Positions 1-56,976 of a DNA stretch of 56,976 nt are shown one piece after another. The stretch is taken from the NCBI GenBank assembly GCA_947473045.1, contig CANJCO010000031.1, positions 1-56,976 on the forward strand, in the 5' to 3' direction. The notes below the pieces were generated by a model. It was given only the letters and a program-made list of their open reading frames with translations, was not told the origin of the DNA and did no database searches. Position numbers and translations under genes: made by a program. Every line of letters starts with the position of its first letter. Positions within the stretch are counted from its first letter, which is position 1. The DNA is from Myxococcales bacterium (lineage in GTDB: Bacteria > Myxococcota_A > Polyangia > Polyangiales > Polyangiaceae).

Positions 1-1361
1 CGGAGCAGGTGGCAGGCAGCGCTCGCGGAGGGCGCCCCGTGGCCGGCGGTGAGGCCGCGGCTTCGCGCTGTCTCTGGCATGCGCGCGGCGAGCGCCGCCA
101 GCGCGTTGCCCGCGGCGGTCGAGACGCGCGCGTCGGCTCGGGCCGCGAGGGCTTCGATTGCCTCGAAATCGGCGGGACCGCCAAGCGCGGCGAGCGCAGC
201 CCCAGCCGCAGAAGCGACCTCCGGGTCTGCGTCGCCAAGGAAGTCGCGAAGCGTGCCGGCGAGCGCCTCCGAGCCGCCCGGTGACCGCAGCCGCGTGCCC
301 ATCGCGATCGCCCGCGCGCGCGCAAACGGAGCCATATTCGCCGCGGATGCGAGGAGCGCGGCGTATCCCGCATCGCCGAACACGAGCAGCGCGCACTCGG
401 CCTCGTGTTCGAGGTCCGCGTCGCAAAACACTTCGGCGACGAGATGAACGAGGTGCGCCTGCCGCGTCGATCCGATGAGCAGCACCGCCGCTCTCCGCAA
501 CGCGACGTCGTCGCCGTTCACCCAGGCCGCGAGGCGCTTGCCCACCACCGCCATCGCGCGACCGTCGTCCACTTCATCGCGGGCGACCACCGCGAACGCC
601 TCGAGCCCGCTGGCGCGCGTACCGAGCGCGAGAGCAGCCTCCTCCGCGAGCGGGAGCGCGTCGCGGGCGATCGCGTCCAGCAGCGCGGCGGACGCCTCGG
701 GGTCGTCGCAGCTGCCCGCTGCGCGGAGGGCTGCGCGGCGGAGCAGCGGCTCGCGAAGAAGCGGCGCGACAACCGCCCATGACGGCGTCGCGTCGACCGC
801 AACGAGTGAACCCAGCGCCGCCAGCTTGAGCTCCGCGCTCCCGCGCGCGAGGGCCCCGAGCAACGCGGGCACGGCGATGGCGCGCAGCTCGCGGTTGGCG
901 CGCGAAAGCGCTTCCGCGGCGGCCGCCTTCACGTTGTCGTCGGCGTCGTGAAGCGCTCCGGCGATCGCGCGAGCGGCCTCTTCCGACTCGAGATTCGCCA
1001 GGACCTCGATGGCCAGCTTGCGCAGGTCGGCGTCGGGCTGGGCGAGCGCGGCGAGCGCGACGGGCAAGGCCGCCTCGCCGAGATGCGCGAGTGCCTCCAC
1101 CGAGGCGTTTCGGAGGGCGATGTTGTGTCGCTCGCCAAGGCCCTGCGCGAGCGCCGTGGCGACCTCCGTGCGCGGCTCGATGCCCCCGGCGGCCTGCGCG
1201 GCTGCCTTGCGGACCCGCCAATCGTCATCGCCGAGCGCGAGCACGAGCAACGTACCGGCCTCGTCTGCGCGCAGCTCAGGAAGTCGAACTGCGGCCGCGC
1301 GCCGAACCTCGGGTGATTCGCTTTGCAGGCCCTGCCGAATGGTGCTGCGCGGCGTGGTCAT
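1..1361 (-). CDS. HEAT-repeat protein of the chemosensory operon (3' end outside window)
   Basis: The frame stays open from an ATG at 1361 to the left edge of the window, giving at least 453 residues. The translation is a run of roughly 30-residue helical repeats rich in Ala and Leu with the HEAT pattern, for example GDDDWRVRKAAAQAAGG, QPDADLRKLAIEVLANL and HDADDNVKAAAAEALSRA. HEAT repeats form a superhelical protein-binding scaffold. The start overlaps the stop of the upstream CheW gene by four bases (ATGA), so the two are almost certainly translationally coupled. It therefore probably works as an adaptor or output partner of the CheA/CheW system; that role is inferred from position. No signal peptide is seen, so it should be cytoplasmic. 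Confidence 0.85.
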   Translation of the reverse strand, partial: MTTPRSTIRQGLQSESPEVRRAAAVRLPELRADEAGTLLVLALGDDDWRVRKAAAQAAGGIEPRTEVATALAQGLGERHNIALRNASVEALAHLGEAALPVALAALAQPDADLRKLAIEVLANLESEEAARAIAGALHDADDNVKAAAAEALSRANRELRAIAVPALLGALARGSAELKLAALGSLVAVDATPSWAVVAPLLREPLLRRAALRAAGSCDDPEASAALLDAIARDALPLAEEAALALGTRASGLEAFAVVARDEVDDGRAMAVVGKRLAAWVNGDDVALRRAAVLLIGSTRQAHLVHLVAEVFCDADLEHEAECALLVFGDAGYAALLASAANMAPFARARAIAMGTRLRSPGGSEALAGTLRDFLGDADPEVASAAGAALAALGGPADFEAIEALAARADARVSTAAGNALAALAARMPETARSRGLTAGHGAPSASAACHLL

Positions 1362-1858
1362 TTCTCACCGTGTGCTTCCGCCAGAGCGAGGGTGTCGTTG
1401 TTTGTCGGCGCCGCGAACGCGGTGATCGCGGCCACGTCGAGCACGAAAACGAGCGCGCCGGACTTCCCGGCGACGCCGACGATGCCGCGCTGCTGCTCGT
1501 GCGCGCCGAGGGCGGGAGTTTTCGTCGTGCCCGAGCTTTGAAACACTTCGGTGACCGCGTCGACGACGACGGCCGCGCGCGTATTTTCGAATTCGATGAT
1601 GATCCACCTTGTTTGTCGCGTGGCGGACTGCGCGGGGAGGCCGAGCCGCGCGCGCATGCTCACGACGGGGAGCACTTCGTCGCGGTACTGAGCGACGCCC
1701 ATCAACGCCGTGGGCGCGCCGGGAAGTTCGATGAGCCCGAGGGGATTGACGATCTCGCGCACCGCCGCGATCGGCAGCGCGTAGCGAACGTCGCCGATGA
1801 CGAAGGCAACGAAGTTCTTCGACGGCTCTTCCCGGGAAAAGCGGCGGCGCGACGTCAT
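1358..1858 (-). CDS. CheW-like adaptor protein (second copy)
   Basis: This 166-residue protein carries a CheW domain from about residue 15 to 145. The recognisable blocks are FVIGDVRYALPIAAVREIV at the start of the fold, GVAQYRDEVLPVVSMRARLGL in the middle (the usual G-x-x-x-x-R-G-x-x-x-P-V-x-D/N-L region) and VVVDAVTEVFQ. CheW proteins tether the CheA kinase to chemoreceptors or receptor-like arrays. It lies one base downstream of another CheW gene and overlaps the HEAT gene by four bases. The two CheW copies differ in sequence, so they may occupy different positions in an array or bind different receptors. No receptor gene is present in this window. Confidence 0.9.
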   Translation of the reverse strand: MTSRRRFSREEPSKNFVAFVIGDVRYALPIAAVREIVNPLGLIELPGAPTALMGVAQYRDEVLPVVSMRARLGLPAQSATRQTRWIIIEFENTRAAVVVDAVTEVFQSSGTTKTPALGAHEQQRGIVGVAGKSGALVFVLDVAAITAFAAPTNNDTLALAEAHGEK

Positions 1859-1859
1859 G

Positions 1860-2381
1860 TCAGGCGACCGCCTGTACGAGGTTCATGAGGTCGACGATAA
1901 CGATGATCGCGCTCGCGGCGCTTGCTCGCATCGCGGTGCTTTCGCCAGAAGCCCCCTCGGGACGGCCGATGCCGACGACGTGGGCGGGCTGGTCGCCGCC
2001 GAGGACGCTGGCCGGCTCGATCTCGAGCGCGCTCAGTCGGAGCACCTGCAACACGGCGTCGACCATCACGCCGACGAACTCGCCTCCGCCGGTGTCGACG
2101 AGCAGGATGCGGGAGCGCGCGCCCGGAGCGGCCTCGGGAAGTCCGAGCCTGCGCCGGCCGTCGATGACGGTTACGAGCCTCCCGCGAACGCTCGCCACAC
2201 CGAGCACGCACCGCGGAGCGCGGGGCACCTCGGTGATCGGCGGCGACCGAACGATTTCGGCGACCACGGCGATGCGCGCCGCGTACTCGTCGCCCGCGAG
2301 CGAAAACGTGAGAAACTCCGTGCGAGCCGCGTTGTTCGATCGCGCCGCGGCGCGAGACGTTTTTCGCGAGAGCGCTTTCAT
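1860..2381 (-). CDS. CheW-like adaptor protein (first copy)
   Basis: The 173-residue product has a Ser/Arg/Ala-rich N-terminal tail of about 20 residues and then a CheW domain. FLTFSLAGDEYAARIAVVAEIV opens the domain, GVASVRGRLVTVIDGRRRLGL supplies the central block, and VGVMVDAVLQVLRL follows. The start overlaps the end of cheA by four bases (ATGA, 2378-2381), so its synthesis is probably coupled to that of the kinase. As a CheW it should link CheA to receptors in the cytoplasm. The long basic tail is not standard for CheW and its role is unknown. Confidence 0.9.
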   Translation of the reverse strand: MKALSRKTSRAAARSNNAARTEFLTFSLAGDEYAARIAVVAEIVRSPPITEVPRAPRCVLGVASVRGRLVTVIDGRRRLGLPEAAPGARSRILLVDTGGGEFVGVMVDAVLQVLRLSALEIEPASVLGGDQPAHVVGIGRPEGASGESTAMRASAASAIIVIVDLMNLVQAVA

Positions 2382-4528
2382 GACAGCGCGCCGGCGGGTT
2401 GGTGGTGCACGCCCGAGTAGTCCAGCGCGTCGTCGATGAGCTGCGCCATGTCGACGACCAGCCCTACGCGCTGATCGCCCAGCTCGGCGGCGCCTGCGAA
2501 TCCTCGTACGCCGCGCAGCGTCTTTCCGAGTGACTTGATGACGATGTCCTGGTGGGCGAGCAGCTTGTCGACGACGAACCCGGCCCGCCTTCCGCCGACC
2601 GAAGCGATGACGACGAATCCGGCCCGACCGCGCGGCTCCGTCGGGAGCGCGGGCGCAGCGTCGTGTCCAAACAGCTTCCGGAGCCTGCAGATTGGCAAGG
2701 TCGCGCCGCGCTGCGTGAGCACTTCACGACCATCGTAGGCCCGTACGAGGCGCTCGTCGAATGCGATGGCCTCCTCGATCGCCGGCAGCGGCACCGCATA
2801 GATGCGCCCTGCCACGCTCACCATGAGCACGCGAATAATCGCGAGGGTGATCGGCATCGTGATCGTGATCTTGGTGCCGATGCCGGACTCGCCCGAGACG
2901 TCGATGATGCCGCCGAGCTTGGCGATGTTCGTCTTGACGACGTCCATGCCCACGCCCCGGCCGGAGGTGTCGCCGGCCGCGTCGCGCGTAGTAAGTCCGG
3001 GCCGGAACAGCAGCGAGAGGATGTCCCTTCGCGGCAAGTCGCGCGCCTCGTCGTGCGTGATCATGCCGAGTCGCAGCGCAGAGGCGACCACGCGGTCTTC
3101 GTCGATGCCGCGCCCGTCGTCCTCGACTTCGATGACGACTTGATTGCCCTTCTGGTAAGCGTTGACGACGATCGTCCCGGCGGCCGGCTTGCCGACCCGG
3201 GCGCGCTCGTGAGGGCTCTCGATCGCGTGATCGATCGAGTTGCGGATCATGTGCATGAGCGGATCGCTGAGCTCCTCGACGATGAGTTTGTCGATCTCAG
3301 TTTCGGCGCCCGTGACCACGAGGTTTACCTCCTTGTCGTGCTCGCGCGAGAGCTGGCGCACGATGCGCGCGAGCTTCTCAAACGCCTGCCCGAGCGGCAC
3401 CATGCGGACCTCGAGGATGCCGCCCTGCATCTTGGCGAGGTGACGCTCGAACGCCCGATGCAGGCGCTGGAGGTCGGTGGCAATTTCGCGCTGTCCGGCC
3501 CTCAGCCGAAGTCGCTCGACGACCTCGAGCAGGCTCGTGCGCACGATGGCCAGCTCGCCTACGATGTTCATCAGGTTGTCGAGCTTGCGGATGTCGACGC
3601 GGACGGTCTGGCTGACGCTGCGCAGCGACGCGCCCAGCGCGAGCGAGGGGGGCCCGAGTGAATCGCGCGGCGCGTCGATGCCTTGCGGCGCGACCAGGTC
3701 GGCGAACGGCGGGAGCAGCGATGAGGTCGGGCTGAGCCGCGAGCCCATCCGCGGCGGAGCGGGAAGTGGCTGCGCCCGCGCGATTTCCTCGACCGCGACG
3801 CTCAGATCCGCGAGCGCATCGGCGACAGTGACCGCCGAGTCGGGACTCGCGAGGATGACCTCGAGCTCGATGTCGTCGCCCGACGTCGCCGACGCGCTCG
3901 GCAGATACGTGATGATCTCGCCGTAGGTGCGCGCGCGCTGCTTGAGGTCTTCAAGCGCCGTGTCGATGCTCATCAGCGAGAACGTCACGCGTAGCTTGAA
4001 AAGGTGTGCGCCGGACTCGATGGCCGCGCGCAGCCGGTGCTCCTCGTATTCGGTGAGCACCCCGAGCAGGGCAGGGTCGAGCTCGTAGCGCGCGATCGGG
4101 CTTGCCCGCGCATCGGCGCCCTGCACTCCGGCGTTTCCGAGCGCGTTCAGCAGCGCGCGCACTTCACCGGTGGGCTCCGGGGCCTGTCCGCGCTCGGCGA
4201 TCAGCAGCTTTCCGTAGAGCTCGACGGCGCCAAATACGATGTCGAGAACCTCGGGGGAGAGCGCGAGGCGGCCGAGGCGAAGGTCGTCCAGCACGTCTTC
4301 GAGCTCGTGCGACACGCTCAGCATCAGCGTTGCACCAAACAGCCCGGTCAGACCCTTGAGCGTGTGCACGCCGCGAAACACGTCGTTGATCAGCTCGTGG
4401 GCCGGCGCGTTTTGCTTCAGGCGCGCGTCGAGGGCCAGCACGTCGCGCCCGAGGCCGTCGATGAGCTCCTGGGCCTCGGCGAAGAAGTCTTCGCGGGCCT
4501 TGTCGAGGCTGCTGCCGTAGTCGCTCAT
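2378..4528 (-). CDS. cheA: chemotaxis-type histidine kinase CheA
   Basis: This 716-residue kinase starts at the ATG at 4528; longer frames read into the upstream gene. The N-terminal Hpt domain carries the phospho-acceptor in the block FRGVHTLKGL, giving His55. A linker with Pro/Ser patches follows, then the dimerisation helices. The ATP-binding domain has the N box (HMIRNSIDHAIE), a G1 box (VEDDGRGID) and a G2 box (GRGVGMDVVKTNIAKLGG). A C-terminal CheW-like domain completes it. No attached receiver domain is present, and a separate P2 domain is not obvious. It autophosphorylates and passes the phosphate to a response regulator, most likely the CheY-like protein whose stop overlaps this start. 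No cheR or cheB is in the window. Confidence 0.95.
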   Translation of the reverse strand: MSDYGSSLDKAREDFFAEAQELIDGLGRDVLALDARLKQNAPAHELINDVFRGVHTLKGLTGLFGATLMLSVSHELEDVLDDLRLGRLALSPEVLDIVFGAVELYGKLLIAERGQAPEPTGEVRALLNALGNAGVQGADARASPIARYELDPALLGVLTEYEEHRLRAAIESGAHLFKLRVTFSLMSIDTALEDLKQRARTYGEIITYLPSASATSGDDIELEVILASPDSAVTVADALADLSVAVEEIARAQPLPAPPRMGSRLSPTSSLLPPFADLVAPQGIDAPRDSLGPPSLALGASLRSVSQTVRVDIRKLDNLMNIVGELAIVRTSLLEVVERLRLRAGQREIATDLQRLHRAFERHLAKMQGGILEVRMVPLGQAFEKLARIVRQLSREHDKEVNLVVTGAETEIDKLIVEELSDPLMHMIRNSIDHAIESPHERARVGKPAAGTIVVNAYQKGNQVVIEVEDDGRGIDEDRVVASALRLGMITHDEARDLPRRDILSLLFRPGLTTRDAAGDTSGRGVGMDVVKTNIAKLGGIIDVSGESGIGTKITITMPITLAIIRVLMVSVAGRIYAVPLPAIEEAIAFDERLVRAYDGREVLTQRGATLPICRLRKLFGHDAAPALPTEPRGRAGFVVIASVGGRRAGFVVDKLLAHQDIVIKSLGKTLRGVRGFAGAAELGDQRVGLVVDMAQLIDDALDYSGVHHQPAGALS

Positions 4529-4923
4529 CCGCCGCCCCGCGCCGCGCGCGCACAAAGGCAGGCGGCGCGAAGAGCCTCGGCGTTGAAGGGCTTGGCCAGG
4601 AAGCCGTCGGCCCCGAGGGCCATCGCCCGCGCGACGTCCTGGCTCGAGCTTTGGGTCGAGATGACCACGACCGGCGTCGCCATGAGGTGCTGGCTGGTGC
4701 GCACGAAGCGAATCAGCTCGAGGCCGTTGATGTCGGTCATGTTGATGTCGGTGATCATCAGGTCGAACGCCCGCCGCGGCAGCTGGCGCATCGCCTCGAA
4801 GCCGCTCGGGGCGAGCGTGACGGCGCACACGCCGAGTGCGTCGGACCCACCCGCGTCCTCGAGGATGGCGCGGATGTACCCGCGCATCGACGCGGAGTCT
4901 TCAACAACGAGGACGTGAAGCAT
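4525..4923 (-). CDS. CheY-like single-domain response regulator
   Basis: A 132-residue receiver domain with no output domain. The acidic pair is Glu8-Asp9 in LVVEDSASMRGY, the phospho-acceptor is Asp59 in LMITDINMTDINGLEL, the switch Ser/Thr lies in VVVISTQ, and the conserved Lys is Lys111 in FLAKPF. I chose the ATG at 4923 because the longer frame adds 12 residues before the first strand of the fold. It is the first gene of the operon and its stop overlaps the cheA start (ATGA), so it is the natural phosphate acceptor of that kinase. A TACAAT hexamer 11 bases upstream of the ATG (4935-4940) could be a promoter -10 element, but no convincing -35 is seen. Confidence 0.92.
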   Translation of the reverse strand: MLHVLVVEDSASMRGYIRAILEDAGGSDALGVCAVTLAPSGFEAMRQLPRRAFDLMITDINMTDINGLELIRFVRTSQHLMATPVVVISTQSSSQDVARAMALGADGFLAKPFNAEALRAACLCARAARGGG

Positions 4924-5022
4924 CCAGAGCCTGGATTGTACTACGCACGGGCCTCGCAAGGCGCGCCTATCGCACGCGGCGTGATGCGACCGGGACGCGG
5001 CCGTGGCATGCTCGTAGGCGAC

Positions 5023-5766
5023 ATGTCCCTCGCGCCACCCTCCACCGCGGCTGCGCTCGTCATTGGCAACGAGCTACTCAGCGGCAAGGTCGACGACAAG
5101 AACCTCGGCGTCCTCGCCCGCGGCCTGCGCGGCGCCGGCGTCGCGCTCACGCGCGTCGTGATGGTCGCCGATGTTGTCGAGCTCATTGCCGCCGAAATAC
5201 GGGCGCTCAGCGCTTCGCACGACTGGCTGTTCACGTCGGGCGGGGTTGGCCCCACCCACGACGACGTCACCATCGAGGCGGCCGCGCTCGCGTTCGGGGT
5301 GCGCGCGGTCATCAACCCCGAGCTCGCCGCCATGATACGTGCGCACTACATGGATCGGTGCACCGACGGGCACCTCCGAATGGCCCTCGTCCCCGAAGGC
5401 GCGGTGCTCGAGTCTACGCCGGAGCTCCGCTGGCCCACGGTGCGGATCGGCAACACCTGGCTCCTGCCCGGAATTCCCGAAGTGTTCCGCATGAAGCTCC
5501 CCGTGGTGCTCGCCCGCATCGGCGGTCAGCCCGCGTTTGTGTCGCTTGCAGTATACACGAATATGGACGAGGGCGTGCTCAAGCCGCTGCTCGATCGCGT
5601 GGTGTTCGCGTTCGCCGACGTGCAGGTGGGGTCGTATCCGAAATGGTCGGATCCTGCTTACAGGACGAAGCTCACGTTCGACGGACGCGACGCGGCGCGC
5701 GTAGCGGCCGCGCGCGACGCATTTGTCGCGACCCTGCCCGCCGGTGAGCCGCAGCGCATCGAGTAG
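5023..5766 (+). CDS. CinA N-terminal-like, molybdopterin-binding-fold protein
   Basis: The 247-residue product matches the molybdopterin-binding (MoCF) fold found at the N-terminus of CinA and in eukaryotic FAD synthases. The opening block ALVIGNELLSGKVDDKNLGVLARGL and the loop FTSGGVGPTHDDVTIEAAALAFG are diagnostic. LLPGIPEVFRMKLP continues the family pattern. The C-terminal NMN-deamidase domain of full-length CinA is missing, so this is the short form. The substrate cannot be told from sequence; related domains act on nucleotide or pterin compounds. Possible in-frame ATGs at 4984 and 5008 lie upstream; 5023 was chosen because the fold begins a few residues later. It is transcribed divergently from the chemosensory operon. 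Confidence 0.85.
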   Translation: MSLAPPSTAAALVIGNELLSGKVDDKNLGVLARGLRGAGVALTRVVMVADVVELIAAEIRALSASHDWLFTSGGVGPTHDDVTIEAAALAFGVRAVINPELAAMIRAHYMDRCTDGHLRMALVPEGAVLESTPELRWPTVRIGNTWLLPGIPEVFRMKLPVVLARIGGQPAFVSLAVYTNMDEGVLKPLLDRVVFAFADVQVGSYPKWSDPAYRTKLTFDGRDAARVAAARDAFVATLPAGEPQRIE

Positions 5767-5785
5767 GCGGGGGCCGGCGCTGCGT

Positions 5786-6007
5786 TCAGCTCTCGGCCGA
5801 CGAAGGGGCTACGGCGGCCTGGGCAGCAGCCCCGACCGACTCTTCGAGCGCGGCGATCGCGCGCGCCGCGGACTCGAGCGTTCGAGCGCTCGCGAGCAGT
5901 CCGAGGCGCGCGACCTTCAGCGCGTGCGTGGCCCACACTTCGCCAACGTCGACAAGGCTGCGGGCCATGGTCTCAACGGCTTCGCTGGCTTCGGTTTGCT
6001 GCTTCAT
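5786..6007 (-). CDS. small helical protein, partner of the ribbon-helix-helix gene
   Basis: This 73-residue protein is Ala-rich and predicted to be almost entirely helical (SLVDVGEVWATHALKVARLGLLASARTLESAARAIAALEESV). No known family is recognised; the amphipathic spacing vaguely recalls phasin-like or coiled-coil proteins, but that is weak. Its start overlaps the stop of the upstream regulator gene by four bases (ATGA), so the two are very likely translationally coupled. It may bind or modulate that regulator. Confidence 0.6.
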   Translation of the reverse strand: MKQQTEASEAVETMARSLVDVGEVWATHALKVARLGLLASARTLESAARAIAALEESVGAAAQAAVAPSSAES

Positions 6008-6543
6008 GTTCCATTCTCCTTCGCGGCGGGGTTTTCAGGCGTCTGTGACTGGGCGTTTGGAAGGCAGGCGGCGCAGGCGAACAGTCGGGGTGTGGCCCGG
6101 CTCGTAGAAACGGCGTCGACCAGCCCGAGGAATGCGCGGCCGCCGGCCTCGAGGCGGACTCCGCATTGGGCGCACGCGGCGCTCTGCGCGAGCGTTACGT
6201 CCTGGAACGCAAACACGCGCGCCAGCGGATTGCCGCGCTGCACCCTCTGCTTCAGCTTCGTTCGCTCGGCGTCGAGCTGCTCGGCCGCGCGCCGCAGGCG
6301 CTCCTCGACGCGATCGGTGGCCACGTCGGCGACCTCGAGCGCGTCCTCAAGGATGGTCCGCACGAGGTTCGACACCGGCACGCGCAGGTTGTCGGCGAAG
6401 CGCTTGAGCTCCTGCTCGAGAACGGCGGGCACGCGCGTGTGCAGTACGCGCTCCTTCTTCCCGTCGCCGCTTGCGCGGTCGGCAGGCTCTGAAGTCGCGG
6501 TGTTTTTGGGATCATCGGGTTTGGGGAACTGATTTTGTGTCAC
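6004..6543 (-). CDS. ribbon-helix-helix protein with C-terminal zinc-ribbon motif
   Basis: Residues 32-70 (from the GTG at 6543) look like a ribbon-helix-helix DNA-binding domain: a basic beta strand (RVLHTRVP) and two helices (AVLEQELKRFADNL, PVSNLVRTILEDAL). A charged helix follows, then two Cys pairs, CAQC (124-127) and CAAC (157-160), which could form a zinc ribbon. The frame remains open to a TTG at 6579, but the added residues would be encoded by the two palindromic repeats described separately. The repeats look like an operator, so I favour GTG 6543; the start is uncertain. Autoregulation is the simplest reading. It is co-translated with the small gene at 5786. Confidence 0.7.
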   Translation of the reverse strand: MTQNQFPKPDDPKNTATSEPADRASGDGKKERVLHTRVPAVLEQELKRFADNLRVPVSNLVRTILEDALEVADVATDRVEERLRRAAEQLDAERTKLKQRVQRGNPLARVFAFQDVTLAQSAACAQCGVRLEAGGRAFLGLVDAVSTSRATPRLFACAACLPNAQSQTPENPAAKENGT

Positions 6544-6576
6544 GAAGTGATACGTTGTCACGCTCGCGTGATACGT
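6538..6576 (-). promoter_or_regulatory. paired palindromic operator upstream of the RHH gene
   Basis: On the minus strand there are two copies of an inverted repeat. One reads GTATCAC-GCGAG-CGTGAC and the next GTATCAC-TT-CGTGAC, both preceded by AC. Their left ends are 21 bases apart, two helical turns, so both would face the same side of the DNA. Ribbon-helix-helix proteins bind such repeated sites and commonly repress their own genes. A TTGACG hexamer at the upstream edge could be a -35 element covered by the operator. Confidence 0.55.
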
Positions 6577-6637
6577 CAAGCCTCCGGGCCGCCGATCCGA
6601 AAACTTTCTCGCAGGCGCCGCAACTCCGCAACGCTGG

Positions 6638-6667
6638 TTGCGTTTTGGCCTTTCTAATCGCTACACT
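6638..6667 (+). promoter_or_regulatory. candidate sigma-70-type promoter for the FHA gene
   Basis: TTGCGT (6638-6643) and TACACT (6662-6667) are separated by 18 bases in a locally AT-richer stretch, 64 bases upstream of the FHA-gene ATG. The -35 match is only moderate, so this is a candidate. Confidence 0.35.
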
Positions 6668-6731
6668 CGCGCAGCGTGCATGTCGGCGTCCCGTTTATGG
6701 GCCGCCTTCCTGCGCCTACCTGCCCGAGCCC

Positions 6732-8288
6732 ATGTGGAAGCTCACCATCGAGGATGAAGAAGGAAAGCGGACGACCGTTCCGCTCTCTCGCGACGATTAT
6801 TCAATCGGCCGCAAAGAGGGCAACACGATCCGCCTGACCGAGCGCAACGTCTCGCGTGACCACGCGAAGATTCGTCGCGCCAACGGTCCGACCTCGCCCT
6901 ACGTCGTCGAAGACCACGAAAGCTACAACGGCATCTACGTCAACGGCCTGCGCGTGGCCGAGCCCCAGCAGCTCGAACACGGCGACCTGATTCAGATCGG
7001 CGACTACCGCATCGTCTTGCAGGACGAAGGCGCGGGCGAAGAGATCGTGCCGGTCATCGGTGCGACCACCGAACAGATGAAGTCGACGATTCCGACCGGT
7101 CAGATGAACCGGGGATCGCAGCTCACCGAGCGTCCGAACCGGCTCGTGATGCTCGCAGGTCCGACGCCGGGCGCGGAATACCCGCTCACGGGCGAGCGGG
7201 TCACGATCGGACGGGCCGAAGACGCGACGATTTCGGTCAACCACAACTCGGTGTCGCGACTTCACTGCGAGATACACGCGCTCGGAGAGGGCCGGTTCGA
7301 GGTCGTCGACAAAGGGTCCTCCAATGGCGTGCGCGTCAACGGGTCCGACCTGCGTCGTGGCATCATCGAGGCCGGGGACGTGATCGAGCTCGGTGACGTG
7401 CGGCTGCGCTTCGTCGGCGCCGGACAGGTTTTTGTGCCCGGCGTTGGTGACAGTCAGCAACTCGAGGCCTTCGGCGACCGCGCGCAGTCGATTCCCGCGC
7501 CTCGCGCGGCGGGCGGCGCTTCGACGATCGTGCCGTGGGCGATTCTCGGCGCAGTCGTGGCCGGCATCGCGATGGTCGGCGGCTGGATGTACATCGGTCA
7601 GGGGACTCCTGCGCCCGCCGGCAGCGGCGCAGTTGTCGTCGTGAGCGCGGAAGACGCGGCGCTCGAAGCCGCGAAGACGCTGTGCGATCAGGGCAACTGC
7701 GAGGTCGCCCACGACAAGCTCACTGTCGGGCTCTCCGCGGCGTCGCCGCTGCGCGCCTCGCCCGCCTTCGCGGCCATCGAATCGAAATGGGCCGACGGCG
7801 TGCTGCAGCGCGCCGATCAGGAGCCCGATTTGTCGCGCAGGCGCTCGCTGCTCAACCTCGTGGCGAGCGCAACGACGGCTCCCGAGCCGAGTCGCGCGGT
7901 GGCCGCTGCGAAGCTGAAAGAGCTCGATTCGGCCCCCTCCGGACGGCCGCCGGCAGCCTCAACCACGAAGCCGCCCGTCGTGGCGCCGACCCAGGCTGCC
8001 CCTTCCGCGACCAGCCCGCAGTCGACCCCTGCTCCGCGCCCGACGACGGTTGCGACCGCCGCGACCGCTGCGCCCGTGGCGACTGTCAAAAGCCCGCCCG
8101 CGCGCAGCCCCCTCGACCGCGCCGCCGCCCTCGCTCTGAACGGCGACTCCGCCGGAGCGCGCGCCATCCTCGAGCCGCGGGTCATGAGCGGCAAGGGCTC
8201 CACCGACGAAGTCAACCTGCTCAAGGGTATCTGCAAGTCGCAGGGCGACAAGGTCTGCACAGCCGCGATCAAGAAGCTGTATCCCTGA
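6732..8288 (+). CDS. tandem FHA-domain membrane protein
   Basis: This 518-residue protein has two forkhead-associated domains, which bind phosphothreonine peptides. FHA1 (about 3-97) shows Gly26-Arg27, Ser41-Arg42-x-His44, Asn66-Gly67 and Asn71-Gly72. FHA2 (about 137-230) shows GRAED at 160, SVSRLHCE near 173-180 and SSNG near 196. A single membrane helix lies near 267-288 (VPWAILGAVVAGIAMVGGWMYI). Beyond it are a helical segment with two Cys, a Pro/Ala/Thr-rich linker and a C-terminal helical domain resembling one TPR-like unit. The FHA domains should face the cytoplasm and the tail the periplasm. It probably couples Ser/Thr kinase signalling to the envelope. The ATG at 6732 was chosen because FHA1 starts directly after it. 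Confidence 0.9.
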   Translation: MWKLTIEDEEGKRTTVPLSRDDYSIGRKEGNTIRLTERNVSRDHAKIRRANGPTSPYVVEDHESYNGIYVNGLRVAEPQQLEHGDLIQIGDYRIVLQDEGAGEEIVPVIGATTEQMKSTIPTGQMNRGSQLTERPNRLVMLAGPTPGAEYPLTGERVTIGRAEDATISVNHNSVSRLHCEIHALGEGRFEVVDKGSSNGVRVNGSDLRRGIIEAGDVIELGDVRLRFVGAGQVFVPGVGDSQQLEAFGDRAQSIPAPRAAGGASTIVPWAILGAVVAGIAMVGGWMYIGQGTPAPAGSGAVVVVSAEDAALEAAKTLCDQGNCEVAHDKLTVGLSAASPLRASPAFAAIESKWADGVLQRADQEPDLSRRRSLLNLVASATTAPEPSRAVAAAKLKELDSAPSGRPPAASTTKPPVVAPTQAAPSATSPQSTPAPRPTTVATAATAAPVATVKSPPARSPLDRAAALALNGDSAGARAILEPRVMSGKGSTDEVNLLKGICKSQGDKVCTAAIKKLYP

Positions 8289-8314
8289 CCCGACGAGGCT
8301 CCGGCCGATCCTGC

Positions 8315-8331
8315 TTGCATGTACTATGCAA
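8315..8331. promoter_or_regulatory. inverted repeat upstream of the glycolytic operon
   Basis: TTGCAT and ATGCAA form perfect 6-base arms around a 5-base spacer (GTACT), 83 bases before the gap start codon. It sits in the only AT-rich part of the intergenic region. It may be an operator; TACTAT inside it could be a weak -10 hexamer. Confidence 0.35.
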
Positions 8332-8413
8332 TCAATTGGCCGTTGTGCGCTTCGGAGGGTTGCCGGGCTGAGGGCGTGCGACTAGGCTGCGCCGCCCATC
8401 CCGGAGCTTTCCC

Positions 8414-9424
8414 ATGCCCACGAAGATCGCCATCAATGGTTTTGGTCGTATCGGTCGCTGCATTCTGCGCGCGCTGACCGAGCGCAACGTGACCGAGCTT
8501 GAGGTCGTTCTCATCAACGATCTGACCGACGCAAAGACGCTCGCGCACCTGTTCAACTACGACACGGTCCACGGCCGCGCGCAGGTTCGCGCCACCGCGG
8601 TCGAGGGCGGCTTCGACCTGGGCGGCAGGCACGTGAAGGTTTCGGCCGAAAAAGATCCGGCCAGCCTCGCGCTCGCCGACGTGCCGATCGTGCTCGAGTG
8701 CACAGGCCTCTTCACCGAGCGCGACAAGTGCATCGGGCACCTCAAGGCCGGCGCAAAGAAGGTCATGATCAGCGCCCCCGCGAAGAACCACGACAAGACG
8801 ATCGTGCTCGGCGTCAACGGCCACGAATACGATCCCGCGAGCCATCACATCATCTCGAACGGTTCGTGCACGACCAACTGCCTCGCGCCCGTAGCCAAGG
8901 TGCTGCACGACAGCTTTGGCCTCAAGCAGGCGCTGATGACCACCGTCCACTCGTACACCAACGATCAGGCCGTCCTCGACATCCCGCACCGCAAGGGCGA
9001 CCTGCGTCGCGCACGCGCCGCGGCCCAGAACATGATCCCTTCGTCGACGGGCGCAGCGAAGGCCCTTAGCGAGGTGATCCCCGAGCTTAAGGGTAAGGTA
9101 GACGGTCAGGCGATTCGCGTTCCAACCATGGACGTAAGCCTCGTCGATCTCACGTTCGAGACCGAGCGCGCCATGACCCGCGACGCCATCCACGCGGCGA
9201 TGAAGGCCGCGAGCCTCGGCGCGATGCAGGGCATTCTGGGCTACGCCGAAGAGCCGCTCGTTTCGTCCGATTACATCGGCGACCCGCGCTCGTCGATCTT
9301 CGACGCGACCATCACGCAGGTGATGGGCGACCGTTTCGCCAAGGTCTTCAGCTGGTACGACAACGAGTGGGGCTTTTCGAACCGAATGATCGACCTCGCG
9401 CTCGTCGTCGCGTCCAAGCTCTGA
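8414..9424 (+). CDS. gap: glyceraldehyde-3-phosphate dehydrogenase, type I
   Basis: The 336-residue enzyme oxidises and phosphorylates glyceraldehyde-3-phosphate to 1,3-bisphosphoglycerate using NAD. The Rossmann motif INGFGRIGR is at residues 7-15, and the nucleotide-specificity region is LINDLTD near 33-39. The catalytic Cys152 lies in [12 protein letters not shown], and His179 in the block TTVHS activates it. SYTNDQ and [17 protein letters not shown] are standard family blocks. The length is typical. A GGAG ribosome-binding site is seven bases before the ATG. It leads an operon with pgk, tpiA and secG; pgk begins 17 bases after its stop. Confidence 0.98.
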
Positions 9425-9441
9425 GCAACGAAAGAATCAAC

Positions 9442-10647
9442 ATGGCCGGCTATCTCGAAGGCATTCGCTCGATCAAAGATCTGCCCATCGACAACCAGCG
9501 TCTGTTTTTGAGGGTCGATTTCAACGTCCCGCTCGAAGACGGCAAGGTCGCCGACGACACGCGCATTCGCGAAGCGCTCCCGACCATTCGTCACGCGATG
9601 GAGCGCGGCGCGAAGGTGATCCTCGCGAGTCATCTGGGGCGTCCGAAAGGCCCCGACGCCGCGCTGTCGATGGAGATCGTCGGCGCCCGGCTCGCCGAGC
9701 TGCTCGATGCCGAGGTTCACGTTCCCGAAGATTGCATCGGCGATGCTGCGAAGAAGGTGGTCCTCGATCTGCGCGCCGGGCAGGTATGCCTGCTCGAAAA
9801 CCTTCGCTTCCACGCCGAAGAAGAGCAAAACGACGAAGGCTTCGCGAAAGAACTCGCGCGGCTCGCCGACGTCTACGTCGACGACGCGTTCGGCGCGGTC
9901 CATCGTGCGCACGCCAGCGTGCACGCGATCGCTCGGCTATTTCGCGATCGCGGCTGCGGATTTTTGCTCGAGCGCGAGATCGAGGCGCTGGGCAAGCTCG
10001 TGCTCGGGGCCGAGAAACCCTACGTCGCCGTGCTCGGGGGCGCGAAGGTCTCCGACAAGATCGCGGTCGTCGAGGCGTTGCTCACGCAGGTTGACGCGCT
10101 GCTGATCGGCGGCGCGATGGCCAACACGTTCCTGGCGGCCATCGGCAAAGACGTGAAGGCTTCGCGCGTCGAGGCCGACAAACTCGCCCTCGCGCGCAGC
10201 ATCGTCGACAAGGCTCACAGCCGGCGCGTCGAGCTGCTGCTGCCGACCGACGCCGTGGTCGCCGCTGGCGTCGGGGCCTCCTCCGGCGCAGTCGTCGACG
10301 TCACGGCTGTGCCGGACGGCATGATGATTCTCGATATCGGCCCCCGCAGCGTCGAGACGTTCAGCAAGCGTTTCGTCGGCGCGAAGACCGTATTTTGGAA
10401 CGGTCCGATGGGGCTCTTCGAGCGCCCGGCGTTCGCGAACGGCACCTTCGGACTGGCCAAAGCGATGGCCGAAAGCGGAGCGTTCACCGTCGTTGGCGGC
10501 GGCGACAGCGCGGCTGCTGTTCACGCGGCCGGCGGCGACATCGCCAAGCAAATGAGCCACATCTCCACTGGCGGCGGAGCTTCGCTCGAGCTCATCGAAG
10601 GCAAGCGCCTCCCGGGCATCGAAGTGCTCCGAAGCGCGGCGGAATAA
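9442..10647 (+). CDS. pgk: phosphoglycerate kinase
   Basis: This 401-residue enzyme transfers phosphate from 1,3-bisphosphoglycerate to ADP. The N-terminal signature [22 protein letters not shown], the substrate-binding block SHLGRPKG, the [10 protein letters not shown] segment and the C-terminal nucleotide-binding GGGDSAAA block are all present. Length and two-domain layout are normal. The ATG at 9442 was chosen because the frame's earlier ATG lies inside gap. Only one base separates its stop from the tpiA start, so the two are translationally coupled. Confidence 0.98.
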
Positions 10648-10648
10648 C

Positions 10649-11422
10649 ATGAACCCGAGTCGCAAGCCGCTCATCGCGGGCAACTGGAAGATGAACCTTG
10701 GCGGCCTCGCCGGGCTCGAGCTGGCGATGCGCGTGAAGTCGCTCGCGCCGCAGGTTCCGGGCGTCGATTTACTCGTCGCTCCGCCGTTCACCGCCATTGC
10801 CGCCGTAGCCCACGAGCTCGACGGCACGGGCGTGTTCGTGGCCGCACAGAACCTGCACCAGCAGCCGAGCGGTGCGTTTACCGGCGAGATCAGCGCGCCC
10901 ATGCTCGTCGAAAGCGGCGCCACTTGGGTCATCGTCGGCCACAGCGAGAGACGTCAATTCTTCGGTGAGACCGACGCCGGCGTGGACGCAAAGATTCGCG
11001 CGGCGACGGCCGCCTCGCTCACGCCCATCGTGTGCGTGGGCGAATCGCTCGCCGAGCGGGAAGCCGGGCGCACGCTCGAAGTCGTCGGCGCGCAGCTGGC
11101 AGCGGTCCTCGACGCCATTGAAGGGGCCGACGGAGCGGCGGTCGCCTACGAGCCGGTCTGGGCGATCGGAACCGGAAAGAACGCCTCGCCAGGGGACGCC
11201 GAGGCTGTCCATTGTGCCATTCGCGGCTGGCTCGCCGCGCGCTCCGAGGCGCTCGCGCGCACGACGCGGGTGCTTTACGGTGGGTCGCTGAAGCCCGACA
11301 ACGCCGCTGCGCTGCTCGCGCAATCCAACATTGACGGCGGCCTCATCGGTGGAGCCAGCTTGGACATCGCCTCTTTCGGTGCTATCGCAAGCGCCGCCTT
11401 CGCGCACGCGCGCAATAATTGA
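10649..11422 (+). CDS. tpiA: triosephosphate isomerase
   Basis: The 257-residue enzyme interconverts dihydroxyacetone phosphate and glyceraldehyde-3-phosphate. The catalytic residues are visible: Lys14 in AGNWKMN, His98 in VIVGHSERR and Glu168 in AYEPVWAIGTGK. The C-terminal phosphate-binding block LYGGSLKPDNA is complete. It follows pgk directly, and secG starts seven bases after its stop, the common gap-pgk-tpiA-secG arrangement. Confidence 0.98.
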   Translation: MNPSRKPLIAGNWKMNLGGLAGLELAMRVKSLAPQVPGVDLLVAPPFTAIAAVAHELDGTGVFVAAQNLHQQPSGAFTGEISAPMLVESGATWVIVGHSERRQFFGETDAGVDAKIRAATAASLTPIVCVGESLAEREAGRTLEVVGAQLAAVLDAIEGADGAAVAYEPVWAIGTGKNASPGDAEAVHCAIRGWLAARSEALARTTRVLYGGSLKPDNAAALLAQSNIDGGLIGGASLDIASFGAIASAAFAHARNN

Positions 11423-11429
11423 GTGTAAA

Positions 11430-11804
11430 ATGCACGCAGTCCTCGAGTTCCTCGACGTCCCCCTCCGAATCCTGCACGTCATGGCGTGCACCTTCCTCGT
11501 GTTTGTCGTGCTGCTTCAGCAAGGCAAGGGCGGCGGCATGGGCGCCGCGTTCGGTGGCGCCGCAACCACGCAGGTTTTCGGCGGGCGGGGCGCGGGCAAC
11601 ATTCTCACGCGCGCGACGGCCGTTTGCGCGACGATCTTCATGCTCACGAGCGTGACGCTCGCCGCGGGTTCGTCTTCGCAGGACCGCGCGCTCGAGCAGC
11701 GCATCGCCCTCGAGAAGCAGAAGAAGGCAGAGCGCGGAACCGCCCGCCCCAAGGCTTCCGGCGCGCCCGCCGACAGTGCCTCTCCCGCGCCCGCGAAGCC
11801 CTGA
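11430..11804 (+). CDS. secG: preprotein translocase subunit SecG
   Basis: The 124-residue protein has the two SecG membrane helices, ILHVMACTFLVFVVLLQQGKGGG and a second near ILTRATAVCATIFMLTSVTLAA. Between them is the conserved GGGMGAAFGGAATTQVFGGRGAGN loop region with the family's Gly-rich character. A charged and Pro/Ala-rich cytoplasmic tail of about 45 residues follows, longer than in E. coli. SecG assists protein export through SecYEG in the inner membrane. The start at 11430 was chosen because earlier codons in this frame lie inside tpiA. Confidence 0.95.
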   Translation: MHAVLEFLDVPLRILHVMACTFLVFVVLLQQGKGGGMGAAFGGAATTQVFGGRGAGNILTRATAVCATIFMLTSVTLAAGSSSQDRALEQRIALEKQKKAERGTARPKASGAPADSASPAPAKP

Positions 11805-11869
11805 GCCCGACGCCTCGCGCGCGCGACGCGCTCGCTGCCACGCTCATCGTCGCGGGCAAGCTTGCGCTC

Positions 11870-13075
11870 ATGGCGTTGGCCGCGCGCGCTGGCTTTTCTC
11901 ACGTCTCTGACGACGATTACGCACGCACGGTCATCGCGCAGCAGTTCGCGCACGCGCCGCGGGTCGACCCGAGCGGCACGAGCTGGTTGCCGCTGCCGTT
12001 CTGGCTGTCGGGCGCGTCGATGATGGTGCTGGGGCGCTCGCTCGCCGCGGCGCGTGCCTGCGCCTGGGCGTTCGGCGCGCTCGGATCGCTCGCTCCGTTC
12101 TTTGCGCTTCGATACTTGCAGATTGCAACTAAATGGGCTGCGATCGCGGCGTTGCTCAGCGCCGCGGCACCGTGGAGCGTTTGGCTCGCGTCGGCGACCG
12201 TCCCGGATGGATGGGCGGCGGCTCTCACCGCGGCTGCGCTGCTTCTCACGGCGTCCCAGGCGCCGCGCGGGCTCGCGGCCGCGGCCGCGCTCGTGCTCGC
12301 GGGGGCGCTGTGCCGCTACGAAGTTTGGCCTGCGTGCGCGTTCGTGTCGCTCGTGGCGCTTGTCCGCGCGTGGTCGTCGCGCACCGATCGGGCCGTGCTC
12401 GTCGCGAGCGCGCTCATCGCCGCGATCGGGCCCGCGTCGTGGATGCTCTGGAACGCGCACGCGCACGGTGATCCGCTGCACTTCTTCGCGCGGGTGTCGG
12501 CCTTTCGGCAAGCCAGCGGGGATGCGCCGCGCACCGTCTGGGCGCGGGTCGCGCAGTATCCGGCAGCGCTCGTGACGGCCTTTCCCGAGGCCGCGCTGGG
12601 TGCTGCTCTCTGCCTTGTCTCGTCGGACCGCAAGCGCTTTGCGCTTCCGCTCGCAGGGGCGCTTGCGATTGTCTGCTTTCTCGTGTGGGGCGACCTGAAA
12701 GATGGCGCGCCGACGCATCATCCGGAGCGCGCGCTCGGCGCTGTCGCGATCGTGGCGACGTGCGCGGGAGTCGTCGTTGCTTCGCGCGCGGGCGGCGCGC
12801 TGAACTGGCTGGTTACGGGGCCGGCGGTGGCGGCGTTGGTCGCGCTTGCCGTCTTGCGTTTTCGCGATCCGCCCGGCGCCGGCGCCGCAGAGGATCGCGC
12901 TCCGCAAATCGCAGTCGGGCTTTCGTTGCGTTCTGCGGGCTCGCTCACGGTGACGCCCTGCAACTACGAGCATTTCGCGCTCATCGCTGCGCTCTCGGCG
13001 CCGGAGCGCGTGTCGATCGCGCCGCCCTCGCGCCCGCGCGTCGGGGCTACGTGCCCGAGGGTCGAGCGGCGGTAG
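11870..13075 (+). CDS. membrane glycosyltransferase-like protein (GT39/ArnT-type fold)
   Basis: This polytopic membrane protein resembles the GT-C superfamily. The block SHVSDDDYARTVIAQQF, with its acidic cluster in the first external loop, and TSWLPLPFWLSG are typical of enzymes that move sugars from polyprenyl-phosphate donors. About eight hydrophobic helices follow. The first ATG is at 11870, but beginning there removes the helix encoded just before it (LAATLIVAGKLALMALAA). The frame is open further upstream with no ATG, GTG or TTG near the secG stop; a CTG at 11801 overlaps that stop (CTGA). The true start is uncertain. The 3' end overlaps the convergent ABC gene by 29 bases. Acceptor and donor are unknown. 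Confidence 0.7.
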   Translation: MALAARAGFSHVSDDDYARTVIAQQFAHAPRVDPSGTSWLPLPFWLSGASMMVLGRSLAAARACAWAFGALGSLAPFFALRYLQIATKWAAIAALLSAAAPWSVWLASATVPDGWAAALTAAALLLTASQAPRGLAAAAALVLAGALCRYEVWPACAFVSLVALVRAWSSRTDRAVLVASALIAAIGPASWMLWNAHAHGDPLHFFARVSAFRQASGDAPRTVWARVAQYPAALVTAFPEAALGAALCLVSSDRKRFALPLAGALAIVCFLVWGDLKDGAPTHHPERALGAVAIVATCAGVVVASRAGGALNWLVTGPAVAALVALAVLRFRDPPGAGAAEDRAPQIAVGLSLRSAGSLTVTPCNYEHFALIAALSAPERVSIAPPSRPRVGATCPRVERR

Positions 13076-14609
13076 GCGTGCTGGAGGCCACGCGGCCGCC
13101 GGCGAGCTCGACGTGGTGGCCTTCGATCGCGAGCACTTCGGGATCGTGAGCGGCGATCGCGACGGCCGCGTGCGCCGACAGCTCCGCCACCACGCGCGCG
13201 ATCATCGACAGGCCCTTGCGATCGAGGTTTTGGTCGGGCTCGTCGAAGAGGTAAACGTCGGCGTCCCGCACGAGCATTCGCGCGATCGCCACCCGCTGGC
13301 GTTCGCCTGATGAAAGGTCGTCGGCGCACACCCCGAGGGGATCGTGCGCGCGCTTCGCGGTGAGCGTGCCCAGCAGCTCGACGCGCGAAATCGCCTTGAA
13401 AATGGCTGCATCCGTGGCCTCGGGTTCGAGGAAGCGAATGGCCTCGCGGACGGTTGCCTGCGGGGCAAGACAGGGGCGCTGGGGCAAGTAGGCCACGCGT
13501 GCGCGCCACAGCGAGAGGTCGATCGTGGCCATGTTGACGTCGCCGAGCAGGATGTCGCCGGCGTGAGGCACCACGAGACCAACCGCGAGCCGGAGCAACG
13601 TACTCTTGCCCGAGCCGTTCGCGCCCGAAAGCACGAGCACCCGCGCGCAGTCCCACGTGAGCGTTACTTCGTCGACGGCGGGCGGGGCGTCTCCATACTG
13701 GCAGCTGACGTTGCGATAGGTGACGCGTGAAAGCTTCGGCGGGGGCGCGTCGCCAGCGGAGCGCAGTGGGGCGGGCAGAAGCAGCGTCGCGATGCGCGCG
13801 CGCGCCGCTCTGCTCCGGATGAGCGCTATCGATCCGAGCGCGAGCCCGGCAAACGGCGGCAGCGCGCTGGCGACGAGCAGCGAAGATGCGAGCGAAGCGT
13901 GCGGATCGACGAGCACGCTCGCCCCGAGCGCCGCGATCGTGGCGAGGCCCATCGGAGCGCGACCCGCGAGCGCCAGTGCGAGGCTCGACCTGCGCGACGT
14001 GCGACGGCGCTCCTGCACTGCGGAAGCGATGCGCCCCAGGGCGGCGCCTTCGCGTGCGGCGCTCACGAGCTCGACCCGCCCGAGCAGCGCCTCGCTCGCA
14101 CTGCGCAGCAGGGTTTCGTACCCGCGCCACGCGGCTTCGGCCTCGCGAGCGGCGAGACGCTGCGCGAAAATGGCGATCGTCAGCGCGACGGCGAGGCTGA
14201 GAACAAGGCTGAAGCTGAGCGCGTGGCTCCAGCTTGCGGCGGCCCACGCGATGGCCAGCGCCGCTGCGGCGCCCTCGCCGATGAGGCTCGGAAACACGTC
14301 GGCGCGCGCGCGCGCTTCGGCGTCAACGCCCTCCATGAGTGCGCGCTGCAGCTCGACCTCGTCGCCGCGGAGCACGTCTCCGCGAAGCACGCCCGCGGTC
14401 GCTTCCGAAAACAGGCTCCCTTCGAGCTGCGCGCGGTGGGCGTGCGTCACCGCCCCGCGCGCGACGAAGCTGAGCGCGAGCACTGCGGAAATGCAGACGC
14501 CGCCTACGATGCTCCGGTCGCCCGACCAGACCGTGGCCAACGCGAACAGCCCTGCGCGTTCGACGACGAGCAGGGCTGAACTGGCGCCGAACAGGGCGCG
14601 TTGGCTCAT
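13047..14609 (-). CDS. ABC transporter, fused permease and ATPase (lasso exporter D)
   Basis: The 520-residue protein fuses an N-terminal membrane domain with about five or six helices (to about 280) to an ATP-binding domain. The ATPase has Walker A in SGANGSGKST, a Q-loop in YLPQRP, the signature LSSGERQRVA, Walker B in VYLFDEPDQNLD and an H-loop His in IAAHD. Half-size exporters of this kind pump ribosomal peptides from the cell and give immunity, which fits its place at the end of the lasso operon. There is no N-terminal peptidase domain, as expected when B2 removes the leader. Its 3' end overlaps the convergent glycosyltransferase gene by 29 bases. Confidence 0.92.
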   Translation of the reverse strand: MSQRALFGASSALLVVERAGLFALATVWSGDRSIVGGVCISAVLALSFVARGAVTHAHRAQLEGSLFSEATAGVLRGDVLRGDEVELQRALMEGVDAEARARADVFPSLIGEGAAAALAIAWAAASWSHALSFSLVLSLAVALTIAIFAQRLAAREAEAAWRGYETLLRSASEALLGRVELVSAAREGAALGRIASAVQERRRTSRRSSLALALAGRAPMGLATIAALGASVLVDPHASLASSLLVASALPPFAGLALGSIALIRSRAARARIATLLLPAPLRSAGDAPPPKLSRVTYRNVSCQYGDAPPAVDEVTLTWDCARVLVLSGANGSGKSTLLRLAVGLVVPHAGDILLGDVNMATIDLSLWRARVAYLPQRPCLAPQATVREAIRFLEPEATDAAIFKAISRVELLGTLTAKRAHDPLGVCADDLSSGERQRVAIARMLVRDADVYLFDEPDQNLDRKGLSMIARVVAELSAHAAVAIAAHDPEVLAIEGHHVELAGGRVASSTPTAARPSGT

Positions 14610-14628
14610 GACGGCTGCGCGCGTCGAA

Positions 14629-15552
14629 TCAGCCGCCGTCCTTGGTGAAATATGCGCAGGTCTCGGGGTCGACGAGCGTCAGGGTCTGCACGCACTTCGA
14701 AGTGACGAAGCTGCACAGGCTGCTCGCGCATTCCCAGTCGAGCGTGCAGGGGGAGCCGATGGGTAGTTGCGCGAGGCACTTGAACGTCTTGCCCGCGTCC
14801 CCATATTTGTAGATGTCGCAGCGCTCGTTGCCGATGTAGCCGCGGTAGGCGCACATATCGTTGTTGTCGGGCCCGCAAGCTGCGCCCGGGGCCGCCAGCG
14901 CGATGCACGAACCCTCCCCGCCATCGGTGTTGAGCTGGCAGTACGCGCCCTTGACGCACTCGACCGAATCGATGCAACCGGTCTGCCCGATCCCAACCGT
15001 GCCGCTCAACGCGGCGTAGCAGTTTTGCATGACGTTGCGATACTCGGCGCTGCCGTAGACGGGGCAGGTGAGCGCTCCAAGCCCCGCGACGCACGAGGCG
15101 GCTGCGACGGCATCGAACTTCACTTTGCCGCGCGTCATCGTGGGAAGCTTGCCCCCGTCGGGACCGATCAGAGCCGCGAAGTTGCTGTCGAATCCGCCGC
15201 CGGTCAGCTGAATGTCCTCGCAGAGGGCTTCCTTCCAGGCAGACGCATCCGGGCCGTTGCAGCAGTGCGCTGCGTGCATGCAAAGCGCCGCCGATTGCGC
15301 GGCCGGGAAGTCGAAGAGGCTGCCCGCGTCGACGGCTGCCTCAGGTGCGCTGTCGCCGACCGAGGTGTCGGTCGCGCCGTCGACAGGCTGAGCCGCGTCG
15401 ACGCGGGTGACGTCGGCGCGTCCGTCGGTCGTGGCATCGGGCAGGGGAACCGCAGTGTCATCGCCGCAGCCGATCAGGAGCGCGCCGACCATCAGACTGC
15501 CTGCTGCGATTCCGCCCACGACTGCACTCACCCGCGACAAACTCTTGCTCAT
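14629..15552 (-). CDS. Cys-rich lipoprotein inside the lasso operon
   Basis: The 307-residue product has a lipoprotein signal peptide ending in ALLIGCGDD (lipid-carrying Cys29), then an Asp/Thr/Ala-rich linker, then a domain with many cysteines (ALCMHAAHCCNGPD, GQTGCIDSVECVKGAYC, SPCTLDWECASSLC). The spacing of the C-terminal Cys pairs recalls the Dickkopf-like or EGF-like repeats common in large myxobacterial genomes. It is anchored to a membrane, probably the outer one. An AGGAG ribosome-binding site lies before the ATG, and TAAAAT about 30 bases upstream could be a separate -10 element. No lasso-related family is recognised; it may be an immunity or surface-binding factor, or unrelated. 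Confidence 0.8.
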   Translation of the reverse strand: MSKSLSRVSAVVGGIAAGSLMVGALLIGCGDDTAVPLPDATTDGRADVTRVDAAQPVDGATDTSVGDSAPEAAVDAGSLFDFPAAQSAALCMHAAHCCNGPDASAWKEALCEDIQLTGGGFDSNFAALIGPDGGKLPTMTRGKVKFDAVAAASCVAGLGALTCPVYGSAEYRNVMQNCYAALSGTVGIGQTGCIDSVECVKGAYCQLNTDGGEGSCIALAAPGAACGPDNNDMCAYRGYIGNERCDIYKYGDAGKTFKCLAQLPIGSPCTLDWECASSLCSFVTSKCVQTLTLVDPETCAYFTKDGG

Positions 15553-15597
15553 GGTCGAACGCTCCTTACAGAAGGCTTTATTTTAGCATTCCGGCGC

Positions 15598-15948
15598 TCA
15601 GAGGCCAAGGTCGAGGCCGAGACGCGCAAGTTCGGCGTAGTCGGCGGGGTCGGTGAGCACCGCGCCCTTTCGCTCGACCCAGGCGTGCGCGATTTCTCCG
15701 CTGCTCGCTGAAGGATTGGCTCCGATGACGACCTCGGCGCCGCGCGCGCGCGCAGCCACGGTGATCGCGCGCGTGAGGCACGTGCCGCCGCCGATGTGCC
15801 GGAGTCGCGCGGCGTCGCGCCTGGCTTCGGCGTCGCCGAGCGCGGGAAGCATGCGCCCCAAGGCGCGAACCAGGCTCGCCGCGCGAGGCGGGGGGAGCCG
15901 ACGCAGCGCCACGCGGGCGACCATGTGGAGCGCGAGCGAGGCCAGCAA
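15598..15948 (-). CDS. lasso-peptide leader peptidase B2 (transglutaminase-like)
   Basis: The 116-residue protein matches the lasso B2 family, a cysteine protease with a transglutaminase-like fold that cuts the leader from the precursor. The triad is visible: Cys57 in GGGTCLTRA, His88 in EIAHAWVE and Asp100 in LTDPADY. A short N-terminal helical region is typical. The frame's start is a TTG at 15948, seven codons from the previous gene's stop region; an ATG at 15924 is the next choice. It lies six bases downstream of the B1 gene. Confidence 0.9.
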   Translation of the reverse strand: MLASLALHMVARVALRRLPPPRAASLVRALGRMLPALGDAEARRDAARLRHIGGGTCLTRAITVAARARGAEVVIGANPSASSGEIAHAWVERKGAVLTDPADYAELARLGLDLGL

Positions 15949-15954
15949 AGCGAC

Positions 15955-16248
15955 TTATGCCGGAAGCTGCACGAGACCGCGTGCGAGCCACTCGTCGCAC
16001 AGGGCCGACAGGTCCGCGATCAGGGTGGCGAGCGCCACGTCATAGTGCGGCTCTATATCGATCGCGACTTCGGCAGCCGTTTTACCTGCGCTCATGCCAT
16101 TCCACAGCCGCGTGCCGACGTCGTCGAGCGCGTAGTACTGCCCCTGCTCGAGGTCGACGATCACCATCTCGCCCTCGAACTCGCGTGCGTGAACGTGAGC
16201 CGGGATGAAGACGCGGGTATCGGGATTCACGCGCTGCGTATCGTTCAT
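15955..16248 (-). CDS. PqqD-like RRE protein (lasso B1)
   Basis: The 97-residue protein has the PqqD/RiPP-recognition-element fold: three beta strands with EMVIVDLEQGQYYALDDVGTRLWNGM, then three helices ending in LSALCDEWLARGLVQL. In lasso pathways this unit grips the precursor leader and hands it to the B2 peptidase and the cyclase. The ATG at 16248 overlaps the kinase stop (ATGA) and has a GAGG ribosome-binding site, so it is preferred over the ATG four codons upstream. Confidence 0.92.
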   Translation of the reverse strand: MNDTQRVNPDTRVFIPAHVHAREFEGEMVIVDLEQGQYYALDDVGTRLWNGMSAGKTAAEVAIDIEPHYDVALATLIADLSALCDEWLARGLVQLPA

Positions 16249-17009
16249 GAGGCCTCGCATGCGAAGACTAGCATTTCAGCCACGGACGCAAGCGACGCGT
16301 CGAGCGGGCGCTGCAGCTGCCAAACGGCGACGCGCTCGCAGACTTCGGAAATGCGGTCGAGATCGTTGCGCCGGGCGTCGGGCCACAGATGAAACGTCGA
16401 TCGCACGAGCGCAGTGAGGGCCTCGCGCCCGCGCAGCCTTTGTACGGTGACGCTGCTGGCCTCGACGCGAGGCGACAGCAGGACCACGGCCGCGAGCCGT
16501 GAGCTTTCTCCGGCGCATCCCGTGCCCAGGGTGGCGGGCGCGCGGGTCTCGTCAAAGCCCATGAGGGCGAGCGCTCCGTCCCGCAGCGAGTGCACCGCCT
16601 CTGTCGGTCGTACGACAAAGTGGTCGCCTTCCTGATCGATCGCGGCCACGTCGTCGGCGAGCAGCGAGAAGCCTTCGCGCGCGCAGAGCGTGGCCGTCGC
16701 CGTCGACTTGCCGCTGCCGCTCGCTCCGAGCAGCACCACCGCCTTGCCGGCGCGCTCCGCGGCGCCTGCATGAAGCGCCAACTTGCCGGCGATTTGTTGC
16801 TGAAATGCCCGAGCAACGCCCCGTTCGAGCTTGGCCGCGATGCGGGGATCGGCCCGCGGATCCGGCTCGAAATGGCCGGCGGAGGCGCTTCCGCGAAACG
16901 TCCCGATGCCCTCCCACTCGGCGACGAACTCTCCCGAGCTCGTGGTGCCCACGCGGTGCGCAGGAGCCGCTGCACCGCCCGATTCGACGTGCCACCGCAC
17001 GTCGCTCAC
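16245..17009 (-). CDS. HprK-like serine kinase of the lasso cluster
   Basis: This 254-residue protein resembles the C-terminal catalytic domain of HPr kinase. It has the conserved His80 in ALHAGAA, a Walker A loop GASGSGKST (95-103) and Asp119-Asp120 in LLADDVAAI. The GTG at 17009 overlaps the cyclase stop (GTGA) and is preceded by a strong AGGAGG. Related kinases in lasso clusters are known to phosphorylate the C-terminal Ser of the peptide; here the predicted core ends in Met, so the target may be an internal Ser or Thr, or another molecule. The location in a tight operon with B1 and B2 supports a tailoring or regulatory role. Confidence 0.88.
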   Translation of the reverse strand: MSDVRWHVESGGAAAPAHRVGTTSSGEFVAEWEGIGTFRGSASAGHFEPDPRADPRIAAKLERGVARAFQQQIAGKLALHAGAAERAGKAVVLLGASGSGKSTATATLCAREGFSLLADDVAAIDQEGDHFVVRPTEAVHSLRDGALALMGFDETRAPATLGTGCAGESSRLAAVVLLSPRVEASSVTVQRLRGREALTALVRSTFHLWPDARRNDLDRISEVCERVAVWQLQRPLDASLASVAEMLVFACEAS

Positions 17010-18718
17010 GAGGCCTCCTGCGTGTGGCGCAGAAAAGCCTCGGCGGCCAGAACTTCGAGGAGCGCGCCAGCGGACCGGGCGCGGTCTGCCCCTGTCACTG
17101 CGCTGCTGAATGCGACGGGATCGACCAGGTCGCGCGCGGCGAGCTCGCGCACCGAACGCAGCGGCACTGCGCTTGGATGATCGATGAATGCGCTCACGAT
17201 ATTCGCGCGCGGATCGGCCTTGTCGACGCGCATGCGCACGTGCTCGGGCATCGCATCGCGCATCGCCAATCGCAGAAGGCCGCGGTAGATGCCGCCTGTG
17301 TGGAGCAGGTCGGGGCGAATCGCCGTGACGAACCGCACCAGATCGACGTCGGCGAACGGGCATCGGCACGCCAGGTGCGTCACGCTTTCAACGCGCGCGC
17401 TTGCGTCTGCCGAATCGACAAATGCCTGAGAGTCCGCGTAGCTGCGGAAGTACGCGCCCGGTCCGTCAGGGTCGGCCGCGCGCACTTCGGCATTGGCGCG
17501 CAACGCCCGCTCGCACAGCGCGAGCATTCGCGGCCGCGCCCAGGGCAGTTGGGCCCGCAGCGATTCGAATTGGCTCGCGCGACGCAAAAGTGGCGAAAAT
17601 AGACGTCGGGCGAACGGCCTCGCGACCAGCTGCAGCACCAGCGACGCGCGCGACTGCGGAAGCGGAAAGCGCGTGAACGCCGCGGCGCGGATGGCTTTGA
17701 GTGGCTGCTGCGTCGCGAGCGCGCTGCCAAGCAGCCCGAGATCTCCGCCGAAGACATCGTCGCCGAAGTGGCCGGAAAGCGCGACGTCGGCCCCGCGCGC
17801 GCGCGCATGCTCGATGGCTGCGTGTTCGTACAGCTCGAGCGTCGCGGGCGCGTCGTCCATGACCAGCGACAGGGGCGCAGCGTTGCGCGTCGCATGGGCG
17901 GCGATGTGGAGCGGCACGAGACCGTAGGCGTCGCACAGGGCGTCGACGTACGCGGAGTCGCAGCCCGGTCCGCCGAGATCGCACGTCAGGACGTCGAGCT
18001 CTTTTGGGGTCGCCCCGCGCGACTGCGCGACGAGCGAAGCCACGACGCTCGACGAGTCGATGCCGCCGACGAGCACGGCGACCCGCTTCGCCCCTTCGGT
18101 GGCACGGCCGACGGCCACGTCGATCCGCCTCCGCAGCTCGATCGCCAGCTCCCTGACGTCGCCTTCCAGCCAGACTTCCGAGATCGCCTCGGGCAAGCTG
18201 CGCCTTCGCTCGACTCCGTGGGGCCCGACGTAGAGCGACTCGCCTGCATCGAGCCTCGCGACGCCCTCGTAGTGTGTGCCTGTGCGATCTTCGGCGAAGA
18301 GGCCGGCAGCAAAGGAAGCGAGCCTCGGTTCGCTCACCCGCGGGCGCGACGCGAGCTGCCTCACGACCGCGGCGAGCTCGGTGCTCGCGAACAGTACCTG
18401 CCCGTCGCTAAGCCATGCATAATACAGTGATTCGCCGCCGAGAGGGCCGCGGGCCAGCAGGAGCGATACGCCGTCGCTGGCCATGAGCGCCCCGGAGGTG
18501 TCGAGCGTTGCGCAATCGAGTGACGCAGTCAGGCTGGCGACAAGCGCAGGCCGCACGTGGCCGCGCGTAGCCACGACGCGCGCTCCGCCTGAAATTCGCT
18601 CATGCGCCGACGCATGCACCACGCTGACGGAGGCACGGGCTCCACGCTGGATGGGCGCACCGCCCGACGCCGGCCGCTGCGCCAGTGCGTCGGTCGCGCA
18701 CCACCGACCGACCAACAC
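17006..18718 (-). CDS. lasso-peptide cyclase C (asparagine-synthetase-like)
   Basis: The 570-residue protein looks like the asparagine-synthetase family used by lasso pathways to activate the ring Asp/Glu side chain as an AMP ester and close the macrolactam. The synthetase domain starts near 190; its pyrophosphate loop reads VGGIDSS (217-223), where the usual first Ser is Val. ALSGHFGDDVFGG is the second family block. The N-terminal glutaminase domain is degenerate: no Cys at position 2, and the protein begins MLVGRWC from a GTG. That fits a lasso cyclase, which uses the peptide amine and not glutamine. The gene starts nine bases after the precursor stop. Confidence 0.92.
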   Translation of the reverse strand: MLVGRWCATDALAQRPASGGAPIQRGARASVSVVHASAHERISGGARVVATRGHVRPALVASLTASLDCATLDTSGALMASDGVSLLLARGPLGGESLYYAWLSDGQVLFASTELAAVVRQLASRPRVSEPRLASFAAGLFAEDRTGTHYEGVARLDAGESLYVGPHGVERRRSLPEAISEVWLEGDVRELAIELRRRIDVAVGRATEGAKRVAVLVGGIDSSSVVASLVAQSRGATPKELDVLTCDLGGPGCDSAYVDALCDAYGLVPLHIAAHATRNAAPLSLVMDDAPATLELYEHAAIEHARARGADVALSGHFGDDVFGGDLGLLGSALATQQPLKAIRAAAFTRFPLPQSRASLVLQLVARPFARRLFSPLLRRASQFESLRAQLPWARPRMLALCERALRANAEVRAADPDGPGAYFRSYADSQAFVDSADASARVESVTHLACRCPFADVDLVRFVTAIRPDLLHTGGIYRGLLRLAMRDAMPEHVRMRVDKADPRANIVSAFIDHPSAVPLRSVRELAARDLVDPVAFSSAVTGADRARSAGALLEVLAAEAFLRHTQEAS

Positions 18719-18727
18719 GTTGATGCC

Positions 18728-18877
18728 CTACATAACGACCGCGCGTTTTCCCATGAAGTCAGTGGTCGATGCCGCGCCGCTCGCCGTCACCTCGCTCACG
18801 CTGCCAAGTTCCACGAGCTTCGGGGCCTTGTAGGGTCGGCGCTCGGGCAGCGCGGGAGTCGTGTCTTTGGGCTTCAT
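18728..18877 (-). CDS. lasso-peptide precursor A
   Basis: A 49-codon gene starts at an ATG preceded by GGAG and ends at TAG nine bases before the cyclase. The leader (residues 1-32) contains Tyr16, Pro19, Leu21, Gly25 and Thr31, exactly the lasso recognition pattern Y-x2-P-x-L-x3-G-x5-T. Thr31 is the expected penultimate leader residue, so cleavage after Ala32 gives the core SGAASTTDFMGKRAVVM (17 residues). Asp8 of the core can close an 8-residue ring with the Ser1 amine, leaving a nine-residue tail with Phe9, Met10, Lys12 and Arg13 as possible plugs. Ser1 is unusual, as most lasso peptides begin with Gly. The core and ring are predictions. Confidence 0.88.
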   Translation of the reverse strand: MKPKDTTPALPERRPYKAPKLVELGSVSEVTASGAASTTDFMGKRAVVM

Positions 18878-18948
18878 GGGGTCTCCAGGCGTCGGGTTGC
18901 GGCATGCGAAAATGGGTCACGGCGCGGCCGCGTCGGCGCCGAGCCCTC

Positions 18949-18976
18949 ACTATAGCGCAGCGCCGGTGCAAGCCAA
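18949..18976 (-). promoter_or_regulatory. promoter of the lasso operon
   Basis: Read on the minus strand, TTGGCT (18971-18976) and TATAGT (18949-18954) are separated by 16 bases: four of six and five of six matches to the sigma-70 consensus. The -10 lies 71 bases upstream of the precursor ATG. It sits immediately after the methyltransferase stop, so the lasso genes can be transcribed on their own. Confidence 0.6.
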
Positions 18977-18979
18977 GTG

Positions 18980-19945
18980 TCAGGGCTCGCGCAGGCGGCC
19001 GAGCGCACGCCCGATCGGCGTGGCGCTGAGCGTGCTCTGCTTGAACTGCGCCCGCGTGCGGCTCCCGCTTTCGATCGTGGTCGACCAGCCGACGGCAACG
19101 CCTTCGCGCGCATGCTCGCTCGCGAAAATAGCGACGGTGACGCGATCGCCGGCAGAAACCGCGACCGGATCGGGCGACAGCAGCAGCGTGCGGGCGTAGA
19201 TCATCGGCGCCAAAAAAGGGCTGTTCGCGTAGCCGATGCCGTCTGCGAGCTCGGCCGCGAACCAACCACCGAAGCCGTGAAATACTCCGCTGCGCGAGAC
19301 TTCGAAGCTCGCGCGGCCGCTCACGCGCGGCTCGCCCATGTTCACGTAGTCGAGCGTCGCCCATTGCTCCGGTGCGGCGAGCAGGTTGTGGGGCTGCAGC
19401 GGCGCGACCGCGTCGACGTGCTGCGCGTTGACGACCACCTCAAGGCACGGCGAAAGGTCGAGCTCGCCGAACGATGAGCCCGAAGTGATCGACGCGTAGA
19501 GGGCGGGAATCTCGACTGGAGCGATGATGAGCCGGTCGCGCAGGGGAATTTGAATTCCGCCGCGTTTGAGCAGCCGGGCCCGCGCATCGGCCGTCGCGGA
19601 GAGGTGTGAGCCCGACAGCGGCGTAGAGCCCCGCAAGTCTGAGACGAGCACGTCCGCCATTTCGGGAAGCTCGACTTCGGTGGACCGCGACTCGAAGAAC
19701 GTGATGCGATCGGCGAAGCCATTTTTCGCGGCGCAGCGGCGCGCGAATTCGATGCATGGGCTGGGCTCGATCGCGTAGACGCGGCGCGCGCCGAGCTTGC
19801 ATGCGATGAGCGAAAGGATGCCCGTGCCGCAACCCACGTCGACGACGACGTCGCCGGGACGAACGCTGCGCGCGAGCGCCAGCGCATACGCATTCATACG
19901 CACCGGATCGGCGATCATCGCGCCGTAGTCGCTCACGGAGTACAT
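18980..19945 (-). CDS. PRMT-like SAM-dependent methyltransferase
   Basis: The 321-residue protein has a class I methyltransferase core with motif I VVDVGCGTGILS, motif post-I VYAIEPS and SDLRG near the active site. The N-terminal block YSVSDYGAMIADPVRMNAYALAL and the C-terminal beta-rich half (FHGFGGWFAAEL, SAGDRVTVAIFASE) match protein arginine methyltransferases. The canonical double-Glu loop is not clear: SDLRGSTPLSG stands where an E-x8-E is expected, so arginine may not be the substrate. It could modify the lasso peptide, whose core has Lys12 and Arg13, or be unrelated. It follows the Cys-rich lipoprotein gene by 32 bases. Confidence 0.82.
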   Translation of the reverse strand: MYSVSDYGAMIADPVRMNAYALALARSVRPGDVVVDVGCGTGILSLIACKLGARRVYAIEPSPCIEFARRCAAKNGFADRITFFESRSTEVELPEMADVLVSDLRGSTPLSGSHLSATADARARLLKRGGIQIPLRDRLIIAPVEIPALYASITSGSSFGELDLSPCLEVVVNAQHVDAVAPLQPHNLLAAPEQWATLDYVNMGEPRVSGRASFEVSRSGVFHGFGGWFAAELADGIGYANSPFLAPMIYARTLLLSPDPVAVSAGDRVTVAIFASEHAREGVAVGWSTTIESGSRTRAQFKQSTLSATPIGRALGRLREP

Positions 19946-19977
19946 GCACGCGACCTTAGCGGATCACCGGCAGTCCG

Positions 19978-20610
19978 CTAAGGCGTGACGCACGCAGAGG
20001 TCGCCGGATCGCACACGGGCGCGGCTGGAGGGCAGTCGGTCGACAAGACGCAGCCAACGCATCGCGACATGGCGGAGTCGCAGCGCGGTCTGGCGCCGCT
20101 GCAGTCGGCGGAACCGCGACACTCGACGCAGCGTCCCGAGGGCTTTTCGCAGAAATGTCGCGCCGCGGGACAGTCACCGCTGTTCGCGCATTCGGAGCAA
20201 AAGCCAAGCTCGCCGCAGCGGGGCACGCTCGCGGGGCAGGGTGCGTTGTCGGCGCAGCGCGGAACGCACTTGCGCGTCAGGGGTTCGCACGTGGCGTTGA
20301 AGCCGCAGTCCTGATTGCTGCCGCATTCGACGCAGGCATGCAGCGCGAGATCGCAGCGGGGGCGGCCCTGGGCCGAACACTGTGAGTCGAGCACACACGG
20401 CAGGCAGGCTCCCGAGGTGGTGTCGCAGTGCAGAGAGGGCAGGGGACAGTCGCTGTCGACGATGCACGCGCGCCCGGCGCTGTCGGTGCCGCCGTCGGAG
20501 GTGCTCGCGCCACCCTCTCGTGAGTCATCAGTGACAGGGTCGAATCGAAAATCCGCGTCGCAGGCTGCAGCCAGCGTGAGCGCGAACGCCCCTGCGGCGG
20601 CGCGTTTCAC
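19978..20610 (-). CDS. Cys-rich lipoprotein with repeated CxxC-type units
   Basis: The 210-residue product has a short lipoprotein signal (LTLAAACDAD) and then about seven repeats of roughly 22 residues of the form C-x-x-x-x-x-C, for example CIVDSDCP, CVLDSQCS, CVECRGSADCSG and CVGCVLSTDCPP. Such repeats are probably disulfide-bonded beta hairpins. The start GTG at 20610 overlaps the FecR-like stop (GTGA). It is the last gene of the sigma-factor operon and probably a cell-surface output. The function is unknown. Confidence 0.8.
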   Translation of the reverse strand: MKRAAAGAFALTLAAACDADFRFDPVTDDSREGGASTSDGGTDSAGRACIVDSDCPLPSLHCDTTSGACLPCVLDSQCSAQGRPRCDLALHACVECGSNQDCGFNATCEPLTRKCVPRCADNAPCPASVPRCGELGFCSECANSGDCPAARHFCEKPSGRCVECRGSADCSGARPRCDSAMSRCVGCVLSTDCPPAAPVCDPATSACVTP

Positions 20611-21734
20611 GGGCTCGCCGTGGCCAGAGCGTCGGCCTCGGCCCGCGCGAAGCCGCCCGGGTACCGGGTCGCGTACGACCGCGCTGCGCTGCGCGCGGCC
20701 GGCGGATCGAAGGCGGCCAGCGCGCGCATGCGCTCGGCGGCGGCATTCTCGGCGAGGGCGCTCGCTCCGTAGGTCGCAAGGAAGCGGTCGAAAATGAGCG
20801 CGGCGCCCGGTGCATCACCCTTGCGTCTCGCGGCGACGCCTTGCGCAAACAGGTCGTTCTGCTCGGCTAGCATGGAGGCTTTTGCGGCGGCCTGTGATTT
20901 CGACTGCGCTGAGGTGTGTGCGTTCGGGTACGCCGGAACGGCAGGAGCGGCAGCTTCGTGCGCCCCTGCGACTTCGGCGCAGTCGCGCGGCCACGCCTGG
21001 CCTGCGACCACACGATCTTCGAGGCCATCGTGGCGCACGACGACGACGCCTTCGGTGACACTCACCCGCGTGCGCGCGCCGCCGGCGCAAACGCCGGGCC
21101 CTACCACCGTGACGTCGAACGCGGTGCCGCGAACTTCGACCTCGACATCGGACGTGCTCACCAGGAATCGCTGCCCGGCGTGCAACTTCGACACGGTCGC
21201 GCGCACCGTGCCCGCATCGAGCCGGAATCGCTGCTCGTCGCCGCGGTCGACGACCGTCAAGTCGCTGGCCTCGCCGATCTGCAGGTTCGTGCCGGTGGAG
21301 AGCGCGAGCAGCGCATGACCTGCCGCGTCGGAAATCACGCGACTGCCGCGATCGAGGGCGCGTCCGTCGGTGAGCGTTCCCTTTGGCGATCCCGGACTGA
21401 TGAGCGACACGCCCGACCCGGACGGATGCGCGATCACCGCGATCTCGTGGCTGGCGGGCGCGGCCATCGCCGCGATCGGAGGCGGTGACGCCGCGTGGGT
21501 GGAAGCCGCCGCGCGCATCAAAAAAACGCCGGCGACGGCCGCGGCTGCTGCGAGGCCCGAGAGGCCGAAGTACGCGACGACCCTACGTTTGCGGGCCCGC
21601 TGCTTTTGCACGAGCGCTTCGCGGAGCGCGCTGATGGCCGCCGACCGAACGTCGTCGGAAGGCGCTTCGGGTACCTCTACGCGGGTCGTGCGCAGGGCCC
21701 GTGCTGCAAGCTCGGCATAGCGGGATGCGTTCAT
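20607..21734 (-). CDS. FecR-like transmembrane regulator with TPR-like C-terminus
   Basis: The 375-residue product has a cytoplasmic N-terminal region of about 50 residues, one membrane helix (about 52-73) and a periplasmic FecR domain. FecR features are GRALDRGSRVISDAAGHALLALSTGTNLQIGEASDLTV and ARTRVSVTEGVVVVRHDGLEDRVVAG. The last 110 residues form Ala-rich helical repeats resembling TPR or YbgF-type units. The start overlaps the sigma stop (ATGA). FecR-type proteins control a cognate ECF sigma factor, so this is a probable sigma regulator. Confidence 0.85.
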   Translation of the reverse strand: MNASRYAELAARALRTTRVEVPEAPSDDVRSAAISALREALVQKQRARKRRVVAYFGLSGLAAAAAVAGVFLMRAAASTHAASPPPIAAMAAPASHEIAVIAHPSGSGVSLISPGSPKGTLTDGRALDRGSRVISDAAGHALLALSTGTNLQIGEASDLTVVDRGDEQRFRLDAGTVRATVSKLHAGQRFLVSTSDVEVEVRGTAFDVTVVGPGVCAGGARTRVSVTEGVVVVRHDGLEDRVVAGQAWPRDCAEVAGAHEAAAPAVPAYPNAHTSAQSKSQAAAKASMLAEQNDLFAQGVAARRKGDAPGAALIFDRFLATYGASALAENAAAERMRALAAFDPPAARSAARSYATRYPGGFARAEADALATASP

Positions 21735-22408
21735 TGGGCCACCAGTTCGAGCTTGCCGGCGAGCTCGGGATCGGCGGCGATGCGCTCATGGACCTCGCGG
21801 CGTCCGCGCACGAGGCGCGTTTGTGCCGCTGCAACAGACACCTGCGTGATCGCGGCGATTTCCTTCAAGTCGTACCCGAAGACGTCGTGCAGCACGAACG
21901 TCCACGCCCGCTGCTCATCGACGTTGTCGAGGTGTTCGAGCACGCGTCGCAAAACGCTGCGGGCGGTCGCGTCGCGCCCCTCGTGGCGAGGCGAAGTCAG
22001 CGCGAGATCGTCCGGTGCCATGGCCGCGAAGATGCGCCGCTCGGTCTTTCGCCGGCGCAGGTGCTTGAAAACGACGTGCGCGGTCACCGTGCCGGTCCAG
22101 GAGTCGAGCGAACAATCGCCGCGAAATCGGTCGATCGTCCAGATGAGCTCGATCATGGCGAGCTGGGCCAGGTCGTCGTGATCGACGTCGCGGCCGACCA
22201 GTCTGCGAATGGTTCGGTCGACCTGCGGGCGCACCCGGTCGTGGAGCGCTGTGGCCGCGGTCGGATCGCCCTGCTTGAGGGCCGTGAGCAGCTCGATGTC
22301 GTCGAGCGAGGGCGTCGGCTTGTGCGCCATCGGCGGGCTCTGCCGGGTCGCGCGGTCCGCGGTCGTGGTGGACACGAGCCTCAGCTTCGGAGCGACGGAA
22401 GATGACAT
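21731..22408 (-). CDS. ECF-type RNA polymerase sigma factor
   Basis: A 225-residue sigma-70-family protein. Region 2 includes LVGRDVDHDDLAQLAMIELIWTIDRFRGDCSLDSWTGTVTAHVVFKHLRRRK, and region 4 includes VFGYDLKEIAAITQVSVAAAQTRLVRGRREVHERI, a helix-turn-helix that would read the -35 element. An Ala/Thr/Ser-rich N-terminal tail precedes region 2. The ATG at 22408 was preferred over the in-frame ATG at 22441; neither is certain. The stop overlaps the FecR-like gene (ATGA). TACAAT (22418-22423) lies nine bases before the chosen ATG and may be a -10 element giving a near-leaderless mRNA. Confidence 0.9.
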   Translation of the reverse strand: MSSSVAPKLRLVSTTTADRATRQSPPMAHKPTPSLDDIELLTALKQGDPTAATALHDRVRPQVDRTIRRLVGRDVDHDDLAQLAMIELIWTIDRFRGDCSLDSWTGTVTAHVVFKHLRRRKTERRIFAAMAPDDLALTSPRHEGRDATARSVLRRVLEHLDNVDEQRAWTFVLHDVFGYDLKEIAAITQVSVAAAQTRLVRGRREVHERIAADPELAGKLELVAQ

Positions 22409-22447
22409 CTCACCCCAATTGTACCCGTAGCGCCGCCGCATCAGGCT

Positions 22448-23434
22448 CTAGAATCGCGCGCGCACGCCGATCTCGGTGACCAGGCGCCACGGAGCCAGCG
22501 ACGCGACTGCGCGATCTCCTATAAATATGCGCGTTTCGCCGAACATCAGCTCGGGCCCGACGGCCAGAACGAACCCCGCGGAGGGCGCGAAATAAGCCGC
22601 GAGCTCGGCGCGGAGGCCGGCTCCGGGAACGAGTCGGGCGCGCTCGGTCGCGGCGGCGCCTGCGGTCTGCAAATGGCTCACCGACTGGCGCATCGCGATG
22701 AGGCCTGCCCGCGCGCCGAGGCTCAGCGGTTGACCGGGCCGCGCCGCGACGATGTCGAACAGCAGCCCGAGCGACGCACCGAGGTCGAGCGTGGTCGCCT
22801 GGGCGCCCGTGATCTGGCCGGATCGGAGGCTCAGGCTGAGAGCGCCCGAGACGCGAGGTGTCACGTACGCGTGCGCGCGCAGCGTCACGCCGATACCTCC
22901 CCCCGCGCCGCCGACTGCGAAGGTCGCGGCGCCGCACGCGTCGATCGCGCCTCGAAAGAGCGGGTCCGAGCGCGTGGGGCGGGGCGTTGCGGCTGGCGCT
23001 CTGGCCGGCAGCGGCGCCGGCGCCGGGACCGGAGCAGGCGCTGCCGGAGGAGCGGGCGCGGGGTCGGGCGCCGCGACTTCGGGGGCGCGATCGGGGAGCA
23101 TGGAGGCGATGGCAAATCCCAGTGTGCGGCCTCGCTCCTGCGCGGCATCCGTGCTGTCGAACGCGACCACGCGATCGAGCCACCGCGTGTCGGCGTCTCG
23201 ATGCAAGTGAATGGTCGCGCGCGCTCGGGTCGCGTCCCAGGTCAGCACAGCGACGACGTCGGCTCCGTCGAGCGATGCCAGGGCGAGGGCCTGCGCGTCG
23301 GAGGGAGCCGTCACTTCTTCGAGCGCAATCTGGCGTCCGGAGACCGCAGCCGCGGCGTCGACCATGGCTGAAGTGGCGGCTTCGTGGGCGTCGCCCGACG
23401 CAACCAGCACGACGATGGCGAGAGCCGCAGACAT
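22448..23434 (-). CDS. predicted periplasmic/outer-membrane protein of the sigma-factor operon
   Basis: The 328-residue protein has a weak N-terminal signal (MSAALAIVVLVASGDA), a mixed alpha/beta domain, a Pro/Ala linker (about 115-155) and a C-terminal half with alternating hydrophobic strands ending in VTEIGVRARF. The terminal Phe and strand pattern suggest an outer-membrane barrel of about eight strands. Its stop lies 39 bases before the sigma start, so it heads the same operon. No family is recognised. Confidence 0.7.
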   Translation of the reverse strand: MSAALAIVVLVASGDAHEAATSAMVDAAAAVSGRQIALEEVTAPSDAQALALASLDGADVVAVLTWDATRARATIHLHRDADTRWLDRVVAFDSTDAAQERGRTLGFAIASMLPDRAPEVAAPDPAPAPPAAPAPVPAPAPLPARAPAATPRPTRSDPLFRGAIDACGAATFAVGGAGGGIGVTLRAHAYVTPRVSGALSLSLRSGQITGAQATTLDLGASLGLLFDIVAARPGQPLSLGARAGLIAMRQSVSHLQTAGAAATERARLVPGAGLRAELAAYFAPSAGFVLAVGPELMFGETRIFIGDRAVASLAPWRLVTEIGVRARF

Positions 23435-23441
23435 TTATTTG

Positions 23442-23447
23442 ATAATA
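23442..23447 (-). promoter_or_regulatory. -10 element of a probably leaderless transcript
   Basis: TATTAT on the minus strand ends seven bases before the ATG at 23434, which is the spacing expected if transcription starts at the start codon. No ribosome-binding site is present. No clear -35 is seen. Confidence 0.4.
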
Positions 23448-23546
23448 GCAGACGCCTGCGTGGCGGTTCGCGGCACTTGTCCCAGGCTCACCTCGCGTGA
23501 CGCCGCAGAACGCGCCACAATCGCGCAGCACTCAAGGACCTGCCCC

Positions 23547-24461
23547 ATGAAACTCACTCTGTCTCTGGTCGGCTCAGCGCTCGTCGCCGGGCTTTTTTCG
23601 GCTTGTTATATGGGCGGCGGCGTTGATGCGACGTCGTCCGGCGGCGACGCCGGGGGCAACGTCTCCGATGCGGGCGCTGGCGGCGGGCTCCCTTGCGACG
23701 TGCAGGCTGTGCTGGCGGCGCACTGCCAGAGTTGCCACGGGTCGACCCCCGCGGCCGGCGCTCCGATGGCGCTGATGAGCTACGCCGACCTGGTCGCGAA
23801 GTCGCTCAGCGATCCGTCGAAGAGCAACCTCGAAATGAGCATCGCGCGAATGCAAGATGCGGCACGTCCCATGCCTCCGGGTGGCGGCTCGGCGGCGGCC
23901 GACGTTGCCGCGCTGTCGGGCTGGCAGAGCGCCGGCGCGCCCGCGTCGACTTGCGACACCCCTGCGGAGGCGGGCACCGACTACAACACGCCGGAAGTGT
24001 GCACCTCGGGCATGAACACTGCCGCCAATGTCACGGGCGGCAGCATGCGCCCGGGTCAGGACTGCATGTCGTCGAGCTGCCACGGCAACCCCGCGTCGAA
24101 CATCGCGATGGCGTTCGGTGGCACGGTTTATCCCTCGGCGCATGAGCCCGATCTCTGTCAGGGCACCAACGGCACATCGAAGGCGCTGAGCGTGTCGCTC
24201 GTCGACGTCAACGGCAAGACGTACACGGCGCCGGTGAACCGCTACGGCAACTTCTACCTCTGGCTCTACGACAACAACGGCGTGAAGCTCCCGATCAAGG
24301 CGCCGTTTGGCCAGGTGCAGGTCGTTGGCGGCGCCGCGCACCGCGATATGGCTGAGGCCGCGCCGAACGGGCGCTGCAACGCGTGCCACACGAGCGCCGG
24401 CGCCAATCCGTTCGCCCCGGGGTTCACGAGCACCGCGCCCGGACGTATCATGGCTCCCTGA
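23547..24461 (+). CDS. multihaem c-type cytochrome-like lipoprotein
   Basis: A 304-residue lipoprotein (lipobox LFSAC, Cys20). It carries haem-attachment motifs CQSCH (60-64) and CNACH (277-281) and a wider CMSSSCH (173-179), which could be a CX4CH variant site. The first motif lies in a cytochrome-c-like domain with Met ligands possible (ARPMPPGG). The middle has a beta-sandwich-like stretch. It starts at the ATG with AAGGA upstream. With the next two genes it forms a haem-rich group suggesting electron transfer across the envelope; this role is inferred. Confidence 0.8.
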   Translation: MKLTLSLVGSALVAGLFSACYMGGGVDATSSGGDAGGNVSDAGAGGGLPCDVQAVLAAHCQSCHGSTPAAGAPMALMSYADLVAKSLSDPSKSNLEMSIARMQDAARPMPPGGGSAAADVAALSGWQSAGAPASTCDTPAEAGTDYNTPEVCTSGMNTAANVTGGSMRPGQDCMSSSCHGNPASNIAMAFGGTVYPSAHEPDLCQGTNGTSKALSVSLVDVNGKTYTAPVNRYGNFYLWLYDNNGVKLPIKAPFGQVQVVGGAAHRDMAEAAPNGRCNACHTSAGANPFAPGFTSTAPGRIMAP

Positions 24462-24490
24462 ACGCAGCTCGCTGCCAGGAACCCAGCCCA

Positions 24491-25750
24491 GTGATTCTAT
24501 CCAACGGCCGCAGCCCGGCCGCCCTTCGCGTCTTGTTGGCCCTCGTGCTCGCGCTCGGACTGCTGTCAGTCGTCGAGCGTCGCGCCGAGGCGTTTCCGTG
24601 GATGATTCGCCACGACTACAAAGTGTGCAACGCATGCCACGCCGACCCGTCGGGCGCCGGCCTTCTTACGGCCTACGGGCGTGGCATGGAGGAGACGCTC
24701 GTTCGCGGCTACTTCGGCAAGCACACCGGCGAGGAAGACCCGGGCAAGGTCGGAAACTTCATGTTCGGAGCGGTCGACCTGCCCGAGTGGCTGCTGCTTC
24801 AGGCCGACGGCCGCTCGCTGATTTATGCCGACGCGACGCAGAAGTTCGGAGGCGATCCCTTCACGACCGGCTCCAATCCGTCGTTTTACCTGATGCAGGC
24901 CAACGTCGACGCGCAGGCCACATTCGGCCGCTTTCGCGTCAACGGTGACCTCGGCCTCGGCGCTCCCGGCGGCGCCCTCGCCTCGTCGGTGACGCGGGGC
25001 GACTACCGCCTCATTTCGCGTCAGTTCTGGGCGGGTCTCGACCTCGGCACCGACAACCCGTTTCTGCTTCGGGCGGGGCGCATCAACGTGCCATTCGGAC
25101 TGCGCATCATCGAGCACACGTCGTTCGTGCGTCGCGCGTCGCGCACCGACATCAACGCAGCACAGGAATACGGCGTTTCGCTGGCCTACACGGGCGACAA
25201 AGTGCGTGGTGAGGTCATGGGCATCGCAGGCAATTTCAACGTTCGCCCCGACGATTACCGTGAGCGCGGCTATGCGGGATATGCAGAATACACGCTCGCA
25301 GACAAGGCCACCGCCGGCGTGAGCAGCATGGTTACCCACACCGACACCGACGCGACGCTCGGCACGCCGCTGTGGCGCCACGCGCACGGAGCCTTCGCCC
25401 GCTGGTCGCCGGCGAAATCGCTGGTGCTGATGGCCGAGAGCGACTTGCTGCTGTTCTCGCAACCCGCGACGACCCCCACGGGCGCGCCGACCAACAGCTT
25501 CGGCAACGCGACGTTCGTACAACTCGACATCGAGCCGGTTCAGGGCCTGCACTTCATGCCCACGGCCGAGTTGCTGCAGGCCGACCCGCTCGGAAAGGGC
25601 ACTGCCATCTCGGGGTCGGCGAACTTCATGTGGTACTTCGCGCCGCACGTCGACTTCCGCTTCGACGCCGTGTTCCAGGACAAGGGCCTCGGAACTTCGA
25701 ATCCAACGACCCAAATTCTGCTGCTCGGGCAGCTTCACTTTCTGCTGTGA
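24491..25750 (+). CDS. outer-membrane barrel with N-terminal CxxCH haem site
   Basis: A 419-residue protein starting at a GTG (24491) with GGAA upstream; the longer frame overlaps the preceding gene. It has a signal peptide (LLALVLALGLLSVVERRAEA), then one haem motif CNACHADPSGAG, then about 300 residues of alternating strands ending in ILLLGQLHFLL, typical of a barrel. RINVPFGLRIIEHTSF and similar strand/turn blocks recall porins found beside multihaem cytochromes. It would sit in the outer membrane with the haem in the periplasm, perhaps as a wire sheath. Confidence 0.75.
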   Translation: MILSNGRSPAALRVLLALVLALGLLSVVERRAEAFPWMIRHDYKVCNACHADPSGAGLLTAYGRGMEETLVRGYFGKHTGEEDPGKVGNFMFGAVDLPEWLLLQADGRSLIYADATQKFGGDPFTTGSNPSFYLMQANVDAQATFGRFRVNGDLGLGAPGGALASSVTRGDYRLISRQFWAGLDLGTDNPFLLRAGRINVPFGLRIIEHTSFVRRASRTDINAAQEYGVSLAYTGDKVRGEVMGIAGNFNVRPDDYRERGYAGYAEYTLADKATAGVSSMVTHTDTDATLGTPLWRHAHGAFARWSPAKSLVLMAESDLLLFSQPATTPTGAPTNSFGNATFVQLDIEPVQGLHFMPTAELLQADPLGKGTAISGSANFMWYFAPHVDFRFDAVFQDKGLGTSNPTTQILLLGQLHFLL

Positions 25751-25755
25751 GCCCC

Positions 25756-26211
25756 ATGAAACAAGCCCTCGCCGCCATTTTTGCCGCTGCGTCGCTGCTG
25801 GTGTCATCGGCCGCGTTCGCGTCGCCCGACTACCCCGCCGACATCAACACCGACCTCGGCATCAGCTGCGCGGCCCAGCCCTGCACGGTCTGCCACGCCA
25901 CTTCGTCGGGCGGAGGCGTGCCGGTCACAGGGTTCGGCATTGCGCTCGTGAGCGAGGGGCTCGTGGTGAGCAGCCCCGCGTCGCTCAAGGCGGCGCTGAC
26001 GGCGGCCGACCAGAAGAAGCTCGGGGGCTCGCCGAGTTACATCGACAGTCTCAAGGCCTGCAAAGACCCCAACGCGGCCTCGGGTGGCGGCGCGGTCCAG
26101 ACGATCGGCTACGGCTGCTCGACCTCGGGCGGCGGGGGCATTCCGGGCGGGGCGATGATCGCAGTCTCGGCGTTGTGCGCCCTCGCGCTCGGTCGCAAGC
26201 TCCGCCGCTGA
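25756..26211 (+). CDS. small c-type cytochrome-like protein with MYXO-CTERM-like tail
   Basis: The 151-residue product has a Sec signal peptide (LAAIFAAASLLVSSAAFAS), one haem motif CTVCH, and a C-terminus consisting of Cys-Ser-Thr-Ser, a Gly-rich stretch, a hydrophobic segment and Lys-Leu-Arg-Arg. That tail resembles the MYXO-CTERM surface-sorting signal. It lies six bases after the barrel gene and belongs to the same operon. Confidence 0.75.
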   Translation: MKQALAAIFAAASLLVSSAAFASPDYPADINTDLGISCAAQPCTVCHATSSGGGVPVTGFGIALVSEGLVVSSPASLKAALTAADQKKLGGSPSYIDSLKACKDPNAASGGGAVQTIGYGCSTSGGGGIPGGAMIAVSALCALALGRKLRR

Positions 26212-26359
26212 GCGGCGATACGTCGCCGGGGCAGGCCACGACGAGACGACAACGGGGCGATCGCCGGCTCGGCCGTGACGCGCGCGGTGGCGCGTGGCGC
26301 GCGAGCAGGGGCCGGTGTAACTTCGAGGGATCGAGCCCACTTTTCTTTCAGGAGACTTC

Positions 26360-26947
26360 ATGCGCGCTTCGTCGTTCGCTTTGGCACTGGTTGCGTTGGC
26401 CGCGGTTGCGTGCGGCGGCGAAGACTCAACCCTGTTTTTGCCTGCTCCCGGGGCGACGGATGGCGGCGCGGGCGCGACGCCCGATGGCGGCGCGGCTGGC
26501 GGGGATGGCGGAGCGAGCGCGACGCCCGATGGCGGCGGCGCTCCGACGCCTGATGGCGGTCCGAGCGGTCCACCCGTCATCGTCGACGGCGGCGGACCTG
26601 CGGTGACGCTCTCGTGCGGACCGTTCACCTGCAAGCTCCCCGGCGAGCAGTGCTGCGTCTTTGCCGGCCCGACGTACGCCTGCCTCGCGCAGTGCCCGAA
26701 CATCGCGACTGCGCTCAAGTGCGCCAGCGCGGCCGACTGCGGCGGCAAAGACGTGTGCTGCGTCAGCCAAAACCCGCTCAAGTCGGCGTGCATGAAGGCG
26801 TGCGGCCCCAATGACGCGATGCTGTGCGACCCCGCCGCTGCAAACTCGAAGAACCGCTGCGCGAACAACGCGCCGTGCTCCAACGCGAACATCGGCGACT
26901 GGGGCTTGCCGGGCAGCTACGGCACTTGCGGCGGCGTCGCAAACTAG
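26360..26947 (+). CDS. Cys-rich lipoprotein with Asp-Gly-Gly linker
   Basis: The 195-residue product has a lipobox LAAVACGGE, a linker of about 70 residues with repeated TPDGG and GGDGG units, and then a domain with about 14 cysteines including SCGPFTCKLPGEQCCVF and CGGKDVCCV. An AGGAG site is five bases before the ATG. It is most likely a surface lipoprotein. No family is recognised. A small hairpin, GGCGA-TACG-TCGCC at 26214-26227, precedes it without a T-run. Confidence 0.8.
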   Translation: MRASSFALALVALAAVACGGEDSTLFLPAPGATDGGAGATPDGGAAGGDGGASATPDGGGAPTPDGGPSGPPVIVDGGGPAVTLSCGPFTCKLPGEQCCVFAGPTYACLAQCPNIATALKCASAADCGGKDVCCVSQNPLKSACMKACGPNDAMLCDPAAANSKNRCANNAPCSNANIGDWGLPGSYGTCGGVAN

Positions 26948-27077
26948 CTTCGCCCAGCACACCAGCCAGACCCATGCCTCGCGGACGCGGCGCGACTGGG
27001 TCTGATGTTTCCGCGAGATGCGCCCGCCACGCGTCGGGGCTTTCGCCCGCGCCGACGCGGTGATACCGAGCCGCTTG

Positions 27078-27710
27078 ATGAGCTCGGATGATCGCGGATC
27101 CGTCGGCCCCCGCGGGGCGGGGCAGAGCAGCGATGCCTGGCGCGCGTGGCTCTCGGCGCTCGCCACCGACGCCGACGCTGCGATGGCGGCGGCGATGGCT
27201 TACGAGTCGCTCGACGCGGGCGCGCGCGCAGGCTGGCTCGATGCGCTCGACGAGGACGTGCCGCGGCTCGGCGTTCCTGCCATCGCTGCCTATGCGCCGC
27301 TGCTCGCCGTCGAGCGCGATGATGCGCTGCGAGCGCGCATGGCCGCCGCGATCGACTCGCCTGTCGGGTCCCTCGGAGGCCCGCGCGCGCTGGCTGGCGG
27401 CGCGCCCAACGCGCGCGTGTGCGTGGTCGCTGTGCCGCTGTATTTGTCGTTCTTCGAAGTGCTCGTGTGCCGCTATTCCGGTGACTTCGGCGTCGCCTCG
27501 GCGCGCCGCGAGGCGCTTCGTCACGAGCGTGAGCTGGCGGGGCTCGCCTCGCCTGACGCGCTGGCGCCTGCGCCGATAGCCGACGTCATCGACGAGCTCG
27601 CCCACGCCGTGCTGGCCGACCTGCGCGAGGGGCGCACGGCGCCTGCCGACCTCGCAGCGTTTTCGCATTTGTTCGGCGTGCGGCTCGAAGCCGGCGGGTG
27701 CGCCGCGTGA
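27078..27710 (+). CDS. hypothetical helical protein
   Basis: The 210-residue product is Ala-rich and mainly helical, with no signal peptide or membrane helix. The most distinctive segment is VCVVAVPLYLSFFEVLVCRYSGDFGVASARREALRHERELAG. No family is recognised. The ATG at 27078 was chosen because the longer frame adds a basic, low-information stretch. Its stop overlaps the next gene's GTG (GTGA), so they are coupled. Confidence 0.65.
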   Translation: MSSDDRGSVGPRGAGQSSDAWRAWLSALATDADAAMAAAMAYESLDAGARAGWLDALDEDVPRLGVPAIAAYAPLLAVERDDALRARMAAAIDSPVGSLGGPRALAGGAPNARVCVVAVPLYLSFFEVLVCRYSGDFGVASARREALRHERELAGLASPDALAPAPIADVIDELAHAVLADLREGRTAPADLAAFSHLFGVRLEAGGCAA

Positions 27711-28345
27711 CGACCCCCGAGCAGGGCCGGTGCGGCGATTGCGCGCGATTCGTGCGCGTGATCGAGTCGATCGACGAAAACGGCGTCGTGCGCCGCGCAG
27801 GTGAGTGCCTCCTCGGCGTTTGGCCGTCGCCGCTCTACGCGACCAGCACCTGCAACCGCTTCGTGCAGCGCGGTACCTTCACGCTCTCGCGCCCTTCGCA
27901 GCCTTCGCGCAGCCCCGCCGCGCGCGGCACCTCGGCCACGCGCGAAGCCCGCGTTCACCATCCCGTCGTTATTCCCGAAGAGATCCTCGCCATGACCCCT
28001 GAAGAGTTCCGCGCCGTACTGAGAGACGTGATTCGCGAAGAGTTCGGCGCCCGCGAGGTCGAGCTCGGCGCGCGCTGGGAGGGCGGCGAGATGATTCTCA
28101 AGCCCGGCAAAGAAGGCACCGCCGACAAGCGCGTTCCGATCGAGACGTTCTTTCACAAGATCGTCATGCTCCGCGATCGCCTGCGGGTGCTCGAGCAGCG
28201 CATCAACGCGCACGCCAAGCTCTCGGACGAAGAAAAAGTGCAGATGCAGCAGTACATCACCCAGACTTACGGCACGCTCACGAGCTTCAACGTGCTCTTC
28301 GCCGACAAGGCCGATGCCTTCGTCGGGCAGAAGTCGGACGACTGA
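27707..28345 (+). CDS. hypothetical protein with N-terminal Cys cluster and coiled coil
   Basis: The 212-residue protein begins at a GTG overlapping the previous stop. Residues 9-52 contain CGDC, a Cys in AGECLLG and a Cys in TSTCNRF: four or five cysteines that could bind zinc. A Ser/Arg/Pro-rich linker follows. The C-terminal half (TPEEFRAVLRDVIREEFGA, then IVMLRDRLRVLEQRINAHAKLSDEEK) is helical, with a coiled-coil-like segment. Function unknown; the layout suggests a cytoplasmic adaptor or nucleic-acid-associated protein. Confidence 0.7.
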   Translation: MTTPEQGRCGDCARFVRVIESIDENGVVRRAGECLLGVWPSPLYATSTCNRFVQRGTFTLSRPSQPSRSPAARGTSATREARVHHPVVIPEEILAMTPEEFRAVLRDVIREEFGAREVELGARWEGGEMILKPGKEGTADKRVPIETFFHKIVMLRDRLRVLEQRINAHAKLSDEEKVQMQQYITQTYGTLTSFNVLFADKADAFVGQKSDD

Positions 28346-28352
28346 GGCCGGC

Positions 28353-28880
28353 GTGCGCTTCGTCGTGCAATCGGGCTGTCTCGTGGCGCTGCTCGCGGTC
28401 GCAGCCTGCGGCGGCGAGCCTCCTCCGGCGCCCATGGCGGCGGTGGGGCTGAGCGGTGCCGTCGCGCAGGCGGGGCCGACGTTTTCGTTCGACTCGCTCG
28501 ACGCGCGGCCGGTGTCGAGCGACGCGTTTGCCGGCAAGACGAGCGTCGTGTCGTTCGTGACCACGTGGGACATCGCGAGTCAGGCTCAGGTGAGCTACCT
28601 CGTGAAAATGGCCGGCCGCGACGGCGCACGGGTCAACTACGCGATCGTCGCCGTGCAGGAGCCGGGCGCGCGCGAGCTCGTGGAGCAGTACGCCCGCGTG
28701 ATGCGCGTGACGTTTCCCGTTGCGATGGGCGACGCCGCGCTGCTCGCCGGAACCGGGCCGCTCGGCGAGCTGAAAGACGTGCCCACGACGCTGATCATAG
28801 ACGCCTCGGGACGGCTCGTGTTTCGTCAGTCGGGAGTGCTTCGGAGCGACGAACTGCGCGCGCACATGCCGCGCGATTGA
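28353..28880 (+). CDS. thioredoxin-fold lipoprotein lacking catalytic cysteines
   Basis: The 175-residue protein has a lipobox in LLAVAACGGE and a TlpA/AhpC-like thioredoxin fold: TFSFDSLDARPVSSDAFAGKTSVVSFVTTWDIASQ, the cis-Pro segment DVPTTLIIDASGRLVFRQSG. Where family members have W-C-x-x-C this protein has TTWDIASQ, so it has no redox-active pair. It should be membrane-anchored in the periplasm and may be a non-catalytic binding protein. The GTG at 28353 was chosen to give a normal signal peptide. Confidence 0.75.
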   Translation: MRFVVQSGCLVALLAVAACGGEPPPAPMAAVGLSGAVAQAGPTFSFDSLDARPVSSDAFAGKTSVVSFVTTWDIASQAQVSYLVKMAGRDGARVNYAIVAVQEPGARELVEQYARVMRVTFPVAMGDAALLAGTGPLGELKDVPTTLIIDASGRLVFRQSGVLRSDELRAHMPRD

Positions 28881-28888
28881 GCCTCGCC

Positions 28889-30391
28889 GTGGTAGACAGT
28901 CTGCTCGTGACGACGCTCCTCGAACGACTCGCTTCGCACGATCAAACGAGCCCCGCGGTCTACGACGAGGCCGGGGTGGCGACGTTCGGCGACATCGATA
29001 CCGGCGCGCGTCGCGTGGCTGCTGCGCTGCTCGCTGAGCTCGGCGCGCTCGAAGGAAAGCGCGTCGGCGTGTTCGCGTCGCCGGGTCGGCATTTTCTCCA
29101 CGCGGTGCTGGGCGTGCTGCACGCCGGCGGCTGCGTGCTCGTGCTGTCGCCGCTCCATCCCGAGGCCGAGAGTCGCTATTTTTGTGACGACGCCGACGTC
29201 GCCGCGATCGTGGTTACGCCCGACCTCGCCGCGCGCGCCGAGGGATTGTCGGCAGGGCGCGCCGTGCTCGACGTCACGGCGCTGACTGGCGCGGGCGAGC
29301 AGCTCGAAGTGTCGCGCGCGCGCGGCGAGGACGACGCCATCATGCTCTACACGAGCGGCACCACGGGCAAGCCGAAGGGCGCCCTGCTGCCGCACGCCAG
29401 CCTGGCCGCGCAGACGGCCATCCTGCGCGATTTGTGGGCGTTTGGTCCCCACGACGTGCTGCTTCACGCGCTGCCGCTGCACCACATGCACGGGCTGTGC
29501 ATCGCCCTGTTCACGGCTCTCGGCGCAGGGGCCGCGGCCCGCATGATGCCCGCGTGGGACGCCCTGCGCGTGTGGGAGTCGATGCGCGACGCCACAGTGT
29601 TCATGGCGGTGCCGACCATGTACGCGAAGCTGTTTCAGGCCTTCGATGCCGCAGCGCCAGACGCGCGCGCGCGGTTCGCGGCTCATGCCCGCGCCCTTCG
29701 CCTCGCCGCGAGCGGAAGCGCCGCGCTCCCGGTCTCGCTCGCGGAGCGCTGGCGGGCCGTGGCGGGCTGCATTCCGCTCGAACGCTTCGGCATGACCGAG
29801 ATCGGCGTGGGCCTGTCGAATCCGCTCGATCCGCGTGAGCGCCGCGCGGGCTGCGTCGGCCTGCCTCCGCCGTCGGTCGAGGCGCGCATCGTGGGCGACA
29901 GCGGCGAGGACGCGCCCACCGGCGAGCTGTGGATACGCGGCCCGTCCGTGTTTCGTGGCTACCACCGCCGCGAGGAGGCGACGCGCGAAGCGTTCGCAGC
30001 CGGAGGCTGGTTCAAGACGGGCGATACCGTCACGCGCGAAGAGGACGGGGCTTATCGAATTCTCGGTCGCACCAGCGTCGATATTCTCAAGAGCGGCGGC
30101 TACAAACTGAGCGCTCTCGAGATCGAGGAGGCGCTGCGCGATCATCCCGCCGTCGGCGAGGTGGCCGTGATCGGTCTGCCCGACGAAACGTGGGGCGAGC
30201 GGGTAGTGGCGTGCGTGGTGCGCCGGGCGGAGGTCACCGGGCCGGAGCTCCGCGCGTTCGCCAAGGAGCGACTCGCTGCCTACAAATGCCCCAAGCAGGT
30301 GGTCTTTTTGGACGATCTGCCGAAAAACGCGATGGGAAAGGTGCAGAAGCCTGCGCTGGCCCGCCTCGTCGCGGGGGTCGCCTCCGACTGA
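28889..30391 (+). CDS. acyl-CoA synthetase, malonyl-CoA-synthetase-like
   Basis: The 500-residue adenylating enzyme has the AMP-binding motif LYTSGTTGKPKGALLPH (154-170), GMTE in ERFGMTEIGVGLSNPLDPRERRAGCVGLP, GWFKTGD, GRTSVDILKSGGYKLSALEIE and the C-terminal catalytic Lys in LPKNAMGKVQK. The GLSNP-x3-RRAG-x-VG-x-P stretch is characteristic of MatB/ACSF3-type malonyl-CoA synthetases, so malonate is the likely substrate; this would feed malonyl-CoA to fatty acid or polyketide synthesis. Two GTG starts (28889, 28907) are possible. Confidence 0.85.
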   Translation: MVDSLLVTTLLERLASHDQTSPAVYDEAGVATFGDIDTGARRVAAALLAELGALEGKRVGVFASPGRHFLHAVLGVLHAGGCVLVLSPLHPEAESRYFCDDADVAAIVVTPDLAARAEGLSAGRAVLDVTALTGAGEQLEVSRARGEDDAIMLYTSGTTGKPKGALLPHASLAAQTAILRDLWAFGPHDVLLHALPLHHMHGLCIALFTALGAGAAARMMPAWDALRVWESMRDATVFMAVPTMYAKLFQAFDAAAPDARARFAAHARALRLAASGSAALPVSLAERWRAVAGCIPLERFGMTEIGVGLSNPLDPRERRAGCVGLPPPSVEARIVGDSGEDAPTGELWIRGPSVFRGYHRREEATREAFAAGGWFKTGDTVTREEDGAYRILGRTSVDILKSGGYKLSALEIEEALRDHPAVGEVAVIGLPDETWGERVVACVVRRAEVTGPELRAFAKERLAAYKCPKQVVFLDDLPKNAMGKVQKPALARLVAGVASD

Positions 30392-30392
30392 C

Positions 30393-30480
30393 GCATGTTC
30401 ACACGACTGAACACGCATGTTCACACGCCTGAACACGCATGTTCACACGCCTGAACACGCATGTTCACATGCCTGAACAC
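30393..30480. repeat. four 22-bp palindromic tandem repeats
   Basis: Exactly four contiguous 22-base units begin at 30393, 30415, 30437 and 30459. Each contains TGTTCA-N6-TGAACA, a perfect inverted repeat, and the junction between units forms a second one, TGAACA-N4-TGTTCA. The outcome is eight half-sites in alternating orientation. Only two units have single-base differences. A 22-base period is not a multiple of three, so it is not a coding repeat. It lies between the acyl-CoA synthetase stop and the MoxR start, and looks like a regulator-binding array. Confidence 0.85.
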
Positions 30481-30565
30481 GTGCGGCGGCCACGGGTTGC
30501 CTCGGGTTGCCTCGCGCGCGCGGGTTTTCGCGGCGCCTTGCGAGCCGGTGGCAGTGGCCGTAAAG

Positions 30566-31450
30566 ATGCCGTCCGTGAGCTCAGAATTTCGACGTTTTAC
30601 GGGGACCCCGGGCTACCTCACCAGCGAGTCGCTCGAGGCGGCGGTCAACTGCGCCCTCGCGCTGGAGCGGCCGCTGCTCATCAAGGGCGAGCCGGGCACC
30701 GGCAAGACGCTGCTCGCGGAGGCGCTCGCGGCCTCGCTTGAGCTGCCGCTCATTCACTGGCCGGTGAAGTCGACCACACGCGCCCAGGACGGCCTTTACG
30801 TCTACGACACCGTGCAGCGATTGTATGATGCACGCTTCGGCGACGGCGACGTGAAGGACATCCGGCGCTACATCAAGCTTGGTCCGCTCGGGCGCGCCTT
30901 CGCCGCGACCGCCGACACGGCCTACGACTACGCGCGTGAGCCGCGGGGGCGGCGCGTGCTGCTCATCGATGAGATCGACAAGGCTGACCTCGAGTTTCCG
31001 AACGACCTGCTGCACGAGCTCGACCGCATGCGCTTCACCGTCGGCGAGACCGGCGATGAAATCGTGGCCCGCGAGCGGCCGGTGGTCGTGATCACCTCCA
31101 ACAACGAAAAAGAGCTGCCGGACGCGTTCTTGCGGCGCTGCGTTTTTCACTTCATCGACTTTCCCGATCAGGAGCTGATGAAGCGCATCGTGCGCGTGCA
31201 CCACCCGCGCCTCGACGACGCGCTCGTGGACCAGGCCGTGGTGAAGTTCTACGAGCTGCGCGCGCTTCCCAAGCTCCGCAAGCGGCCTTCGACGAGCGAG
31301 CTCGTCGACTGGATTTCGGTGCTCAAAACCGCCGGTCTCGGCCACGAGCGCTTCGTGCGTGAGCTGCCGTTTCTGGGCGTGCTGCTGAAGAAGGAGCAGG
31401 ACGTCGAGCTGTTCGGGCAGGCGAAGAAGAGCGGCGTCTGGCGCAGTTGA
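30566..31450 (+). CDS. MoxR-family AAA+ ATPase
   Basis: The 294-residue protein has Walker A GEPGTGKT (41-48), Walker B LLIDEIDKAD (with Asp135-Glu136), sensor I SNNEKELPDAFLRRC and the arginine-finger region. The overall profile is MoxR-like, chaperone-type ATPases that usually act with VWA-domain partners to assemble or activate metal enzymes. No VWA gene is next to it. The ATG at 30566 avoids N-terminal residues encoded by the repeat array. Confidence 0.92.
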   Translation: MPSVSSEFRRFTGTPGYLTSESLEAAVNCALALERPLLIKGEPGTGKTLLAEALAASLELPLIHWPVKSTTRAQDGLYVYDTVQRLYDARFGDGDVKDIRRYIKLGPLGRAFAATADTAYDYAREPRGRRVLLIDEIDKADLEFPNDLLHELDRMRFTVGETGDEIVARERPVVVITSNNEKELPDAFLRRCVFHFIDFPDQELMKRIVRVHHPRLDDALVDQAVVKFYELRALPKLRKRPSTSELVDWISVLKTAGLGHERFVRELPFLGVLLKKEQDVELFGQAKKSGVWRS

Positions 31451-31509
31451 TGCGCGCAGTTCGTCACCCGCGCGCGCCCCGGGGCGACTAGACTGCTCAC
31501 CGGTTGCCC

Positions 31510-34170
31510 GTGCTCATCGTTCCGCTCAAGACCCTCGCTGAAGGCCGAACCGACGACGCGCGCGCCGTCGGGGGCAAGGCCGCGCGGCTCGCGTGGCTCG
31601 TGCGCCAGGGCTTCGCGGTGCCCGACGCGTGGATCATCCCGGCGAGCGTGTTCGCCGATGCGCTGCGCGAGCTGCCAGCGTCGTGCGACCCGCGCGCGCT
31701 GCTTCGCGCAGCCAGCGGAAAGGCGGCTTTTGCCCGCGCCGCCGAGGCGCGCGAGCACATCCTGAGAGCGCCGCTGCCCAAGGTGCTCGAGCACGAGCTG
31801 GGTGAGCTGTGGGAGCGCGAACGTGCGGCGTCGCCGTGGGGCCTCGCGGTGCGTTCGAGCGCCACCTGTGAGGACGGCACGCTCGCGTCGATGGCGGGCA
31901 TCGCGGACTCCAAGCTTGGCGTTCGCGGTGACGACGCGGCCGAGCTCGCGAGCGCAGTCCGCGAGGTGTGGGCGTCGATGGCCTCGGGCCGCGCGCTCGC
32001 CTATCTCGCGTCGCGCGGGGTGCGCGAGCTCGGCATGGCGGTGGTGCTTCAGCGCGTGGTCGTCGCCCGCAGCGCCGGGGTGATGTTCACCCGCGCCCCC
32101 GATTCGCCGCGCAGGCGCGAGCGCCTCATCAACGCTGCGTTCGGCCTCGGATCGCCGGTGGTCGACGGGATCGCAACGCCCGATCTGCTGCGCGTCGACG
32201 AGCGCGGTCGGGTCGTCGAGGCCGCGATCGCGAAGAAAGATTTCGCCCTCGTGGTGGGGCCACGCGGCGTCGAGCGGCAGGCCACCCCTCATGGCACGCA
32301 GCCGGCGCTTGGGGCCGATCACATCTCGCAGCTCGCCGAGATCGCGCGCCGCCTCGAGAAGCTCGACGACATCGCGTGGGACGTCGAGTTTGCCGTCGAT
32401 CGCGAGCGCGTTTGGCTCGTGCAGGCGCGTCCGGTCACCGGGCAGGGCTTTCCCGAGGGCGGCGATGCCGACACGGTGTGGAGCAACCTCAACGTCGGCG
32501 AGGCGCTGCCTGGCGTGGCGACTCCGCTCACGTGGTCGGTCGCCGGCGCGTTCAGCGAGGCAGGCTTCCGTCAGGCATTTTCGACGCTGGGTTGCTCGGT
32601 GCCCCGCAGCGCGAAGCTCGTCGCCAGCGTGCACGGCCGGTTTTACTTGAACCTCACGCAGTTCGTTCGCATCGCGGCGCAGGTGCCGTGGCTCGATCCG
32701 CGCGCGCTCGTCGAGCTCGGCGGAGGCGTGGGCGTCGACGCCCTGTCGTTGGAGCCCGGCGACGTCTCTCGCAAGCGCTTCTACGCGAAGCTCCCACTGA
32801 CCGCCGCTCGTCTCGCTCGCCAGCAGCTGCGCCTCGACGACAGCGTGGGCAGCTTCGAAGTGTGGGCCGAGCGCGCGCTCAAACTGCATCACGCGCTCGA
32901 TCTGTCGATCCTGCCCGACGAAGGCCTGGCGCGGAAATTCGTCGACGTACAGGCCATGCTCGAGCGCACCGGCACAGTCATGCTCACGTGCGCGTCGAGC
33001 GCGCTGGGCACGCACCTGCTGCTCACGATGCTCCTGTCGCGCGTCGCTCCCATCGACGCCGAGCGCGTGGCGCAGGCGCTCACGGGCGGCATTCGCAATC
33101 TCGAGAGCGCGCGCCCTGCGATCGGGCTGATGCGCGTGGTGTCGCTCGCGCAGCGTGAGCCTGCCGCGGCGGCCGCGCTGCGCGACGAAGCGACGCAGGG
33201 GCTCGACGCTGTTCCCGAAGGCTCCACGCGTCGCGCGATCGCGAGCTTTCTCGACCTCTACGGCGACCGCGCCGTGCGCGAGGCCGAGCTGTCGACGCCG
33301 CGCTGGCGCGAAGATCCGAGGCCGATCCTCGCGATGCTGCGGGTGGCGCTCAAAGAGCACGGTCGCGACGTCGAGCAGCTGCTCTCGAGAGCGCAGGCGC
33401 ACGCCGACGGTGAAATGCAGCGCCTGCTTCCGCGGCTCGGCGTCATCGAGCAGACGGCCGTTCGCCACCTCGCTTCGCGCGCACAAAAGGCGGCTCGGCT
33501 GCGCGAGCGCATGCGCGCCTGGGTGACGCGCGTTCTCGACGTGATTCGTCACGTGGCGCTCGACGCCGATCGCAGGCTTCGCCGACTCATGCCCGAGCTC
33601 GACGCCGACGCGACAGCGCTCGCCGCCGCCGGCGGGCCCGTGATCCCGCCGGTGTTCTTCCTGACGGTCGAGGAGATCACCTCTGCGCTGCGCGCCTCGC
33701 GCACCGATTTGGCCCCGCTGGTGCGCCTGCGCCGAGCTGAATATGCGCGCGATGTCGCCAGACCGGATGCGCCGCCGACGTTCACCGGGTCGCCGTCTTA
33801 CGTGCTGTCTCCGCCTTCCGGATCGGGCACGCTCCGAGGCCTCCCCGCGGGCGCGGGAGTCGTCGAGGGCCGCGCGCGCGTGCTCCACGGCGCGAGCCAA
33901 ATCGGGCAGCTTTTGCCTGGAGAGATCCTGGTGGTGCACACGACCGATGTTGGCTGGACGCCTCTGTTTCTCGTCGCTGCAGGCGTTGTGACCGAGCTCG
34001 GCGGGCCGCTCTCGCACGCCGCCGTGGTCGCGCGCGAGCTGGGCGTTCCCGCGGTGGTGAACGTCGAGGGTGTGACGCGGGTGGTTCGCACCGGCGAGCG
34101 GCTTCGAATCGACGGCGGCAGCGGCACCGTCGAGCGACTTTCGCGCGATCGCGAAGAGCTGCCTTCCTGA
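31510..34170 (+). CDS. PEP-utilising enzyme resembling rifampin phosphotransferase
   Basis: The 886-residue enzyme has the architecture ATP-grasp domain, long central domain, swivelling His domain. N-terminal blocks GGKAARLAWLVRQGFAVPDAWII and VRSSATCEDGTLASMAG match PEP synthase/pyruvate phosphate dikinase ATP-binding domains. WSNLNVGEALPGVATPLTWS opens the central domain as in rifampin phosphotransferases. The mobile domain carries the phosphorylated His836 in GGPLSHAAVVARELGVPAVV. Order and length match Rph better than PEP synthase, which has a PEP-binding barrel. The substrate is unknown. GTG 31510 is preferred over TTG 31504. The next gene starts on its stop (TGATG). Confidence 0.8.
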   Translation: MLIVPLKTLAEGRTDDARAVGGKAARLAWLVRQGFAVPDAWIIPASVFADALRELPASCDPRALLRAASGKAAFARAAEAREHILRAPLPKVLEHELGELWERERAASPWGLAVRSSATCEDGTLASMAGIADSKLGVRGDDAAELASAVREVWASMASGRALAYLASRGVRELGMAVVLQRVVVARSAGVMFTRAPDSPRRRERLINAAFGLGSPVVDGIATPDLLRVDERGRVVEAAIAKKDFALVVGPRGVERQATPHGTQPALGADHISQLAEIARRLEKLDDIAWDVEFAVDRERVWLVQARPVTGQGFPEGGDADTVWSNLNVGEALPGVATPLTWSVAGAFSEAGFRQAFSTLGCSVPRSAKLVASVHGRFYLNLTQFVRIAAQVPWLDPRALVELGGGVGVDALSLEPGDVSRKRFYAKLPLTAARLARQQLRLDDSVGSFEVWAERALKLHHALDLSILPDEGLARKFVDVQAMLERTGTVMLTCASSALGTHLLLTMLLSRVAPIDAERVAQALTGGIRNLESARPAIGLMRVVSLAQREPAAAAALRDEATQGLDAVPEGSTRRAIASFLDLYGDRAVREAELSTPRWREDPRPILAMLRVALKEHGRDVEQLLSRAQAHADGEMQRLLPRLGVIEQTAVRHLASRAQKAARLRERMRAWVTRVLDVIRHVALDADRRLRRLMPELDADATALAAAGGPVIPPVFFLTVEEITSALRASRTDLAPLVRLRRAEYARDVARPDAPPTFTGSPSYVLSPPSGSGTLRGLPAGAGVVEGRARVLHGASQIGQLLPGEILVVHTTDVGWTPLFLVAAGVVTELGGPLSHAAVVARELGVPAVVNVEGVTRVVRTGERLRIDGGSGTVERLSRDREELPS

Positions 34171-35066
34171 TGAAGCGCTGGGTGGTCGAGGCCGGATCGC
34201 ACCGCGTGGTCGACGACGTCGTGCGCGCGATGGGCGAGGGTCTGGAGGCGCTCGCCGAAGGGCGCGTGTTCATTGGCCGCGCGCGCGCGATCGCGGGCGC
34301 TTCGGTCGCCGCAGGAGACGAGGTCACCCTCCACGCGCCGCCGAAGCAGGCCCACGGCGTGCAGATCCTTCGCGCCGTCGGAGGCATCGTCGCTGCGCTC
34401 AAACCGGCCGGGATCCCGACGATCGCCGATCACCGCGGCCGCGTGGTTTCAGTCGTCGCGGCGGTGGCGCGCGCGCTCGACTTGCCCGAGTCGCGGGTGC
34501 ACACGACCTCGCGCCTCGACGCCGACGTCAGCGGCATCGTGGTGCTCGCGACCAGCGACGAGGCACGCGAACACCTCGCCTTGTGCCGCCAGCGCGGCAA
34601 GTACGCGCGCCTGTATGTCGCCCTCGCGACGACCGCTCCGAAGACGGACGTCGGCGTTTGGTCCGAGCCCATCGGCCGCGCGACTGACCCTCGCCTGCGG
34701 GCGGTCCACGGACGCGAGCCCGCCGACGCGCAGACGCGCTACCGCATAGCGTGTCGCACGGCGGCAGGCGTCATGCTCGCCGTCACGCCGATCACGGGGC
34801 GCACCCATCAGATACGCCTTCACGCGAGCCACGCCGGAGCGCCGCTCGTGGGCGATCGCGCGTACGGAGGCGCCTCGCGCGTGGTGACGCCCGCCGGCAC
34901 CGTCGTGACGCCCTCGCGCATCGCCCTGCACTGCGCGCGCGTCACGCTGCCCCCGATGCGTGGCGCCTCGGCGATCGTGTTCGAGGCGCCGGTGCCTCCC
35001 GAGCTGACCGAGGTTTGGCTCGCGCTGGGCGGCGCGCGCAGCGACTGGTCCCTCGCGCTGAAATAG
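34170..35066 (+). CDS. RluA-family pseudouridine synthase
   Basis: The 298-residue protein isomerises uridine to pseudouridine in RNA. The catalytic Asp117 lies in SRLDADVSGIVVLATS (usually HRLDxxTSG), followed by the RluA blocks KYARLYVAL, TGRTHQIRLHASHAGAPLVGDRAYGG. An S4-like N-terminal region (SVAAGDEVTLHAPP) is weak. Its ATG overlaps the previous stop by one base. The target RNA site is not predictable. Confidence 0.9.
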   Translation: MKRWVVEAGSHRVVDDVVRAMGEGLEALAEGRVFIGRARAIAGASVAAGDEVTLHAPPKQAHGVQILRAVGGIVAALKPAGIPTIADHRGRVVSVVAAVARALDLPESRVHTTSRLDADVSGIVVLATSDEAREHLALCRQRGKYARLYVALATTAPKTDVGVWSEPIGRATDPRLRAVHGREPADAQTRYRIACRTAAGVMLAVTPITGRTHQIRLHASHAGAPLVGDRAYGGASRVVTPAGTVVTPSRIALHCARVTLPPMRGASAIVFEAPVPPELTEVWLALGGARSDWSLALK

Positions 35067-35107
35067 CCTCTTTTCGCCGGCGCGCGAGGCGGGCATGCTG
35101 CCGCTAC

Positions 35108-36793
35108 ATGCTGCCCCACCGCGAAAAATACGTTACCTACTCCGAGCTGACCGACATCCTGCGAGGCTTTCAGACGGCCAACCCCGAGCTCGTCTCGCTC
35201 GAGTCGATCGGCAAGAGCGGCGAGGGTCGCGATCTGTGGGTGCTGGTCATCGGTAAGGACCGCGATCGCAAGCGCCCCGCTGCCTGGGTCGACGGCAACA
35301 TGCACGCCACCGAGGTCTGCGGGTCGAGCGTGGCGCTCGGCATCGCCGAAGACCTCCTGACGCTGCATCGCACCGGCAAGATCTTCGACTTGCCACCGCA
35401 CGTGTGCGACCAGCTGCGCGAAGTGCTGTTTTACATCATGCCGCGCATGTCGCCCGACGGGGCTGAGACCGTGCTCACGCAGGGGCGCTACGTGCGCTCG
35501 GTTCCGCGCGACAGCCGCCACCACGCGCCGACTCCGCGCTGGATCGCCGGTGACGTCGACGGCGACGGCCTCGCGCTCGTGATGCGCAAGGAGGACCCGA
35601 CCGGCGAGTTCGTGACGAGCAGCGTGGAGCCGAACGTGCTCCTGCCGCGCACGCTCGAGTCGGTCGGCCCGTTTTACAAAGTGTATCCGGAGGGGTTTAT
35701 CGAGAACTTCGAAGGCGTCGTGCCCGATCCGTTCTACCTCTCGGACAACGACGCCGATCTCAACCGGAATTTTCCGTACGCGTGGATGCCCGAGCCGGAG
35801 CAGGCGGGCGCGGGCCGCTACCCGACCAGCGAGCCGGAGTCGCGCGCAGTTGTAGAATACACGCAGGCGAGACCTCACATTTTTGCGTGGCTCAACCTCC
35901 ACACGTTCGGCGGCGTGTACATCCGGCCGCTCGGCACCGCCGCCGACAACAAGATGGACTCGCGCGATCTCGCGTTATTTCACCAGATCGCCGAGTGGGG
36001 CGAGAAATACGGCGGCTATCCCACGGTGAGCGGCTACGAGGAGTTCACCTACGAGCCCGACAAGCCGCTGCACGGCGATCTCACAGAGTTTGCCTACCAC
36101 CAGCTCGGCGCCATCGCCTACGTCTGCGAGCTGTGGGATTTGTTCACCGTCATCGGCGCAAAAAAGGGCAAGAAGTTCGTCGACTACTACTCCCACGTCA
36201 CCGTCGACGACCTTCACCGGTTCGCGAAGTGGGACCGCGAGGTCAACCACGGGCGCGTGTTTCTGCCGTGGCGAAAGACAAGCCACCCGCAGCTCGGCGA
36301 GGTCGAGGTGGGCGGGTTCGACATGCGGGTCGGCATGAGCAATCCGCCATTGGAGGCAATCGATGCAACCTGCACGCGTCAGAGCCAGGCGTTCCTCCGC
36401 GTAGCTGCGATGGCGCCGCGCGTCTCGGTTCGCCACGTGGCGACGAAGCCTGTCGCCAGCGGCGCGCACGAAGTTGAGATCGAGGCGAGCAACACCGGCT
36501 ACCTGCCGACCTTCGTGCTGTCGTCGGCGAAGAAACTGTCGCTCGACGCGCGCATTTTCGTCGAGGTCACAGGCGAGCGCGGGCTCGAAGTGATCGGCGA
36601 CAAGCGCGTGTGTCTGGAGCACCTCGATGGCTGGGGCCGCGGTCTGTTTGATCAGTCGATATTTCTGGTGCGCAGTCGCGGTAGCGTCTCGTCCAAGCGC
36701 GCGCGCTTCGTCGTGAAGGGTGCGGGCGCCCTCGTGGTGCGGGTGCACGGACAGCGAACCGGCGAGGTTTCCGCCGTCATCGAGATTGGCTGA
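35108..36793 (+). CDS. M14-family zinc carboxypeptidase
   Basis: The 561-residue protein has the M14 zinc and catalytic residues: His66 and Glu69 in GNMHATE, the third ligand in NLHTFGG, the substrate-binding Asn-Arg in DADLNRNFP, and the catalytic Glu in CELWD. N-terminal VTYSELTDILRGFQTANPELVSLESIGKSGEGRDL is a typical family start. A C-terminal beta-rich domain of about 150 residues follows the peptidase. No signal peptide is seen, which is unusual for M14 enzymes, so it may act inside the cell. Downstream MobA is nine bases away. Confidence 0.9.
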   Translation: MLPHREKYVTYSELTDILRGFQTANPELVSLESIGKSGEGRDLWVLVIGKDRDRKRPAAWVDGNMHATEVCGSSVALGIAEDLLTLHRTGKIFDLPPHVCDQLREVLFYIMPRMSPDGAETVLTQGRYVRSVPRDSRHHAPTPRWIAGDVDGDGLALVMRKEDPTGEFVTSSVEPNVLLPRTLESVGPFYKVYPEGFIENFEGVVPDPFYLSDNDADLNRNFPYAWMPEPEQAGAGRYPTSEPESRAVVEYTQARPHIFAWLNLHTFGGVYIRPLGTAADNKMDSRDLALFHQIAEWGEKYGGYPTVSGYEEFTYEPDKPLHGDLTEFAYHQLGAIAYVCELWDLFTVIGAKKGKKFVDYYSHVTVDDLHRFAKWDREVNHGRVFLPWRKTSHPQLGEVEVGGFDMRVGMSNPPLEAIDATCTRQSQAFLRVAAMAPRVSVRHVATKPVASGAHEVEIEASNTGYLPTFVLSSAKKLSLDARIFVEVTGERGLEVIGDKRVCLEHLDGWGRGLFDQSIFLVRSRGSVSSKRARFVVKGAGALVVRVHGQRTGEVSAVIEIG

Positions 36794-36802
36794 GGCGCTC
36801 GG

Positions 36803-37369
36803 GTGACGCGCCCGGGGCTGCTGGCGGGGATCTTCGTCGGCGGCCGCGGGCGTCGTATGGGCGGTGTGGCGAAAGGCTTGCTGCGACCCCCCAGCGGCGA
36901 GACTTCGATCGTAGCGCGGTGGGCGGCGCTGCTCGACGCCGCGAACGTGGCCTGGGTGGTGGTGGGCGGTCGCGAACAGTACGCTGCGTGCGGCCCGGTC
37001 ATCGACGATGATCCGCCTGAAACGGGACCGATCGGAGGCCTGCACGCGCTCGTGCAGACTGCACGCATCGGGAGCGTTGTCGCGCTCGGGGGCGACATGC
37101 CCTTCGTCTCCGCGGCGCTGCTGGGCCGCGTGCTCGACGCGCCCGCCGCACCTGCGGTCGCGCCGCATCATGGCGACCGCTACGAGCCACTGCTGGCGCG
37201 CTATGATGCAGCCACCATGCTGAGTCGACTTCCCGAACGAATCTCCAGCGGCGATCACTCGCTGCAGTCGCTGCTCGCCGCGGTCGGGGGCGCGAAGATG
37301 CAACTGTCGCCCGAGGAAGTCGCGCAGCTGCGCGACTGGGATACGCGAGCCGACGTGGAGCTCGCGTGA
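36803..37369 (+). CDS. MobA-like nucleotidyltransferase
   Basis: The 188-residue protein resembles molybdenum cofactor guanylyltransferase, which attaches GMP to molybdopterin. The N-terminal loop IFVGGRGRRMGGVAKGLL corresponds to the usual LAGGxSxRMGxDKAL with changes, and TGPIGGLHALVQTA plus VALGGDMPFVSAALL are family blocks. The active-site Lys is retained in AKGLL. It starts from a GTG and its stop overlaps the subtilase GTG by four bases. The altered loop makes exact substrate uncertain. Confidence 0.8.
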   Translation: MTRPGLLAGIFVGGRGRRMGGVAKGLLRPPSGETSIVARWAALLDAANVAWVVVGGREQYAACGPVIDDDPPETGPIGGLHALVQTARIGSVVALGGDMPFVSAALLGRVLDAPAAPAVAPHHGDRYEPLLARYDAATMLSRLPERISSGDHSLQSLLAAVGGAKMQLSPEEVAQLRDWDTRADVELA

Positions 37370-39816
37370 GGCGCGCCGCCCGCCTGGGCGTTGGGCTCCT
37401 GGTCGCTTCGGCGCTGGCGAGGGAGTCGAGCGTCGCGGCGACCGGCGAGCACGGCGCCGCCCTCGTACGGCTCCTCGGCCCTCACGCGTCGGAGGTGCTC
37501 GCGCCCGTCACGGGGCAGATCGGGGCGCTCGTGGCGATCCCGCAGGGGAGCACGGCGCAGTCGCTGGGACTCGACGCGGTCGCGCCGGGAATTGGGAGGC
37601 TCCGCGCGCCGGCCGGGGTTGTGATGGCCTTTGCCGACGCGCACCCCGACTTGCATGTGGAGCTCACGCCTCCCGCGAGACTCATGCTTACAAGCGCGAC
37701 GGCCTCGGCGCAGCTCGCGCAGGCGCAGGCGCGCTCGGGCTTTCGCGGCAAGGGCGTGGCCGTCGGCGTCGCCGACACAGGCCTCGACGTGAGCCTCCCC
37801 GATTTTCGCGATCCGCTTAGCAACAAAACCCGCGTCGCCTGGTACCTCGATTTGTCGCGCCCGCCGCTGGGCGCGCACCCTGAACTTGAGGCGCGCTTCG
37901 GTCTCAAGGACGGCAACGGTAAGGTCATCGCCGGCGCCGTGCTGAGCGCCGATGACATCGACGCGCTGCAGCTGCGTGGCGATCCGTTGCCCGTTGACGA
38001 GGTCGGTCACGGCACGCACGTCACGTCGATCGCGGCTGGAAATGGCGGCGGAACGCCCTACGCAGGGTTCGCTCCCGAAGCCACGCTCATCATCGCGCGC
38101 GTCACGCGATCGGCCTCAACGAGCATTGAAAACGACGACATTCTCCGGGGCGCGGAGTTCATTTTCGATCGCGGCGACGCCCTCGGCGTGCCTGTCGTCG
38201 CGAACTTTTCGCTCGGCAGCGACTTCGGCCCGCACGACGGCACCACGCTCTGGGAAAAGACGCTCGCCAGCCATGTCGGCGCCAGCAAGCCAGGGCACGC
38301 CCTCATCGTGGCAGCGGGCAACAGCGGGAGCGTCGTTGAGACGCCCGTTCATCAGAGCGTGCACGTCACCCGCGGCCCCACAGTTCGCGTACCGATCGTG
38401 ACTTCAGGTGCGAAGTCGGGGACCGTCGAAGTCTGGGTGACCGAGCGCAGCGGCGCGAGCTTGTCGATTGGCCTCGACGGCCCCGACGGCGAGTGGATAG
38501 CGCCCGTCGCAGACGGCGATCAAGTCGGCAAAAATACCCACGACTACAACGCCGGGGTGGTGCATGGCGCCAGCGCGTCGGGCTCCGTGGTGCCCCGTGA
38601 ATCCCGCGGCGCGACAGTCGTGTGGTCGGGGAAGTGGAGTGCCGGAACGTACTATGTGACGTTGAGCGGTGAGGGCACGGCCGAGCTCTATTTGCAGGGG
38701 ATCGGCGACGCCGACCTGTACGGTCCCACGCCTGCGCGGTTTGCGGTGGGCGTTCGCGAGGGCACAGTCGATCTCCCAGGAACCCACCCGGATCTGATCG
38801 CCGTGGGCGCTACGGTGAACCGGGCCGACTGGCGCTCGATCGGGGGACAGCGCGTCGGCGTCGGCGTGCCCGTGCTCGATGGCAGCGGGCGACTCATGGA
38901 CGCCAGCCAGCCGCTCGGCGCCGCCCCTGCGGTGGGAGACGTCGCGTGGTTTAGCGGGGCAGGGCCGACCGCCTCGGGCGTCTCGAAGCCCGACATCCTC
39001 GCTCCCGGCGGCATCGTCATCGCGGCGCTCAGTCAGCAGGCGCTCCCGGGCGTAGCGACCAGCATATTCACGACGCCGACGTGTCCGGGCGGGGACAAGC
39101 GCTGCCTGCAGATCGCGCCGCGGCTCGGGGTGTCGCTCGGAACGTCGATGGCCGCGCCGATGGCGGCCGGTGTGGCCGCGCTGCTGTTCGAGCGCGATCG
39201 CACACTTTCGCAGGATCTCGTGCGCGCGCTGCTGCAGGCCGGCGCGCATCGCGTTCGCGGCGCCGCGCCGTTCTACGATCAGTCGGGGCCGGGCGAGCTC
39301 GACGCCGCGGGCGCGCTTGCCGCCCTCGAAGAGCTCGAGCACCCCGTCGTTGCCCTGCCCGACCCCGCGAGCAGCTGGATGACGCTGAGCGCAGGGTTTG
39401 CCGCAGCCGACGCGTCGGCGCCGCTTCGTGTGGTGCTCGAGCTGCGGGCGGCGGACGGTCATCGAGCGAACCTCTTCGAGCTCTCCCGCCTCACGCCGGT
39501 CGCGCTCGTGGGAGGCCGCGCGGCAGGCTCCGCGCCGGTGATGATGCGCGCGGCGGCGCCGGGCCTGTTCTACTTCGACGTGGCGCTTCCAGCCGGGCTC
39601 GGCGGCGAGTCGCTTACGGTAGGCGCGCGGTTCGACGGGGCCGACCTCGTCGCACCGGTGACGGTTCCGATCTCGAACGATCCGTGGTCGTCGAGCTTCT
39701 CCGCCCGGGCAAAGGGCGCCTGCTCCGTATCGGCACCGGGACTGCCTGGCTCGGGGGCCGCGTGGGCGCTCGCGATGGTCGCCGGGGCCTTCGCGATCCG
39801 CCGCCGGCGCCGTTAG
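37366..39816 (+). CDS. subtilisin-like S8 serine protease with MYXO-CTERM-like tail
   Basis: The 816-residue protein has a signal peptide and the S8 triad: Asp137 in VADTGLD, His215 in GHGTHVTSIAAG and Ser594 in GTSMAAPMAAG. A long insert between His and Ser contains an Asn in AAGNSG and a beta-rich, PPC-like segment (GTYYVTLSGEGTAELYL). A C-terminal beta domain of about 150 residues ends in a Cys, a hydrophobic helix (AAWALAMVAGAFAI) and five Arg, resembling MYXO-CTERM. It is therefore exported and probably held at the surface. Confidence 0.93.
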   Translation: MRRAARLGVGLLVASALARESSVAATGEHGAALVRLLGPHASEVLAPVTGQIGALVAIPQGSTAQSLGLDAVAPGIGRLRAPAGVVMAFADAHPDLHVELTPPARLMLTSATASAQLAQAQARSGFRGKGVAVGVADTGLDVSLPDFRDPLSNKTRVAWYLDLSRPPLGAHPELEARFGLKDGNGKVIAGAVLSADDIDALQLRGDPLPVDEVGHGTHVTSIAAGNGGGTPYAGFAPEATLIIARVTRSASTSIENDDILRGAEFIFDRGDALGVPVVANFSLGSDFGPHDGTTLWEKTLASHVGASKPGHALIVAAGNSGSVVETPVHQSVHVTRGPTVRVPIVTSGAKSGTVEVWVTERSGASLSIGLDGPDGEWIAPVADGDQVGKNTHDYNAGVVHGASASGSVVPRESRGATVVWSGKWSAGTYYVTLSGEGTAELYLQGIGDADLYGPTPARFAVGVREGTVDLPGTHPDLIAVGATVNRADWRSIGGQRVGVGVPVLDGSGRLMDASQPLGAAPAVGDVAWFSGAGPTASGVSKPDILAPGGIVIAALSQQALPGVATSIFTTPTCPGGDKRCLQIAPRLGVSLGTSMAAPMAAGVAALLFERDRTLSQDLVRALLQAGAHRVRGAAPFYDQSGPGELDAAGALAALEELEHPVVALPDPASSWMTLSAGFAAADASAPLRVVLELRAADGHRANLFELSRLTPVALVGGRAAGSAPVMMRAAAPGLFYFDVALPAGLGGESLTVGARFDGADLVAPVTVPISNDPWSSSFSARAKGACSVSAPGLPGSGAAWALAMVAGAFAIRRRRR

Positions 39817-39823
39817 GAAGGTC

Positions 39824-41626
39824 TCAGTTCGGCGTGGGTACGACCACAACGGTGTTGATCGGCTGCACGCTCGCGCCAGCCGGGTAGGCGTAGCTCACGG
39901 CCTGACTGAAGGTGGTGCTCGCCTTCGTGCCCCATCCCCAGACGGTGAGTCCGAACGGCACGTCGCTGCTGGCTTCATGGCGACCGTTGTCGCAGGCTCC
40001 CACCTTCGCGAAGTCGCCGGTCACCAAATCGGTTCGCGTGTATTCGTACATGCCGCCCGACCCGAGCGGCGTCCACCCGGTGAGCTTGCCCTTGCAGTCG
40101 AGTGTGACGTCATGAAACTGCTGATCCGGGCCCTTTTGCCGCGTGAATACCAGGTGGGTCTCCGGGTACGTGGGGTCGGTAAAGAACACGTAGTCGGCCA
40201 GGTACTGCGCCGGGGGTATGACGTTCACGAACTCGGGATCGCCCGCGCAGCCGACCGGCGAATTGTAGCCTCCAGGAAGCGCCATACAGCCCGTCATGTG
40301 GGCGCCGAAAAAGAACGGGTGCTGATCGTCCTGGCTCTTGACGATAAACTGCCCGGGCGCGTCGACTTCGACGACTTGCCCCAGTTTCAGGGTGGTCGGG
40401 GCGCCGGCAACTTGAGGCTCATAGGTGAGCGTGGTGCCATCGACTGCGCCGACGAAGCGCCACGGGGGCGACTCATCGTTTGACGGCAGCCGGTTTCGGT
40501 AACGCACCGCCACATACTCGTGACCCAGCGCTTTCACCGGGGGGATCTGCTGATGCATCCCGTCGCAGGCGGGCATCTCGATGTTGGTGCAGCCATGACC
40601 GCCCCAGCTGCCGATGGCTTTGTTCGCCTTCACGGTGCTGCCGGACAGATCATTGGGCTGATGAAGCCTCAGAAGCTGCCCTCTGTTCAGGTTGTACGTC
40701 TGAAGCTTGCCTTTGAGGGCGCCTGCAACGCCGCCCGCCGCGAGAATGTCGGCCGTCGGGCTGATGGTGATCGTCGTGCCGTTATCCTGGGCGACGAAGG
40801 CGATCCACGGGTTGCCGAAGCCGGTCTCGCTCCAGGTAGACGTGGCGACATAGTTGTCGTCCCACGCGGAGCTCGGAAGCAGGAGGGTGGCTCCTGTGAC
40901 TGCGCTCGCGCCGCCGCCGTAGGGGAAGATGTCATAGGCCACCACGGGCGCCGACGTGGTGATGTGGAACGCGTCGCTCACCGACGTTCCCGGCGTTCCG
41001 ACGCCTCCCTTGACGCCGACGTTGACGCCGACCGGGCACGACGCGCCGTCGTCACTCAGAAATAGAATCGCGACGCCGCCCGCTGGGATCTGGTTGCCCG
41101 GCAGCGGCGTGTAGGTCGTCGATTTTCCGCTGCCCTGAGGCGCGTACGCGATGCCCTGGAGTGCCTTGCCGGCGCGCTCGACGCTGACCGTCACAGGCGC
41201 TCCCCAGGTGTTGGCGACGAACGCGGCGAAGCAGGTCTGCGCGACGAAATCGGTGGCGCTGACCGCGTAATATTCGCAGCCGACGCTGCTCTTGTTCGCC
41301 TTCGCCGCGTCGCACGCGGGAACGCAGACGCCCCCGGGGGCACAGCCCTGATCGGGGGGACACTGGGTGATCACGTTGCCGCTGCAGTCGGTGACGCTGT
41401 GGAGATCTCCCGAGCACTTCACGCACGAGCCCTGCGCAGAGTCGGTTGTGACGTCTTTGAACGAGACCGCCGGTGCGTCGTCGGTGGTCTGCGCGTCTTC
41501 CGCCGTTGCCGCGTCCGGCTCCGCGGAGAAGCCCGATCCGTGCTCGCTTCCACACGCAGTGAAGCACGCGGCTGCGCCAAGCGCGCCTGCAGAAATGAGT
41601 GCCAGTGTCAGTCCGGCTCGGCGCAT
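39824..41626 (-). CDS. IgGFc-binding-domain protein (paralogue 1)
   Basis: The 600-residue product has a signal peptide (lipoprotein-like, FTACGSEHG) and an Asp/Thr-rich linker. Residues 70-110 are a Cys-rich segment (CVKCSGDLHSVTDCSGNVITQC). The main domain matches the IgGFc-binding type: FAAFVANTWGAPVTVSVER, PVVAYDIFPYGGGASAVTGATLLLPSSAWDDNYVA and YVFFTDPTYPETHLVFTR. The ATG at 41626 follows a strong GGAGG five bases away. It is paralogous to the gene at 42687. The natural ligand in bacteria is unknown. Confidence 0.85.
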   Translation of the reverse strand: MRRAGLTLALISAGALGAAACFTACGSEHGSGFSAEPDAATAEDAQTTDDAPAVSFKDVTTDSAQGSCVKCSGDLHSVTDCSGNVITQCPPDQGCAPGGVCVPACDAAKANKSSVGCEYYAVSATDFVAQTCFAAFVANTWGAPVTVSVERAGKALQGIAYAPQGSGKSTTYTPLPGNQIPAGGVAILFLSDDGASCPVGVNVGVKGGVGTPGTSVSDAFHITTSAPVVAYDIFPYGGGASAVTGATLLLPSSAWDDNYVATSTWSETGFGNPWIAFVAQDNGTTITISPTADILAAGGVAGALKGKLQTYNLNRGQLLRLHQPNDLSGSTVKANKAIGSWGGHGCTNIEMPACDGMHQQIPPVKALGHEYVAVRYRNRLPSNDESPPWRFVGAVDGTTLTYEPQVAGAPTTLKLGQVVEVDAPGQFIVKSQDDQHPFFFGAHMTGCMALPGGYNSPVGCAGDPEFVNVIPPAQYLADYVFFTDPTYPETHLVFTRQKGPDQQFHDVTLDCKGKLTGWTPLGSGGMYEYTRTDLVTGDFAKVGACDNGRHEASSDVPFGLTVWGWGTKASTTFSQAVSYAYPAGASVQPINTVVVVPTPN

Positions 41627-41677
41627 GGAGACCTCCAAAAGTTGCAGCTTACACGCAACGCGGCGCGCGCGCGTCTG

Positions 41678-42700
41678 TCACTTTTTGTTCGCGACGAGGA
41701 GGTCGATCGATCCGAACGAGCCTATCCCCGCGTCGGGCGCCGGCCCGAGCTGCGAATAGTACAGCCGTGAGCAGTCAGCCGAGGGCGTCGCAAAGAGGCG
41801 TGGCCCGAGGTCGACGAACGACGAAAACGGGGCGGCCGCCGTCACGCGATGGGCGGCGCGCTCCATGCCCGCGCCCTCGTCGAGAAAGAAGAGGGTGAGC
41901 CCGTCGGCCGAGATGCCTGTGGGCCGCTTGCGAAGGCCGTCCCCGCCCTGCGACAGCTCCGCCTCTGAACGTGGTTTGCCGGTCGGCCATGGGTCGGTCG
42001 TGGCCGTTCGGGTCGAAACGAAGAGGGTGCTCGCGCCGCCGCCGTCGGCCGCCTGGGCCGCGTAGAGCGAGTAGTAGAGCGCGAGACCGTCGCCGGAAAA
42101 CACGAGATCGCTCAGCAGGGCCGAGGCCGGCGCTGCAGACGCCTGCGCCGTGATAGCAGTGAAATCTTTGGCGTCGCCGAGCGCGAACGCGTCGCCACGG
42201 GCCGCGCGCGCAAACACCACGATCGACCTGCCGCCCGCGCCGATGGTCGCCAGCTGCCGGCCATCGTGCGACAGGGCGACGCGATCGAGCGGGCTGACCG
42301 CCAGCCCCGCGACCTTCTGGGGCGCGCCAAACGGATCGCCCGGTTTGGCGCGGTCGGCGTAGTAGGCCTCAGCGTTCTTCGCGACCGTCCACGACACCGA
42401 CAGCTCGTCGGACGTCATCGAGCCGATGAGCTCGTCGTCGTCGCCGGAGAGTGTGCCTGCGGGCCCCTGCACGGGAGTGGGAGGGTCCCAGGACGCGTCG
42501 CGATCGCAGAGCGGTTTGGGAGGCGCTGCGTCCGGCTCAATCGCCGCATCGACCGCGAGCGCGGCGTCGCCGGCGTCGCCAGCGAGGAGCGTGCTCTTCG
42601 GCGGCGCGGCGGGATCGGAGCACGCTGCCGCCAGCGCGACGAGCGCTGCTGCTGAGGTAGTAGCGAAGGCGAACGAGCAGCGGCGATTAGAGGTTGTCAC
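41678..42700 (-). CDS. PD40-type beta-propeller lipoprotein
   Basis: The 340-residue lipoprotein (LVALAAACSDP) has repeated WD40-like (PD40) strands, e.g. VALSHDGRQLATIGAGG, LVFSGDGLALYYSLYA and TGISADGLTLFFLDEG. It is probably a six-bladed propeller of the TolB type, binding other envelope proteins. It overlaps the end of the upstream IgGFc-domain gene by 14 bases, so the two are cotranscribed. Confidence 0.8.
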   Translation of the reverse strand: MTTSNRRCSFAFATTSAAALVALAAACSDPAAPPKSTLLAGDAGDAALAVDAAIEPDAAPPKPLCDRDASWDPPTPVQGPAGTLSGDDDELIGSMTSDELSVSWTVAKNAEAYYADRAKPGDPFGAPQKVAGLAVSPLDRVALSHDGRQLATIGAGGRSIVVFARAARGDAFALGDAKDFTAITAQASAAPASALLSDLVFSGDGLALYYSLYAAQAADGGGASTLFVSTRTATTDPWPTGKPRSEAELSQGGDGLRKRPTGISADGLTLFFLDEGAGMERAAHRVTAAAPFSSFVDLGPRLFATPSADCSRLYYSQLGPAPDAGIGSFGSIDLLVANKK

Positions 42701-45188
42701 GGCAGTCGTAGAGTTGGCGCCATGCAGTGATGGTCGGCGTTGATTTCATGTCGGACGAGGGAGACAGCTTCATCGTAATGCGAACATAGTCGTGGTTGTC
42801 CTGCCCCTTCGGGAAGATGCTCTCGAGATCGCCTGCCCCCGTCCAGGCTGGGTTGGACGGGCCGGCGATGGCGCCATTGACAGCGTAGGGTGTGGCGGCT
42901 CCGAGGGCGGCCTGCGTGTCGGCGGTCTGCGCCGAGAAGTTGATCGAGGAGTCGCTCGGGGTGACCGAGCCGAAGTCGAACCAGCGCCAGAACGGGTACT
43001 TCCCCACGGGACATACGGCCTGGTAGTCGCGGATGAAGTACGCCGGCGCCTGAAAAGGCGGGGGCGCCGAGATGGTGTTGATGTTGGCGAGGTTTCCGCC
43101 GGCCGGGTACGCGTACGAGGAGCAGTAATCGAGGCCCCAGACCATGACACCGAACGGCGCGAGGCTGGTCGCGCTGTGGGGGCCGTTGTCGCAGGCGCCG
43201 ACCTTCGAGCCTCCCAGTTTTACGTCGACGTTGGTGATCTGGTAGTTGCCGGCGGCGTCGACGTTGGTCCAGCCGCCGAGCGTGCCGTAGCAGTCGAGCG
43301 TCACGTCTTTGAAGACGCCGCCCGTCTTGACCCTCGTGAACACCAGGTTCGTGGTGGGGTAGGTCGGATCGGTGAAAAACACGTAGCTCGTGAGAAACTG
43401 CGCGGGCGGCATGATGTTTACGTACTCTTCATCGCCCAGGTTGCAGGACGCCCCGCCGAAGCATCCGCCGCGGCTCGTGCCGTAAATCAGGCAGCCCGAC
43501 ATGATCTGACCCATGTAGAACGCATGGGAACTGTCCTGGGCCGTGGCGACGAACGCGAGCGAAGTCTGGAAGTCGATGACCTGACCCTTCGCGATCGTGG
43601 TGGGTGCGCCGGCCACGGGCGGATCGTAGGTGAGCGTCGTTCCGTTCGCCGCGCCGACGAGTCGGTACGGAATCGACTCCGGCGTGCCGTTTGCGTACCG
43701 CGTGCGGTAGGGGGGCGCCACATAGGTCGAGCCGAAGGCTGCGATGGGCGGCATTTGCTGGTGCGCCGAGTCACACCCGCCGCCGCTCGAAGTCGCGCTG
43801 TTGTAGCAGTTGTAACCCTGCCCCCCGAAAAACGCGATGGGCTGGTTGGCCGTGATGACCGTTCCGCTCATCTCGTTCGATTCCTCCCACTGAATGTATT
43901 CGTTGGCCTGCAGGGTGTAGGTGGTGGTCGCGTTCGCGGGCGCAGCGGCCACGTTCGAGCCGGCGGGCAGCGCCACGTTCGGGACGACGGTCACCGTCGT
44001 GTTGTTGTTCGCGGCGACGACCTGGCCCCACTGCGGGGCCTGCGTGCCGCGCTTTGGCACGATGCCGTAGTAACTCGACCCCCACGCCGTCGTCGGAAAG
44101 ATGAGCGATGCGCTCGGCAGGTAGGACTTCGCGCCGCCGTAGGGCAAAATGTCGTAGACGGAGATGGGATAGTCTGCGGTGATCTTCCATGCCGTGCCGC
44201 GCGCAGTGATCGCGCCCGAGCCCGCGCCGATGACCGACGCGCCATAGGATGTGTTGATCGCGGGCGTGATGGGGCACGTGAGCGGCGTTCCGTTCATCGA
44301 CGCCGGATCTTGCGACAAAAAGAGCACGGCGACCTGACCTGAGGGGAGGCCCCCGGCGGGCACTGCGGGCCAGGAGGCTTCGGGCACCCCCAACTGGGCG
44401 ACGCGCGCGAAGTTGTTCAGGTTGTACGAAATGCCGCCGCGCGTGACGGTGAGCTGCACTGGCTGCGGCCAGTTGTTGGCGACGAACGCCGCGTGGCAGG
44501 GTGACTTGATGTACGCATAAAACGACGGGGTGGGCAGCGAGAAATCACAGCCGACCGACCCGTGGCTCGAGGCCGCTGCGAGGCAGGCCGCGATGCACGC
44601 GCCGTTCTGGCAAGCTTGCGTGTTGGGGCAGGTCTGAATGACGAGTCCGTTGCCGTTGATGACGTTGTGCAAATCGGCGCTGCAGCCCAGCACCGTGAAG
44701 CCGCCCTCGACGGAGCTGCCGTCGGCGGGAGAGATGCTGATGCCGCCGTCGGTGATCGCGACGCCGCCGTCGCTCGAGACCCCGTTCGGGCTGTCGGTGA
44801 TCGTCATGCAGTCGGGGTTGCACGGATCGTCGATGCACGGCGAGCCGTTGCCGAGGCCCATCGGACGGAGGCCGTCGATGCTTGCGCTCTGCATGCTTTG
44901 CTCGGCGATGTGCTCCTGCACGCATGCTCCCCAGCCCGCGGCGGTGCACGATCGCTTTCCGACCGAGCAAGTGACGGTGTCGTCGGTCTTCGACAACGTC
45001 TCGCCGCACGCGATGGACTCACCGATTTGCGGGCAGGGGCACCCGGCGCGCTGGGTCGCGCACAGCGCTGCGGCCGCCTCGCTTTCGGGGTCTGCGCCGC
45101 TGCACGCCGACGACAGCGCTGCGAAGGCCGCGCCGGTGGCGATGAGTAGCGGCAGTGCGCGAAGCAAACGAAAAAACGCAGCGTTCAT
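42687..45188 (-). CDS. IgGFc-binding-domain protein (paralogue 2)
   Basis: The 833-residue lipoprotein-like product (lipobox AALSSACSGAD) starts at the ATG at 45188. A Cys-rich N-terminal segment (CPCPQIGESIACGE, TCSVGKRSCTAAGWGACVQE) precedes the same domain as in the gene at 39824: FAAFVANN-type strands, PISVYDILPYGGAKSYLPSASLIFPTTAWGSSYYG and YVFFTDPTYPTTNLVFTR. About 120 extra C-terminal residues (YFIRDYQAVCPVGKYPFWRWFDFG onward) are not in the other copy. No signal beyond the N-terminus is seen. Its upstream region (45189-45378) is about 190 bases. Confidence 0.85.
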   Translation of the reverse strand: MNAAFFRLLRALPLLIATGAAFAALSSACSGADPESEAAAALCATQRAGCPCPQIGESIACGETLSKTDDTVTCSVGKRSCTAAGWGACVQEHIAEQSMQSASIDGLRPMGLGNGSPCIDDPCNPDCMTITDSPNGVSSDGGVAITDGGISISPADGSSVEGGFTVLGCSADLHNVINGNGLVIQTCPNTQACQNGACIAACLAAASSHGSVGCDFSLPTPSFYAYIKSPCHAAFVANNWPQPVQLTVTRGGISYNLNNFARVAQLGVPEASWPAVPAGGLPSGQVAVLFLSQDPASMNGTPLTCPITPAINTSYGASVIGAGSGAITARGTAWKITADYPISVYDILPYGGAKSYLPSASLIFPTTAWGSSYYGIVPKRGTQAPQWGQVVAANNNTTVTVVPNVALPAGSNVAAAPANATTTYTLQANEYIQWEESNEMSGTVITANQPIAFFGGQGYNCYNSATSSGGGCDSAHQQMPPIAAFGSTYVAPPYRTRYANGTPESIPYRLVGAANGTTLTYDPPVAGAPTTIAKGQVIDFQTSLAFVATAQDSSHAFYMGQIMSGCLIYGTSRGGCFGGASCNLGDEEYVNIMPPAQFLTSYVFFTDPTYPTTNLVFTRVKTGGVFKDVTLDCYGTLGGWTNVDAAGNYQITNVDVKLGGSKVGACDNGPHSATSLAPFGVMVWGLDYCSSYAYPAGGNLANINTISAPPPFQAPAYFIRDYQAVCPVGKYPFWRWFDFGSVTPSDSSINFSAQTADTQAALGAATPYAVNGAIAGPSNPAWTGAGDLESIFPKGQDNHDYVRITMKLSPSSDMKSTPTITAWRQLYDCRDNL

Positions 45189-45378
45189 GGTTTCTATTTC
45201 CCCAGCGCGGCCCGAGCGCGCAGCTCGGCCGGCGCCCATGAAAGGAGCAGATTTCGTGCCCGACTGGACGCTAACAAATAGCTGGGGTATGTTGAAGGTT
45301 TTTGCGCTTTGCTCCGCGGCCGGACGCGAGCCTCGGCCGCAAAAAGGTCAAGGCGCGTGCAAACAGTAGCGACTGTCG

Positions 45379-46833
45379 TTACAGCGAGCCGCGAAAGGCG
45401 AGGCCCCAGATCGGCGTGGCGCCGCCGGGCACTGCGCTCGCTCCGATCGGGCCGATGACCGGTTCACCGAGGGCCCGGCTCTGCGCTTTCGACGGCACCG
45501 CCAGGTTGCGCGTGAGCAGGGCGGCCGTCAGCCCCCCGGCGCTGGCGCCCACGAGCGTGGCGCCGAGGAACATGCGGGCCTGCGCGGGGCTCGGGTCTCC
45601 GAAGATGAGCGGGCTGCTCGCCGCCGCCGCGGCCAACGCGCCAAGCGCAGCGCCGAGGTCGAGCAAAAGCACGCGCGAAGGCGTCACGCGCCACTGGGTC
45701 GCCAGCACCGACATCGCGGCCACCCCCGCGGCCGCTCCGATGCCCTGTGCGAGCGGAGGCGGGCGGTCGAACGACCCTTTCGCCATGAGCTCGACAAGGC
45801 TTCCGAGCCCCACACCGAGCGCGCCGCCCGAGTGGGCGAGCAGGGCGCCGCCTTCATCGATATGGCCTCGCGACAGCGCCAGCGCCGACAGCGCGCCGCC
45901 GCCCAGTCCCCCGGCCGCGCCCCACAGGTAGCGGGTGTTGAGCGGCTGCACGTCGGTGCCGCTGGCGATGAAAAAACCCGCGGCAGCGGACCACCACGTG
46001 CCCGCGGTGAGGTACCACGCGTCGCCGCTGTGGACGTCCCACTCCTCGGCGGCGAGGAGCGACGCGCCGAGCCCTGTGCCCATGCCCAGCGTCAGCAAGG
46101 GCAGCAGCACCCGCGGGTCTTCCGCGTTGGCGTCACTGCTGACGGACGCGCGCTGCAGGCCGAAGGCCAGAAAGGCGCCAACCAGCGCCCCGTTGGCGGC
46201 CAGCACGGCGCGCCCTTCGGAGCGCGGAGCCGGCGCGGAGCTGAGCTGCGCGAGCTGTCCGGCCCGCTCGCGTTCGCGATCGTCTTTTGCCGCCTCGGCG
46301 GAGGGGGCGAGCGCGAGCGCATCGCGCAGCATGATCAGCCCGCGAACGGCGACGTCGGCGCCGCGCACCGTCGCGACGCGTACGCGGAGATCGGAGGCGC
46401 CGGGCGCAGCGATCACGAGGCGAATGAGGAAGGTGTCACCTCCCATGGCTTCGATTCTGGGACTCACCACCCAACTACCGCGGCCGCCTGCCTTGCGTTC
46501 CGCGGCCTTGTCGAGCACATCGGTGTCGCGCGTGGCCGCTGGCGGCTTTTCTCCGAGCGCCAGCGCAAAGCCGAGGTCCTGTGTGGCTTCGCGAAGCGTG
46601 GCGTCGAGCTCCTGGGCCCGCAGGGCGACCGCTCCGTCGGGATCGCCGGGCCGGTGCAGGGCGGCACCCGGGGCGTCGCCTGCAGGCGTCAGCGTCGGCC
46701 AGAGCGCGAGCGTGTCCTTCGCCGCCTCGCGCGGGTCTGCTTCCGCGACGACCTCGGGCTGGCTGGCGCGGGCCACGCCGCCTGCCGCGACGATCGCCAC
46801 GCACAGCGCCGCCGCGACGTGAGCGCGCACCAT
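45379..46833 (-). CDS. hypothetical membrane-associated protein with signal peptide
   Basis: The 484-residue product has an N-terminal signal (VAAALCVAIVAAGGVARAS), a periplasmic domain to about 200 and then a run of roughly eight to ten Gly/Ala/Leu-rich hydrophobic segments (e.g. LLPLLTLGMGTGLGASLLAAEEW, GYLWGAAGGLGGGALSALAL-like). These could be membrane helices or a Gly-rich barrel. No family is recognised. It lies 18 bases after the upstream outer-membrane gene, so they are probably one operon. Confidence 0.65.
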   Translation of the reverse strand: MVRAHVAAALCVAIVAAGGVARASQPEVVAEADPREAAKDTLALWPTLTPAGDAPGAALHRPGDPDGAVALRAQELDATLREATQDLGFALALGEKPPAATRDTDVLDKAAERKAGGRGSWVVSPRIEAMGGDTFLIRLVIAAPGASDLRVRVATVRGADVAVRGLIMLRDALALAPSAEAAKDDRERERAGQLAQLSSAPAPRSEGRAVLAANGALVGAFLAFGLQRASVSSDANAEDPRVLLPLLTLGMGTGLGASLLAAEEWDVHSGDAWYLTAGTWWSAAAGFFIASGTDVQPLNTRYLWGAAGGLGGGALSALALSRGHIDEGGALLAHSGGALGVGLGSLVELMAKGSFDRPPPLAQGIGAAAGVAAMSVLATQWRVTPSRVLLLDLGAALGALAAAAASSPLIFGDPSPAQARMFLGATLVGASAGGLTAALLTRNLAVPSKAQSRALGEPVIGPIGASAVPGGATPIWGLAFRGSL

Positions 46834-46851
46834 CCAGCTACTTTCGCGAGA

Positions 46852-48330
46852 TCAAAACATCACCGACCCTTGAACCCACAGGCTCGTAATCGATGTGTTG
46901 TCGACGCTGAAGCGGTGGCCCGGCGTGTCGAGGGCGTCGCGGTGGTTGGGGTTGGGCACCCCGGTCACGCTCTGCCCGAACGTTGGATCGCCTACGCGGC
47001 AGGGGCCGGAAGTGGCGAGTTGCTTGCTCACGTCGGGGTTGCAGGCGTCCGCGGCCGTGACGATGTGTGACTGATTGAAGCGGTAGCTGGCGCCGAGCTG
47101 AAATTTCACGTACTCGCCGGCTTGCCACGTCACCGACGCCTGCGCCGCGAACGCTCCGAACGCCTGCTGGTCGGTGATACCGCGGAAGTACACCGGAGGC
47201 GACGAGGGGTCGGTCACGCTCTTGGTCGCGTCGGCTGCGGACGCCGTATACCCGCCAGGGTTGGGGTTGCGGAGCGAGCCGGCCTGCGAGCTGCCGAGCG
47301 CGTCGAACAGCTCGGAGTATTCGCGCCCCGGAGAGTTGTAGATGCCCGTCGCGCGGAAATCGGCGACGAAACGCTGGAACTGCTCGCGTCGCTCCCACGG
47401 AATGACTTCGAGGCCAAGCGTGTACGAGCCGATCAGCGGCGGGTGGTTCACCAGCGAACCTGTGAGCCCGTTGGTGGCGCCGAAGTCGCTCGTGTTGTTC
47501 GCGCTGAACTCTGCGAGCACATCGAAGCCGGTATAGGGTTCGACGTAACCGACGCGGCGCGAGACGACCATCTTGCCGTTGATGGCGTGCAGCGCGCGGC
47601 TGATGCCGGGATCGCGGTCGGCGCCCCCGGGGTTGACGGGGTCGGGGCAGGTGCGCGAGGAGCCGTCGGCGGCTCCCGTCTTGACGCCCGCCGCGTTGCA
47701 AGCGTGCATCGGGGCCCCAACGGCGAAGCGGCCTTCGACGCCGACCACCCAAGTGGGCTTGCTCGAATCGCGCTGCTGGTTGAGGATCGCCCAGTTGACG
47801 CCCAGGGCGAAGTAGTCGACACCACTTCGCGTCGGACTCTTGAACGGCACCGTGAACAGCTGCTGGCCGCTCGGATCCTGCAAGCGCTGGGGATTCTTGG
47901 ACGCGCCTCCCAGATCGTCGATCTGCCGCGCGTCGCTCAGCACGAGCGGCAGGCGGGCCGTGATCGCGAAATCGCGAAAGAGGCCGATATCGAGCCCAAG
48001 ATTGAGAATGCTCTGGCTCTGCGAGAACGTGCCGACGTTCTCGGTCGCCGGCACAAAGCCGCCGGTCGCCAGGCCTGGCTGGTTGAGCGAGGTCTCTCGG
48101 TGAATGTCGGCGCGCTTCCAGATTTGCTGAAAGCCCGCGGTGAGGTGCAGATCGAAGGCATCGTCGCGATCGAAGGCGTCGACGACGCTGGTAATTTCGG
48201 CCGTTTCGCTCATCAGGCGGGGCTCGCTCGCGGCGACAGGCTCGTCGGCGCGAGCGCGTCCGGAGTGCGTCAGCAGCGCGGGGAGCGCCACGAGACCAGC
48301 CAGCCAGCTACGCGGAAATCGCGGAATCAT
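46852..48330 (-). CDS. predicted outer-membrane beta-barrel protein
   Basis: The 492-residue product has a signal peptide (LAGLVALPALLTHSGRARA) and many amphipathic strands (ILNLGLDIGLFRDFAITARLPLVLS, GVDYFALGVNWAIL, YVKFQLGASYRFNQSHIV), ending in SLWVQGSVMF with a terminal Phe. That is the standard barrel-assembly signal. It should sit in the outer membrane as a transporter or porin. Substrate unknown. Confidence 0.78.
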   Translation of the reverse strand: MIPRFPRSWLAGLVALPALLTHSGRARADEPVAASEPRLMSETAEITSVVDAFDRDDAFDLHLTAGFQQIWKRADIHRETSLNQPGLATGGFVPATENVGTFSQSQSILNLGLDIGLFRDFAITARLPLVLSDARQIDDLGGASKNPQRLQDPSGQQLFTVPFKSPTRSGVDYFALGVNWAILNQQRDSSKPTWVVGVEGRFAVGAPMHACNAAGVKTGAADGSSRTCPDPVNPGGADRDPGISRALHAINGKMVVSRRVGYVEPYTGFDVLAEFSANNTSDFGATNGLTGSLVNHPPLIGSYTLGLEVIPWERREQFQRFVADFRATGIYNSPGREYSELFDALGSSQAGSLRNPNPGGYTASAADATKSVTDPSSPPVYFRGITDQQAFGAFAAQASVTWQAGEYVKFQLGASYRFNQSHIVTAADACNPDVSKQLATSGPCRVGDPTFGQSVTGVPNPNHRDALDTPGHRFSVDNTSITSLWVQGSVMF

Positions 48331-48435
48331 GCGACGCAGGACGCTAACGGGGGGGCCTTTCGCGTGTCAACAGCAGCGGCTTGAAACTTGTGGCCGGCGA
48401 GACGCGCGCGGCCAGACGTTGATCGCGTTTCGTGC

Positions 48436-48582
48436 ATGATGCAAGTGATCCGGACGCGCTCGCTCACTGGTCTGGCAGCGGTCCTCGCGCTGGCTCTTGC
48501 TCCGTCGAAGCTTGCGCGCGCGGAGTGCAGTGCCGCGTTGCCGCCGCTGCCTGCGCCGGTCGCTACGAGCGCCGAGGCATAG
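48436..48582 (+). pseudogene. small secreted-protein ORF, possibly cut by an in-frame TAG
   Basis: The 48-residue ORF starts with a good signal-peptide-like sequence (SLTGLAAVLALALAPSKLARAECSAALP) and stops at TAG. In the same frame the next 26 codons continue the same Pro/Ala/Ser composition (PVAAPAASPAALPPAAAASP) to a TGA at 48661. One base change (CAG to TAG) would explain the break. It may be a nonsense-mutated gene, a real short protein or chance. It is the only plus-strand ORF kept in this region. Confidence 0.4.
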
Positions 48583-48653
48583 CCGGTCGCGGCGCCTGCA
48601 GCGTCGCCCGCAGCCTTGCCGCCTGCCGCCGCTGCTTCGCCGCGCTCGGCCGG

Positions 48654-50174
48654 TCAGCTCTGACGGCGACGCCGCCGCAGTGCCGCGAGCGCGGCCACGG
48701 CGCCCGCGGCCCATGCGCCCGACCCTGCGCGCGTGCCCGGCGTCGCGCTGCAGGTGCAGCCCTCGTCGGATGTCGCGGGCGGCGCGCTCGGGCCCGCATC
48801 ATGCGCCGCGCCAGCCTCGGTCGAGGCGTCGGATGCGCCTCCGTCGGCTACGCCCGCGTCGGGAGGCTTCGGCAGCTGGTGGCACACGTCGTCCTGACCG
48901 TTGGGCATCGACTCGCATCCGCCTGGCCCGTCGCAGCTCTCGAGCTCGACGGTGCCGCCCTGGCAGCGGAACGCCCGCACCTTGTCGCTGCTGCAGTTCC
49001 ACAGACTCCATATGTCGTTGCACTTGCAGGTGCCGCCGAACCTCGGCATGTAAGTGCACCACTCAAAGTCGCCCGGATCGACGTGGTTGGCCGCGCCGCC
49101 GTAGCTGTTACCGCCCTCGCACACGGACGGAGCTTTGTCGCAGGGGGCGGAGCTCGACGCGATCACCGTTCCGTCGGGAATTTGATCGTGCCCAATAACG
49201 TGCGCGCGGTCGCGGGCGACTTTGTATTTCGTTGCGAGGTAGTCGACCAGCTTTGCGCTCGAAGCGTAGAGCGCTTCTGGGTAGGTCTTGTTGTAATATC
49301 CCACGTGCTCGATGCCGACCGAGCGCTGGTTGTAATAGTAGTTTCCGGCGTGCCACGCCGTGTACGATTCGGGCACGAACTGGCCGACGTGGCCGTTGGT
49401 GTCGACGATGTACTGCACGCTCTTTCCCGGGTCGTTTTGCAGCGTCGCGACGCTGCCCGACCAGCCGCCTTCGGTGTCGTGAATCACGACGAAGCCAACC
49501 GCGTTGCCTCCGCGCGTCGTGTCGCACTTGCCAGTGCAGCTCGTCGGAAACCATTCGGCGCCGGGATATTCCGCGCCGCCTTCGGTGCGCAGGCTCGTGT
49601 CGATGGTGAGGGTGAGGCTGGGCGGAAGGTCGTGCGGCGAGAGCGCCACGAGCTCGCCGTCGCGCGCCTCGAACGTGCCGCCGCGCGCGAGCAGCGCGAA
49701 CACTTTGTGTGCATACTGCACGCGATGGGGCTCGTCGGCGAAGCCGCCCCACGCTTCGAGTGCGGCCTCCCAGCTCGTCAGGTCGGCGGCGCGCGCGCCG
49801 AAGTTCGCGCCCACTTCGGCGAGCGCGAGGCCAGAGGCGCCCAGGGCCAGACCGGCGTCTTGTCGAAGCTCGAGCTCGCTGTGGCCCGAGAGCCTCGCGG
49901 CGAGCGCGAGGGTGTTCAGCTTGCCGCGTCGAAGCTGAAGCGGCCCGGCGATCGGAATGGCGGCGTCGGGCTCTACTTCGCGCCGCGCCGGGATGCTGAG
50001 GCCGTCTTCGACCTGCGCAATCGCGACCATGAGATCACGCGGCACGCCCGCGGCTGCTGCGGCGCTGTCGAACGCGAGCCCGAGCGCGCCTGGGTTGTCG
50101 CGGGGCGCGGGCTCGGAAGAGCAGGCGAGGGCTGCGATCGGGACGGACCATGCGAGCGGGAAAGCGAGGCGCAC
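48654..50174 (-). CDS. N-acetylmuramoyl-L-alanine amidase (Amidase_2/PGRP) with lipobox and MYXO-CTERM-like tail
   Basis: The 506-residue product has a lipobox (IAALACSSE, Cys18), a helical region, and an amidase_2 domain: VVIHDTEGGWSGSVATLQNDPGKSVQYIVDTNGHVGQFV, the conserved block SVGIEHVGYYN and GHDQIPDGT, which supply zinc ligands His and Asp/His. It cleaves the peptide stem from peptidoglycan glycan. A Cys-rich segment and an Ala/Asp/Gly linker follow. The C-terminus (CTCS, then a hydrophobic helix, then RRRRRQS) is MYXO-CTERM-like, so the protein carries two anchoring signals. Confidence 0.88.
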   Translation of the reverse strand: MRLAFPLAWSVPIAALACSSEPAPRDNPGALGLAFDSAAAAAGVPRDLMVAIAQVEDGLSIPARREVEPDAAIPIAGPLQLRRGKLNTLALAARLSGHSELELRQDAGLALGASGLALAEVGANFGARAADLTSWEAALEAWGGFADEPHRVQYAHKVFALLARGGTFEARDGELVALSPHDLPPSLTLTIDTSLRTEGGAEYPGAEWFPTSCTGKCDTTRGGNAVGFVVIHDTEGGWSGSVATLQNDPGKSVQYIVDTNGHVGQFVPESYTAWHAGNYYYNQRSVGIEHVGYYNKTYPEALYASSAKLVDYLATKYKVARDRAHVIGHDQIPDGTVIASSSAPCDKAPSVCEGGNSYGGAANHVDPGDFEWCTYMPRFGGTCKCNDIWSLWNCSSDKVRAFRCQGGTVELESCDGPGGCESMPNGQDDVCHQLPKPPDAGVADGGASDASTEAGAAHDAGPSAPPATSDEGCTCSATPGTRAGSGAWAAGAVAALAALRRRRRQS

Positions 50175-50222
50175 GTTGCCGAGGGTAACACTGTCGCAGG
50201 CGCGGGTGGAGGCCCGCCAGGC

Positions 50223-51815
50223 TCAGAAGAAGCGCACGATGTCTTTCGCGGGCGCGAGAGCGCCAGTGCCGCCGCCTCCCTGGCCTGGGGTGCCGGCGTT
50301 GCCGACCGTGATTTTCGTGAACTGATCGACTGTGACCACCACGGCAGGTGCTGCAACAAGGCCCGCCGACAGTCCGCCCGGGCCGCCCTGGCCGGGCGAG
50401 CCACGGCCTCCCGCTCCGCCGGGCCCGCCACTCCCGGCCGGCGACGGCGCGCTCGCGCCCGCGCCGCCCGCCTGGCCGTTCTCGGGCAGTGCGGCGTCGC
50501 CGCCGTTGCCTCCGTTTTTTGTTGTGATCGTCGACAACGACAAACTCGCGTCAGCGCTGACAAGCACGCCGATGCTTCCGCCGCCGCCGTTGCCACTCCC
50601 GCCGCCTGCGCCGCCGCAACCGCCGCAGCCGCCTCCTGCCCCGCCGCCGCCGGACATTTGGTTTCCTGCGCCGCCACCGCCGCCGCCGCCCTGTCCGGGG
50701 GCCCCGGAGAGACCTTTCGCTCCCTGCCCAGGGTGCCACCCGGGGTCTGCGATGTAGCCGTAGCTCTGCGATGGCGTGCACGGGAGGCCGTCGGGGCTCT
50801 TGGTGTAGCCAGGTTCGCCGCTCTGGGCCGTGCCGGAGCCGCTTGCCGATCCTCCCGCTCCGCCCCTACCCCAGCCTATCTGCACAGAGGGCAAGCCCGC
50901 GGTGCCAGCCGCGCCCGGCGAATTTGGCCCGCCAGCATTACCACCGCCGCCGCCAGTGCTGGACGTGCCATCTTTGCACATACACACGGTCGCATTCCCG
51001 CCAGTCGCACCCACCGCGTTTGCTCCGTTTTGGGCGGATGGGTTTGGACCACCGGAGTAGTTGCTCGCGGTCACGCCCGGCGCGCCGTCTTTGCCGTTGC
51101 CCGTGGTCACGGTCAGCAGGGAAAGGTTCGCAGATTTGGCCAATTTGCCAACCCAGACACCCACGCTCGACGCGCCCGGCGCCGAGGTGTCCCCCGCCGT
51201 GATGGTGAACCCGGCGAGGGTCACGTTTTGGGTTTTGATGGTGACGCCGACGACATCACCCGCGCTGTTGGGGGGAGGGATGATCTCGGACTTCTTCAGG
51301 TCATTGGCAGCCAACGACCAGTTGTCACAGTTGAATCCGCCAACAACGATCGCGGCTGTCGTGTCGATCACCGGCGATTCCGGGTAGCTCCCGGCGCAGA
51401 CGTAGACGACGCGCTTGGGAGTGGAACTGGGACTGCTCAGTCTATTGAGCGTGAGCGCCCTCGTGATCGTCTTTACGGGACTCGCCTGGGTGCCGGGATT
51501 GCTGTCGCTACCGGAGGCCGCGCTGACGAACACGCCCACGGCGTCGCTCACGCAGGCCTTCTTGAGGTTGCCTGCGCCGTCGAACGCGTGCTGTGCATCG
51601 CAGTTGCCCGCGGCGACCGGGGCGTCACTGCCGCCCGCGTCGGCCCCCGCCGCGTCGGGGCTGTCGGTGGCGAACGAGTCGGCGCCGCACGCTGCAGTCA
51701 GCGCCAGCAGCAGCGCGCCGAGCCCGAGCGCGGCCCCTGGGGTGCGGCAGTGCTGAGCCGAAAGCGACGCAGAAACGGGGAGGAGGGCAGCGAAGCGCGC
51801 GCGGGACAAAGTCAT
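50223..51815 (-). CDS. Gly-rich beta-helix lipoprotein (paralogue A)
   Basis: The 530-residue product has a signal peptide ending in a lipobox (LLALTAACGAD). Residues 75-230 form a DUF1565-like beta-helix start: AVGVFVSAASGSDSNPGTQASPVKTITRALTLN, then VYVCAGSYPESPVIDTTAAIVVGGFNCDNW. A Gly-rich region of about 230 residues (about 275-505) carries short Cys motifs such as GGGCGGCGGAGGG and NGGGGSIGVLV. It is paralogous to the next gene. Such proteins are usually anchored at the surface; ligand unknown. Confidence 0.8.
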   Translation of the reverse strand: MTLSRARFAALLPVSASLSAQHCRTPGAALGLGALLLALTAACGADSFATDSPDAAGADAGGSDAPVAAGNCDAQHAFDGAGNLKKACVSDAVGVFVSAASGSDSNPGTQASPVKTITRALTLNRLSSPSSTPKRVVYVCAGSYPESPVIDTTAAIVVGGFNCDNWSLAANDLKKSEIIPPPNSAGDVVGVTIKTQNVTLAGFTITAGDTSAPGASSVGVWVGKLAKSANLSLLTVTTGNGKDGAPGVTASNYSGGPNPSAQNGANAVGATGGNATVCMCKDGTSSTGGGGGNAGGPNSPGAAGTAGLPSVQIGWGRGGAGGSASGSGTAQSGEPGYTKSPDGLPCTPSQSYGYIADPGWHPGQGAKGLSGAPGQGGGGGGGAGNQMSGGGGAGGGCGGCGGAGGGSGNGGGGSIGVLVSADASLSLSTITTKNGGNGGDAALPENGQAGGAGASAPSPAGSGGPGGAGGRGSPGQGGPGGLSAGLVAAPAVVVTVDQFTKITVGNAGTPGQGGGGTGALAPAKDIVRFF

Positions 51816-51903
51816 TTCCCGAGTATAGCGGCGTTCGCGGCCGAGGTCGAAATCGCGGCAGGCGTCGCGCGCGTTCGATCGCGTGCAGACTACCCGTATC
51901 GGC

Positions 51904-53385
51904 TCAGGGGCCGACCTTCTCGACTGCCGACGATGGAGCCTTCGGGCCGTCGTTCATCCCGGGGACGCCGCCGAGTCCGGGCTTGCCTTCCGCACCGGGC
52001 TTGATGCTCGTCGCAGGGTCGATCACGGGGGCGACCGAGCCGCTCCAGGCCACGCCAATCGACGCTCCGGACGCCCCGCCCGCACCCGCTCCGCCGTTGC
52101 CACCGTTTCCGCCAGCGCCGCCGCTGCAGCCTCCCACCGCTTGGGCGCCCGCGGAGCCGCCGCCCATGCCGGGCTGCCCTGCGACTCCGTTGCCGCCGGC
52201 GCTGCCTGCGGCCGTTGCGATCGACGAGCGCTCGATGGTCAGCCCCGCAGCGCGCGCCAGCACGCCAATGCTCGCGCCGCCGCCTTTGCCGCCACCACCA
52301 CCGCCGCCGCCGCACCCGCCGCACCCGCCGCCGCCGCCGCCGCCGGTGGTCTTTCCTGGAATGTTGCCGGCGCCGCCGCCGCCGCCGCCGCCCTGTCCGG
52401 GCGCGCCGTTGGCGCCCGCGGCTCCATCTGCCGGGGTCCACCCGCTCGCGTTGCTGACGTAGGCCGGACCCGCAGTCGCGGCCGCTGCCGGCGCCCCGTC
52501 GGACCCGTTGGCTCCAGCGGAGCAAAAGCCTCCCGAGGCGCTGCCGCCACTGCCGCCCGCGCCGCCTGGAAGTTGTAGGCTGCCACCCCCCCCTCCAGAG
52601 CCGCCTGGCTGATTCGACCCGCCCGCGCCGCCCCCGCCGCCCCCGCCGCTGTTCTGCTGGTCCGTACAAAGCATGCACGCGTGTTCGGGACCGCCGACCC
52701 CGCCCGAGGCCGAGTTGCCGGCGATGGCGGCGTCTGTGCGCGTGATCTTCGGATCGTAGTTGCTCGTCGCCGCGCCCGGTGCGCCGTCTTTGCCGGCGGC
52801 TGCCGTGATCGCCAGCGAGACGAGGCGCGTGCGAGCTGCGCCCGCGCCCACGACGATGCCGATGCTCGACTCGCCTGCCTCCGTAGCGGCCGCAGCGTTG
52901 ACCGTCAGCGCGACCAGCGCAACGTCGCTCGCTGCGATCGAGATCGCGAAAGCGGGATTCTGCCCCACGATGGTCGTTGCCGGCACGGCAGTCGCGGACC
53001 ACGACCAGTCGCTGCACTTGAACCCGCCGTAAATCGCGGAGGTTTCGCTAATTGCGATCGACTCATTGTATACGCCGCCGCAAGCGTAAATGCGTTTTTG
53101 ACTCCCGGATTGGGCGAGCGACAGAGCGTGGGAGATTGTCTTTACGGGAGCCGCCCGGGTGCCGGCGTTCGTGTCGAGTCCGGAGCTGGCGACGAAGATG
53201 CCTATCGCGTCGGTTACGCACCCGGGCTTCAAATCAGACTCGAACGTGCCGGCGTCGCACGTCGATCCCGCATCGGCCTGCGCCTGGCAGGCGGCGCCCA
53301 GATCGCAGACGCTCTCGATGCTCTCTCCGCACGCGAGCACGTAGGTCGCGGAGAGGGTGAGTACGGCAACCAACAAATGACGCAT
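51904..53385 (-). CDS. Gly-rich beta-helix lipoprotein (paralogue B)
   Basis: The 493-residue product has a lipobox (TYVLACGES), a DUF1565-like beta-helix segment (AIGIFVASSGLDTNAGTRAAPVKTISHALSLAQ, IYACGGVYNESIAI) and then a Gly-rich domain. Within that domain lie runs of seven or eight Gly and a GGCGGCGGG-type motif shared with paralogue A, and CMLCTDQ, CSAG elsewhere. It is separated from paralogue A by 88 bases, so it is a tandem duplicate that has since diverged. Confidence 0.82.
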   Translation of the reverse strand: MRHLLVAVLTLSATYVLACGESIESVCDLGAACQAQADAGSTCDAGTFESDLKPGCVTDAIGIFVASSGLDTNAGTRAAPVKTISHALSLAQSGSQKRIYACGGVYNESIAISETSAIYGGFKCSDWSWSATAVPATTIVGQNPAFAISIAASDVALVALTVNAAAATEAGESSIGIVVGAGAARTRLVSLAITAAAGKDGAPGAATSNYDPKITRTDAAIAGNSASGGVGGPEHACMLCTDQQNSGGGGGGGAGGSNQPGGSGGGGGSLQLPGGAGGSGGSASGGFCSAGANGSDGAPAAAATAGPAYVSNASGWTPADGAAGANGAPGQGGGGGGGAGNIPGKTTGGGGGGGCGGCGGGGGGGGKGGGASIGVLARAAGLTIERSSIATAAGSAGGNGVAGQPGMGGGSAGAQAVGGCSGGAGGNGGNGGAGAGGASGASIGVAWSGSVAPVIDPATSIKPGAEGKPGLGGVPGMNDGPKAPSSAVEKVGP

Positions 53386-53400
53386 GGAAATAAGACCTTC

Positions 53401-54426
53401 TCAGAAACTGCCGACAACGCCGACGGCAAGGCCGCCGGGCACAACTACCGGCACCACGCGCGAAGTACGTGCGGGTTCGCTTTTGTGCATCACTCCGAGC
53501 GCCACGAGCGCCCCGCCACCGGCGAGGAGTACGCCTCCCGCGATGAAGGACGCCATCGAAACGGTGTGAAACGTGTTGGCGCTGTCGACGGACGACTGCG
53601 CGCTGGTGCACGCGGCCGACCCTCGGTCGACGCATACGCCCGGCGCCGCCGCGGCTCGCGCCTCGCTCGCGCTTCCGCTTGAAAGAACTCCGAACGTCAC
53701 ACCTCCCAGAAGACCAAGCGCGCCTACACCTCCCACAATAACTCCCGCTTTCACCAGCGAATTCGGGGAGTCGTCGGCATCCGTGCGGGGCGTATCCGTG
53801 GTGGTGGGCGGCGCGATCGCGGAGCCTGGCGTGGCGGGCGCGGAGGTCGCGGCGGCCCGTGCGACGATGGGAGTTGTCTCGCGGGCGTCGTTATCCCATT
53901 TGACTTGATGCACCTCTCCGGCCTGACACACGATCGACCGCTTGCGCGTTTGGTCGTTGATGACGAAGTCTACGCTGTGGCTGCCGGGCTCCACCGGAAA
54001 CGACTCCGAAGTGTTGTCCTGCGGCGCGCCGTCGATCACGACGCGCGCTCCCTGCGGAGCGACCAGCACGATGCGCCCCAGTTTCGCCAGCGATTCGCCC
54101 ATGCGCTGCTTGGCCTCCGCGCGCTCGGGAGGCGTAATTCGAGGATTCTCGGGCAGCTCACTGTAGGCCCTGTAATGCCGGTAGGCCTCGAGGTTGCGGC
54201 CGAGAACCTGCTCGACGCGCGCGAGGTTGAACAGCGAATTGGGGCTTGGGTACCTCGCGTAGGCGGCCGCGAATTTGGTGCGCGCGCCCTCGAAATCTTT
54301 GTGCCCGTAAGCCGAAAGGCCTTCTTTGAAGATCTTGTCGGAGTCGCTGCGGTCGTCGGCGACCGCCCCTGCCGAGAGGGTAGTGATGACCGCGAGTGTG
54401 CAGAGCGAAGTCGTGAGAGGTCTCAT
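53401..54426 (-). CDS. TPR/PEGA-domain envelope protein
   Basis: The 341-residue product has a signal peptide, TPR-type helices (IFKEGLSAYGHKDFEGARTKFAAAYARYPSPNSLFNLARVEQVLGRNLEAYRHYRAY), and a PEGA domain (GRIVLVAPQGARVVIDGAPQDNTSESFPVEPGSHSVDFVI). A Thr/Ala linker is followed by two hydrophobic stretches (VKAGVIVGGVGALGLLGGVTFGVL and MASFIAGGVLLAGGGALVALGV) and a terminal GVVGSF. The start ATG is one base after the upstream gene's stop. It is a scaffold-like envelope protein; partner unknown. Confidence 0.8.
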   Translation of the reverse strand: MRPLTTSLCTLAVITTLSAGAVADDRSDSDKIFKEGLSAYGHKDFEGARTKFAAAYARYPSPNSLFNLARVEQVLGRNLEAYRHYRAYSELPENPRITPPERAEAKQRMGESLAKLGRIVLVAPQGARVVIDGAPQDNTSESFPVEPGSHSVDFVINDQTRKRSIVCQAGEVHQVKWDNDARETTPIVARAAATSAPATPGSAIAPPTTTDTPRTDADDSPNSLVKAGVIVGGVGALGLLGGVTFGVLSSGSASEARAAAAPGVCVDRGSAACTSAQSSVDSANTFHTVSMASFIAGGVLLAGGGALVALGVMHKSEPARTSRVVPVVVPGGLAVGVVGSF

Positions 54427-54427
54427 A

Positions 54428-55087
54428 TTAGTTGCTGCCGCGCAGGTCGGAGGGATCGGTTCCAGATGAAGTAGGAGCGTGACTGGTCGGCGGCCGGGCC
54501 GGCGATGCGGTCGGAGCGACGCGTGGAGCGCCGGTGCCGGCTTTCGCTGTTGCGGCGTCAGTCGATGCGATCGCGCCTGCGCTGCTTGCGTCCGGGGCAA
54601 CGGCGGTTGTGGCCGCGAGCTGCGTGGTGGCTGCGGGCTGCGTAGCGGCTGCGGGCTGCGGGGCTGCGAGCTTCGCGCTGGTGAGCGGCGCGACCGGGGC
54701 CGCCGACGGAGGAGGCCAGAACCCGCCCGCTCTGAGGGCGACGAGGCTGACGGTGACGAGCACCACGAGGCCACCGACGACGCTCAGCGCGGCGCCGCGA
54801 TGGCGCTGCCGGCGTCCGGGCTCGGTCACGATCTGCGCTCGCGCCTCGGACTTGCTGAACGGCTCAGCGGCGCCTGCGGGCCGGCCGCCGGGCGGCGTCG
54901 GCGTCTCGTCCTTCGACACGGTAGGCAGAATGCGCGGGCGCTCGGGGCGCTCCTTGAATCCTTCGAGCAGGATGTCGACGGTATCGGCCTTTCGTCGGGC
55001 CTCCGGCTGCGCGTTTTGGGGCGCAGGGGCCTCCGGCGCGTGCGGTCGCGCTGGGCCCCAACCCGGCTCGGTGTTTGGCTTTCGCAT
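54428..55087 (-). CDS. single-pass membrane protein with Ala/Pro/Thr-rich tail
   Basis: The 219-residue product has a cytoplasmic, charged N-terminal half of about 100 residues (TVDILLEGFKERPERPRILPTVSKDETPTPPGG), one membrane helix (ALSVVGGLVVLVTVSLVALRAGGF) and an Ala/Thr/Pro-rich periplasmic tail. The opening looks like the end of a signalling or phosphopeptide-binding protein, but no domain is recognised. A GGAGGG site lies before the ATG. It is coupled to the TPR/PEGA gene. Confidence 0.7.
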   Translation of the reverse strand: MRKPNTEPGWGPARPHAPEAPAPQNAQPEARRKADTVDILLEGFKERPERPRILPTVSKDETPTPPGGRPAGAAEPFSKSEARAQIVTEPGRRQRHRGAALSVVGGLVVLVTVSLVALRAGGFWPPPSAAPVAPLTSAKLAAPQPAAATQPAATTQLAATTAVAPDASSAGAIASTDAATAKAGTGAPRVAPTASPARPPTSHAPTSSGTDPSDLRGSN

Positions 55088-55230
55088 CGACCCTCCATGC
55101 TAGTCGGTGCGCGTGGCCGCGCCCAAATTCGCGGCGAAACGCCAGCGTCGCGGCGGCGCGCCCGCCCATCCGCTTCGTAGCGCTCGCACACTGGGGCGTG
55201 GCCGTGGTATTGCGCTGACCGTCACCGTTT

Positions 55231-55307
<77 letters not shown>

Positions 55308-55518
55308 GAAATCCCTCACGTGTACACCGCGTGACGTGGTCGCGCGTGCAGGCCTTCGATGCCGATCGATCGCAGACGCTTTCCGGTCGCACGGTTCGAC
55401 GCCAGAGGTGGCGTCTGGACGGAAATCGATCGGGTGTTTTGGGAGGTGGCGCCGGAGCGTGAAGCGCTCGAGTTGCCTGCGTTGGTGCGCGCTGAGTCGG
55501 TATCTGCGATGGTGGCTA

Positions 55519-56481
55519 ATGATCTGGCCGTTCCTCGCAGTGACCGATAAACAGTGGTTCGACTTTCTCGGCAGTCGGTCCGCGGGCGGCGCCGTCGATG
55601 AGGTCAATTTCTGGTCTCCGAGCGCAAAGTCGCCCATCAAGAATATGGCCCCCGGCGCCCCGGTGTTTTTTCGCCTCAAGCACCCCCACAACGCGATCGC
55701 CGGATACGCATTCTTCGCGCACTTTTGCGTAGTTGGCCTCGACGTTGCCTGGGACCTCTTCGGATGGAAGAACGGCGACCCGGACGAAGAGCGCTTCTTG
55801 CAGCGCATTGGCAAGTACCGAAAAGTGGATTTACTCGCCGACCGCGGCGATCACCAGAAGCTCGGTTGCAACGTGCTGCGCGCTGCGCAGTTCTGGCCGC
55901 GCGAGCGCTGGATCCGCTGGGGCGCGGAGGAGGGATGGTCCCCCAACATTGTGCGCGGCAAGACGGAGGACGCCCCCGCCCGCGCGACCCGCCTGCTCGC
56001 CGAGCTACAGGCGAGCGATCAGCTGATCCCCGACCTTACGCCCGATCGCTTCGAGCCGCTCACGATCGACGAACGCACCATGCGAACCGCGTCGCAGATC
56101 GTGCGCGAAGGGCAGGGGGCTTTTCGCGCGCGCGTGCTCGACGCGTACGGTCGCCAATGCGCCGTCACCGGAGAGCACACCGAGCCCGTGCTCGACGCCG
56201 CGCATATTCAGCCGTACAGGGGGGTGCGCAGCAACCACGTGCAGAACGGGCTGTTGCTCACGAAGGAGTTCCACGCGCTGTTCGACCTCGGGTACGTCGC
56301 GGTGACCCCCGACTACAAAGTGCGAGTCTCGACCGCCTTGAAGACCGACTTCAAGAACGGCAAGCGCTACTACCCTTATGACGGCCAGCGTCTCGCAGCG
56401 CTCCCGGAGCGCGCCGAGCTTCGGCCCAGCCCCGAGGCCCTCGAGTGGCATCTCGAACACGTATTTCGGCGCGCATCGTAA
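55519..56481 (+). CDS. HNH endonuclease with EVE-like N-terminal domain
   Basis: The 320-residue protein ends in an HNH nuclease domain: a core His in DAAHIQPY (His229), Asn243 in VQNGLLLTKE and His252 in FHALFD, plus Cys214 in RQCAVTG. The first 150 residues (TDKQWFDFLGSRSAGGAVDEVNFWSPSA, NMAPGAPVFFRLKHPHNAIAGYAFF) look like an EVE/PUA-type domain that could bind modified bases. Such EVE-HNH fusions are seen in type IV-like modification-dependent restriction. The ATG at 55519 is chosen as the first methionine before the fold; the region 55308-55518 has no gene of its own. Confidence 0.85.
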   Translation: MIWPFLAVTDKQWFDFLGSRSAGGAVDEVNFWSPSAKSPIKNMAPGAPVFFRLKHPHNAIAGYAFFAHFCVVGLDVAWDLFGWKNGDPDEERFLQRIGKYRKVDLLADRGDHQKLGCNVLRAAQFWPRERWIRWGAEEGWSPNIVRGKTEDAPARATRLLAELQASDQLIPDLTPDRFEPLTIDERTMRTASQIVREGQGAFRARVLDAYGRQCAVTGEHTEPVLDAAHIQPYRGVRSNHVQNGLLLTKEFHALFDLGYVAVTPDYKVRVSTALKTDFKNGKRYYPYDGQRLAALPERAELRPSPEALEWHLEHVFRRAS

Positions 56482-56539
56482 GTGCGCATATTCCCCTGAC
56501 AGGTCCACTCCTGTTGGTGGGACCGAGTCGCGCCTTGTA

Positions 56540-56556
56540 CTCGGGTATTACCCGAG
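56540..56556. terminator. hairpin between convergent genes
   Basis: CTCGGGT and ACCCGAG form a perfect 7-base stem with loop ATT between the HNH gene and the minus-strand fragment. It has no T-run, so it could be a weak or bidirectional terminator only. Confidence 0.35.
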
Positions 56557-56828
56557 ATGAAAACGCAGCCACTCCCAGACGCGGCCGCCGAACGATTGCG
56601 CTGGCCGGGGCCCCGGGACCGGCGGTGCGGGTTGCGGCCCGCGCCGGTATTCGTCCCACGCGGGGAGGGATTCGATCCGCGCGCGTGCATCGCGGAAGAA
56701 CGCCTGATCGGAGCGCTCTTCGTTGTGCACGCACTGGACGGCGAAGTAATGCGCTTCGCCGACCAACTCCGGGGGGGCCGCGGGATGCGTGGCGAATGCC
56801 AGCCACGCATCCTCCCACCCGAACGGCC
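56548..56828 (-). pseudogene. 5'-truncated coding fragment next to the hairpin array
   Basis: The minus-strand frame from about 56828 to the TAA at 56548 encodes GPFGWEDAWLAFATHPAAPPELV, then EAHYFAVQCVHNEERSDQAFF, and ends SFGGRVWEWLRFHLG. The balanced amino acid use suggests genuine coding. No ATG or GTG start precedes it: the frame runs into the hairpin array and meets a TGA there. The only listed start, a TTG at 56766, would remove about 20 convincing residues. It is probably a gene cut by the inserted hairpin element, though a non-standard start is possible. No family is recognised. Confidence 0.5.
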
Positions 56829-56976
56829 CTAGCAGGCCGTTGAAGAACGGCCTGCTAGCCTTTCATCTCGGGGAGGTATGCACCTCCCCGCCCCGAAAAA
56901 CGCGGTTTTTCGGGGTCCCCACCCCACGCAATTGGCTTCGCCAATTACTATCAGGGTGTTTTTCAACACCCTGCTA
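56829..56976. repeat. cluster of five perfect hairpins at the window edge
   Basis: Five consecutive perfect stems occur in 148 bases: 13 bp with loop GAAG (56829-56858), 9 bp with loop ATGC (56869-56890), 10 bp with loop CGCGG (56891-56915), 7 bp with loop TTC (56930-56946) and 9 bp with loop TTTC (56952-56973). The first and last are related: both end in CCTGCTA, and their stems differ by paired changes. This looks like the end of a mobile or structured element that continues beyond the window. Confidence 0.75.

What the first reader, a model, noticed from the sequence alone, without database searches (positions are those of the whole stretch)
18728..18877. Lasso-peptide precursor gene with a Ser1-Asp8 core
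Seen: a 49-codon ORF with GGAG ribosome-binding site, a promoter upstream and the cyclase nine bases downstream. Its leader fits Y-x2-P-x-L-x3-G-x5-T residue by residue. The predicted core is SGAASTTDFMGKRAVVM, with Asp at position 8 and Ser at position 1. Established: lasso leaders end two residues after the conserved Thr, and rings close between residue 1 and Asp/Glu at 7-9. Most characterised lasso peptides begin with Gly; a few proteobacterial ones begin with Ala or Ser. Inference: the product is a new lasso peptide of about 17 residues from a myxobacterium.
Basis: partly seen in the sequence, partly recalled or inferred. Interest (0 to 1): 0.9.

Follow-up and report, generated by a model that had tools for sequence, protein, structure and literature searches.

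The report
Lasso-peptide cluster with unusual methyltransferase
A myxobacterium carries a real gene for a new knotted ("lasso") peptide of 17 residues; the peptide gene is a routine new member of a known class, but it sits beside a kinase and an arginine-methyltransferase-like enzyme with a changed active site whose link to lasso clusters in many phyla I did not find described.

Summary
The 49-codon minus-strand ORF 18728-18877 is a lasso precursor: it passes NCBIfam NF033521 (26.3 bits, cut-off 19); a precursor model built without it finds it at E=2.7e-10 (next ORF 0.42); and cyclase, kinase, B1, B2, lipoprotein and ABC transporter genes follow on the same strand. In 64 myxobacterial precursors every core has Asp/Glu at 7-9 counted from Thr(-2)+2 (shuffled mean 14), 51 at position 8, and the congener's GGGASVSD aligns to SGAASTTD, so Ser1-Asp8 is well supported. 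Ser1-Asp8 is not new: lariocidin has it, and Ser1 recurs in related clusters. Enzymes with this loop lie on the same contig as a lasso cyclase in 54 of 68 public loci from many phyla, usually next to an HprK-type kinase. Cores beside it are Met-rich (19/19 contain Met against 8/45 without it in myxobacteria, not corrected for phylogeny). Its substrate is unproven. Verdict: a genuine new lasso peptide; modest novelty in the precursor, more in the methyltransferase.

The parts
18728..18877 (-). lasso precursor A (49 aa); leader residues 1-32, core 33-49 SGAASTTDFMGKRAVVM, predicted ring Ser1-Asp8
   Evidence: NF033521 above cut-off; leave-one-out HMM E=2.7e-10; family alignment A1
18883..18886 (-). 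GGAG ribosome-binding site, 5 nt before ATG
   Evidence: sequence
18949..18976 (-). sigma-70-like promoter TTGGCT-16-TATAGT upstream of the precursor
   Evidence: consensus match only, function not shown
17006..18718 (-). lasso cyclase C (asparagine-synthetase-like)
   Evidence: Pfam Asn_synthase 1.8e-25; lasso and macrolactam cyclase NCBIfam models 8e-20 and 3e-15, below their cut-offs
16245..17009 (-). HprK-related kinase K; probable GTG start overlaps the cyclase stop, AGGAGG upstream
   Evidence: TIGR04352 6e-14, below cut-off; His, P-loop GASGSGKS and Asp-Asp present; start read
15955..16260 (-). B1 / RRE protein (PqqD family)
   Evidence: Pfam PqqD 1.6e-13; lasso PqqD models about 1e-8
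15598..15948 (-). B2 leader peptidase (transglutaminase-like; Cys in GTCL, His in AHAW, Asp)
   Evidence: Pfam Transglut_core3 above cut-off; NF033537 32.2 bits, cut-off 33; triad residues
14629..15552 (-). Cys-rich lipoprotein, frequent member of the cluster in Polyangiaceae; role unknown
   Evidence: homologues at the same place in relatives
13047..14609 (-). ABC exporter (permease-ATPase, CydC/D-like)
   Evidence: Pfam ABC_tran 2.8e-27; same place in relatives
18980..19945 (-). PRMT-fold methyltransferase of the 'DLRG' type, upstream of the precursor
   Evidence: PRMT6 E=4e-30; model pLDDT 92.7, Foldseek PRMT6 TM 0.81; motif changes

Best explanation
A class II lasso-peptide cluster (no Cys in the core). 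B1 (RRE) binds the YxxPxL leader, B2 cuts two residues after the start of Thr(-2)-Ala(-1), and cyclase C activates Asp8 and joins it to the amino group of Ser1, trapping the tail FMGKRAVVM through an 8-residue ring; the ABC transporter exports the product (expected unmodified [M+H]+ 1710.83). The parts are shown by sequence; each reaction is inferred from homology. An HprK-type kinase probably phosphorylates a core hydroxyl: there is no C-terminal Ser and position 3 is Ala, so Ser5, Thr6, Thr7 or Ser1 are the candidates. A PRMT-fold methyltransferase of the 'DLRG' type probably methylates the precursor or product; its target is unknown.
For: Precursor model hits and leave-one-out test. Complete A-C-K-B1-B2-lipoprotein-ABC set, found again in about 20 Polyangiaceae loci. 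64/64 cores with D/E at 7-9, 51 at 8, shuffled mean 14.4 and maximum 29. B2 Cys-His-Asp residues. Leader positions -17/-14/-12 and -2 are those tested experimentally in BsfA (PMC10368454). The DLRG methyltransferase is linked to lasso clusters in 18 myxobacterial loci and 54 of 68 public loci across phyla hold both.
Against: No mass, expression or structural data; threading cannot be read from sequence. The kinase and cyclase miss the curated cut-offs of the NCBIfam models and B2 is just under its own. A possible promoter separates the methyltransferase from the precursor, and a same-genus relative has the cluster without a detectable methyltransferase, so it is not essential to the class.
Confidence: 0.92

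Rival explanations
1. The leader is cut one residue later (Thr at -3), giving core GAASTTDFMGKRAVVM with a Gly1-Asp7 ring.
For: Gly is the commonest first residue in the family (46 of 64), and 7-residue rings exist (5 of 64 have the acceptor at 7).
Against: All related cores fit the residue at -2 rule; the same-genus precursor aligns TA|GGGASVSD with TA|SGAASTTD; other Ser1 cores occur; lariocidin uses Ser1-Asp8 (PMC11451635).
Confidence: 0.04
2. Chance ORF or silent cluster: the enzymes are real but this precursor is not used.
For: No expression data; short ORF.
Against: Leave-one-out E=2.7e-10; RBS, spacing and codon composition fit; a position next to the cyclase is the family's rule; no broken reading frames in the enzymes.
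Confidence: 0.03
3. The upstream PRMT-like gene is an unrelated neighbour with an ordinary arginine-methylation role and has nothing to do with the lasso peptide.
For: A promoter-like site lies between it and the precursor; Polyangiaceae genomes hold other PRMT-like genes away from lasso loci; DLRG-type genes also occur in eight contigs with no cyclase detected, some beside Arg/Met-rich small proteins.
Against: All DLRG-type genes found in the order with enough flank sit within about 8 kb of a lasso precursor, on either strand; in other phyla most contigs with it also hold a lasso cyclase and a kinase; the double-Glu loop and HW motif of PRMTs are lost.
Confidence: 0.15

Closest known systems
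Lariocidin (Paenibacillus; PMC11451635)
   Same: Ser1-Asp8 8-residue macrolactam ring, 18-residue lasso, structure solved
   Different: Different core and cluster (GNAT and clostripain-like peptidase genes); no kinase-PRMT pair in the passages read
bsf cluster of Bradymonas sediminis (PMC10368454)
   Same: Deltaproteobacterial lasso cluster with split B1/B2, kinase and ABC transporter; ring to Asp8; the kinase does not use a C-terminal Ser
   Different: BsfA has Gly1, Ile(-2) and phosphorylated Ser3, plus a nucleotidyltransferase; the window has Ser1, Thr(-2), Ala3 and a PRMT-like methyltransferase
Paeninodin / SyanK / pseudomycoidin kinase clusters (reviewed in PMC9266682)
   Same: Lasso kinase with His-Lys-Asp-Asp residues acting with split B1/B2
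   Different: Those kinases act on a C-terminal Ser; the window core ends in Val-Val-Met
StspM/LasF and PIMT-type (LihM) lasso methyltransferases (PMC9266682, PMC13352647)
   Same: SAM-dependent tailoring methyltransferase encoded in a lasso cluster
   Different: Those are O-methyltransferase or isoaspartyl-methyltransferase relatives; the window enzyme is of the PRMT fold with a changed substrate loop
PRMT6 and other protein arginine methyltransferases
   Same: Fold, SAM motif and C-terminal beta-barrel
   Different: Double-Glu loop SEWMGYGLLHES is SDLRGSTPLSGS and the HW of THW is lost

Membership tests
lasso peptide (class II) | precursor with YxxPxL leader and Thr (rarely Ile) at -2 | tested here: met
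lasso peptide (class II) | acceptor Asp/Glu at core position 7-9 | tested here: met
   Asp8; 64/64 in family
lasso peptide (class II) | B1/RRE, B2 transglutaminase-like protease and Asn-synthetase-like cyclase in the cluster | tested here: met
lasso peptide (class II) | no Cys in the core | tested here: met
   core sequence
lasso peptide (class II) | threaded lariat structure of the product | not testable with these tools
   needs MS, ion mobility or NMR
kinase-tailored lasso clusters (paeninodin kind) | HprK-type kinase with His, P-loop and Asp-Asp residues | tested here: met
   LALH-14-GASGSGKS...LLADD in 16245-17009 (sequence; motif from PMC10368454)
kinase-tailored lasso clusters (paeninodin kind) | C-terminal Ser as phosphorylation site | tested here: not met
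   core ends VVM; 0 of 19 methyltransferase-linked myxobacterial cores end in Ser/Thr
protein arginine methyltransferase (PRMT) | PRMT fold and SAM motif | tested here: met
protein arginine methyltransferase (PRMT) | catalytic double-Glu loop and THW loop | tested here: not met
   both are kept in paralogues away from these clusters

The most novel reading that the evidence does not exclude
The window belongs to a widespread, undescribed class of doubly tailored lasso peptides in which a PRMT-fold enzyme, having exchanged its guanidinium-binding double-Glu loop for a DLRG loop, methylates the core at a non-arginine site, possibly the thioether of Met (S-methylmethionine), in concert with an HprK-type kinase.
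Probability: 0.2. Interest if true: 0.8.

Novelty: new variant of a known kind. Interest (0 to 1): 0.45.

Why it matters
The precursor adds one more predicted lasso peptide, from Polyangiaceae, for which I found no characterised example in the papers read. The larger point is the tailoring pair: a PRMT-fold methyltransferase without the arginine-binding residues, found with lasso cyclase and kinase genes in cyanobacteria, Chloroflexi, Acidobacteria, Proteobacteria, Planctomycetes and myxobacteria. If it modifies the peptide, it is a lasso modification of a type not listed in the two reviews read, and a test of how a PRMT active site can be turned to another substrate. The cluster is compact (about 7 kb) and testable in a laboratory host.

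Tried and rejected
The cyclase as a single-sequence query in genome contigs found nothing. Phylogeny-aware test of the methyltransferase/Met association: only 5 independent pairs on supported branches, about 2 in favour, none against in nearly all pairings, too few for significance; the Fisher values therefore stand as uncorrected. Rejected: arginine as the general methylation site, because 5 of 19 myxobacterial cores linked to the enzyme have no Arg or Lys. Rejected: Met as a strictly required substrate, because 11 of 54 linked cores in other phyla lack Met. Rejected: C-terminal Ser phosphorylation, because there is none. Rejected: strict Ser/Thr3 phosphorylation as in BsfK; Ser/Thr3 is commonest in the window's clade (20 of 32) but the window has Ala3. 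PHROGs gave nothing for the precursor or lipoprotein. My regular-expression summary of kinase motifs in relatives was unreliable and is not used. No held paper has both 'lasso peptide' and 'PRMT'; the one with 'arginine methyltransferase' mentions lasso peptides once and I did not open it. Two weak precursor-model hits without a leader pattern or a cyclase nearby (G245, G109) and one duplicate (G203) were left out of the 64.

Full report
OBSERVATION. The ORF at 18728-18877 (-) reads MKPKDTTPALPERRPYKAPKLVELGSVSEVTASGAASTTDFMGKRAVVM. The GGAG site, the 9-base gap to the cyclase GTG at 18718, and a TTGGCT-16-TATAGT promoter-like site at 18976-18949 are all there. The precursor passes NCBIfam NF033521 'lasso RiPP family leader peptide' at 26.3 bits against a cut-off of 19. 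A model made from 17 related precursors without this one finds it at E=2.7e-10 among the 843 ORFs of 30 aa or more in the window; the next scores 0.42, and 20 rounds of shuffled ORFs give nothing better than 0.065. It is more than chance.

SURROUNDINGS. On the same strand follow the cyclase (Asn_synthase, 17006-18718), an HprK-related kinase (about 16245-17009, its probable GTG overlapping the cyclase stop), B1/PqqD (15955-16260), B2 (15598-15948, with Cys in GTCL, His in AHAW and an Asp), a Cys-rich lipoprotein (14629-15552) and a CydC/D-like ABC exporter (13047-14609).

SOURCE. The window is contig C31 of a 5.15 Mb, 99.98% complete genome. Genomes placed in its family hold contigs of the same lengths as public records named Labilithrix sp. 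(90,742 and 40,077 bases), Polyangiaceae bacterium (331,243), Myxococcales bacterium 68-20 (220,258) and a 'Sorangium cellulosum' MAG (72,853).

RELATIVES. A search of the order with the cyclase gave 23 of 184 genomes; the precursor alignment gave 54 of 184 in the order and 41 of 379 in a draw from the phylum (the weakest hits are marginal). Wide flanks show cyclase, kinase and B1 around most precursors. In 64 precursors the residue two after Thr(-2) (Ile, Leu, Val or Ala at that place in six) is Gly 46, Ala 13, Ser 3, Thr 1, Lys 1, and all 64 carry Asp/Glu at 7, 8 or 9 (5, 51, 8), against a shuffled mean of 14.4 and maximum of 29. The search model included core columns, so this is not fully independent of how they were found, but the effect is large. 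The same-genus cluster (G112) reads TA|GGGASVSD against TA|SGAASTTD here. Ser1-Asp8 is the best reading.

SER1 IS NOT NEW. Lariocidin is a solved Ser1-Asp8 lasso peptide (PMC11451635). Other Ser1 cores are in G409 (SMTMSGTD) and G077 (SGPQSHTSE) and in 12 of 54 cores of related clusters in other phyla.

KINASE. It keeps the His, the P-loop GASGSGKS and the Asp-Asp described for lasso kinases (sequence; motifs from PMC10368454 and PMC9266682). Earlier kinases act on a C-terminal Ser; this core ends in Met. BsfK of Bradymonas acts on core Ser3. In the window's clade Ser/Thr at position 3 is the commonest hydroxyl (20 of 32), but the window has Ala3; its nearest relative has Gly3, and both have Ser5. 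I infer Ser5 as the first candidate, with low confidence.

METHYLTRANSFERASE. Sequence and fold are those of protein arginine methyltransferases (PRMT6 E=4e-30; model pLDDT 92.7, TM 0.81). The loop that carries the two catalytic Glu (SEWMGYGLLHES in PRMT6) is SDLRGSTPLSGS, and the HW of the THW loop is gone. Seventeen lasso-linked enzymes share this and two more were found later; Asp103, Arg105 and Gly106 of the window enzyme are invariant in the 17 aligned. Paralogues away from these clusters keep both motifs. In the order, 19 genomes have the DLRG type: 18 have it within about 8 kb of a lasso precursor, and the 19th is on a contig that ends just after it. A scan of 84,980 genomes with a pattern built on the loop gave 68 loci in many phyla. 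Of these 54 also hold the cyclase and 58 a kinase-model hit (one, in L232, is really an ABC protein), 43 with it within 600 bases of the methyltransferase. Eight loci show no cyclase, B1, B2 or genuine kinase; in four of them, Chloroflexi-type, the upstream neighbour is a small protein with Arg runs and many Met. The enzyme family is therefore wider than lasso clusters.

WHAT IT MIGHT METHYLATE. Cores linked to the enzyme are Met-rich: 19 of 19 in myxobacteria contain Met (13.0% of residues) against 8 of 45 (2.1%) in clusters without it; in other phyla 43 of 54 linked cores contain Met (7.8%). Sixteen of 19 end in Met, counting two S74-fused precursors as cut before the S74 domain. The window core has Met10 and Met17. 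On the cyclase tree only five independent pairs exist, about two in favour, so shared ancestry could explain the pattern within myxobacteria; recurrence in other phyla speaks against that but has no matched control. Five of 19 cores lack Arg and Lys, so Arg is not a general target; 11 of 54 lack Met, so neither is Met. Carboxylate or phosphate methylation stays open: the Arg of the new loop could bind an anion (inference).

CONCLUSION. The finding is right and the precursor is a new member of a known class. The cluster is a variant in having, with the kinase, a PRMT-fold methyltransferase of changed active site that I did not find in two lasso reviews or in searches of the held papers. That literature set is incomplete, so novelty of the enzyme's association is likely but not proven.

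Noticed in passing
L032:7135-7761 (+) and L034:6724-7326 (+): In two Sorangium-like genomes the lasso precursor is fused in frame to a C-terminal Peptidase_S74-like domain (Pfam E 0.003 and 0.0016, just under cut-off; profile position 1 falls directly after the Met-ending core, at SSRE). A self-cleaving follower that frees the core's C-terminus is possible; related S74 domains sit on other proteins in the order.
   Followed up: partly
L125:2-1546 (+) and L132:7040-8622 (-): A second PRMT-like type that keeps the double-Glu loop lies directly downstream of precursors whose predicted rings are Arg-rich (AGGVRRRDG, AGGRRRRDG): a candidate for true arginine methylation of a lasso peptide.
   Followed up: no
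L231:7527-8924, L233:3444-4917, L241:1015-2528, L224:4056-5625: In Chloroflexi-type contigs the DLRG methyltransferase follows a small protein with long Arg runs and many Met, and no lasso genes were detected.
   Followed up: partly
L051 (G127:C87), L110 (G126:C299), L109 (G128:C475): Second lasso loci in genomes that also hold a fuller cluster have precursor and lipoprotein (cyclase in two) but no kinase, B1 or B2 detected; they may use the other cluster's enzymes in trans.
   Followed up: no
L141, L142, L144, L146 (G195, G203, G311, G256): Precursors with Ile at -2 instead of Thr, the variant reported for Bradymonas (PMC10368454).
   Followed up: no
window 14629-15552: A Cys-rich lipoprotein gene is a frequent member of the Polyangiaceae clusters, sometimes in two copies; it could be an immunity or delivery protein.
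   Followed up: no
L145 / L187 (G409:C128): A Ser1-Asp8 core rich in Met (SMTMSGTDATAMMQSAM) with no DLRG methyltransferase found on its contig: an exception to the Met/methyltransferase association.
   Followed up: partly

Follow-up and report, generated by a model that had tools for sequence, protein, structure and literature searches.

Five Stem-Loops at the Contig End

What is the array of hairpins that closes the window (the whole stretch of DNA analyzed, 56,976 nucleotides): a structured RNA, a landing site for a transposase, or a transposable element in itself? Sequence folding of this single window resolved its last 148 bases (56829-56976) into five stem-loops, H1 to H5 (Table 1). The RNA fold of the array reached −78.5 kcal/mol, compared to −43.3 ± 4.0 for shuffled sequences (z, −8.7), and the DNA fold reached −53.4, compared to −19.6 ± 3.0 (z, −11.2). 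None of 200 shuffles attained the fold energy of the array.

In the preliminary description, five perfect hairpins were reported. There are indeed five stem-loops, but H5 pairs perfectly along just 9 bp: the three bases at its outer edge, TAT/CTA, include one mismatch and are target duplication or end, not stem. The proposal that H1 and H5 are diverged copies of one palindrome was confirmed, since the paired change from CC/GG to GT/AC was observed; both variants also stand alone in another genome, G007 (L058, L069, and L065). In contrast, the three middle stems, which had been considered unrelated, form one conserved unit together with H1 and H5. As detailed below, we conclude, with a probability of about three in four, that the array is a 141-bp nonautonomous transposable element (MITE), the ends of which come from insertion sequence (IS)-end palindromes and which is probably moved by an IS5-type transposase.

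Table 1. Features at the right end of the window
Feature	Positions	Strand	Description or evidence
H1	56829-56858	+	13 bp; left terminal palindrome CTAG-CAGGCCGTTgaagAACGGCCTG-CTAG; solo copies of the palindrome in G007
H2	56869-56890	+	9 bp; CGGGGAGGT..ACCTCCCCG; 7/9 pairs with two-sided changes
H3	56891-56915	+	11 bp; CCCCGAAAAAC..GTTTTTCGGGG; 7/10 pairs with two-sided changes
Conserved unpaired stretch TCCCCACCCCACGC	56916-56929	+	Core alignment
H4	56930-56946	+	7 bp; AATTGGC..GCCAATT; 4/5 modelled pairs two-sided; 80% of cells paired
H5	56952-56973	+	9 bp; right terminal palindrome CAGGGTGTTtttcAACACCCTG; end shared with the IS at G000:C83
Conserved structured core (model R1 match)	56859-56947	+	Profile match, covariation
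Whole mobile element CAGG...CCTG, 141 bp	56833-56973	+	Copies identical or 97-100%; flanks unique on both sides
Left target-site duplication CTAG (YTAR)	56829-56832	n/a	Target-site duplication test, 57 copies
Right target-site duplication CTA(G)	56974-56976	n/a	Target-site duplication test; cut by the contig end
Coding-like open frame (PFGWEDAWLAFATHP...) running into the element	56548-56826	-	Sequence; no Pfam match

The open frame that runs into the element had no match in a Pfam search and may be a gene interrupted by the element copy. The window also harbors a gene with an HNH endonuclease domain (55519-56481, + strand; PF13391, 4e-11), located downstream of tRNA-Arg (55231-55307).

A Dispersed Repeat in Its Own Genome

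Searching this myxobacterial (Polyangiaceae) genome for further copies, as had been proposed, revealed a dispersed repeat. We obtained 40 scored full matches, mostly 97-100% identical; allowing up to 3 mismatches, a 46-base core pattern matched 123 times (58 + 65) in 5.15 Mb (control, 0). The latter number overcounts the copies, since a copy that lies at an assembly break is counted on each of the two contigs ending there. The fetched loci gave 97 distinct flank records (28 with both flanks, 38 with the left only, and 31 with the right only), and on the basis of distinct flanks there are at least 66 real copies. Most matches sit at contig ends, which is why the window stops at position 56976, and the repeat accounts for much of the fragmentation of this assembly. 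The place just right of 56976, where the preliminary description suggested looking for a transposase, lies beyond the contig. Both orientations are present, and the 141 bp do not contain a transposase gene.

At two loci (L009 3775-3948 and L010 1238-1502; G000:C7 and C53), tandem or nested copies share a terminal hairpin; elements thus insert into each other's CTAG. A CRISPR-like or tandem array was rejected, since the repeats are dispersed with unique flanks and only a few copies are tandem or nested. Furthermore, a single 99% identical copy terminates a 4,965-bp contig from another genus (G006:C52, L053); it represents either a recent transfer or a mis-binned contig.

A YTAR Target Duplication and a Probable Partner Insertion Sequence

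Unique sequence starts outside CAGG...CCTG, and the four-letter flanks on the left and right are CTAG, CTAA, TTAG, and variants. The last base of YTAR agreed between the two sides in 53 of 57 copies (G/G, 41; A/A, 12; G/A, 3; A/G, 1; Fisher p, 8e-9). Insertion of the element thus duplicates a 4-bp YTAR target, as is known for IS5 (PMC10359306).

A PF01609 search of the genome identified two transposases. The one on contig C83 scored 273 bits with the IS5 model NF033581 (cutoff, 140) and 199 bits with the IS1182 model, below its cutoff of 270. It belongs to the sole IS5-type IS found in this genome, which is present in one copy and has element-like ends (CAGGGTGTTGA...) together with a YTAR duplication, here CTAA (CTAA-CAGGACGTTGAGAAACC...TTTCAACACCCTG-CTAA; right end also given as CAGGGTGTTGAAA). 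The preliminary description was thus right about IS ends. The sequence common to the element and this IS is only ~12 bp long (CAGGGTGTTGAA). IS homologues in other genera have the same end type with the flanks CTAG/TTAG and CTAG/CTAG (G019 and G043), and a 528-bp derivative in G011 retains a transposase remnant between two hairpin ends. Since neither the C83 IS nor its homologues carry the core, the core is not an IS fragment, and with so little shared end sequence, the element does not derive from the C83 IS by simple deletion.

The second PF01609 transposase is encoded by an IS701-family IS (G000:C54 1-1540; L103 1-1540) with 18-bp inverted ends and a CTAG duplication. Its insertion site is the CTAG that closes a repeat copy on the right, showing that two element families share this target.

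In summary, the element is short, lacks a transposase gene, exists in many near-identical copies, shares its ends with an IS, and is flanked by a target duplication, as is characteristic of a MITE. The YTAR target and the IS5-type transposase with the same ends place its derivation in the IS5 family. The matching ends and the YTAR duplication of the C83 IS suggest that the MITE is probably mobilized in trans by the C83 IS5/IS1182-like DDE transposase. Against this assignment stand the short shared sequence, the coreless IS, its single copy, the occurrence of the core under ends for which no IS was found (G022, G085, and G090), and, in G022 and its relatives, the fixed polarity on TGA stops with no clear duplication.

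The preliminary description had also considered that a transposase might recognize the hairpins as single-stranded DNA. This idea was not supported: a search for Y1/RAYT transposases found none in this 99.98% complete genome, while control genomes gave matches, and the matching IS is of the IS5-type DDE class with a 4-bp duplication. Palindromic ends would suit a REP/RAYT or IS200/IS605-type single-strand element, but such an identity is highly improbable, as it is contradicted by the absent Y1 (HUH) transposase and the present target duplications.

A stem-loop-seeking transposase of the IS1182 type could instead insert the element within terminator hairpins or substitute it for them. Such replacement of stem-loops, leaving no duplication, is known for IS1272 (PMC5678879), and copies at stop codons in G085, G088, and G090 have no clear duplications; the IS1182 score of the C83 transposase, though under the cutoff, points in the same direction. 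However, the copies in the own genome bear clear YTAR duplications, which argue against IS1272-like replacement there, and we consider this explanation unlikely overall.

A Conserved Core under Different Ends

The core model R1 matched 26 of 108 Polyangiaceae genomes (15 of 48 genera), often many times per genome and with a patchy distribution within the family; Minicystis rosea DSM 24000 carries one copy. In a scan of 84,980 species, the listed core matches were in Polyangiaceae/Myxococcales, plus one Proteobacteria record (ZC4RG46); among the matches listed, the pattern hits in Burkholderiales, Roseobacter, Elioraea, and Roseinatronobacter had no core. The flanks of the core follow one architecture with ends that differ by genus: CAGGCNGNTGAA; CTAAATGACCGAGC; CTCAAGAGCTGTCGA; CTAGAACGCCGATC; CTCAATCACCGAGC.

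Conversely, ends were found without the core: solo hairpins in G007, and in G022 and G085 units that are solo or coreless. At the G007 loci L058, L065, and L069, 22-bp palindromes (CAGGCCGTTGAAAAACGGCCTG and CAGGGTGTTTTTCAACACCCTG) stand alone, flanked by CTA/TAG; two of the three lie directly after a coding sequence ending in TAG. No IS partner for the core ends of G022, G085, and G090 was found beside the lone ends inspected; those of the G022/G085 type were truncated copies, solo hairpins, or chance matches. In G001, two copies (L234 and L235) have a common inserted segment (GCTGTCTGGCGGTCCACTTCGACC) between H2 and H3. Syntenic element-free loci in G064 (L180/L295 and L184/L299) and a G001 ortholog ending at the same stop codon (L132/L303) were too diverged for exact reading of the target.

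A tentative extension of these observations is that the core is a portable three-hairpin DNA module, conserved by covariation across a bacterial family, that has moved from the ends of one transposition system to those of another; each of these systems would deliver it to stop codons. If so, a cis-acting DNA structure, not an RNA, would make a small element both mobile and tolerable. The core itself could serve as a terminator or insulator or take part in transposition.

Covariation and Maintenance of the Stems

Covariation was analyzed in 67 distinct cores with 24 pairs in H2 to H4. Across these pairs, 93.5% of cells were paired, compared to 46-59% for slid structures; the alignment was fitted to the tested structure and is hence biased towards it, yet the slide controls still drop sharply. 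Changes on both sides were found for 18 of the 24 pairs, amounting to 192 two-sided-change cells versus 58 in shuffles. We rely on these controls, since a permutation of arms is biased when the arms have been picked for their pairing. Thus, the covariation analysis called for in the preliminary description demonstrated that the stems covary in relatives. Selection for folding as RNA, which that description saw as one possible reading of the paired changes, was not supported, because G-T and A-C mismatches were equally common (21 versus 22). A one-strand RNA should favor G-U, and therefore the fold is not visibly selected as such. The equality argues for DNA-level palindromes, for a role of both strands, or for template switching, which is known to create and maintain hairpins (PMC8794818).

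Indeed, mutation bias by template switching between the arms might keep the stems perfect without any folding selection. This explanation, which is compatible with a MITE and to which we give somewhat less than even odds, would account for the two-sided changes with few one-sided intermediates and for the mismatch balance. In line with it, the outer bases of the 5' hairpin in G085, G088, and G090 covary between near-identical copies (9 of 12). However, the conserved unpaired and loop sequence of the core also needs to be accounted for, and in the own genome outer bases (CTAA or TTAG against CTAG) are uncorrected. Combining strong covariation with balanced mismatches and with arms correctable copy by copy, the element offers a natural experiment on whether compensatory changes prove folding selection.

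Placement at Stop Codons

Gene ends were called with a simple home-made program. Genes directed toward the element terminated precisely at the duplication in 15 of the 64 left flanks (p = 2e-4) and 12 of the 51 right flanks (p = 1e-3), while ~8.5% was expected per side. Background YTAR sites comprised 12 at stops, 59 other noncoding, and 71 coding sites. Of the copies in the own genome, ~40% lie exactly on stop codons, compared to ~17% of the background noncoding YTAR sites. Small bacterial elements are thereby linked to insertion precisely at stop codons.

In G022, G068, G069, and G116 (L179-L195, L215, and L238), TCA at the right end is the TGA stop of an unrelated gene on the opposite strand. 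Among the listed copies whose right end is intact, nearly all show this arrangement, and the polarity never varies, but the background is high too, as many noncoding CTCA/TGAG sites in this group are stops. No clear duplication was seen at the element in G022 and its relatives. In G085, G088, and G090 (L197-L208), where the cores are nearly identical, the upstream stop codon often supplies the outer bases of the left hairpin, and in 9 of 12 copies the stop-codon bases are mirrored inside the hairpin. The flanking genes were rejected as part of a cassette, since the listed C-termini look unrelated.

Such placement, both the enrichment and the TGA stops, and the strong covariation would also fit a functional structured RNA or bidirectional terminator at gene 3' ends for which spreading is secondary. 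On the other hand, both orientations occur in one genome, G-T mismatches equal A-C mismatches, the distribution is patchy, and recent near-identical copies carry target duplications. Moreover, the element had no Rfam match at gathering or relaxed thresholds, and a known RNA family was rejected on this basis. We regard a primarily RNA or terminator function as rather improbable.

How a MITE Could Spread and Persist

According to the favored MITE model, each end of the element would be a palindrome of two head-to-head copies of the IS end (CAGGSYGTTGAA), enclosing a structured three-hairpin core that would be older than the present ends. The C83 transposase, or a close relative, would bind the double-stranded CAGG ends and move the element by cut and paste into YTAR sites. 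Insertion at a stop codon or gene end might be tolerated, as the duplication restores TAG or TAA and the hairpins probably act as harmless terminators. The perfect stems may be kept by template-switch repair between the arms, by DNA-level selection, or by both.

Comparison with Known Systems

We found no relevant literature on MITEs in Myxococcota or Polyangiaceae, and the element is in no paper that we found. The RUP element of Streptococcus pneumoniae is a MITE of IS630-Spn1 (~107 bp, ~108 copies, target duplication, intergenic; PMC2229807). Like RUP, our element is short, intergenic, and present in many copies with a target duplication and with ends matching an IS elsewhere in the genome. 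However, RUP uses a TA target and IS630, and no family-wide covarying core was reported for it. The ERIC/IRU elements of enterobacteria (~127 bp) are highly structured, conserved over related genera, and able to sit at gene 3' ends (PMC2229807, PMC10969869), features that recall the element described here. By their descriptions, they differ in sequence, in their TA termini, and in having one set of ends, whereas our element has ends that differ between genera around one core. BOX repeats are modular. Like our element, BOX and SPRITE of pneumococcus are small dispersed repeats, SPRITE being terminator-like (PMC10969869), but their sequence and host differ.

With IS5-family ISs (PMC10359306), the element has in common the YTAR duplication and the ends that go with an IS5-type transposase; it differs in lacking a transposase and in its unrelated core. 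The transposition of IS1272/IS1182 is similarly associated with palindromes near gene ends (PMC5678879), but IS1272 leaves no duplication, in contrast to the element copies in the own genome. What is new is the covarying core under different ends together with the placement at stop codons.
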